A stretch of 36,303 nt of DNA from Alphaproteobacteria bacterium (GTDB taxonomy: Bacteria > Pseudomonadota > Alphaproteobacteria > SMXS01), in assembly GCA_030836535.1 (NCBI GenBank), contig JAURPT010000021.1, positions 1-36,303 of the forward strand, given 5' to 3'. The notes below the pieces were generated by a model that was given only the letters and a program-made list of their open reading frames with translations, had not been told where the DNA came from and searched no databases. Each line of letters starts with the position of its first letter. Position 1 is the first letter of the stretch. This document shows, in pieces, positions 1 to 36,303 of this stretch. The position numbers and the translations under genes were made by a program.

Positions 1-866
1 TGACCAGAAGAAATGCCGCCTAAAACGCCGCCAGCATTGTTCGAGAGAAACACCGGCTTGCCGTCATCATCCAGCCGCATTTCATCTGCGTTTTCTTCAC
101 CGGTCAGGGCAGCTGCCTCAAAGCCGTTACCAATCTCAACGCCTTTTACCGCATTGATGCTCATCATCGCGGCTGCCAAGTCCGTATCCAGCTTGCCGTA
201 AAGTGGCGCACCAAGGCCGACGGGGACGCCGCTGGCCACGACTTCGATAACGGCACCGGTAGAGCTACCGCTTGCGCGCAACTCGTCGAGATACTCCGTC
301 CAGACGGGGACGATGTCTGCATCGGGGCTCCAGAACAGATTGTCGGTCGTGATGTCCCAGTCCCAATTGTCGCGATTGATCTTATGTGGGCCGATCTGCA
401 CCAGCGCACCGCGGATGGTGATTCCATCACCGAGTATCTTGCGGGCAACGGCGCCGGCGGCAACCCGCATGGCGGTTTCGCGCGCAGAGGATCTGCCCCC
501 GCCGCGATAGTCGCGCAGGCCATATTTGGCGTCATAGGTATAGTCGGCATGACCCGGGCGATACCGTTCTGCAATGTCGCTATAGTCCTTCGACCGCGCG
601 TCGACATTTTCAACCTGCAGATGGACAGGCGTGCCCGTTGTCTGGCCTTCAAACAAACCGGAGAGAATTTTCACCTGGTCCGGTTCCTGCCGGGCGGTGG
701 TGTATTTGGAACGGCCAGGCTTGCGCTGGTCCATGAAGGTCTGGATGTCTTCTTCCGACAGCTCGATCCCCGGTGGGGTGCCGTCGATGACGCAGCCAAT
801 GGCCGGACCGTGGCTTTCACCCCAGGTGGTGACGGTCCAGACATGCCCATATTTATTGAGAGACAT
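1..866 (-). CDS. aroC: Chorismate synthase (3' end cut by the window edge)
   Basis: Chorismate synthase removes phosphate from 5-enolpyruvylshikimate-3-phosphate to give chorismate, the last step of the shikimate pathway; it needs reduced FMN and acts in the cytoplasm. The reading frame starts at ATG 866 and stays open to the window edge, giving 288 codons of a protein normally about 350-370 residues. The start reads [20 protein letters not shown], the classic N-terminus. Further family signatures are [14 protein letters not shown], the [18 protein letters not shown] block, and near the edge [16 protein letters not shown]. The C-terminal part lies outside. It sits 12 bases downstream of fabI on the same strand, so the two are probably co-transcribed. 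Identification is firm. Confidence 0.97.
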
Positions 867-878
867 GGTGTGTCCTGA

Positions 879-1706
879 CTAGCTCTGTGCTGAGGGTTGC
901 AGGCTCATATCCGGGGCCTCTTCGTCCTTCATGCCAATGACATGATAGCCGCAATCCACATTGTGGATCACGCCGGTCACGGCCGTCGACAAATCGCTCA
1001 GCAGGTAAAGGGCCGAACCACCCACTTCGTCGATGGTGACATTGCGCTTGAGGGGTGCGTTCAACTCGTTCCACTTCATCAGATAGCGGAAGTCGCCCAC
1101 GCCAGAGGCCGCCAGGGTCTTGATCGGACCAGCGGAAATGGCGTTGACGCGGATATTCTTCTTGCCCAAATCCTTGGCCATATAGCGCACGCTGGCCTCC
1201 AGCGCTGCCTTGGCAACGCCCATGACATTGTAATGCGGCATCACGCGTTGTGAGCCGTAATAGGAAAGGGTGACCATGGAGCCGCCATTGGGCATGAGCT
1301 TTTCCGCTCGCTGTGCCACAGCGGTGAAGGAATAGCAGGAGATATTCATGGTCATGGCGAAGTTTTCCGGCGACGTGTCAACGTAGCGGCCCTTCAGCTC
1401 ATCCTTGTTGGAGAAGGCAATGGCATGCACGACGAAGTCCAGCGTGCCCCATTGCTTTTCAATTTCGGCAAAAGTGGCGTCCAGCGCGTCTTCGTTTGTG
1501 ACGTCGCATTCCACGATCAGGTTGCTGCCCAGGCTTTCCGCCAGCGGGCGCATGCGCTTTTCCAGATTTTCACCCTGATAGGTGAACGCAAGCTCTGCCC
1601 CTTGTTCGTGCAGGGCCTGGGCGATGCCCCAGGCGATCGACCGGTTGTTGGCAAGGCCCATGATCAAGCCGCGTTTGCCACTCATCAAACCGTTGGTTGC
1701 GCTCAT
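879..1706 (-). CDS. fabI: Enoyl-[acyl-carrier-protein] reductase (NADH), FabI type
   Basis: FabI reduces trans-2-enoyl-ACP to acyl-ACP, closing each fatty acid elongation cycle; it is the target of triclosan-type inhibitors. The 275-residue product is an atypical short-chain dehydrogenase. The N-terminus carries the FabI nucleotide-binding segment GLANNRSIAWGIAQALHEQG, and the catalytic Tyr-x6-Lys appears as YNVMGVAK, preceded by the family-typical SYYGSQ. The segment AISAGPIKTLAASG is the substrate-loop region of FabI. It is followed 12 bases later by aroC, an arrangement common in alphaproteobacteria with pdxH nearby in the opposite direction. Start ATG 1706 leaves a 107-base gap to the lipoprotein stop upstream. 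Confidence 0.97.
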   Translation of the reverse strand: MSATNGLMSGKRGLIMGLANNRSIAWGIAQALHEQGAELAFTYQGENLEKRMRPLAESLGSNLIVECDVTNEDALDATFAEIEKQWGTLDFVVHAIAFSNKDELKGRYVDTSPENFAMTMNISCYSFTAVAQRAEKLMPNGGSMVTLSYYGSQRVMPHYNVMGVAKAALEASVRYMAKDLGKKNIRVNAISAGPIKTLAASGVGDFRYLMKWNELNAPLKRNVTIDEVGGSALYLLSDLSTAVTGVIHNVDCGYHVIGMKDEEAPDMSLQPSAQS

Positions 1707-1813
1707 CTTCTTACCATCATGTAACTACAGAACTTTCGCGCGCATCCTACACAATTGGCCCGATGCCGCAAGAAAAGGCTGGCCCTACCCCTTGAAGCTG
1801 ATAGTGGCACGGT

Positions 1814-2272
1814 TTAGCCATTCTCCGCAATCCGCCAAACGCCGCCCCGGTCGCGGCAGGCGGTGCCATAGCCGGTGGCCAGTTGCCCGCTGGCCGTAAT
1901 CTGCTGTTGGAATTCGCGGCAGGGCTTGCGGTCCATGTCAAAGGCCGGTTGCGGTGTGACCGTGCCACTGGCCCCGGTGGAATTGTTGCGCCACTTCACG
2001 GCGATGCCCGAGGGGCTGTTTTCCAGCGCGTTCTGGGTGGCTTCCTCCAGCAGGGTGCGATCCTGCGACGACAGGTAACGGCCGATAGGGCCGCTGACAT
2101 TGGCCCCGGCAACCACGCCCAGGCGATCATTCACCGTGCCCGATGGGTCAATCGATACTTCTTTTTCGGGCGGTGGTGGGGCGTCATAATTGCCACTGAA
2201 CATGTCATGACTGGCGGAGCAGGCCGACAAAACCAGCAACAGGCCGATGGGGGCTAGTCTTGAGCGTGGCAT
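1814..2272 (-). CDS. Surface-antigen lipoprotein (RT0821/Lpp0805-like)
   Basis: Predicted outer-membrane-anchored lipoprotein of 152 residues. I chose ATG 2272 over the longer open frame (to 2329) because an AAGAGGA ribosome site sits about 5 bases before it and the protein then starts with a compact lipoprotein signal, MPRSRLAPIGLLLVLSAC, with the LSAC lipobox and Cys18 as lipidation site. A proline-rich linker follows. The C-terminal half (QNALENSPSGIAVKWRN, then a PCREFQQ segment and GTACRDRGGVWRI) resembles the COG4520/rickettsial 17 kDa surface antigen family, which has this pattern with two Cys. The exact function of that family is not established. It is divergent from pdxH. Confidence 0.8.
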   Translation of the reverse strand: MPRSRLAPIGLLLVLSACSASHDMFSGNYDAPPPPEKEVSIDPSGTVNDRLGVVAGANVSGPIGRYLSSQDRTLLEEATQNALENSPSGIAVKWRNNSTGASGTVTPQPAFDMDRKPCREFQQQITASGQLATGYGTACRDRGGVWRIAENG

Positions 2273-2445
2273 AAAGTCCTCTTGGCGCAGATCGGATTGG
2301 TCACTTGAAAATAGTATAACCTGCCCCAAAAGTACGACACTATCTGCAATTAGGTGCCGCCAGGGTTGGAATTAGCTTTCGCCAATTGGGGGCAAAAGGC
2401 CTATGATTGGTGAAGCTATTCACAACATGACGTGCCGATAAAAGC

Positions 2446-3039
2446 ATGACCCTTCCCAAGGACAAGAACCCGTTCGACTTCTTTGCCGAATGGTATGAAG
2501 AAGCCGCCAACAAGGAACCGTTTGATCACACCGCCATGGCGCTTGCCACGTCTGATGCGAACGGCCTGCCCAATGTCCGCATGGTTTTGCTCAAAGGCTG
2601 GGGGCCAGACGGATTTGTGTTTTATTCCAATGAGGAAAGCACCAAAGGGGGCGAGTTGGCGGGCAATCCCCAGGCGGCGCTATGCTTTCACTGGAAGCAG
2701 CTGGGGCGGCAGGTGCGCATCCGCGGTGCGGTTGACGTGATCTCTGCAGAGGAATCAGACGCCTATTATGCCTCACGCGACCGGGGCAGTCGTATCGGGG
2801 CCTGGGCCTCTAAACAGTCCCGCCCGCTTGAAGGGCGCTTTGCGCTGGAGAAGGAAGTGGCCCGCTATGCGGCGAAATTCGGCGTCGGCACCATTGATCG
2901 GCCGGATTATTGGCATGGCTATCGCGTCGTGCCGCAGAGCATAGAGTTCTGGCAGCATCGCGACCACCGCCTGCATGACCGCGTAACCTATGTTCCTGAC
3001 CAAGACGGCAATTGGGCTGGGGAGTGGCTGTATCCATGA
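2446..3039 (+). CDS. pdxH: Pyridoxamine/pyridoxine 5'-phosphate oxidase
   Basis: FMN-dependent oxidase that converts pyridoxine- or pyridoxamine-5'-phosphate to pyridoxal 5'-phosphate, the last step of vitamin B6 cofactor synthesis. The 197-residue product has the family pattern: an N-terminal DPFxxFxxWxxEA-like segment ([13 protein letters not shown]), then [20 protein letters not shown] for FMN binding, [11 protein letters not shown], a conserved EFWQ near the C-terminus, and the RLHDR segment; it ends in WLYP, the usual terminal motif. The stop overlaps the start of the cation transporter gene in an ATGA, so the two are translationally coupled. It is divergent from the surface lipoprotein with 173 bases between. 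Confidence 0.97.
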
Positions 3040-3965
3040 GTTTGGACCGCGCCAAGATCGACCGGAAAGAAGCGGCACCCCTGATGCGCCGGGCCAGCTA
3101 TGCCTCGGTCATGGTGGCCTCTATCCTGATCGTCTCAAAGCTTGTGGTAGGTATTTATACGGGCTCGGTCGCCATTCTAAGCTCGCTGATGGACTCGGTG
3201 ATCGATATGGCCGCTTCCGTCATCAATCTGGTGGCCATTTATCACGCATTGCAGCCTGCTGATGTGCAGCACCGGTTTGGTCATGGCAAGGCTGAGGCTG
3301 TAGCCGGGTTGTTGCAGGCGGCAGGTATTGCGGCCTCTGCCCTGTTTATTCTTTTTGAGGCGCTGTCTCGGCTGGTGACGCCGGCGCCGGTAGAACATGC
3401 CGACGCGGGTATTATGGTGATGGTGTTTTCCACCGTCATGACCGGGTTGCTGGTGCTGTATCAGCGCAGCGTCATAAAACAAACTAAGTCCATGGCGGTT
3501 GAAGCAGATTCGCTCCACTACAAGGGCGACCTGCTGGCCAATGTGGCGGTGATTGGGGCCTTGGTGCTGGTGGGCTTCTGGGATGTCCAATGGGCTGACC
3601 CGGTCATGGCCATCGGTGTGGCAGTCTATCTGGCCTGGAATGGCTGGGAAATCCTGATGGAAGCGCTCGATGTGCTGATGGACAGGGAATTATCATCAGA
3701 AGAGCGGGAACGGATCGTTGAACTGGTAGAGCGGCATGAATATGTCTATTCGGTACATGATCTGCGGACTCGTTCGGCGGGTCAGACGGTCTTTCTGCAA
3801 TTCCATGTCGACTTGCCCACCGATATCAGCCTGATCGCTGCCCATGATATTCTTGATGACGTAGAAGACGAGCTGCTGCAGCGCTATCCTGGGGCGGAAA
3901 TCATCATCCATGCGGACCCGCTGGGCGTGATGGAAAAGCGCGATAGTTTTCGCGACGATCACTAA
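3036..3965 (+). CDS. Cation diffusion facilitator, FieF/YiiP type
   Basis: Inner-membrane divalent metal/proton antiporter (Zn2+, Fe2+ or Cd2+ efflux). ATG 3036 overlaps the pdxH stop (ATGA), which I prefer over an upstream ATG 3012 lying inside pdxH. The 309-residue product has the six-helix N-terminal domain with paired metal-site motifs LMDSVID in helix 2 and HYKGD in helix 5; these match the Asp/Asp/His/Asp zinc site of E. coli Yii[11 protein letters not shown] lies in the loop after helix 2. The C-terminal cytoplasmic domain (about residues 205-300, with [11 protein letters not shown] and HADP) is the usual dimerisation and metal-sensing ferredoxin-like fold. Exact metal specificity cannot be read from sequence. 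Confidence 0.93.
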
Positions 3966-3979
3966 GGAAGAAAATAATT

Positions 3980-4324
3980 ATGATCACGGTTTATGGCATT
4001 CCCAATTGCGACACGGTCAAGAAAACCCGCAAGTGGCTTGAGGCTGAAGGTATCGACTTTACCTTCCACGACTTCCGCAAGGACGGGCTGGAGGAACGTC
4101 TCGCCGCCGATTGGATCGCCCTGTTGGGTGCAGATGTCGTGATCAACAAGCGCGGCACCACCTGGCGCAAATTGTCAGACGAGCAAAAGAACATCACCAG
4201 CGATGCCGAGGCTGTTGCGCTCATCCTGGAAAGCCCGGCGATGATCAAGCGCCCGGTGTTCGACAAGGATGGCGATTTGCATGTTGGCTTTAAGGACGAT
4301 GCGCAGGCTTTCCTGAAGGGGTAG
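3980..4324 (+). CDS. ArsC/Spx-family reductase, YffB type
   Basis: A 114-residue thioredoxin-fold protein of the ArsC/Spx superfamily. It begins MITVYGIPNCDTVKKTRKWL, the YffB subgroup signature with a single Cys in the PNCDT loop, and contains HDFRKDGL and INKRGTTWRKL. Family members bind glutathione in some species but are not proven arsenate reductases, and there are no ars genes around, so I do not name it arsC. It lies 14 bases after the cation transporter and probably belongs to the pdxH transcription unit. The product is cytoplasmic. Confidence 0.88.
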   Translation: MITVYGIPNCDTVKKTRKWLEAEGIDFTFHDFRKDGLEERLAADWIALLGADVVINKRGTTWRKLSDEQKNITSDAEAVALILESPAMIKRPVFDKDGDLHVGFKDDAQAFLKG

Positions 4325-4393
4325 CGATTCCTGACTCGCAAGGGTGCGATGAATTGATATAGGCTGCGTCTGGTAACACAGTGTAGTAACGCC

Positions 4394-5134
4394 ATGAATG
4401 CAGCAGACAGAAAAACCCTTATCCTTACTGGTGCCAGCCGGGGGATTGGCCATGCGACCGTCAAGCGCTTTTCCAGCGCTGGCTGGCGGGTGATTACCTG
4501 TTCGCGTCAGGCTTTTTCTGAAGACTGCCCGTGGGATGCCGGGCCCGAAGACCATATCCAGATCGACCTGTCGGACCCCGCTGGCCGCGAGCAAGGCATT
4601 GCCGAGATGCGCGACCGCCTGGATGGTGCCGGGCTGACAGCGTTGGTCAATAATGCCGGCATATCGCCCAAGGCAGGTGACGGCTCCCGCCTTAATACCA
4701 TCACCACAGACATGGATGTCTGGCGGCAGGTGTATGAGGTGAACCTGATGGCGCCACTCGCCCTGGCCCAGGGCCTGGTGGCAGAGTTGGAAGCCGCCCA
4801 GGGCAGTGTCGTCAACGTCACCTCGATTGCTGATAGCCGCGTACACCCCTTTGCAGGCTCGGCCTATGCAACATCGAAAGCGGCGCTTGCAGCCCTGACG
4901 CGGGAAATGGCGTCGGATTTCGGGCCGAAGAATATACGCGTCAACGCTATTGCACCGGGTGAGATCGACACGCCCATCCTTTCACCGGGGACTGAAGATA
5001 TTGTTGCTGGCCTGCCGTTGGGTCGCATCGGTACACCCGAAGAGGTTGCCAAGGTGATTTACTTCCTGTGTTCCGACCAGGCCAGCTATGTCACCGGCGC
5101 CGAGCTGCATGTGAATGGCGGCCAACACGTTTAG
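4394..5134 (+). CDS. Short-chain dehydrogenase/reductase (SDR)
   Basis: Classical NAD(P)-dependent oxidoreductase of 246 residues with one Rossmann domain. Visible motifs are the cofactor glycine motif TGASRGIG near the N-terminus, NNAG, the catalytic Ser in NVTSIADS, and the Tyr-x3-Lys pair in YATSK. IRVNAIAPGEIDTPIL and the final VTGAELHVNGGQ are also standard. The residue pattern after beta-2 (CSRQ) is compatible with NADP(H). The substrate cannot be predicted. It starts 69 bases after the YffB-like gene and is followed 18 bases later by a small conserved gene, suggesting co-transcription. Confidence 0.9.
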   Translation: MNAADRKTLILTGASRGIGHATVKRFSSAGWRVITCSRQAFSEDCPWDAGPEDHIQIDLSDPAGREQGIAEMRDRLDGAGLTALVNNAGISPKAGDGSRLNTITTDMDVWRQVYEVNLMAPLALAQGLVAELEAAQGSVVNVTSIADSRVHPFAGSAYATSKAALAALTREMASDFGPKNIRVNAIAPGEIDTPILSPGTEDIVAGLPLGRIGTPEEVAKVIYFLCSDQASYVTGAELHVNGGQHV

Positions 5135-5152
5135 GCTGACTAGAAGAGACCC

Positions 5153-5485
5153 ATGCCAAAGATCAAACTCAATAAATTGCAGGCGCGCACACTGGCGCTG
5201 TTCCAGGAACTGGCGCGCCACCCCGAAACCGCCATGACCGACCCGGAAACGGGTGAAGTCACCATCACGCAGATGCCGCATGCCCATGGGGACCACATGC
5301 ACTTGGGCGATCTGGTGATCTCTGCCCGTGACGCCTCCGGTTTTACCAATGAGGCTGTTTGGATCGCCTTGGAACGCAAGGGCCTTGCCCGCGGGGCCTT
5401 TCCCCTGTCCATCACCCTGACGGAGGCGGGCCTGTCGTTCGACACGGGACTTTTGCCGCCGACCGTCCAGAAATCTGACCATTAA
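5153..5485 (+). CDS. Small conserved protein of unknown function
   Basis: A 110-residue cytoplasmic protein with no signal peptide or membrane segment. I do not recognise a characterised family. A His-rich stretch, PHAHGDHMHLGD, at about residues 42-53 suggests metal binding, but this is only inference. The first residues KIKLNKLQARTLALFQELA form an amphipathic helix. It lies 18 bases downstream of the SDR with an AGAAGAGA ribosome site, so it is probably the last gene of that operon. Three GC-rich hairpins follow it. Confidence 0.75.
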   Translation: MPKIKLNKLQARTLALFQELARHPETAMTDPETGEVTITQMPHAHGDHMHLGDLVISARDASGFTNEAVWIALERKGLARGAFPLSITLTEAGLSFDTGLLPPTVQKSDH

Positions 5486-5505
5486 GCACTTTTACGCTCA
5501 CGCCA

Positions 5506-5562
5506 GCGCGCTTACGCGCGGCTCCGCGGGGGCGGCGCATTAGCGCCGGACCGCTTGCGGTC
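5506..5562. repeat. Cluster of three short GC-rich hairpins
   Basis: Three perfect inverted repeats follow each other between the small conserved gene and the crotonase: GCGCG-CTTA-CGCGC (5506-5519), CGGCGC-ATTA-GCGCCG (5533-5548) and GACCGC-TT-GCGGTC (5549-5562). No T-run follows, so this is not a typical intrinsic terminator. It may be a dispersed palindromic intergenic element or a transcript-end stabiliser; one copy in this window does not distinguish these. Confidence 0.5.
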
Positions 5563-5639
5563 TTGGGACGCTTTCATCGTGCTTGAAAGCTGTCTACAGT
5601 CTCACCAACGCTTGCTCTAGATCTGAGGGAAGAATCACT

Positions 5640-6500
5640 ATGACCTACAACGCTATCAAGACATCGGTTGAGAATAATGTTCTCACCCTGACCATGAACC
5701 GGCCGGATCGGCTGAACGCCTTTAACCTGGAAATGCGCGATGAGATGATCGACGTATTCACCAAAGTGAATAGTGACGACGACGTTCGGGCTGTGATTGT
5801 CACTGGCGAAGGCCGTGGCTTTTGCGCCGGGGCCGATCTGGGTGCTGGCAAGGACACGTTCAACACAGACAAGCGGGCCGATGGTGGCGGGCAGAGCCAG
5901 TGGCGCGATGGCGGTGGTCAGCTGACGCTCGCAATTTATGAATGCCTTAAGCCCGTAATTGGCGCGATCAATGGTCCCGCCGTGGGCGTCGGTGCCACCA
6001 TGCAATTGCCGATGGATATTCGCATTTCATCAACTGCAGCCAAGTTCGGCTTTGTGTTCGCCAAGCGTGGCCTGGTGATGGAGGCCTGTTCCAGCTGGTT
6101 CCTACCGCGCCTGGTTGGGATGGACCAAGCCGCCCGTTGGGCCTATTCCGGTAAGGTGTTTGAAGCGCAGGAAGCCTATGATGGCGGCCTGGTCTCTGAG
6201 CTGCTTGCGCCGGAGGATCTGTTGCCTCGCGCCAATGAAATCGCCCGTGAATTTGCTGAGGAAACATCATCGATTTCGGTCGCGCTGATGCGTCAGATGA
6301 TGTGGCGGATGATTGGGGCCGACCACCCGATGGAAGCCCATAAAGTCGACAGCCGTGGTATTTCCGTGCTTGGCAAATTGCCGGATGCAGCCGAAGGCGT
6401 GACATCATTCCTCGAGAAGCGCCCGCCGGCCTTCCCGATGAAAGTATCAGAAGATATGCCGGATTATTTCCCCTGGTGGGACGAACCCCGGTTTCAGTAG
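5640..6500 (+). CDS. Enoyl-CoA hydratase/isomerase (crotonase family)
   Basis: Crotonase-fold acyl-CoA enzyme of 286 residues. I chose ATG 5640, preceded by GAGGGA, over an upstream in-frame ATG at 5583. The N-terminus (NNVLTLTMNRPDRLNAFN) and the oxyanion-hole segment GRGFCAGADLG are typical, as is PVIGAINGPAVGVGATM. At the position of the second catalytic Glu of true hydratases the region reads KRGLVMEACSSWFLPRLVG, so hydratase activity is possible, but isomerase or other crotonase chemistry cannot be excluded. The insert between about residues 75 and 100 is Gly- and Gln-rich. It stands alone and ends at a bidirectional terminator shared with nadC. Confidence 0.9.
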   Translation: MTYNAIKTSVENNVLTLTMNRPDRLNAFNLEMRDEMIDVFTKVNSDDDVRAVIVTGEGRGFCAGADLGAGKDTFNTDKRADGGGQSQWRDGGGQLTLAIYECLKPVIGAINGPAVGVGATMQLPMDIRISSTAAKFGFVFAKRGLVMEACSSWFLPRLVGMDQAARWAYSGKVFEAQEAYDGGLVSELLAPEDLLPRANEIAREFAEETSSISVALMRQMMWRMIGADHPMEAHKVDSRGISVLGKLPDAAEGVTSFLEKRPPAFPMKVSEDMPDYFPWWDEPRFQ

Positions 6501-6514
6501 CACTGGAATAATCC

Positions 6515-6551
6515 AAAAAAAATGGCTCGGGTTTCCCGGGCCATTTTTTTT
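6515..6551. terminator. Bidirectional intrinsic terminator
   Basis: A perfect GC stem flanked by an A8 tract on one side and a T8 tract on the other (ATGGCTCGGG, short loop, CCCGGGCCAT) lies between the convergent crotonase and nadC genes. It works as an intrinsic terminator in both directions. Confidence 0.93.
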
Positions 6552-6564
6552 GGCGGTTTAGCGG

Positions 6565-7413
6565 TTAACCGACGGCCTCAAAATCCATGCCGATATCCAT
6601 CGCTGGGGCAGACTGGGTGATACGACCAACCGAAATATAGTCGACACCGGTCTCGGCAATGGGGCGGATCGTATTCAGGTTGATGCCACCAGAGGCTTCC
6701 AGCGGAATACGGCCGCCCACCAGAGCAATGGCCTCGCGCAACATGTCGGGTCCCATATTGTCGAGCAGCAACATGTCAGCGCCTGCATCCTGGGCTTCCT
6801 GCACCTGGACGAGTGTGTCGCATTCGACTTCGATCTGCAGGTCGGTGCCGGCACGCGCGGCCTGAACGGCCTGGGTTACACCACCAGCCAGGGCAATATG
6901 GTTGTCCTTGATTAGCACGGCATCGAACAGACCAATCCGGTGGTTCTTGCCGCCACCCATGGTCACGGCATATTTCTCCAACATCCGCAGACCCGGCGTG
7001 GTTTTGCGGGTGTCGAGCAGCGTCGCGCTGGTGCCGTCGATCATATCGACATATTGCCGGGTCAGCGTGGCGATGCCGGAAAGGTGCTGCAGAATATTCA
7101 GTGTTGGCCGCTCAGCGGTCAGCAGTGCGCGGGCAGGGGCCTCAATGCGGCAAAGCACCGTGCCAGTTTCTACAAAGTCACCGTCTTCAACGCAGAACTC
7201 AATCTTGGCGTCGGGCGCCAGGCGTTTGATAAAGCCGATGGCAATGGGCAGGCCAGCGACAATCTGTGGCTCCCGCGCGGCCATGGCGGCGTGGAAGATC
7301 ACCCCTTCGGGTACGACCGTATTGGACGTCACATCACCCGTGCCAACATCCTCAGCAAGGATGCGGTCGATGAAATCGTCCAGGTCGGTCAGTTTGTCAG
7401 GCAGCTGCTTCAT
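6565..7413 (-). CDS. nadC: Nicotinate-nucleotide pyrophosphorylase (carboxylating)
   Basis: Quinolinate phosphoribosyltransferase: quinolinate plus PRPP gives nicotinate mononucleotide, CO2 and pyrophosphate in de novo NAD synthesis. With ATG 7413 the product has 282 residues, the usual size. Signatures are [10 protein letters not shown] near the N-terminus, RTLNILQ-like [27 protein letters not shown] with the PRPP/quinolinate-binding Arg and Lys, [16 protein letters not shown], and EASGGI near the C-terminus. An upstream in-frame start would add an unconserved extension inside nadA. The start overlaps the nadA stop by 17 bases, implying translational coupling. Confidence 0.96.
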
Positions 7414-8410
7414 CGGGAATGGGCTTCGCGGCAGGAGACATTTCAAGCATGCGTTGGACAGACTCCAGCGCCTTGACGCGGATATCTTCATCAACCTCAA
7501 TCTGTGGCGTCATGTTGGCCAGTGACAGATAGAGTTTCTCCAGCGTGTTCAGCTCCATGAAGGGGCAGTTATTGCAGTTACACTCGCCATCATCTGCCGG
7601 GGCGCCAATAAAGGTTTTCTCCGGTGCGCGCAGCTGCATCTGATGAATGATGTGCGGCTCGGTGGCGATAATGAAGGTGTCGGATGGGTCTTCCAGTACA
7701 TAACGCAGGATTGAAGAGGTCGAGCCCACATGGTCTGCATGGCGCAGGATATGGTCCGGGCATTCCGGGTGGGCGGCAATCGGTGCGCCGGGGTTTTCCG
7801 CTTTCAGCTTGATCAACTCCCGTTCGGAGAATTGCTCATGTACAATGCAGGTGCCCTGCCACAGGGTCATGTCGCGGCCGGACTTCTTGGCCAGATAGCC
7901 ACCGAGATATTTATCCGGCGCGAACAGGATCGGCTGGTCTTCGGGGATCTGATTGATGATCGCCTCAGCATTGGTCGAGGTGACGATGATGTCGGACAGC
8001 GCCTTCACCTCGGCAGAGCAGTTGATATAGGTCAGCGAGATGTGGTCCGGGTGTTCTTCGCGGAAAGCTTTGAACTCGTCAGGCGGGCAGCTGTCTTCCA
8101 GTGAACAACCGGCTTCCATGTCCGGTAGGATCACGGTTTTTTCGGGGCTCAGGATCTTGGCTGTCTCGGCCATGAAGCGCACGCCGCAAAAGGCAATGAC
8201 ATCAGCGTCCGTATTGGCGGCATTGCGGGACAGGTCGAGCGAGTCGCCGACAAAGTCTGCAATATCCTGGATTTCCGGCGACTGATAGTAATGTGCCAGG
8301 ATCACAGCATTGCGTTCTTTGCGCAGGCGGTCAATCTCAGCCTTCAGGTCGATAAACGGGTCGATTTCCGTAATGTTGAGCGGCGTCAGGTTCGCCTGTG
8401 TGTCACTCAT
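7397..8410 (-). CDS. nadA: Quinolinate synthase
   Basis: NadA condenses iminoaspartate with dihydroxyacetone phosphate to make quinolinate, using a [4Fe-4S] cluster. ATG 8410 gives 337 residues; an ATG six codons upstream (8428) is also possible, but AGG lies just before 8410. Motifs include [19 protein letters not shown], the cluster Cys regions [12 protein letters not shown] and the C-terminal [10 protein letters not shown], and the HPECP segment. It is followed directly by the overlapping nadC. No nadB (aspartate oxidase) lies in the window, so the iminoaspartate source is encoded elsewhere. Confidence 0.96.
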
Positions 8411-8548
8411 GGTCTGCCTATTCGTCATACTGTGATACGGCCTGTTTCGCCGGGTCTCTCAAGACCCAACCGCATATTTGGCCGAGTCATGGCGTATGCG
8501 GCGGTGCGGGGCAAGCTTTTTTGCAGTTTTATGATGCCTTCCGTATCA

Positions 8549-9454
8549 TCACCGCTGTGTTACGGCGGTGTAGAGTGTCGGACTGATATAGCCCGGCGAG
8601 GACGAAACAACGCGTCCGGTCTCGATCATATGGTCCAGATGTGCTTGCACCGAAAGGGCCGCCGCCGGGTGCAGATATTCCGGCACATCATGATACATCG
8701 CCTTCACCATAGAAGAAATGTAGCGGATATCCGTCTTCAGGCAGAACATGATTTGTTCTTCCCGCGCTTCCCGGTGGGCGATGAAGGCCTCAACAAAGGG
8801 CTTCGGGTCGGTGATGGCGGGCCCATGCGTCGGCCAGTACACTTCGTCATCACGGTCCAGCAACAGGCGCAGGCTGGCCATATAATTGGTCATATTGCCG
8901 TCTGGCGGGGAAATGACTGACGTTGACCAGCCCATGACATGGTCGCCGGTAAAGAGCGTTTTGGCTTCCCGATAGCAAAAACACATGTGGTTGGATGTAT
9001 GCCCAGGCGTATGGATCGCCTCAAACGACCAGCCATCACCTTCAATGATATCGCCATGGTTCAGGGTGACGTCGGGCACGAAATCTCTGTCGCCACCATG
9101 TTCGACGGTGTTTTCGCCACCGCCACCGGCATGGGGGCCAAAGCCATAGGTCTTGGCACCCGTTGCTTTCTTTAGCGGGGCAGCGGCGGGCGAATGGTCC
9201 ATATGTGTATGGGTGATCAGAATATGGGTAACGGTTTCCCCTTCCAGTGCCTTTTGCAAAGCCGCAATGTGGTCATCATCCAATGGGCCTGGGTCGATCA
9301 CGGCGACGTTGCCTTTGCCAATAATGTAGGTGCCGGTACCCGTATAGGTGAAGGGGCCAGGGTTGGCGGCAATAACCCGGCGAATATTGGGGGCGACTTC
9401 GTCAACCACGCCTGGTTCGAATTCGATGTCACGCAGGAAGGGAATATCTGTCAT
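8549..9454 (-). CDS. Metallo-beta-lactamase-fold hydrolase (LACTB2-like)
   Basis: Zinc-dependent hydrolase of 301 residues. The metal motif HTHMDHSPAA (HxHxDH) is intact, followed by HTPGHTSNH and TGDHVMGW, which supply the other His and Asp ligands. The C-terminal part (LHPAAALSVQAHLDHM, GRV) is a winged-helix-like tail as in LACTB2-type proteins. Relatives act on RNA, thioesters or other esters; the substrate here is unknown. Its start overlaps the stop of the DUF2147 gene (ATGA), so it is the second gene of that operon. Confidence 0.9.
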   Translation of the reverse strand: MTDIPFLRDIEFEPGVVDEVAPNIRRVIAANPGPFTYTGTGTYIIGKGNVAVIDPGPLDDDHIAALQKALEGETVTHILITHTHMDHSPAAAPLKKATGAKTYGFGPHAGGGGENTVEHGGDRDFVPDVTLNHGDIIEGDGWSFEAIHTPGHTSNHMCFCYREAKTLFTGDHVMGWSTSVISPPDGNMTNYMASLRLLLDRDDEVYWPTHGPAITDPKPFVEAFIAHREAREEQIMFCLKTDIRYISSMVKAMYHDVPEYLHPAAALSVQAHLDHMIETGRVVSSSPGYISPTLYTAVTQR

Positions 9455-9915
9455 GGATTGGGTGTCCTGTTGGTGGGCATGTCATTTTCTGGCGCCCGAT
9501 GCCATGTGTAGGATTTGCAGAAGAATAGCACACAGCCGGATAGCTTCAACTTGTCCTGAGCCAGCAGCCGCAGCTTGGAATCATAGGTTTTGCCATTCTC
9601 AACATTGTAGATACGCCCCTCTTTCCATTTGTCCTCGCCGTCATAGACGAAGTCAAAAAAAAGTGGCAGGCCGAGAAGTGGCCGGTCACGCAGGGCGGGG
9701 TCGGGGTTCTCTGTATCTCTGGGCGCCCGTTCTGGGTCGGCGAGTGAAGCAATAAAGCCGCAGAGGTGCTCGGGGTTTTCCCGGCAGGGCGCAATTTCAA
9801 TCTCGCCGCCTTTGTGAGTCAGCCAACGGCCCATAATGTCATCTCGCGCGGCAAGCGCTGGTGTTGACAGGGTAGTAGCTAGCAAGGCGAAAAGAAGGGT
9901 GCGACGAATAGGCAT
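9451..9915 (-). CDS. Exported DUF2147 protein
   Basis: A 154-residue periplasmic protein. I chose ATG 9915 because the product then begins with a clear signal peptide, MPIRRTLLFALLATTLSTPALA, probably cut after ALA. The mature part has the DUF2147 pattern: MGRWLTHKGGEIEIAPC, LCGFIAS, NPDPALRDRPLLGLPL, then KWKEGRIYNVENGKTYDSKL, and a terminal SYTWHRA. Two Cys near the N-terminus and two near the C-terminus could form disulphides. The function of the family is unknown; a small beta-barrel is likely. Its stop overlaps the start of the hydrolase gene. Confidence 0.85.
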   Translation of the reverse strand: MPIRRTLLFALLATTLSTPALAARDDIMGRWLTHKGGEIEIAPCRENPEHLCGFIASLADPERAPRDTENPDPALRDRPLLGLPLFFDFVYDGEDKWKEGRIYNVENGKTYDSKLRLLAQDKLKLSGCVLFFCKSYTWHRAPENDMPTNRTPNP

Positions 9916-10015
9916 AAGGGGCTCACTGTTTGGGTTATCGCGTTTGGCATATTCCGAAGGTTGGCGCAAGTTCTGACCACTAAACGGGTGGGATCACGAA
10001 AAATCCTTGCTCTTT

Positions 10016-10049
10016 GTTCTTGTTTTGTTTACAAGAACAAAAATAGAAC
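10016..10049 (+). promoter_or_regulatory. LexA (SOS) operator, alphaproteobacterial type
   Basis: GAAC-N7-GAAC at 10035-10049 is an exact match to the alphaproteobacterial LexA box (GTTC-N7-GTTC on the other strand). A near-match GTTC-N7-GTTT lies at 10016-10030, and a further GAAC at 10053. The two boxes make an overall palindrome GTTCTTG...CAAGAAC. The perfect box lies 25 bases before the start of the small membrane protein gene and overlaps a possible -10 (TACAAG, 10030-10035) paired with TTGCTC at 10007. The box could also affect the divergent DUF2147 operon. Confidence 0.8.
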
Positions 10050-10074
10050 GAAGAACAGAAGGCCGGAGGGTAAT

Positions 10075-10245
10075 ATGGACGCGATGATGTATCAGGTGTT
10101 GGGTTGGTTGGCTGTCGCCATGATCTGGACATTCCTGCCTTTTGCCGCTTGGCGTACCTGGCAGGACTACCGTCAGCGCCGGTCAGCCAAACCCCGTGTG
10201 CAGATGATCAGCCGTTCTGTTGCAGGGTTACCCGTTCGCGCCTGA
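10075..10245 (+). CDS. Small single-pass membrane protein, probably SOS-induced
   Basis: A 56-residue protein starting at ATG 10075, with GGAGGG just 4 bases upstream. Residues about 6-26 (YQVLGWLAVAMIWTFLPFAA) form one hydrophobic helix, followed by a basic tail (RTWQDYRQRRSAKPR), so the N-terminus should be periplasmic and the tail cytoplasmic. A longer open frame exists from 9961 but it runs across the SOS box and reads like non-coding sequence. I do not recognise a family. Placement behind a perfect LexA box suggests induction by DNA damage. Small inner-membrane SOS proteins such as Caulobacter SidA block cell division; a like role is only inference. It is convergent with the histidine kinase, 20 bases apart. 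Confidence 0.7.
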   Translation: MDAMMYQVLGWLAVAMIWTFLPFAAWRTWQDYRQRRSAKPRVQMISRSVAGLPVRA

Positions 10246-10265
10246 CCCACTCTTTCAAGGCAGGT

Positions 10266-11807
10266 TTACCGAAAGACAATCCGCAGCGCTTGCGCCAGGT
10301 CCTGGCGGTGAAATGGCTTTCGAAGCAGGGCTGTGGCCAATTGGGTGCCTGCCTTGCGGTGTTCCTCATCATCCGACGGGCCACCGACCAGAATAAGCGA
10401 GCAATCGGGAAAGCGCTGCCGGGTCGCTTCGGCGAGTGTCAGGCCGTCACCACTCGCTTCTACAGATATATCTGTCATCAGCACATCAAGATTGGTGGCT
10501 GTTTCAAGAGCCGCTTTTGCGTTTTCCAGTGATGTTACTTCCGTTACCTGGTGTCCTTGCCGTTGCAGGGTCATGGCTGCCAGCAGGCGTGATGATCGAT
10601 CCGTTTCAACAAGTAGAATCGACGAGCGAGATGGTTGGTCCGCATCTGCCGGCCCGGTCGCGATGGCTTCTTCAACTGCTACTGCTGCCGTATTCTCGGC
10701 CAAGTAGTCTGTGGTTTTCGAAAGTGGCAGATAAAGCAGGAAGGCAGTGCCCTGGTCTGGTCTACTGCGCAGTGTAACATGCCCGCCCAGCCTATAGATA
10801 AAGTCACGCACCTGGGTTAGTCCCAGGCCGCTGCCAGAGCCGTTCTCTTTGGTCGATACAAAGGGTTCAAAAGCGTGTTGGGCAACGGCTTCAGACATGC
10901 CACTGCCCGTATCGCTGACGCTCAGGATCAACCATGGGCCCGCGGTCAGTCCCGTCTGTTCGGCTGCGTCGTCATCAAGGTCTCTGCGGTGTGCTTCGAT
11001 CGTGAATTTGCCCCCTTCGGGCATCGCGTCTCCTGCATTCAGCGCCATATTGAGCAACGCCTGTTCCAGTTCACCAACATCTAGTACCGGTTCGCCCAGA
11101 CCCGGCTCAATACGGATGGAAAGCTCCACACTGTTGCCGGTGGCACGGTCCAGCATGCCCCGGATATTGTTCACGGCGTCTGCCAGGTCGACGGGGCCAG
11201 CCTCGCCACGGGGGCGGCGGACATAGGCCAATATCTCTCGGGTAACCGCAACGCCGCGGCCCAAAGCTGCCGTACTGGATGTGAAATACCGTTCCAGATC
11301 GGCGAAGTCGCTTCTGGTGGAAAGTTTGCTCTCCAACAGCTCTAGATTACCGCCGATTACACCCCACATATTGTTGATATCGTGGGCAACACGACCCGTC
11401 AGCTGACCTATGGCTTTTAGTTTTTCCGCGTTTTCCAGGGTGGATTCCGCATTGTGTTCCCGCGTGATGTCGAGCAGGATTGTCTCATAAGCCTCCTGGT
11501 CACCCCACAAGACCTTCCTGCTTTGCGCAATGACTCTGATCGGCAAAATGTTGCGCCGCTCAATGCGAAGCTCCTGAACAACCTGCTTGTTGTCGGCTAC
11601 GTGCTCCAACAGGGCAGTAGCCGGCTCGATGCCGAAAAGCTCACCAAGCATCTGGCCTTCCAGCGGGGCATCCTCGGTCCAGCAAAGCTGGTTGGCAAAT
11701 TGGTTGTTGGCAAACAATATCCTACCACCCTGATGGATCAGGTGCGCCTGCAGCGAAAAGGCGGCTGTTTCCGCGTATTGCGCGGGGTCTAGCTTCGGTA
11801 GGCTCAT
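10266..11807 (-). CDS. Hybrid histidine kinase (PAS-like, HisKA, HATPase, receiver)
   Basis: Sensor kinase of 513 residues from ATG 11807 (an in-frame ATG at 11831 would add eight residues). An N-terminal PAS-like domain (about 20-115) has no membrane segments, so the signal is intracellular. The DHp helix carries the phospho-accepting His142 in GRVAHDINN. The ATPase domain shows an N box (LLNMALNAGDAM), VSDTGSGM and GSGSGLGL. The C-terminal receiver (about 395-513) has acidic residues in LLVETD, the phosphoacceptor Asp in LMTDIS and Lys in LLRKPF; the usual Ser/Thr before the Lys is replaced by Gly. No response regulator gene is adjacent, so the output partner is elsewhere. It resembles FixL/blue-light type soluble hybrid kinases. 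Confidence 0.9.
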   Translation of the reverse strand: MSLPKLDPAQYAETAAFSLQAHLIHQGGRILFANNQFANQLCWTEDAPLEGQMLGELFGIEPATALLEHVADNKQVVQELRIERRNILPIRVIAQSRKVLWGDQEAYETILLDITREHNAESTLENAEKLKAIGQLTGRVAHDINNMWGVIGGNLELLESKLSTRSDFADLERYFTSSTAALGRGVAVTREILAYVRRPRGEAGPVDLADAVNNIRGMLDRATGNSVELSIRIEPGLGEPVLDVGELEQALLNMALNAGDAMPEGGKFTIEAHRRDLDDDAAEQTGLTAGPWLILSVSDTGSGMSEAVAQHAFEPFVSTKENGSGSGLGLTQVRDFIYRLGGHVTLRSRPDQGTAFLLYLPLSKTTDYLAENTAAVAVEEAIATGPADADQPSRSSILLVETDRSSRLLAAMTLQRQGHQVTEVTSLENAKAALETATNLDVLMTDISVEASGDGLTLAEATRQRFPDCSLILVGGPSDDEEHRKAGTQLATALLRKPFHRQDLAQALRIVFR

Positions 11808-11828
11808 GGGTCGTCCATTGACAATGTG

Positions 11829-11846
11829 CACCCATCATAATGGGTG
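11829..11846. promoter_or_regulatory. Perfect palindrome, possible operator
   Basis: CACCCAT-CATA-ATGGGTG, arms of 7 bases, lies just upstream of the histidine kinase start (11807) in the 170-base gap to the divergent acyl-CoA synthetase. The size and place suit a dimeric regulator site. No regulator is identified. Confidence 0.4.
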
Positions 11847-11977
11847 AGCCGATCTGTCGTCATGATAAATTGCGCAAAGAATCGTAAATCAGCACAGATC
11901 ACCTTCGCAAAGGCGGTACACGGTGGTACCAGTGTTACTCACAGGTACGAATCATGACTTGGGGGAGAAACGGGTCA

Positions 11978-13519
11978 ATGCATCCTTGCGTCTATGCAGA
12001 AAAATCACCGGACAAAACGGCTATTATCATGGCAACCGATGGGTCGAGTCTGACCTATGGGGAACTGGAAGAGCAGTCCAACCAGGTCGCGCATTATTTC
12101 CGCAGCAAAGGCCTGAAGACTGGCGACCATGTCGCCATGTTCCTGGAAAACCATTTGCTGTTTTACGTGTGGTGCTGGGGCGCGCAACGCGCCGGGCTTT
12201 ATTTTACAGCGATCAGCACGCGCCTGAGTGCACCGGAGGCTGTCTATATCGTCAACGATTGTGACGCCCGAATATTGCTGAGTTCCAGGCAATTGGGTCA
12301 GGTTGCAGGCGAGATGCTGGGCGATATTCCCAAGGTTGAAGAATGCCTGATGGTCGATGGAGTGCAGGATGGTTTTGTTTCTTTTGAAGAAACGATGAAG
12401 GACTTCCCCACCGTGCGGATCGCTGACGAAACGTCTGGCATGGATATGCTCTATTCTTCGGGTACTACAGGCCGCCCCAAGGGGGTGAAAATACCGCTTA
12501 CAGGTGAACCTATCGACTTTGAAAACCCGCTGATGGAAGTCACCAAGACGCTCTATCAATTCAGTGAAGATATGATCTACCTGTCGCCGGCGCCGCTTTA
12601 TCATGCGGCCCCCATGCGCTTTAACATGACGATTATGCGCTGCGGTGGTACCTCCGTGCTGATGGAGCACTTCAATGAAGAAGAAGCCCTACGACTGATT
12701 GAAAAATACCAGATCACCCACTCTCAGTGGGTGCCGACCATGTTTGTCCGTATGCTGAAAATGCCTGAAGAAGTGCGGACGAAATATGATGTGTCGTCGC
12801 TCAAACTGGCCATCCATGCCGCCGCCCCTTGCCCCATTGAGGTCAAACGCCAGATGATCGACTGGTGGGGGCCAATTCTGTTTGAATATTACGCTGGCTC
12901 GGAAGGCAATGGTGCGACCTATATCAGTTCTGAAGACTGGTTGGCGCATCCGGGCTCGGTGGGACGGTCGCTGACGGCAACGCTGCACATTGTCGATGAG
13001 GATGGCTCAGAGCTGCCGCCTGGTGAAATCGGTACTATCTATTTCGAAGGCGGCGGTGATTTTGCCTACCACAAGGACGAAGACAAAACTGCGGGCTCTT
13101 ATGACCATCGTGGTTGGTCGACTCTGGGGGATATTGGCTATGTCGATGAGGAAGGCTATCTGTATCTGACAGACCGCAAGGCCTTCATGATCATCTCTGG
13201 TGGCGTGAACATTTATCCGCAGGAAGCTGAGAATGTGCTGATCGGTCACCCTAAAGTAACGGATGTTGCGGTCTTTGGCGTGCCGAATGAAGAATTCGGC
13301 GAGGAAGTCAAAGCCGTGGTGCAACCGGCCAACTGGTCCGACCGAGGCGATGATCTGGAGCAGGAGTTGATTGCTTATTGCAAGGAGCACCTGGCGTCTA
13401 TCAAGTGCCCCCGGTCTGTCGACTTTGATGAAGAATTGCCGCGCCACCCAACCGGCAAGCTTTATAAGCGCCTGTTGCGCGACCGTTATTGGGGGAACAA
13501 GGATTCCAAAATCGTCTGA
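11978..13519 (+). CDS. Acyl-CoA synthetase (AMP-forming)
   Basis: Adenylate-forming enzyme of 513 residues that activates a carboxylic acid to its acyl-AMP and then acyl-CoA. ATG 11978 is preceded by GGGGGAG; an ATG at 11954 lies before this ribosome site and gives a non-conserved extension. Motifs: P-loop YSSGTTGRPKGV, YYAGSEG at the A5 position, LGDIGYVDEEGYLYLTDR (A7/A8), ISGGVNIYPQE, and the catalytic Lys in PTGKLYKR near the C-terminus. The ISGGVNIYP form is typical of medium/long-chain or aromatic/steroid-acid CoA ligases; the substrate is not determinable. It converges on the aminotransferase with 7 bases between stops. Confidence 0.93.
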   Translation: MHPCVYAEKSPDKTAIIMATDGSSLTYGELEEQSNQVAHYFRSKGLKTGDHVAMFLENHLLFYVWCWGAQRAGLYFTAISTRLSAPEAVYIVNDCDARILLSSRQLGQVAGEMLGDIPKVEECLMVDGVQDGFVSFEETMKDFPTVRIADETSGMDMLYSSGTTGRPKGVKIPLTGEPIDFENPLMEVTKTLYQFSEDMIYLSPAPLYHAAPMRFNMTIMRCGGTSVLMEHFNEEEALRLIEKYQITHSQWVPTMFVRMLKMPEEVRTKYDVSSLKLAIHAAAPCPIEVKRQMIDWWGPILFEYYAGSEGNGATYISSEDWLAHPGSVGRSLTATLHIVDEDGSELPPGEIGTIYFEGGGDFAYHKDEDKTAGSYDHRGWSTLGDIGYVDEEGYLYLTDRKAFMIISGGVNIYPQEAENVLIGHPKVTDVAVFGVPNEEFGEEVKAVVQPANWSDRGDDLEQELIAYCKEHLASIKCPRSVDFDEELPRHPTGKLYKRLLRDRYWGNKDSKIV

Positions 13520-13526
13520 TCGACCT

Positions 13527-14867
13527 TTAGGAAAAAAAACCCGCATCCTGGACACGCTGAAGGGCTGCGCAGATGCGATCGATGGCCTCGTCGATGATCT
13601 CTGGCGTGTGCGCGGTAGACACGAAGGACCGACGCGTGCCAGGGATCAAAATGCCTAGATCCAGCAGGTGCAGATAGAAGGCGGTTTCCGCCGCTGTTTT
13701 CTGCCTGGGCAGGTCGCGTGCCGTCCGAATGGTTTGGTCAGTGAAGTAAACCTGGAACATCGATCCGGAATTGAGCACCTGCACGGGCAGGTTATGGCTC
13801 TTGCAGAAGGTGTTGATGCCATCTGCCAAGCGTGGGCCCAGCGTGTTCAGCTTGGGGTATATCTCAGCGCGATGTTCATCCAGCCAGGAAAGTTGGGCAG
13901 CACCGGTGGCCATGCTGAGTGGGTTGCCCGAAAATGTCCCGCCGGACATGATGCCTTTCGGGTCTGTGCCAAGGCTATTGAAGAGCTGCATGATATCGGC
14001 CCGCCCGCCGACAGCGCCGATAGGGCAACCGCCGCCGAGGATTTTGCCATAGGTGACGACATCTGGTTTCAGGCCGTAAAATTCCTGCGCGCCACCATAG
14101 GCGAAGCGAAAGCCGGTGATGACTTCATCAAACATAATGAGGACGTCTGATTCCCGGCACACGTCAATGAGCCCGGCAAGGAAAGAACCAATGTCGTCGC
14201 CCATATGCGGGTTGGAACTCTGCGCGGGCTCGATGATGACAGCGGCCAGGTCGTTCTTGTTTTCGCGGATCAGGCCATAGGCGGCCTCAGACCTGTAGGG
14301 CAGCATCATCTGGTGTTCAGCGATGCCGTCTGGCACACCGGCACCATTGGCACGCCACTGCGGGGCGTTGGCCGGGCTTTCGGGGTCGGCAATGCCGATG
14401 CCATAATCATGCGCGCCATGATAGGAGCCGTCGAACACGGCGATTTTTGGCTTGCTGGTGAAGGCCCGCATGGCGCGGATGGCATACATGGTGGCCTCTG
14501 TGCCGGTATTGCAGAAGATTACACGGTCTGCGCAATTGTCGGCTTTCACAATAAGTTCTGCCAGTGGGATCTGGCCCGGATTATGCAACCCGAAATGCCA
14601 GCCCTTGCCCTGTATCTGTTCCAGCATGGCAGCCTCTACAGCAGGGTGGCGGTGCCCAAGCACAAGGGCACCGAAACCTATCTGGAAATCGATATATTGG
14701 TTGCCGTCAACATCGTGCAGATAGGGCCCCTCTGCCGATTCAATCAGTACGGGGTGGGGCATTTCCAGGCTGGCAGCCGAGCCCATATTCATCAGCTCGT
14801 GGGTCGTGGCTGTCAGGTCACGCGAACGTGCCATTTTCTCGGCAAGTTGGTTTGTTGGGTCTGTCAT
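13527..14867 (-). CDS. Class III aminotransferase (GSA-aminomutase-like)
   Basis: PLP-dependent enzyme of 446 residues from ATG 14867; the open frame extends to 14987 but the extra 40 residues look non-coding. Family features are GPYLHDVDGNQYIDF, GALVLGHRHP, NTGTEATMYAIRAMRA, SYHGAHD, the cofactor-binding Asp in IMFDEVITGFRF, and the Schiff-base Lys in YGKILGGG. GGTFSGNPLSMA also matches the glutamate-1-semialdehyde aminomutase branch. Alphaproteobacteria usually make 5-aminolevulinate by the Shemin route, so hemL itself is doubtful; a beta-amino-acid or other omega-aminotransferase is equally possible. It lies downstream of tRNA-Pro on the same strand. Confidence 0.88.
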   Translation of the reverse strand: MTDPTNQLAEKMARSRDLTATTHELMNMGSAASLEMPHPVLIESAEGPYLHDVDGNQYIDFQIGFGALVLGHRHPAVEAAMLEQIQGKGWHFGLHNPGQIPLAELIVKADNCADRVIFCNTGTEATMYAIRAMRAFTSKPKIAVFDGSYHGAHDYGIGIADPESPANAPQWRANGAGVPDGIAEHQMMLPYRSEAAYGLIRENKNDLAAVIIEPAQSSNPHMGDDIGSFLAGLIDVCRESDVLIMFDEVITGFRFAYGGAQEFYGLKPDVVTYGKILGGGCPIGAVGGRADIMQLFNSLGTDPKGIMSGGTFSGNPLSMATGAAQLSWLDEHRAEIYPKLNTLGPRLADGINTFCKSHNLPVQVLNSGSMFQVYFTDQTIRTARDLPRQKTAAETAFYLHLLDLGILIPGTRRSFVSTAHTPEIIDEAIDRICAALQRVQDAGFFS

Positions 14868-14945
14868 GCTCGCGAGTGTAGCGGGGAAGGGCCTGCGTGA
14901 ACAGGCAATCGCGAACTGGGTTTTGGGGTGATGTCCCTCCGGGGG

Positions 14946-15002
14946 ATTAAACTTTTCGAAACAGTGGGTGGCCACTGTTTCGCCCAAGGGGCCAAGTTTA
15001 AT
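14946..15002. repeat. Nested inverted repeat adjoining the tRNA-Pro 3' end
   Basis: An inner 11-base stem (CGAAACAGTGG, loop GTGG, CCACTGTTTCG; 14957-14982) is enclosed by a second pair of arms, ATTAAACTT (14946-14954) and AAGTTTAAT (14994-15002). The outer arm touches the last base of the tRNA CCA end. No T-run follows the stem on the minus strand, so it may serve as a processing or stabilising trailer structure rather than a classical terminator. Confidence 0.6.
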
Positions 15003-15078
15003 GGTCGGGGAGAGAGGATTTGAACCTCCGGCCCCTGCCTCCCGAAGGCAGTGCTCTACCAGGCTGAGCTACCCCCCG
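15002..15078 (-). tRNA. tRNA-Pro (CGG)
   Basis: A 77-base cloverleaf on the minus strand with encoded CCA. Acceptor CGGGGGG pairs with CTCCCCG (one G-U), giving C1-G72 and discriminator A73, as usual for bacterial tRNA-Pro. The D stem begins GCTC, the anticodon stem is CTGCC/GGCAG with loop TTCGGGA, so the anticodon is CGG reading CCG. The T arm is GGAGG-TTCAAAT-CCTCT. Confidence 0.96.
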
Positions 15079-15138
15079 ACGCTGGGTAGGCGCGCGTTAT
15101 AACCAAGCTTTATAGATGCTGCAAGACCGTTGACGGGC

Positions 15139-16158
15139 CTAATAGGCGCGATTAACGCAAAAATCCACTACGCCAACCAGGGCTTGGCGTAGTTCTCCAT
15201 CGGGGAAGATGCCAAGCGCGTCTTTGGCGACGGAGCCATAGTGCTGCGCACGGCCGATTGTGTCGGCAAGTGTGCCCTGGTCCGTCATCAGCATTATGGC
15301 TTTTTCAAGGTCATCGTCCTGTTGGTCCAGATCGGAGAGTGTGCGTTTCCAGAAGTTCCGGTCTTCTTCACTGCCCCGGCGATAGGCCAGAATGGCGGGC
15401 AGGGTGATCTTGCCTTCGCGGAAGTCGTCGCCCACGGCCTTGCCCAGGGTGGCCTGGGTGGCAGAATAATCGAGTGCGTCGTCAACGAGCTGGAAAGCCA
15501 CGCCGAGATTGCGGCCGTAAGATTCCAGTGCGTCTTTTTCGCTGTCAGAGGCATCGGCAACAATGCCGCCGATGCGGGTGGCAGCCGCAAACAGGGCCGC
15601 TGTTTTGGCGTCGATCACCTTGAGGTACGTTTCTTCACTGGTGTCGACATTATTGGCCGCGCTCAGCTGCAGTACTTCACCCTCTGAAAGTGCCGTGGAG
15701 GTATTGGCCATTACTTCCACCACTTCCATGGATCCGTCCTGGGCGATCATCTGGAAGGAGCGGGAAAATAGATAGTCACCCACCAACACGCTAGCCTGGT
15801 TACCCCAGACGGTGTTGGCAGTGGCCTTGCCGCGGCGCAGGTCGCTTTCGTCCACCACATCGTCATGCAGCAGGGTGGCGGTGTGCACAAATTCAATGGC
15901 CGCGGCCAAATTGATCTCGCGCCCGCCGCGATAGTCGCACAAATGGGCAGAAGCAATAGTCAGAAGCGGACGGATACGCTTCCCACCGGAATTGATCAGG
16001 TGACCGGACAGCTCGGGTATCAGGTGAACATGGCTCTGCATGCCTGAGAGAATGGCTTCGTTGACGCCCAGCATTTCGGTCTGCAGAAGGTCCGCCAGCA
16101 CTTCCAGCGCGTTCTGGTCGGCACGTTTACCGGGGGACAAGCGAACAACATTTTCCAC
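15139..16158 (-). CDS. ispB: Polyprenyl diphosphate synthase (ubiquinone side chain)
   Basis: Trans-long-chain prenyltransferase of 339 residues that extends farnesyl diphosphate with isopentenyl diphosphate; in alphaproteobacteria the product is usually the decaprenyl chain of ubiquinone-10. The first aspartate-rich motif is LLHDDVVDESDLRRG and the second is QLVDDALDYS; GGKRIRPLL binds isopentenyl diphosphate. The start codon is GTG at 16158, with AGGA about 9 bases before it. It is divergent from a TrmN6-like methyltransferase, an arrangement common in the class. Chain length, and hence the exact name (octa- or decaprenyl), is inferred, not shown. Confidence 0.93.
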   Translation of the reverse strand: MENVVRLSPGKRADQNALEVLADLLQTEMLGVNEAILSGMQSHVHLIPELSGHLINSGGKRIRPLLTIASAHLCDYRGGREINLAAAIEFVHTATLLHDDVVDESDLRRGKATANTVWGNQASVLVGDYLFSRSFQMIAQDGSMEVVEVMANTSTALSEGEVLQLSAANNVDTSEETYLKVIDAKTAALFAAATRIGGIVADASDSEKDALESYGRNLGVAFQLVDDALDYSATQATLGKAVGDDFREGKITLPAILAYRRGSEEDRNFWKRTLSDLDQQDDDLEKAIMLMTDQGTLADTIGRAQHYGSVAKDALGIFPDGELRQALVGVVDFCVNRAY

Positions 16159-16274
16159 AATACTATCCTGTCGACTCTTGTTTGGTTTGGTGGATTGGGC
16201 ACCTTATCGCGTATATAGGGCGCTGTTCCTAGTGAAATCGGATTCTGCCAAGCGGTAACGGAACGAGGGATTGC

Positions 16275-17021
16275 ATGTCTGAGCAGGGCTTTGACATCAC
16301 GGAAGACACCTTGCTGGGTGGTCGAGTACGGCTGTTGCAACCGCGCAATGGTTATCGTGTGGCCGTGGACCCTGTGCTGCTGGCGGCAAGTATTTCACCA
16401 GCTGCGCACCAAACGGTCCTGGATGTTGGCGCTGGTACAGGCGCGGTGTCGTTGTGTCTGCAGCATCGTTGCCCCGACGCTGAACTTCATGGCTTGGAGC
16501 GCGAAACACAGTTTATCGAACTGGCACGGCGAAGTACGGCTTTGAACAAAGCGGATGTGATTTTTTACGAAGGTGACCTGACCCAGTGGGAGGCCGCACG
16601 CCCTGGCGGCTATGATTGGGTCGTGTCCAACCCGCCCTTCTGGTCGCCGGAAAACAGCCGTCCGGCAAAAGGGTTAAGGCGTGCTGCACATTTTCTGGAT
16701 GGCATGACCATGGGAGAATGGGTTGGCCATTGCTGTCGATTATTGGCTCATGAAGGCAGGTTGTCGCTCATCGTACCTGCAGCTGTTCTGCAGGACGTAT
16801 TGTCAGGCCTGTCGGCGGAAATGGGGGCTGCCCACATTGTGCCGATTTGGCCCAGGGCTGGGCATCCTGCAACGCGACTGATTATTCAGGCGCAAAAGGG
16901 CTCAGGAGCATCCATGGCATCGTTGCCCGGACTGGTGCTGCATCAGGAGAACGGAGACTTTACCGAGCAGGCAGAGCAAATACTTCGCGATGCATGCGGC
17001 TGGACACATGGGTCGGCATAA
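16275..17021 (+). CDS. TrmN6-like SAM-dependent methyltransferase
   Basis: A 248-residue Rossmann-fold methyltransferase resembling E. coli TrmN6 (YfiC), which methylates adenine 37 of tRNA1(Val). The SAM motif is LDVGAGTGAVSLCL and the N6-adenine/glutamine catalytic tetrapeptide is NPPF (in WVVSNPPFWSP). The N-terminal LLGGRVRLLQPRNGYRVAVDPVLLAA block is characteristic of this subgroup. Start ATG 16275 follows GAGGGA. Target nucleotide is inferred from the family. Confidence 0.88.
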   Translation: MSEQGFDITEDTLLGGRVRLLQPRNGYRVAVDPVLLAASISPAAHQTVLDVGAGTGAVSLCLQHRCPDAELHGLERETQFIELARRSTALNKADVIFYEGDLTQWEAARPGGYDWVVSNPPFWSPENSRPAKGLRRAAHFLDGMTMGEWVGHCCRLLAHEGRLSLIVPAAVLQDVLSGLSAEMGAAHIVPIWPRAGHPATRLIIQAQKGSGASMASLPGLVLHQENGDFTEQAEQILRDACGWTHGSA

Positions 17022-17192
17022 GGGCCAGCCCAGGGTTAGGCACGTGGGCATATGGTGGATAATTAAATTCATCGACTCCGACACGTTCCATACTATGTAC
17101 TGTACGTTACGTGAGAGTGTTGCAGGGTTGTTGGGTTGCGATGAATGGCGACAGGTGAGGGGCCTCGGCCCCAGGCAGCAATGGGGCACGAT

Positions 17193-17756
17193 ATGACTGA
17201 ATCAGCGTCTGATAAGGAACTTGCAGCAAGCAAATCGGCTGGTGTGCCGACGACTGACTCTATTGCTCCATCTGGCGAGGTTCGCCGCAAGCTGCTGCAG
17301 GCCGGGGCGATCGGCATGCCGGTTGCGATTTCTCTCCAGAGTGGCACAGCAAGGGCTATCTCTACCTGTACGACCAATATCACTCGTCCAACTGAGTCCC
17401 AGGTGAATGCTGCATTAAGTGACTCCTCAAACATCTCGGCCATTACGGCCGCGACCGGCCTGAATAGTGGTCAGATTAACGCGATCAAGAACCAGACGAA
17501 TGCGTTGGACCCTGGGGCACCGTTCCCGGAATCCGGCTCGGTTCATTCCAGTGAGGTGTTGTGGCTGATGGTCAATACAACATCCGGCGGCAGTTGTTGG
17601 ACATCCTATTGCGCCAATAGTATCGACAGCGGCGACGTGACAGTTGTCGGGGCATTTTCCTCGGCTGTTTGTGGCGGTGGTGCACCGGGCGGGGGTTGCG
17701 GTGACGATAGCGATGACAGTGATTGCGATGACGAGGACGAAGAAGATGACGATTGA
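17193..17756 (+). CDS. Exported Cys-rich protein with acidic tail, HPr-kinase-module partner
   Basis: A 187-residue protein with no family I can name. I chose ATG 17193; in-frame ATGs at 17145 and 17181 also exist. After about 30 polar residues comes RRKLLQAGAIGMPVAISLQSG..ARA, a Tat-like twin-arginine signal with an Ala-x-Ala cleavage site. The mature part has Ser/Thr/Asn-rich stretches, six Cys (ISTC, SCWTSYC, AVCGG, GGCGD, DCDD) and a Gly-rich turn leading into a tail of almost only Asp and Glu. Similar short exported proteins with RRKLL...SG.A.A signals are found beside HprK-related kinase A genes, as here. Its role, possibly the protein acted on by the module, is inference. Confidence 0.65.
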   Translation: MTESASDKELAASKSAGVPTTDSIAPSGEVRRKLLQAGAIGMPVAISLQSGTARAISTCTTNITRPTESQVNAALSDSSNISAITAATGLNSGQINAIKNQTNALDPGAPFPESGSVHSSEVLWLMVNTTSGGSCWTSYCANSIDSGDVTVVGAFSSAVCGGGAPGGGCGDDSDDSDCDDEDEEDDD

Positions 17757-17833
17757 TGCATTATCAGTCGTGGCCTTTGTTGGGGTTTATGGACTAGACT
17801 TCTGCCATCAATCATCACCTCGGTTCATGGTCT

Positions 17834-18120
17834 GTGGCAGCGAAACTTTGGCTTTTTGATACGACACACTCTGTCATCTGGCATGACCTGGAGGACGCGT
17901 CGTTGCTGTTCCATCGCCTGACCGGCGAAACACACTTCTTTAATCTTTACGCAACATTTGCGCTGCGCTCTCTGATGGAGCGTCCCATGTCCACAGATGG
18001 CTTGGTACAACATCTTGTAGACCAGTTGGGACAGCCAAATGATGAGGACCTGTTGGGCAGGTCGAGGGCATGCTTTCTGGCTTTCAGGAAATGGGCCTTG
18101 TCGAAGAGACCGCAGCATGA
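17834..18120 (+). pseudogene. PqqD-like protein of the HPr-rel-A system, frameshifted near its end
   Basis: PqqD-like peptide chaperone domain. It starts at GTG 17834 and reads KLWLFDTTHSVIWHDLED, then LLFHRLTGETHFFN, the tG-x-TH pattern of the family. From about 18056 the family-like ending moves to another frame: in that frame the DNA reads GQVEGMLSGFQEMGLVEETAA and stops at TGA 18118-18120, overlapping the ATG (18117) of the kinase gene as ATGA. The starting frame instead runs on to 18145 with an unlikely basic tail. One base missing near TTGGGCAGG (about 18056-18062) explains this. It may be a sequencing error or a real inactivation. In such systems the PqqD-like protein is thought to bind a peptide substrate. 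Confidence 0.7.
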
Positions 18121-19022
18121 AAGTGAAGGAACTTTCCCGCAGTGATCTTTCCAGGCGCCTGAAGGTCGAGCTCGATATTGCCACCACGCCTTTCATCACG
18201 CGCATAGCGTCGCCGCTGGGACCGCTGCGTAATGCTGTTGCCGAGATGTATGGCGACTACCAGCTTGTTGAGCATGCCGTGCCGGACTTTCTGGTCCGGG
18301 TCAATGGCACGGGCGGGTGGCGCCGGTGGGCACGTCGGCAGTGCATAGCCCATATCGATATGCCGACGCCTTTTGTCGCTCTGCCAGAACATATGGCGCC
18401 TTTGATGCTGGAGCAGTTGCTGAACTGGTCTGTGGCCATGCGCACAGCCACGCATTTGCTGTTTCACGCGGCTATCGTTGGTAAGGGGGACAAGGCCATC
18501 ATTCTGCCGGGTGAGTCCGGGCAGGGTAAAAGCACGCTTTGTGCCATCCTGATGACCAGTGGTTGGCGGCTCTTCTCTGACGAGCTGGCGCTTATCGATT
18601 TGGAAACTGGCCTGGCCCAGCCCTATCCGCGCCCGGTTTCGCTGAAGAATGCCTCTATCGAGGTCATGAAGAGCTTTGCGCCGGGATGGCGCATGACAGC
18701 TATTCATCATGGCACTCCGAAGGGTGATGTTGCTTATATGTTACCGAGGGCAGAAGACCTTGAACGTGCCGGTGAATTGGCCCGGCCAGCTGCAATTCTG
18801 GTACCCGATTATCACCCAGACGCAGAAAAAGCCCTGGAGCCGATGGCCCCTTCAGTGACCTTCCTGCAGATGTCAGCCTGTTCAATCAACTATAATGGCT
18901 TCCATGAAGCAGGATTCCGCAGGTTGAGCGACCTCGTCGACAAAGTGCCTGCGGCGATCGCTCGATACAGCACAGCAGAAGATGGCGTTGCCCTGGCCGA
19001 ACAGATGCTGGAGGGCGCATGA
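18117..19022 (+). CDS. HprK-related kinase A
   Basis: A 301-residue protein related to the C-terminal kinase domain of HPr kinase/phosphorylase but outside the sugar phosphotransferase system. The P-loop is ILPGESGQGKSTLC (about residues 140-153), followed by LFSDELALID, as in HprK. No HPr or PTS gene is near. I chose ATG 18117, which overlaps the upstream PqqD-like stop (ATGA); a longer open frame to 18039 runs inside that gene. Its stop overlaps the ATG of the nucleotidyltransferase gene (19019) in another ATGA. Such kinases occur with a PqqD-like protein and a nucleotidyltransferase in the TIGR04352/TIGR04353 gene set; the phosphorylated target is unknown to me. Confidence 0.85.
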   Translation: MKVKELSRSDLSRRLKVELDIATTPFITRIASPLGPLRNAVAEMYGDYQLVEHAVPDFLVRVNGTGGWRRWARRQCIAHIDMPTPFVALPEHMAPLMLEQLLNWSVAMRTATHLLFHAAIVGKGDKAIILPGESGQGKSTLCAILMTSGWRLFSDELALIDLETGLAQPYPRPVSLKNASIEVMKSFAPGWRMTAIHHGTPKGDVAYMLPRAEDLERAGELARPAAILVPDYHPDAEKALEPMAPSVTFLQMSACSINYNGFHEAGFRRLSDLVDKVPAAIARYSTAEDGVALAEQMLEGA

Positions 19023-20101
19023 AGATCTGGCCCGACAAGCTGGCAGGCCTGTTCGCAGGCACCCAGAAGACCACCAAGTGGTCACCCGAGGACTGGTTGG
19101 CGACCCTGCGCCGTGCACAACGATCAGCACTGGTGGGTAAATCTTCCCGTGAGGTTGAAAAGTCCGTGCCGGCGCAAGACAGGCCACCCGCGATCAGGCG
19201 GCACATTCAGTCTGCAGCTGTAATGGGACATTACAACCGCCAGGAACTGGTCGCAGAGTCTTGGTACCTGTTGCGCCTGCTGAGTGACCTTGACGTGCCT
19301 GTGATATTCCTGAAGGGGACGGCTTATGCGCTCGCCGACCTGGATGTCGCCAAGGGCCGTATGGCCACCGATATTGATATTCTGGTGCCTGAAGACGCCA
19401 TTGGAGATGTTGAGGCCCGGTTGCAGCAGGCCGGTTGGGCGTCGATGAAAACCAACGAATATGACGATTCCTATTATCGGCAATGGATGCACGAGATCCC
19501 CCCCCCTGCGCCACATGGCCCGCAACCGCGTGACAGATGTTCATCATACCATTCTGCCCAAGACCTGCCGCATCACCCCTGACGCTGATGCCCTGATTAA
19601 GAGTGCAGTGCCCGTCCATTTGGGGGGCAGAATGCGCAGGTGCTATGTCCCGCGGATATGGTCGTCCATGCCGCTATTCATACCTTCTATGATGGCGACT
19701 TAAACGAACGGCTTCGGGACATACTGGACCTGCATGAACTGCTGGTACAGTTTTCGGCCGAACCCGACTTCTGGCGTCATTTGCTTGAACGGGCAGAACG
19801 ACACGAGGCCGACAGGCCCGTCTTTTACGCCTTGTGGTTTGCCCAGCATCTATTCGACACGCCCGTGCCAGCAACGGTTTACGATGGCATGGACAAGCCC
19901 GGCAATGCGGTGCTTCGGTTGATGAGCTGGGCTGTCAGGCACGCTGCGTTGCCAATATTGCCTGAGAAGATGTCGTTGAAGGTCCGGGCCGCCCGGCGCG
20001 TCCTCTATATGCGGTCGCACTGGCTACGTATGCCGCCTTTGATGCTTGGCAAACATCTGGCGACAAAATTTCTCATGAGTCTTGGAGTAATCCGGCAATA
20101 A
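19019..20101 (+). pseudogene. Nucleotidyltransferase-family protein with two compensating frameshifts
   Basis: Related to the NTP_transf_5 nucleotidyltransferases found with HprK-related kinases. The first part has VIFLKGTAYALADLD and the catalytic-looking TDIDILV (about residues 119-125). The reading frame changes at a run of nine C (19498-19506) and returns at a run of six G (19622-19627). With eight C the protein reads HEIPPLRHMARNRVTDVHH, and with seven G it continues as LGGQNAQVLCPADMVVHAA, both typical of the family; the remainder, with HTFYDGDLNERLRDILDL, is intact to 20101. Together this is one gene of about 360 codons. The indels lie in homopolymers, which favours sequencing error or slippage; real decay remains possible. 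Confidence 0.75.
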
Positions 20102-20105
20102 TCTC

Positions 20106-20135
20106 TTTACGCTGTAAATCCGTAGGCACTATAGT
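20106..20135 (+). promoter_or_regulatory. Candidate sigma-70 promoter of the reductase gene
   Basis: TTTACG (20106-20111) and TATAGT (20130-20135) are 18 bases apart and lie 30 bases before the reductase start. Both boxes match four or five of six consensus positions. Low certainty. Confidence 0.4.
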
Positions 20136-20164
20136 ACGCGCCAATTTGATGTGAGGAGACAGTC

Positions 20165-21184
20165 ATGACTGCAGCAACGAACCGTCCGATCAACCGCCGT
20201 GTTGTACTGGCAAGCCATCCGGACGGAATGGTCAAGGAATCCGATTTTCGGATTGAAGATGAACAACTCGGTGAACTGGGCGAAGGCGAAGTGCTGGTCA
20301 AGCAGGAAGCCATCTCGATCGACGCCTTTATTCGCACAGCGCTGAACGAGCAGGAAGGCCTGCACACAGCGGTACCCATCGGTGGTGTCATCGGTACGCT
20401 CGGCGTAGGTCGTGTGGTCGAAAGTAACAATGATGAATTTGCTGTGGGTGATGCTGTCTCCGGCGGCATGGGTGCTCAGACCTATATTCAGGGCCAGCCG
20501 ATGTATCAGAAGATCGACGACAGCCAGGTACCTGCCACGGCTTATCTGGGTGCCTTGGGCCTGACCACAGGCGTAACGGCCTATTTCGGTATTCTGGAAT
20601 GTGGCGCCGCCAAGGAAGGCGACACGGTCGTTGTCTCCGGTGCGGCAGGTGCTGTGGGGACCATTGCCGCGCAGGTTGCCAAGATCAAAGGCTGCAAGGT
20701 GATCGGTATCGCCGGCGGTAAAGAAAAGTGCGACTTCCTGGTCAATGAACTCGGCCTGGATGGTGCCATCGACTACAAAAACGATGATATCGATGCCAAA
20801 ATCAAAGAACTGTGCCCCGGTGGTGTAGACGTGTTCTTTGATAATGTAGGTGGTGAGTTGCTCGACATCGTGCTCGACAATTTAGCCTTTAAGGGCCGCA
20901 TTTCTATCTGTGGTGCGATCTCTCAATATGGCGACCAGCAGAATGTTCGGGGCCCGAGCCTATATCTGCGCCTGGCGGAACGCTGGGGCACCATGGGCGG
21001 CTTTGTCGTGTCCTACTACGCCGACAAGTTCGAACAGGCTTATGCTGATCTCGGCCAGTGGATGGCAGAAGACAAGTTGGTGATGCCCGAGACAATCGAA
21101 GAAGGTATCGACAACTTCCCCAAAGCACTGATTGGTCTGTTTAACGGCGCCAACACGGGCAAGATGCTGGTCAAACTCGACTAG
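20165..21184 (+). CDS. NADP-dependent medium-chain reductase (curcumin/leukotriene reductase type)
   Basis: Zinc-independent medium-chain dehydrogenase/reductase of 339 residues, of the alkenal/one reductase and prostaglandin reductase branch that reduces C=C bonds conjugated to carbonyls with NADPH. The start NRRVVLASHPDGMVKESDFR, the ALGLTTGVTAYFGI segment, the cofactor motif VVSGAAGAVGTIAAQVAK and DVFFDNVGGELLD are typical of this branch. It has a GAGGAGA ribosome site 5 bases before ATG 20165 and its own terminator, so it is probably monocistronic. Natural substrate unknown. Confidence 0.92.
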   Translation: MTAATNRPINRRVVLASHPDGMVKESDFRIEDEQLGELGEGEVLVKQEAISIDAFIRTALNEQEGLHTAVPIGGVIGTLGVGRVVESNNDEFAVGDAVSGGMGAQTYIQGQPMYQKIDDSQVPATAYLGALGLTTGVTAYFGILECGAAKEGDTVVVSGAAGAVGTIAAQVAKIKGCKVIGIAGGKEKCDFLVNELGLDGAIDYKNDDIDAKIKELCPGGVDVFFDNVGGELLDIVLDNLAFKGRISICGAISQYGDQQNVRGPSLYLRLAERWGTMGGFVVSYYADKFEQAYADLGQWMAEDKLVMPETIEEGIDNFPKALIGLFNGANTGKMLVKLD

Positions 21185-21206
21185 TTTCTATACCAGACGT
21201 AAAGCG

Positions 21207-21238
21207 GGGGTGTTCACAGAAGTGAACGCCCCTTTTTT
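21207..21238 (+). terminator. Intrinsic terminator after the reductase gene
   Basis: GGGGTGTTCAC and GTGAACGCCCC form an 11-base stem (one G-U) with a 4-base loop, followed by six T. It ends the reductase transcript. Confidence 0.9.
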
Positions 21239-21349
21239 GTTCGAAAGGCGAATGAATCATTTGGCCGATACTGTGTTTGGAATTCCTATAATTTACGAAA
21301 TAAATTTGTTGTTTTCCATGGACTAAGAACCAATGGATCTTGTAACCTT

Positions 21350-21378
21350 TTGGTAACGATGGGTTGGCGTATGATAAT
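21350..21378 (+). promoter_or_regulatory. Candidate promoter of the TonB-dependent receptor
   Basis: TTGGTA (21350-21355) and GATAAT (21373-21378), 17 bases apart, match the sigma-70 boxes at four and five of six positions. It would give a leader of roughly 70 bases, which contains the hairpin at 21436-21450. Confidence 0.5.
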
Positions 21379-21435
21379 GCAATTTGAGGTTGCTTAACGG
21401 AGCTAAGCGGCTGACCCTTGGGTTGGGGGTGAACG

Positions 21436-21450
21436 CTATCTGGGAGATAG
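21436..21450 (+). promoter_or_regulatory. Hairpin containing the ribosome site of the TonB-dependent receptor
   Basis: CTATCT-GGG-AGATAG is a perfect 6-base stem with the GGGAGA ribosome site in its loop and right arm, ending 4 bases before ATG 21455. It could limit translation of the receptor; this is inference. Confidence 0.4.
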
Positions 21451-21454
21451 ATGC

Positions 21455-24214
21455 ATGGGAACAATAGTGTTTAGGTCCGCTGCCGGGCTGGCATTAGGTG
21501 CAGGGCTTGGTATGGCGATGACCGCATCGGTACACGCGCAGAATGGAAGCGGGGCCACCGAAGAGCGCGGGGGAATTCGGCAAGTTACCGTAACGGCGCA
21601 GAGAACAGCTGAAAATGTGCAGACCGTGCCTATTGCGGTAACGGCCCTGAGTGGTGACTCACTGGGTATGCGACAGGTAGAGAATTTCTCTGACCTTCAG
21701 TTCAACATCCCCAATACGACCTTCTCCAAGGGGAACTTCACCGGGTCGAGCTTCCAGATCCGTGGCGTCGGCACCACACTTGTCGCGGCTTCTTCCGACA
21801 ACGGCGTGGGCATTAACATCAATGACGTCCCGCTGAATGCGCCACGTCTGTTTGAAACAGACCTCTATGATGTGGAACGGGTAGAAGTACTGCGCGGTCC
21901 GCAAGGGACGCTATTCGGGCGAAATGCAACGGCTGGTGTGGTCAACATGCTTACGGCCAAGCCGGTGCTGGAAGAATTTCAGGGTAGTGCCGAATTCGAG
22001 TACGGCAATTTCGATTCAACACGGGCAGAGGCCATGCTGAATATCCCCGTGGGCGAGAAAGTAGCGATCCGATTGGCGGGCAATTTCGTTAAACGAGACG
22101 GCTATACAAGAAACCTCGATACGGGTAACCGAATTGATGGCCGCGACAATTATTCCCTGCGCGGGTCTGTTCGTATTGAGCCGTCTGACAACACCAGAAT
22201 CGACTTTATGATTTCCTGGTTCGACGAAGACTCAAACCGCACTCGTGCGACAAAGCAGCTGTGTCATCGTGACCCGACGGCCATCCTTGGTTGTTTGCCA
22301 GACAGCCTGGCATTTGAATCAGCTAACTCAAATGCGACCCTGTCAGGCATTCTGATGTCGAATGCGGTTCTGGGGCCGTTGGCCTTGACCAATCTGTTCG
22401 ACCCTACGGACTATGCTGCAGAAAACCCAGCGAATTTACGGCAGACGCGGGCGGCCTTTGACCCAATCTACCAGGCCGACGAATTGCTGATGACCCTGCA
22501 GATTGAACAGGACCTTGGCGAGAATTACACGCTGACATTTACCGGCGGGTATCAGGACACACACATCACGTCGCAGCAGGAATATTTTAATCGGGTTGAT
22601 ATTGATCCAGTATTGCCTGCGGCAGTGGGCGTAGCGTTCCCGATCACAAGTTCGATTTATTTCGCGAATGGCATGTTCCCGATTTCCGGGATTGACGACA
22701 GTAACTTTGGCGTTGTTGGGGGCAACATTGCCGGGTTCTCCTCAGACCTGCCGTCCTACGATCAGTCCAATGCAGAAGCCGAACAATATTCAGCCGAACT
22801 TCGGTTGAATTCAAACTATGACGGGCCCTTCAATTTCCAGGCCGGGGCGTTTTACATGAAGTACGACTACGCGTCGGACTATTATGTCATCGCCGCCTCC
22901 CTAGACTATTTTGCGTTGGTGGGCTCAGGTATCGACGGCGTTGGTTTGGTGTCACCTTTCTACCGCAACGAAACAGAAACCTACGAGCTGGAAAGCTGGG
23001 CTATTTTTGCTGATGCGACATACGACATTACAGATGAAATTCAGCTCACAGCCGGTATCCGGTATACCGAAGACAAGAAGTTTGAACTCTCTCGTCAATT
23101 GTTGCTCGACGGCATCGCGCAGGTGGGGTCCAGCACGGCCATCGTTCCCCTTCCGACGCTTGACGAATTACGCTCTGATTGGGGTGAAGTAACCGGGCGC
23201 GCTGTTGTGACATGGACGCCGAGGAATGATGCCATGTATTACGCCTCTTACTCGCGCGGCTACAAAGGCGGTGGGTTCAACCCGCCTTCCGGCTTCTCAA
23301 CAACAGCGACCACGTTTGATCCGGAATTTATCGACGCCTACGAAATTGGCACCAAGCAAACCTTTGCGGATGGGCGGGCGCAGGCAAATATTTCTGCGTT
23401 CTATTACGACTATCAGAACCTGCAGGTTTCCAAGATTGTTGACCGCACGTCACTGAACGAAAACATCGATGTCAAGACCTGGGGCCTGGAAGGTGAGTTC
23501 CTGTATGCCCCCAATGAGAATTGGATGTTCAACCTGAACGCATCCTATATGGGCTCGAAAATTGGCGATGAGTTTTCTGTCGACGGGCGTGACCCAACCG
23601 ATGGCCGCTCAGATGTCACCCTCATCAAGGACCTGTCGAGCGCATCAAACTGCGTAATCAATCACAATGGTGCGCCGCCACCAGAACTGATCCCGGAATT
23701 GGCTGCCCTGTTCCCGTTCGGGACCACGGAAGTACCGGGGCTGGATGCCAATGCCGCTTTCACCACGTGTGATGGGGCTGCCGCCGCCCTGGCCGGGTTT
23801 AATCAGATTGCCGGTACGAATTACACCGTTACAGATGGCGTGGAGGCCAGCCTGAAAGGCAATGAAATTCAGCAGGCGCCAGACTTCACCATCAGTATGG
23901 GGGCGCAATACACGCACTATTTCGGGAATGGCATGAGCCTGTCCACCAGGGTCGATTATTACATGCAGACAGCCATGTTTGCCCGTCTGTTCAACAAGCC
24001 TATTGACCGTATCAAGTCATGGGATGTGTTGAATGCGCAGGTCACGTTGAACTCGGCGAATGATACCTGGCGCGTTCGGGCATTCATTCAGAATATTGCC
24101 AACAGTAAACCGATAACGGGTCACTTCTTTACGGACCCCTCGAGCGGCAACTTCACCAATGTGTTTGTGCTGGAGCCCCGTAGGTTCGGCATTGAAGTGG
24201 GGGCTAGCTTCTAG
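21455..24214 (+). CDS. TonB-dependent receptor
   Basis: Outer-membrane active transporter of 919 residues. A signal peptide (cut near VHA-QN, residue 28) is followed by a TonB-box-like ITVTAQR-type segment (RQVTVTAQRTAENVQTVPIA), the plug domain to about residue 165 with RGPQGTLFGRNA, and the 22-strand barrel with typical motifs near ASYSRGYKGGGFNPP. It ends in GIEVGASF with a terminal Phe, as expected for barrel assembly. It belongs to the large sphingomonad-type receptors often used for hydrophobic or complex carbon compounds rather than siderophores; the substrate is unknown. It lacks the N-terminal STN signalling domain, so it is not a FecA-type regulator. Confidence 0.95.
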   Translation: MGTIVFRSAAGLALGAGLGMAMTASVHAQNGSGATEERGGIRQVTVTAQRTAENVQTVPIAVTALSGDSLGMRQVENFSDLQFNIPNTTFSKGNFTGSSFQIRGVGTTLVAASSDNGVGININDVPLNAPRLFETDLYDVERVEVLRGPQGTLFGRNATAGVVNMLTAKPVLEEFQGSAEFEYGNFDSTRAEAMLNIPVGEKVAIRLAGNFVKRDGYTRNLDTGNRIDGRDNYSLRGSVRIEPSDNTRIDFMISWFDEDSNRTRATKQLCHRDPTAILGCLPDSLAFESANSNATLSGILMSNAVLGPLALTNLFDPTDYAAENPANLRQTRAAFDPIYQADELLMTLQIEQDLGENYTLTFTGGYQDTHITSQQEYFNRVDIDPVLPAAVGVAFPITSSIYFANGMFPISGIDDSNFGVVGGNIAGFSSDLPSYDQSNAEAEQYSAELRLNSNYDGPFNFQAGAFYMKYDYASDYYVIAASLDYFALVGSGIDGVGLVSPFYRNETETYELESWAIFADATYDITDEIQLTAGIRYTEDKKFELSRQLLLDGIAQVGSSTAIVPLPTLDELRSDWGEVTGRAVVTWTPRNDAMYYASYSRGYKGGGFNPPSGFSTTATTFDPEFIDAYEIGTKQTFADGRAQANISAFYYDYQNLQVSKIVDRTSLNENIDVKTWGLEGEFLYAPNENWMFNLNASYMGSKIGDEFSVDGRDPTDGRSDVTLIKDLSSASNCVINHNGAPPPELIPELAALFPFGTTEVPGLDANAAFTTCDGAAAALAGFNQIAGTNYTVTDGVEASLKGNEIQQAPDFTISMGAQYTHYFGNGMSLSTRVDYYMQTAMFARLFNKPIDRIKSWDVLNAQVTLNSANDTWRVRAFIQNIANSKPITGHFFTDPSSGNFTNVFVLEPRRFGIEVGASF

Positions 24215-24231
24215 CCCACCGCTGGAACTAC

Positions 24232-24270
24232 AAAAAAAGCCCCGTTGGCAAGGTCAGCGGGGCTTTTTTT
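24232..24270. terminator. Bidirectional intrinsic terminator
   Basis: A7-GCCCCG, a loop of about 13 bases, then CGGGGC-T7, between the convergent receptor and TIGR03032-type genes. The A and T runs make it active in both directions. Confidence 0.92.
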
Positions 24271-24275
24271 AATGT

Positions 24276-25361
24276 CTATTGATCCAGTTCGAAATTGGAT
24301 GTGAATGTGCGGAAGTTTTTGTGGTCGTTGGAGCCATAAGGCACTGCATAAGGGGCTGCTACGCCCGGAAGGGTGTCTACGGAGAACAGCTCCCGTATAG
24401 GTCCTTGTAGGCGTATCCATTGCACGACGTCGCCATTGGTCAGGTCGATAATCTGTACGCCGCACCAGGGGTCTGCATTCCGCTTGGCGATTTCATCATC
24501 AAGCTGCAGGCCAGAAAACGAGCCATCGCGTGGTTCAGACAGGGTCGCAATGGCATATTTGCCGACAAAGCTCAGCCCGCGTAGGAAGCCGGGCATAAAG
24601 GCAATGTCTTCTGTTTTCCCTGTTTTTCGATCAACACGGCACAGATAACCACGGCCAGAATCTTCCACATAAAGCTGGTCATTGTAGACGCGCGGGCTAT
24701 GGGGCATCGACAGCCCCTCGGTGACGATGCGGTCATCGTCGGCCAAGTCGATCAGCAAGCCGCCTTCACCACGCCGGTTGCGCCATCCATCGACACTGTC
24801 GGACCGGGACACAGCCGTGACGTAGCGCGCTTTGCCGTCTTCCATCGCCAACCCATTCAGGTGGCAGCGGTCTTCAGGTGCCAGTTTGGAGATGAAGGTT
24901 GGCTTCCAGATGGCGCGGAACCCGTGGGTCAGGTCGAAACTCGCCAGGCAGGAGTAGAGTGTATTTACAAACAAAATTCGGCCATTGGGCTCCACACCCA
25001 GTTCGTGAATGTCGAGGTCGCCCGTCGCCTGCGTGTTGCGGGGTACGAACATGCGGTCATATTGCTGATTGGCGATCTGACCTGGCAGCAGGACATTTTC
25101 CAGCCGGGTCAGCTCAAAGGCTGTAGCGACGTAAATCCGCTGGCTATCTGCCCAAACGCCCATGGCCCGGTCGAAATTCTGCTGGTGAACAGATAGCGCC
25201 CCCGTCGGCAGGCGACCGATCATAAACAGCTGCCCGGTTTGGTAAGATGTAAGCGCGATAGAGATATTATTGGCGGCCAACCAGTCGACCATGCCGCGCG
25301 AACAGCTGATCTGCATATTGGTCTCAATACCCGTCTGGTGTGAATTTTCCGGTTGAGTCAT
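24276..25361 (-). CDS. TIGR03032 (DUF4915) family protein
   Basis: A 361-residue protein with no signal peptide, matching the conserved family TIGR03032 along its length: LTSYQTGQLFMIGR, FDRAMGVWAD, MFVPRNTQATGDLDIHELG, FVNTLYSCLASFD, FISKLAPEDRCHLNGLA, RYVTAVSRSDSVDGWR, LSMPHSPRVYNDQLYVEDSG, FMPGFLRGLSF and DPWCGVQIIDL. The repeated short strands suggest a beta-propeller. Members are of unknown biochemical function and, in my recollection, frequently occur near sulfotransferase genes; one lies 9 kb away here. Start ATG 25361 is divergent from the first GNAT-like gene. Confidence 0.85.
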   Translation of the reverse strand: MTQPENSHQTGIETNMQISCSRGMVDWLAANNISIALTSYQTGQLFMIGRLPTGALSVHQQNFDRAMGVWADSQRIYVATAFELTRLENVLLPGQIANQQYDRMFVPRNTQATGDLDIHELGVEPNGRILFVNTLYSCLASFDLTHGFRAIWKPTFISKLAPEDRCHLNGLAMEDGKARYVTAVSRSDSVDGWRNRRGEGGLLIDLADDDRIVTEGLSMPHSPRVYNDQLYVEDSGRGYLCRVDRKTGKTEDIAFMPGFLRGLSFVGKYAIATLSEPRDGSFSGLQLDDEIAKRNADPWCGVQIIDLTNGDVVQWIRLQGPIRELFSVDTLPGVAAPYAVPYGSNDHKNFRTFTSNFELDQ

Positions 25362-25461
25362 GGAGGTATCCCGTCAATCAAAACGACTTTGCTACATGTT
25401 GACTGCTCAGCGGGTTATGATGAAGGCCACTGAGTTAGCTTTAACAGGGGAAAAGGTGACA

Positions 25462-25995
25462 ATGCAAAACATTGTCGTAAACGACACAAACAGAGATGAA
25501 TTTCGTGACCGATTGGTGCGTTACTTCACTGATATCATTCCGTTACCACCGGAAGTCGGTATTGAAGAGCGCATCTCTGAGGTGGGCATGGTATGCGTGG
25601 AAAATGGTCGCATCATTGGTGTGGCAACGATTGCAAAAGTGCTGATCCGGCAGTTGGGCATGGATATGTGGTTCTATCGAACCAGGGTGTCGCCTGATCA
25701 CCGCCATGTTGATATTGCCCGGTCGCTGGCGAATGACCTTTACGCTCATATGGACGCGCAATATGAGCCGGGAAAGGGCATGCCTGTGGGGTTCTTTTAC
25801 CTGATCGAAGCAGAAGTGCTGATCCGGAACCTGCCGCATTGTGTATGGCCGACGACTGGAGCCGTCTTTATTGGCCTGGACAATATGGGCCGGCAGCGAA
25901 GTATCAAATATTTCACCCGGGCGATGCTGGATGACCCGTGGGAAACATCACAGCGGGTTGTCCGGCAGGCAGTAGAGCAACCACGCGTCATGTAG
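25462..25995 (+). CDS. GNAT-like protein, first copy, preceding an autotransporter
   Basis: A 177-residue cytoplasmic protein. I chose ATG 25462 (AAGGTG 7 bases upstream) because the start MQNIVVNDTN aligns with MQYVLINDAN of the second copy at 29360; longer in-frame starts reach 25360. The core has GVATIAKV, a strand, WFYRT, then VSPDHRHVDIARSLANDLY, which resembles the acetyl-CoA-binding turn of GNAT enzymes but with Asp where the usual second Gly or Gly/Ala stands. HMDA, a C-terminal WP..GA and YFT are shared with the paralogue. It is followed 117 bases later by the first autotransporter. A transferase role, perhaps modifying the autotransporter, is inference; I recognise no named family. 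Confidence 0.7.
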   Translation: MQNIVVNDTNRDEFRDRLVRYFTDIIPLPPEVGIEERISEVGMVCVENGRIIGVATIAKVLIRQLGMDMWFYRTRVSPDHRHVDIARSLANDLYAHMDAQYEPGKGMPVGFFYLIEAEVLIRNLPHCVWPTTGAVFIGLDNMGRQRSIKYFTRAMLDDPWETSQRVVRQAVEQPRVM

Positions 25996-26112
25996 ATGGC
26001 TGCTCTGGTGATGGCTGACAAGAAAGAGGTCGTGGGGTCAATAATTCAAATTTTAATCAAACTAGAACTATTGGCTGCCGGAAATTGACCACGCTTGAAA
26101 GGGAGTATTGTA

Positions 26113-29100
26113 ATGTTTAACAAGGTGCCGAAAAGCATGAAGCGGATGCTTGGGAATCAGGCAATTGCCGCAGAAGGGCCAGGTACGTCCGGGAATTCGA
26201 AAATTGCTGCTGTATCTGTTTTGGCGCTGTCGACGGGAGTTGGCCTCTCCCAGGGGGTTGATGCCTCGACCAATGTCTGCGCAGGCGCAACAGCCGGTGA
26301 TACCGTTACCATAACAGATGCAGGAAACCCCTATGCGGCTGCGACGCTTTGCCATGTTGAAGACATTACGCTTGTCCTGCAGGGTGATAATGGCGGCACG
26401 CAGACACCAGTCATCATCAATACACTGGTAGATGATGCTCTCGGTATCCGTGTAGATGGTACCCAAGGCGCCGGTATCACTGTTATTACAGAAGCTGGGT
26501 CGTCCATCACCACGGGTGGGAATACGGGCTTCGACGGCATAGAACTCATCAGCCTTAACGGGGCCGATATCGACGCCGATTTGTCCGGCGATATCAATAC
26601 GAGCCTGAACTTTAACGATGGTGTTTTTGTGCTTGGCTCGGGTGGGGCGAACATCGACGTGTACCACGACGGTAATATCCACACGACCGGTGGCCACCAG
26701 GCTATCGGCATCTGGGTAGTTGGTGGCGGTGAGAATATGTCGATTTACAATGCCGGGTCGATCATCACAGAAGGCGGGGGTAGCTCTGGCGGCATTGTCG
26801 TTAGTTCCTCGCCTGTCTCTGATACTTTCTTGATGGGTAATAGTGGCGCCATCGAGACAAGCGGCCTTGGCAGTGAAGGTTTGATGTTGTTCGGGCGGGG
26901 CGTTACAGGCTCCATTGTGAACTCAGGTGAGATTGTGACATCAAGCAGGTATACTGCCGGTATTGCCGTCTAAACGCACTACGATACTGATGTGGCTATC
27001 GATGTTGCTGGTGACATCGTCACGTCTGGTGATCGATCTCCCGGCATCCGATTCATCAATTGGCAAGATGATGGAGAAGGCGATACCGTCATTGATGTTT
27101 CGGGTTCTATCTCAACGTCAGGTGATGGCTACAGCACTGATAATTACACGGGAATTGGTAACCAAGGCATTGCTGTACATACCAAGTATAATGATACCTT
27201 CATTGATGTCAGCGGTACAGTTACGACCTCAGGCGAAAATGCAGCGGGCATTCTGTCTGGCCACAAATATGGCGGGACCACGACAATCACCAGCACAGGC
27301 GCCGTCATGGCAACCGGCGAGGAGGCGATCGGCATTGAGGTCGAAGCCTATGATGGCGTCTATGTGCAGGTAACAGATGTCTCTGGCACTTATCACGGCT
27401 TGGATATCTCGACGGTAGAGGGACCCGTTGAGGTTACGGTCGATGGTACGGTTGTGGGGGGTATCGATGGTGGCGGCATTGTCATTACAGCCCCCGTCTC
27501 CAGCAGCACCGCTATTAACGCAGATGGCAGTGTTGGTGCGGCTTCTGGCCTGGCGATTGATACGACGTTTTACGACGACACCGAGAGCGAAGACAGCGTT
27601 ACCTCATACGGGGTGATTGCTGGTAACATTGTGCTGGGTGATGGCAGTGATTCTGTCCTGTTTGGCGACGACGCTGATCTAAGCCTGCTAGGCACAGTTG
27701 ATGGCGGTGATGACACCTCCGTGGCAGATGGTTTTATCGATACCCTGACGTTCAATGGTATCACCGCAGACATTGCACCCGACGGCTTTGAGAACTTCGA
27801 GCTTTTTGTTGTTGACGATGCCCAGATCACCCTGAGTGGTGCAGGGATGTTAATGACGTCTGGCGACGACGGTTATGGCGCCTTTGTCCAGAACAACAGC
27901 TGGCTTGGCTTTGGTATGGGTGTTGACCTTGAAGGCAATTTACATGTGGATGCTACATCCGCTGTTTCGGGCGCGGGAGCGAACCCGACGGTCTATGGCG
28001 ACCTGTTCCTTGAAGGGGCCATTGACCTGGTAGATGGTTCTGCCGATGACACCTTCACGGTAACAGGCAATGCACTGTCCGATGGCGGCGTTTTGGCTGT
28101 TGATGCGGGCTTCAGCGGGTTCAGTGCCATTACCGGCGATGGCCTGGTGATCGAAGGCGATCTGACGGGTGATCTGTTGGTTGATGTCAACCTACTGGAA
28201 GAGGTGAGCCCGGAGGTCGACGACCCGCTGGTTGTCGTTGAGGGTGAGGTTGATGGCACAGTGTCTCTATTGAACCCGATTCAGGGGATCGTCAGTTTTG
28301 ACCTGAAAGAAGATGGCGACAGCCAACGCTGGTATCTCGTGAATGATGGCGTGTTGTACCCGGTGAATGCCTATGAGGCACTGAACAGTGTTGTTGGGGC
28401 TCAATTGTTGCGTAGCATGGGTACGCTGCGCCAGCGTGTTGGTGCACCCTCTATGTGGGACCCGAAGGAACGGGTCGAAGAAGGCTTGTGGTTCCGCGGT
28501 GTTTATGACCATTCAAAGGGTGATGCCGGTCTTACGGAGAATGCGGGCCGGTTCAAGGGTGACCGTATCTTTGGTCAGCTTGGCCTTGATCTCCTGAATG
28601 GCGAGAAGGACGACCGCAGCTGGGTGGGTACGGTGTTTGGGACCATCGGGTCGAGCGAGGTTGACAATTTCGACATAGCCGGTGCCCGCGTTGGCGAGAC
28701 AGAGGTAGATGATTATGGCTTCGGTGTCGGTTTTACCTGGTATCGCGGCGGTAACTTCTTCATCGACGCTGTGTTCCAGATGCTGTGGCATGACATCAAT
28801 ATGGAAAGCCTTGGCAACATTACCGCGAATACGGATGGCGACACGATCATGGCAAGCCTTGAGGCAGGCTATCGGTTTGACCTGGATGATGGCTGGTACC
28901 TGTCGCCCGAGGCACAGGTGATCTGGTCCCGCACAGATATTGATGACTATGTGGATAGTGTTGTGCTTGCTGTTGTCCATGGCAATAAAGGCAAGAGTGT
29001 CGTTGGCCGGTTTGGCATGACCCTGGAGAAGGACGACGGGGATGACTTTGTTGGTTACCTGAAGGCCTCCCTGGTGAACGAGTTTGAAGGCGACGGGGGG

Positions 29101-29286
29101 CTTTGGATCAATGGTCAGCTGGTTGGCTATGACCATTCGGGGGCAGCGCTTGAACTGCAGGCCGGTGGTGCGTGGCGGCTGTCCGAGCGGACATATCTGT
29201 TCGGTGAGTTCAGCTACACCGATGATTTCTCAAATAGTGATGTCAAAATCATCGGCGGCAAACTTGGCGCTAAAACAACGTTCTAG
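26113..29286 (+). pseudogene. Autotransporter, first copy, split by an in-frame TAA
   Basis: Type V secreted protein: exported passenger plus C-terminal outer-membrane barrel. Start ATG 26113 follows AGGGAG by 7 bases (ATG 26095 is upstream of that site). TAA at 26971-26973 interrupts the frame after 286 codons, but the same frame continues to 29286 and both sides are clearly one protein: ...YTAGIAV, stop, THYDTDVAIDVAG. The second copy has YSAGIDVQAHFGPIDV, so the stop falls on the Gln codon (CAA to TAA). The passenger has many SG-x-V-x-T-x-G-x-x-S-x-GI repeats of a beta-helix. The barrel occupies about 28,480-29,286 and ends in Phe (GAKTTF). An unusual long N-terminus of about 50 residues precedes the mature protein. 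Confidence 0.85.
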
Positions 29287-29336
29287 GACCAACAGCAAGG
29301 CGCCTCATTGCGCAAGATAAGCACGCCAACTAGACT

Positions 29337-29361
29337 GGCCCCTCAACAGGGGGCCTTTCTT
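29337..29361 (+). terminator. Hairpin with T-rich tail overlapping the next gene's start
   Basis: GGCCCC (29337-29342), loop TCAACAG, GGGGCC (29350-29355), then TTTCTT. The right arm is the ribosome site of the second GNAT-like gene and the T-rich tail leads into its TTG start at 29360. It may act as a weak terminator for the first autotransporter, as an attenuator, or as a translation-limiting structure. Confidence 0.6.
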
Positions 29362-29836
29362 GCAATATGTGCTGATCAATGATGCGAACCGTGCCGATTA
29401 TCAAGAGCGGCTGGTCCATTACTACACCCATGTCATGCCACTGCCGGAGGTAGTGAAAATGCCGGTGCGCATCAGGCAGGTAGCCATCGCCTGTTTGGAC
29501 GACCAGGACATAGTCGGCGTCGCCACCATCCTGAAAGTGCATGTGCAGGACCTCGACCTGCCCATGTGGTTCTATCGTACCAGCGTGGCTGAAGACTATC
29601 GGCAGCGCGACATTGCCCGCACCCTGGCTAATACGCTCTATGACCACATGGATGCATCCTACCAGCCCGGCGATCCGCTGGGCTTCTATTACTTGGTGGA
29701 AAGCGCGACACTGATTGACAACAATAAGGAAGTTATTTGGCCGCGCATGGGTGCCTTTTATATGGGACGCGATGCCAAGGGCCGTGAAAAACGGGTGAAG
29801 TATTTCACCCAGGCCAGTCTGGCGCATCTGAGCTGA
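29360..29836 (+). CDS. GNAT-like protein, second copy, preceding an autotransporter
   Basis: A 158-residue paralogue of the 25,462 product, about half identical by eye. It begins at TTG 29360, the position that aligns with the ATG of the first copy; AGGGGG lies 5-10 bases upstream. It has GVATILKV, MWFYRT, VAEDYRQRDIARTLANTLYDHMDA, PLGFYYLVES, WPRMGAF and YFTQASL, all found at the same places in the first copy, including Asp in the RxxDIA turn. The first copy has a C-terminal extension of about 15 residues that is absent here. It is 130 bases before the second autotransporter start. No transmembrane or signal segment. Function unknown; GNAT-type acyl transfer is inference. Confidence 0.72.
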   Translation: MQYVLINDANRADYQERLVHYYTHVMPLPEVVKMPVRIRQVAIACLDDQDIVGVATILKVHVQDLDLPMWFYRTSVAEDYRQRDIARTLANTLYDHMDASYQPGDPLGFYYLVESATLIDNNKEVIWPRMGAFYMGRDAKGREKRVKYFTQASLAHLS

Positions 29837-29966
29837 GTTTGGTGGCCATCGCCTGGAATTGAGTTGCCAGCAGATACGCGATGCGGCAGAGTTCAAAGAT
29901 TGTTGGGGTATTTCGTTGCGTATGTTTCTTGCTGTTTGACAAGGCCTGTCGTCTTTGGGGGAAAAT

Positions 29967-32900
29967 ATGCCGGTTACTTCTGTTCATCCTGAATTTGGCG
30001 CGCGTGAGGCGACATTGATCAAAAGGCCCGCGACGACTTTGTTGGCTGCAACGTCTGTGGTTGCGCTGACCAACGGGCTTGCGCCTCTCGATGCGCAGGC
30101 GGTGGATGCCTGTGCGCCAGCCGTTCCAGGTGATACCGTCATCGTGCTGCCAGATGCGGGGCAATTTCCCACAGGGATTACGTGCGATGTTAATGATGTA
30201 ACCCTTGTCCTGCAGGGGGACAGCGACGCGCCGGTGATCATCGATACAGATGCAGCCCATGGTGTGCTGTTCGAGCCGATGCCGACAAGTGGTGCCGCAA
30301 CTTTTGTGGGTGAGGGCAGCACATCCGTCACCGTTTCTGATCCTTTCTATCATGGTGTCATTGTCGCGAGCGTTGATGGTCCCGTCGATGCGACCATGGC
30401 AGGCAATGTCACCACAAGTGGCGATTACAGTGTCGGCATTATCGGGGCGAGCTACTACGGCGATGTGTCAATTGATGTGTCGGGTAATGTCGATATTCTG
30501 GGAGATGGGGATTCTATAGGGGACTCACCGGGCATCCACGTCCATGCGCATTATGGCGCGGTTGATGTAACCCTGAGCGGAAATGTCGTAACTGCCCCCA
30601 AATATTCAGCCGGTATTGATGTACAGGCGCATTTTGGCCCTATCGACGTCGATGTAACAGCTAGCATTCAGACAATGGGGCGCCAATCGGCAGGTATTTT
30701 TTCTGTCAACACGGGTAATGTTGCGGACCCGGCTACGGTTGATGTCAGCGTGAGTGGCGGCACCATTGCGACCGCCGGGTTGGCGTCTGCAGGCATTGTT
30801 GCGGGCTCACAATATGATGCGGTGAATGTCACGCTCACTGACAGCAGCATTACGACGACTGGTGAACGGGGTGATGGTATTTATGCCGCCAGCGGCGCAG
30901 CGGGCATTACTGTTCTGGCGGATGACGCATCAGACATTGATACGCAGGGCTATTCGGCCACGGCAGTAACGGCGCGGGCGCGTGGTGGAGATGTTAGCAT
31001 TACCATGGACGGCGATGCCGCAACGGCGGGCCAATTTGCTGGCGGTGTTCAGGCTATTGCCGAAGAAGAAGGCAATGTATTTGTCGCGATAGGTGGTTCT
31101 GTTGCAACGCTTGGTGACAACGCCCAAGGCGTGCATGCGAGTGCAGGAGAAGGGACTGCGGAAGTGCATGTAAGCGGCAGTATTTCGACGCAAGGCGAAA
31201 GGGCTGGTGGTGTTGATGCCCGGTCCGATGCAGCTGTCATCATCGCGATTGATGGCTCGGTGGAAACTGAAGGGGCCTATTCAAACGGGGTTGACGTAGA
31301 CGCCAAATATAATGAGGGCTCGGCCGACATTTCAGTCAGTGGATCGGTTGCAACCATCGGCGATGGCTCCAACGCTATTGATGTCGACGTGAAATATAGT
31401 GCAGACATTGACGTTGCCGGCACCCTGACGACGCGCGGCAATAATGCCATCGGCATTCATTCTTCCAGCCACGAGGCTATTCTCTCGTCGACCAATGTTT
31501 CAGGTGACATTGAAACCTTTGGTGAAGAAGCATGGGGCATTGCGGCCAGCAACGACTATGGCGCACAAAATGTTAATGTCAGCGGTTCTGTAACGACACA
31601 TGGCGACTATTCTCGTGCTGTCCACGCGATCAGCCGCGGCAACGACGCGCCATATTATGGCGGCGTTAATATTGATGTTTCTGGCGCCGTTGTCTCTGCG
31701 GGCGACTATAGCGCTGGTGTCGCTGGTTATGCCTATGGTGGAGATGTCGACATTGATATTTCTGGCAATGTGTCGACGCAGGGTGTCTATAGCCATGGCG
31801 TTATGGCGATGGCAGATGGCGGTGTAGTTGACATCCGCGTTACAGGGGCAATCGCCGCGACGGGGGCAGATAGCACGGGCATTTTCGCGTACGCCACGGG
31901 TAGTACCCATGTTGAAGTCAACGATGTCCTGGGTGGTTTCGATGGTGTTGACGCATGGGCGGGGGCCAATGCTCTGACAGTCACCGTGAATGGTGCTGTT
32001 GTCGGCGGCACAGGTGCAGGCATACGGACACAGGCACCCTATGGGGCAAGTATCGTGGTCAGTGGTACTGGTTCTGTTTCTGCCGCCTCCGGCATCGCCA
32101 TCGATACCGCCGTAAACAACGATTATTCGGCCGACGACAGCGTGGCCGTCTCTGGCAGCGTTGTGGGAGATGTTTTCCTTCATAACGGCAGTGATCGTGT
32201 AACCTTTACGGCCAGCGCTGATGTGTCGGGTCTGGGTGTCATCGATGGCGGGGACGACAATTCTGTCGACGACGGCTTTATTGATCGTCTGTTGTTGGAG
32301 GGTACACAGGGCAGTGTAACTGGGACAACATTCCTGAATTTTGAAGATATTGTACTACGCGATGGTGCCGATATCACCATAACGGACATTGATGGCACAC
32401 CGCTGCAGGCTTCCTATGCCAATGGTTTCGGCCTCCACCTGGAAGATGGCAGCAAGCTCGACCTGTTGTCAGGTATCGATGTTCTGGCCAATATCGACAT
32501 CAACGACACCTCCCTGTTGGTGACGGGCGGGACTACAGACAGCCCGCACCGGCTAGACGGATGGGTCTATCTTGAAGGCGGCATCAGCATGGCCAGCGGG
32601 GCACCGACCGGCAACACCCGCATTGCTGATTTCCTGGCCTCTGAAGGTGGGTCGCTGACTGTTGATGCGGGTATCGGCGCAGGCGGCGAACCCATTACCG
32701 CCGATGTGTTGGTTGTGGAAGGCGACCTTGACGGAGACCTGAATATCTTCGTCAACACGCTTGATGAAGTGGGGCTGGAAACGGATGATCCTCTATTCGT
32801 GGTGCAGGGCGAAGTGAGCGGTGATGTGCAGCTTGGCCACCGGGTTGACCACGGCATTTACTATTTTGGGCTCGAGGAAGATGACCAGGCCTGGTACCTG

Positions 32901-33848
32901 GTCAATGATGGTATTTTCGAGCAGGTCTCTGCCTATGAAAGCGTTACTTCACTGCTCGGTGTGCAAAACCAGCAGACGATTGGCTCCCTGCGCCAACGAG
33001 TCGGGGCACGATCTGTCTGGGATGCAAAGAACCGCACGGCGCAGGCTGTATGGGTGCAGGGCGAATATCAGGACGCACGGGGTGATAGCGGCATAGGTGA
33101 CCATAGTGGTGGCTTCAGTGGCGACCGCCTTTTTGCCCAGCTGGGTATTGATGTTGTGGCCTTCGAAACGGGTGAAACCACCTTTGTTGCCTCTGTCTTC
33201 GGGACGCTGGGTAATAGTGATCTGGACGCGCGTGACATGAGCGGCGCGGCCACGGGTGGGGCAGATATTGATGACTACGGTGTTGGCGTAGGCATCACCC
33301 TGTATCACGGTGGCAACTTCTATCTAGATGCCGTGTTCCAGGCGTCGTGGCAGGATATCGATTTCGCCTCAGCCGGTGGCGTGACCGGCGAAACGAGTGC
33401 CGATGGCCTCAGTGGCGCGATAGAACTGGGCTATAATGTTGACCTGTCCAATGGCTGGTCTCTGGCGCCACAGGCGCAACTGGTATTGGGCAGCATCGAT
33501 ATCGATGACTATGTCGACAGTGATGCCATTGCGGTGGCCCAAATTGGCAAGGCCAAGAGTGTGTTGGGCCGCTTTGGCCTGACGCTAGAGCGTAACACCG
33601 GGGGTAATTTCATCGGCTATCTTCGCACTGGTATCAGTGAAGAATTCAAAGGTGGCGGCCAGCTGGTCTTCAATGGCCAGACGGTGGGCTGGGATTATGG
33701 CGGGACCAGTATTGAGGTGTTGCTGGGCGGTTCCTACAGGCTCGGTGAAAACAGCCATATCTTTGCTGAGTTCAATTATGCGGACCATCTCAGCGGGCCG
33801 GGTATTCGACGAACTGGTGGTAAGGCCGGGCTGCGGATAGGGTTTTAA
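29967..33848 (+). CDS. Autotransporter, second copy, intact
   Basis: Autotransporter of 1,293 residues from ATG 29967 (GGGGGA upstream; TTG 29955 precedes that site). The N-terminus PVTSVHPEFGAREATLIKRP precedes a hydrophobic signal core TTLLAATSVVALTNG and LDAQA. Mature residues begin with ACAPAVPGDTV...TCDVNDVTLVLQGD, a two-Cys module also present in the first copy. The passenger is made of imperfect repeats of about 20-45 residues built on V-S-G-x-V-x-T-x-G-x-Y-S-x-G-I/V, predicting a long right-handed beta-helix. A linker with VLVVEGDLDGDL and GEVSGDV leads to LRQRVGARSVWDAK and the 12-strand barrel (about 33,040-33,848) ending in LRIGF. Likely a surface adhesin or matrix protein; role not shown by sequence. 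Confidence 0.92.
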   Translation: MPVTSVHPEFGAREATLIKRPATTLLAATSVVALTNGLAPLDAQAVDACAPAVPGDTVIVLPDAGQFPTGITCDVNDVTLVLQGDSDAPVIIDTDAAHGVLFEPMPTSGAATFVGEGSTSVTVSDPFYHGVIVASVDGPVDATMAGNVTTSGDYSVGIIGASYYGDVSIDVSGNVDILGDGDSIGDSPGIHVHAHYGAVDVTLSGNVVTAPKYSAGIDVQAHFGPIDVDVTASIQTMGRQSAGIFSVNTGNVADPATVDVSVSGGTIATAGLASAGIVAGSQYDAVNVTLTDSSITTTGERGDGIYAASGAAGITVLADDASDIDTQGYSATAVTARARGGDVSITMDGDAATAGQFAGGVQAIAEEEGNVFVAIGGSVATLGDNAQGVHASAGEGTAEVHVSGSISTQGERAGGVDARSDAAVIIAIDGSVETEGAYSNGVDVDAKYNEGSADISVSGSVATIGDGSNAIDVDVKYSADIDVAGTLTTRGNNAIGIHSSSHEAILSSTNVSGDIETFGEEAWGIAASNDYGAQNVNVSGSVTTHGDYSRAVHAISRGNDAPYYGGVNIDVSGAVVSAGDYSAGVAGYAYGGDVDIDISGNVSTQGVYSHGVMAMADGGVVDIRVTGAIAATGADSTGIFAYATGSTHVEVNDVLGGFDGVDAWAGANALTVTVNGAVVGGTGAGIRTQAPYGASIVVSGTGSVSAASGIAIDTAVNNDYSADDSVAVSGSVVGDVFLHNGSDRVTFTASADVSGLGVIDGGDDNSVDDGFIDRLLLEGTQGSVTGTTFLNFEDIVLRDGADITITDIDGTPLQASYANGFGLHLEDGSKLDLLSGIDVLANIDINDTSLLVTGGTTDSPHRLDGWVYLEGGISMASGAPTGNTRIADFLASEGGSLTVDAGIGAGGEPITADVLVVEGDLDGDLNIFVNTLDEVGLETDDPLFVVQGEVSGDVQLGHRVDHGIYYFGLEEDDQAWYLVNDGIFEQVSAYESVTSLLGVQNQQTIGSLRQRVGARSVWDAKNRTAQAVWVQGEYQDARGDSGIGDHSGGFSGDRLFAQLGIDVVAFETGETTFVASVFGTLGNSDLDARDMSGAATGGADIDDYGVGVGITLYHGGNFYLDAVFQASWQDIDFASAGGVTGETSADGLSGAIELGYNVDLSNGWSLAPQAQLVLGSIDIDDYVDSDAIAVAQIGKAKSVLGRFGLTLERNTGGNFIGYLRTGISEEFKGGGQLVFNGQTVGWDYGGTSIEVLLGGSYRLGENSHIFAEFNYADHLSGPGIRRTGGKAGLRIGF

Positions 33849-33917
33849 AGCGAAATCATCTGTGTTCTGTAGCTCTTGTTCCTGTAAAACAGGGACTGTG
33901 AAACGGAGCCTAGCGTG

Positions 33918-34283
33918 ATGAAGAAGTTCTATTCTGGCATTCTGATAGCCAATCTGGTGATTGAGCTTGTTGGTGTGTCGGCCTTGCTGGCCGCACCAGA
34001 CTTCCTAGTCGACAGCAGCAATGAAAGCGCGCTTCTTTGGTCGTGGAATTATGCTTTTGTCGCCTTGGCCATGGGCGGCACAGTCTTTTGGGCATGGCCG
34101 TATCGGGAAAGCTATGCGGCGGCCGGTGCGGTGTTGGGCATTATTGCCAGTTTTCATCTGGCGCTTGCTTTGGCGTTGTTTATTGCCGAGGCGCTTTTCA
34201 TAGACGTCGTGCTTCACAGTATTTTTGGGGCCATCTGCCTCTACCTTTACACCCAGCGCGTGAACTGGTGCGATAGGCCTTAA
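33918..34283 (+). CDS. Four-helix integral membrane protein of unknown function
   Basis: A 121-residue protein from ATG 33918 (a GTG one codon upstream is also possible), with GGAG at 33905. Four hydrophobic segments are visible at about residues 5-25, 40-58, 66-86 and 88-108 (for example GILIANLVIELVGVSALLAA and AVLGIIASFHLALALALFIA). It has no motif I recognise. It lies 69 bases after the autotransporter stop and 13 bases before the sulfotransferase start, so it may be co-transcribed with the latter. Confidence 0.75.
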   Translation: MKKFYSGILIANLVIELVGVSALLAAPDFLVDSSNESALLWSWNYAFVALAMGGTVFWAWPYRESYAAAGAVLGIIASFHLALALALFIAEALFIDVVLHSIFGAICLYLYTQRVNWCDRP

Positions 34284-34296
34284 GAGAAGTCTGACT

Positions 34297-35061
34297 GTGC
34301 TTTTGTTCCGGGTATCCAGAAAAATCGGCAGCCACGCCTTTATCTGCGGGTGTGGCCATAGTGGCACGACCCTGATCGCTACCATTCTGGGGACGCATAG
34401 CCAGATTTATGTGCCGCCAAGAGAGACCGCGATCTTTATGCCGCCGCGCAGGCCCTTAGGCATCGGGTCAATCAAAAGATACCGGCTTTGCGTGGGCGAA
34501 GCACTGGCGGCGGGCAAGCAGATTTTGATCGAAAAAACACCAAAACATATCGAGCATGTTGATCTGATCCGGGCGCAGATCCCCGGCGCCAAATTCATTA
34601 TCCCTGTGCGGGACGGCCGTGATGTTGCAACATCCATCATGCGCCGCAAGTTGGACCTTGGCGTGGGCGTTGATAGGTGGATACGCGACAACAATCTGGT
34701 TTCGAACGAACTGCATAAGGAAGACGTGTTTGTCTATCGGCATGAAGATCTGGTTAAGGACCCAGTTGGGGTTCTGAAGAAAATTTGCGGTTTCGTTGAA
34801 GTCGATTATGAAGAGACGATGCTGGAGTATCACAAGCAGCAAACTCTGTGGAATGGGGCGCAGAATGTTGGGGCCACGGCAGAGAGAACAGGCCGCCATC
34901 ACAACCAGAACCGCACCTGGCAGGTGAACCAGCCGATTTTCGATGCCAGTGGTACTTGGCGAAACTATGCTTCCGAGGAAGAGTTACAGGAAATCACCAC
35001 AGGCAGGGGCCGCCCGCTTATGGAACTGTTTGGCTACCTTTCGGCAGAAGGCACCAGATAG
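34297..35061 (+). CDS. Sulfotransferase
   Basis: PAPS-dependent sulfotransferase of 254 residues that moves sulfate to a hydroxyl or amino group of a glycan, lipid or other acceptor. It begins at GTG 34297. The 5'-phosphosulfate loop is CGCGHSGTTL (about residues 18-27), and the 3'-phosphate motif is IPVRDGRDVATSIMRRKL with the conserved Arg and Ser. FVYRHEDLVKDP and WRNYASEEELQEI are also typical. There is no signal peptide, so it acts in the cytoplasm. Together with the autotransporters and TIGR03032-type gene it suggests a surface polysaccharide or glycoconjugate, but no glycosyltransferase lies in the window. Confidence 0.88.
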   Translation: MLLFRVSRKIGSHAFICGCGHSGTTLIATILGTHSQIYVPPRETAIFMPPRRPLGIGSIKRYRLCVGEALAAGKQILIEKTPKHIEHVDLIRAQIPGAKFIIPVRDGRDVATSIMRRKLDLGVGVDRWIRDNNLVSNELHKEDVFVYRHEDLVKDPVGVLKKICGFVEVDYEETMLEYHKQQTLWNGAQNVGATAERTGRHHNQNRTWQVNQPIFDASGTWRNYASEEELQEITTGRGRPLMELFGYLSAEGTR

Positions 35062-35082
35062 AAAAACAGGAAATTGCAGGCG

Positions 35083-35958
35083 ATGCAGTTCGTAAGGCAC
35101 AGCAATAACCCGCTTGTTACGTCGGAAAGTAGCTCGACGATCGGGAATAATATTAATGGCCCGTCCGTTATTCGGGTGCCGGACTGGCTCCCTAATCCGC
35201 TGGGCCGCTATTACATGTATTTTGCGCACCACAACGGTAAATATATTCGGCTGGCTTTTACAGAGTCTTTGGATGAGCCCTGGACCATCTACGAGCCGGG
35301 AACGCTGAAACTGTCACAAGCCCGCCGCTTCAAACGCCACATTGCCTCACCCGACCTACATGTTGACCACGACAGTCGCCAAATCCGGATGTATTTCCAT
35401 GGCGTCGCCCGGGGTGGCCGCAGCCAGTGGACAGGGGTGGCCGTTTCGCCAGATGGCATTAACTTCAAGGCACCGTTTAGGGTGTTGGGGAAATACTATT
35501 TCCGGGTTTTTGAATGGCGTGGTGCTTATTACGCCCTGTGCAAGTCATGGAATGACGGCGTGGCCGAGCTTCTTTGGTCAGAAGATGGTGTCTCCCGTTT
35601 TGAATTTGGCAAGACCTTGCTGCCCGGCATGCGCCATTGTGCTGTTTCGGTGGATGGCGACGAATTGCTGGTATTCTTCACCCGTGTAGGCGATGCGCCT
35701 GAGCGCATTCTGGTGTCGCGGATCAAACTAACGCCAGACTGGAAAGACTGGGTTGCCAGCGAACCTGAAGAGGTCCTGCGCCCCGAATTAGCCTGGGAAG
35801 GAGCTGATTTGCCGATAGAGACGTCTTCTTCCGGCATGACAGGACGAACACATGCTCTGCGTGACCCCTGTATTTTTGAAGAAGCCGGCAACAGGCACCT
35901 GTTTTATTCCATCGCAGGCGAGCAGGGCATTGCCATGGCCTCGATGTTGCAGCATTGA
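35083..35958 (+). CDS. Five-bladed beta-propeller protein (GH43/GH32-like fold)
   Basis: A 291-residue protein from ATG 35083; a TTG three codons upstream is also possible. It has the strand pattern of five-bladed propellers of the GH43/GH32/GH68 superfamily: INGPSVIRVPDWL, RYYMYFAHHNGKYIRLAFT, ASPDLHVDHDSRQIRMYFHG, GVAVSPDGINF, YYALCKSWNDG, RHCAVSVDGDELLVFFTRVGD and RDPCIFEEAGNRHLFYS. RDPCIFEE resembles the RDP motif of that fold, but I cannot place all three catalytic acids, so enzyme activity is uncertain. No signal peptide. It follows the sulfotransferase by 21 bases and is probably in its operon. Confidence 0.8.
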   Translation: MQFVRHSNNPLVTSESSSTIGNNINGPSVIRVPDWLPNPLGRYYMYFAHHNGKYIRLAFTESLDEPWTIYEPGTLKLSQARRFKRHIASPDLHVDHDSRQIRMYFHGVARGGRSQWTGVAVSPDGINFKAPFRVLGKYYFRVFEWRGAYYALCKSWNDGVAELLWSEDGVSRFEFGKTLLPGMRHCAVSVDGDELLVFFTRVGDAPERILVSRIKLTPDWKDWVASEPEEVLRPELAWEGADLPIETSSSGMTGRTHALRDPCIFEEAGNRHLFYSIAGEQGIAMASMLQH

Positions 35959-36045
35959 AGAACTGCTGAAGGGGTGAGAATTGCACATTGCGGGCCTGAC
36001 CCTGCTCCAGTAGCATTATGTTGCTCATTGGGAGACTAAACAGTG

Positions 36046-36303
36046 ATGACAATCGCGACCACGCTTGGACTTGCCGGCCTCGCCCTGTTCGTGGCAACGA
36101 CCATGACCTGGTTCGCGCGCGCAAACCAGGTTGCTATTCCTGACAATCGCCTTCTTTTTTTGGCGGGTTGGGCAATTGCAGCTTTGCTGGGCATTACAAG
36201 CCTGTTTGCGTCCAGTGCAAACTGGCTGAGTTACGTTTTGGGTGGATTAGCCAGCCTCGGCGGCGTGTTTCTGCTCGGTCTTTATGCCCTGGGCAAACAA
36301 CAA
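36046..36303 (+). CDS. Membrane protein, N-terminal part (cut by the window edge)
   Basis: Open from ATG 36046 to the right edge, 86 codons, with GGGAG 12 bases upstream. Three hydrophobic segments are visible (LGLAGLALFVATTMTWFA, LLFLAGWAIAALLGITSLFA, and a Gly-rich one, YVLGGLASLGGVFLLGLYAL). The rest lies outside, so neither family nor topology can be settled. Confidence 0.6.
   Translation, partial: MTIATTLGLAGLALFVATTMTWFARANQVAIPDNRLLFLAGWAIAALLGITSLFASSANWLSYVLGGLASLGGVFLLGLYALGKQQ

Follow-up and report, generated by a model that had tools for sequence, protein, structure and literature searches.

Autotransporters are generally portrayed as requiring few accessory proteins. The locus examined here raises the question of why each of two tandem autotransporter genes is directly preceded by a gene for a small protein, and of what that protein does. 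The locus lies in a 36,303-nucleotide stretch of DNA (hereafter, the window), which is the entire contig of a 183-contig, 2.68-Mb alphaproteobacterial genome. An earlier note, made from the sequence, had proposed that the small proteins are GNAT-like modifiers dedicated to the autotransporters and that the pair had been copied as a unit. We refer to the small proteins as S1 and S2, to their family as S, and to the autotransporters as AT1 and AT2.

Results

A duplicated S–autotransporter unit

The window carries two consecutive pairs on its forward strand, in the order S1-AT1-S2-AT2, and the open reading frames of the two small paralogues, each standing before a large autotransporter, were found as the earlier note had described them. 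S1 (177 amino acids; 25462–25995) precedes AT1 (26095–29286), whose passenger contains an in-frame TAA stop (26971–26973) and whose beta-barrel, PF03797, occupies 28486–29211 (E=9.6e-33). S2 (158 amino acids, TTG start; 29360–29836) precedes AT2 (29955–33848), which has an intact frame of 1297 amino acids, T-x-G-[DEN]-x-[AS]-x-G repeats and a PF03797 barrel at 33048–33776 (E=1.8e-30). When the full proteins were searched, PF03797 matched AT1 with E 2e-31 and AT2 with E 1e-28. The C-terminal residue is phenylalanine in both, and AT2 has a hydrophobic N-terminal stretch as judged by eye. By the PF03797 barrel with its terminal aromatic residue, AT1 and AT2 are both predicted to be type Va autotransporters. 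Since AT1 is broken by the TAA, which may be either a real stop or an assembly error, the intact frame in this assembly is that of AT2 only.

S1 and S2, the only S copies in the source genome, share 47–49% identity, and AT1 and AT2 share 44% identity across about 710 residues; this comparable divergence fits a single duplication of the unit. In the respective trees, S1 and S2 were sisters (support 100/100), as were the barrels of AT1 and AT2 (100/99), as expected from one unit duplication. Thus, the S–autotransporter unit was duplicated, and both the paralogy of the autotransporters and their copying together with the small genes, as claimed previously, are borne out. The two-cysteine N-terminus that had been cited as a shared trait is no specific mark, as at least two cysteines occur in all the other autotransporters compared. 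Likewise, the unit does comprise S and the autotransporter, but it reaches beyond two genes: a DUF4915/TIGR03032 gene (24276–25361, reverse strand), divergent from S1, also belongs to it.

Some other features of the window are recorded here. A terminator-like hairpin at 29337–29355 on the forward strand, a scan match only, lies just 5′ of S2; it ends 4 bases 5′ of the TTG start and includes the SD-like AGGGGG of S2. The second gene past AT2 encodes a sulfotransferase (34297–35061, forward strand; PF13469, E=5e-21), whose link to the S–autotransporter unit is uncertain; no relative of it was found at the other loci. PADLOC gave no match.

Distribution of the S family

S1 and S2 are members of an undescribed protein family, for which there is no Pfam or NCBIfam model and for which no paper was found in the open-licence literature. 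Its relatives are scarce across the genomes sampled. Searching with a single protein in 95 further genomes, most of them drawn from across the class, yielded no S relative. Neither did plasmids and phages, nor pattern scans of genome contigs; the latter outcome reflects the limited reach of such scans, as profile searches of whole genomes did find relatives. A profile built from S1 and S2 detected three distant relatives among 385 genomes of the class, all in one genus (g192), and the profile extended with these relatives matched genome G329 with E 9.2e-32; matches of the extended profile at E > 0.001 were left out. In the family of G329, 21 of 40 genomes carry S, at up to eight copies each and all in one genus, which was taken as Parvibaculum. 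Among 398 genomes sampled from the phylum, the source genome alone carried S. The profile searches gave 50 S copies across 24 genomes, mostly Parvibaculum. Two candidates were set aside: a viral one (L008), a short frame that looks GIY-YIG-like by eye and shares little beyond an MWFY stretch, and L012, where the match falls within a UbiB-like kinase frame.

Most S clusters lie near genes for exported surface proteins

We grouped the 50 S copies into 33 gene clusters and counted a PF03797 barrel when it lay within 6 kb. The possibility that the homologues lie mostly away from autotransporters was put to the test in this way, and a barrel was found in 17 of the 33 clusters, whereas the per-genome barrel counts predict 0.63. 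The naive P of ~1e-21 is overstated because about 10 of the 17 autotransporter clusters represent one orthologous Parvibaculum locus. There were at least five arrangements: S-AT-S-AT in the window, DUF4915-AT-S, DUF4915-AT followed by a fused SS protein, SS-AT-DUF4915, and two or three tandem S genes before runs of autotransporters (AT, autotransporter). Curlin-repeat genes accompany S in 5/33 clusters, with csgH also present in four of these five, and an outer-membrane protein gene adjoins S in 4/33.

An autotransporter, curlin or outer-membrane protein partner was thereby recognised in 26 of the 33 clusters. In the remaining seven, the contig ends beside S once (L145), an autotransporter remnant is present once (L146), and no exported partner was recognised in five (L018, L152, L153, L160 and L162). 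These results demonstrate a genomic association of the S family with exported surface proteins. The dedication to exported proteins that had been proposed is supported, but the range of partners is broader than autotransporters and takes in curlin and outer-membrane proteins too. The S tree agreed with partner type, requiring eight label changes where the minimum possible is six and the mean after shuffling is 28.8, an agreement to which near-identical orthologues contribute. Many autotransporters stand without any S, and so do many DUF4915 loci.

Multiplied S genes were observed in two forms. Tandem arrays comprise six genes in L152 (8227–11453) and four in L153 (9239–11284), in both cases with no exported neighbour recognised; fused double S proteins are encoded at or near an autotransporter in L156 (6095–7252 and 12382–13398) and L157 (4859–6010).

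The DUF4915 companion

The 361-residue product of the DUF4915 gene scores above the curated cut-offs of both PF16261 (404.6 bits against 35; E=3.8e-121) and TIGR03032 (392.4 against 251.5; E=1.5e-117). PF16261 is present in 51 of the 385 genomes of the class, and in the loci fetched DUF4915 directly adjoins an autotransporter in four families (f1, f10, f116 and f121); in G002, from the same family as the source genome, the adjoining protein has 4265 amino acids. We labelled 16 DUF4915 members as autotransporter-linked, L096 and L100, with giant neighbours that match no Pfam family, by eye. These members cluster in the DUF4915 tree (4 changes versus 13.4 after shuffling), and the gene in the window falls inside their clade. 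About two-fifths of the fetched DUF4915 loci have neither an autotransporter nor a giant FG-GAP/RTX/cadherin protein as a neighbour. DUF4915 is a more regular partner of giant exported repeat proteins than S is. No paper naming TIGR03032 or DUF4915, or giving a function for DUF4915, was found in the open-licence literature.

DUF4915 was also seen beside giant FG-GAP/RTX/cadherin proteins (L070, L071, L074, L076, L078–L082, L085, L097 and L104), and a wider link to type I secretion is possible. A 2OG-Fe(II) oxygenase gene lies close to DUF4915 at L038, L139, L141–L144, L147, L149 and L150, and at L088–L090; it occurs in most of the Parvibaculum DUF4915-AT-S loci in addition to L088–L090, and the window contains none.

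S proteins have a probable GNAT-like fold and a degenerate CoA loop

Several weak but agreeing lines point to a GNAT-like fold for S. Of 49 members, 15 match Pfam Acetyltransf_1 (PF00583; best E 0.0012) and eight match Acetyltransf_7 (PF13508; best E 1.2e-4). A profile of the 49 members gave 20 matches among PDB sequences at E 0.05–0.93, of which 18 are named acetyltransferases, mostly aligned over the same stretch; with a smaller S profile, all 14 matches were acetyltransferases. An AlphaFold model of S2, computed without relatives, had a pLDDT of 56 and an element order, E-H-E-E-E-H-E-H-E-E-H, compatible with GNAT. The 50 Foldseek matches listed for this pLDDT-56 model were all acetyltransferases or complexes with one (best E 4.5e-5, TM ~0.45), and VIA-align gave Z values up to 8.9, a best Z of 7–8 being usual when a model has no clear match. 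GNAT-like is a tentative label for the predicted fold, and it does not extend to the curated GNAT profiles, whose cut-offs were not reached by S1, S2 or the other members whose scores were listed, or to the CoA loop.

The Q/RxxGxG/A CoA loop is degenerate among the 49 members (first R/Q in 30, first G in 10, A/G in 31), and we did not file S as a standard CoA-using GNAT because this loop is not conserved. Eight residues are conserved in at least 45 of the 49: W22, R37, R73, G108, Q143, R145, W148 and H151, the last being the sole conserved histidine (45/49). S1 and S2 lack W7, W22, W148 and H151, which are conserved in other members.

Passenger composition

Lysine makes up 0.1–2.2% of the autotransporter proteins compared, so that the passengers are lysine-poor, and AT2 offers few candidate modification sites. 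We counted the repeat T-x-G-[DEN]-x-[AS]-x-G per 1000 residues as a possible mark of S-linked passengers. It reached 5.4–7.3 in AT2 and the listed DUF4915-AT-S and AT-SS proteins, 0 and 2.6 in the two frames of AT1, 0–0.8 in five autotransporters after or beside tandem S genes (SS-AT), and 0–1.8 in autotransporters with DUF4915 only. Near zero in SS-AT and low in AT1, the repeat was rejected as a mark of S linkage; it characterises some S-linked passengers and does not tell S-linked autotransporters apart from others.

Discussion

Among known systems, HlyC and CdiC would be the closest precedents for S, by analogy. HlyC-type acyltransferases are GNAT-like and lack the CoA elements (PMC8339906), and S resembles the HlyC/RtxC proteins of the HlyC-HlyA and ApxIC systems in its small size, its gene beside that of an exported partner, and a probable GNAT-like fold without the usual CoA elements (PMC8339906). 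It differs in three respects: the families listed for the 49 members at E up to 0.05 do not include PF02794 (HlyC), no N-terminal histidine is conserved, and S is paired with autotransporters, curlin and outer-membrane proteins rather than RTX toxins. CdiC of class IV CDI is an HlyC-type acyltransferase dedicated to, and acylating, the type Vb effector CdiA (PMC8510554). Here too, as is probable for the S–autotransporter pairs, a gene is dedicated to one large protein of the type V secretion route (PMC8510554); CdiC, however, is an HlyC homologue with a type Vb substrate, whereas S has no HlyC match and partners that are type Va and others, and the catalytic histidine that CdiC has near its N-terminus, along with an aspartate (H37 and D107), has no conserved counterpart among the 49 S members. 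The example of CdiC weakens the earlier suggestion that a GNAT-like modifier for an autotransporter would be new (PMC8510554). TibC is a heptosyltransferase acting on TibA and AIDA-I (PMC4358343); TibC and Aah are like S in being paired with an autotransporter, but they are glycosyltransferases and not GNAT-like. S was not filed under the HlyC, CdiC or TibC type because it lacks the signatures tested. AT1 and AT2, for their part, resemble type Va autotransporters in the PF03797 barrel and differ in having S and DUF4915 as companions, which the papers found do not describe.

S proteins probably help or modify particular exported surface proteins to which they are dedicated, and it is very likely that each S is a dedicated partner of the exported protein encoded next to it. 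Each would pair with the adjoining beta-rich protein, whether an autotransporter, a curlin subunit or an outer-membrane protein. S would be cytoplasmic, as its N-termini, read by eye, suggest, and would bind its partner and act on it there, ahead of Sec export; at autotransporter loci it would work alongside DUF4915. As a tentative proposal, S would acylate its partner, and the acyl group would come from acyl-ACP or from some other donor whose binding does not involve a standard CoA loop. We put forward just as tentatively the whole reading, namely a GNAT-like, dedicated cytoplasmic partner that acts before export, most likely by acyl transfer. Several observations weigh against it: the degenerate CoA loop, the conserved residues missing from S1 and S2, the lysine-poor passengers with few candidate sites in AT2, the low confidence of the structure model, the single orthologous Parvibaculum locus behind about ten of the autotransporter clusters, and the many autotransporters and DUF4915 loci that stand without S.

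Alternatively, S might be a GNAT-fold chaperone or pilot without catalytic activity, which the degenerate CoA loop would suit; it would bind its partner in the cytoplasm and maintain it in a state competent for export. The partners resemble one another in being exported and rich in beta structure, not in any target sequence, and tandem or fused S copies could bind long repeats. This is a serious possibility about which we are nonetheless doubtful: the retention of R37, R73, Q143, R145, W148 and H151 in at least 45 of 49 members goes beyond the apparent need of a binding surface, and CdiC shows that an acyltransferase route exists (PMC8510554).

Two further explanations appear improbable. S might act on some other envelope target, such as a lipid or small molecule, its neighbourhood reflecting shared regulation only. 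The five clusters without an exported neighbour, which include the arrays of six and four S genes, favour such a role, but the S tree tracks partner type, S was duplicated together with an autotransporter in the window, and it precedes tandem autotransporters elsewhere; we regard this explanation as unlikely. Slightly less likely still is that the copies in the window are a decaying remnant, with S1-AT1 broken and S1 and S2 deprived of the conserved residues of the family. The in-frame stop in AT1, the missing W7, W22, W148 and H151 and the S1/S2 branch length of 3.3 are in line with decay, but AT2 has an intact frame, as have S1 and S2, which also retain their 47–49% identity with conserved blocks, and the AT1 stop may be a base-call error.

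Returning to S as a dedicated partner acting before export, a larger, rather speculative and on balance unlikely extension is that S, DUF4915 and, in Parvibaculum, the 2OG-Fe(II) oxygenase make up a cassette of general use in the cytoplasmic maturation of giant surface proteins destined for export, in which S would be the first acyltransferase family known for type Va autotransporters and curli. DUF4915 is widespread, and the giant repeat proteins beside it are exported by two secretion routes. The type strain Parvibaculum lavamentivorans DS-1, whose genome is sequenced, seems to have an S locus, which would make the system experimentally tractable. The recurrence of S beside autotransporters, curlin and outer-membrane proteins, and that of DUF4915 beside giant exported proteins, point to an undescribed step that precedes the export of surface proteins.
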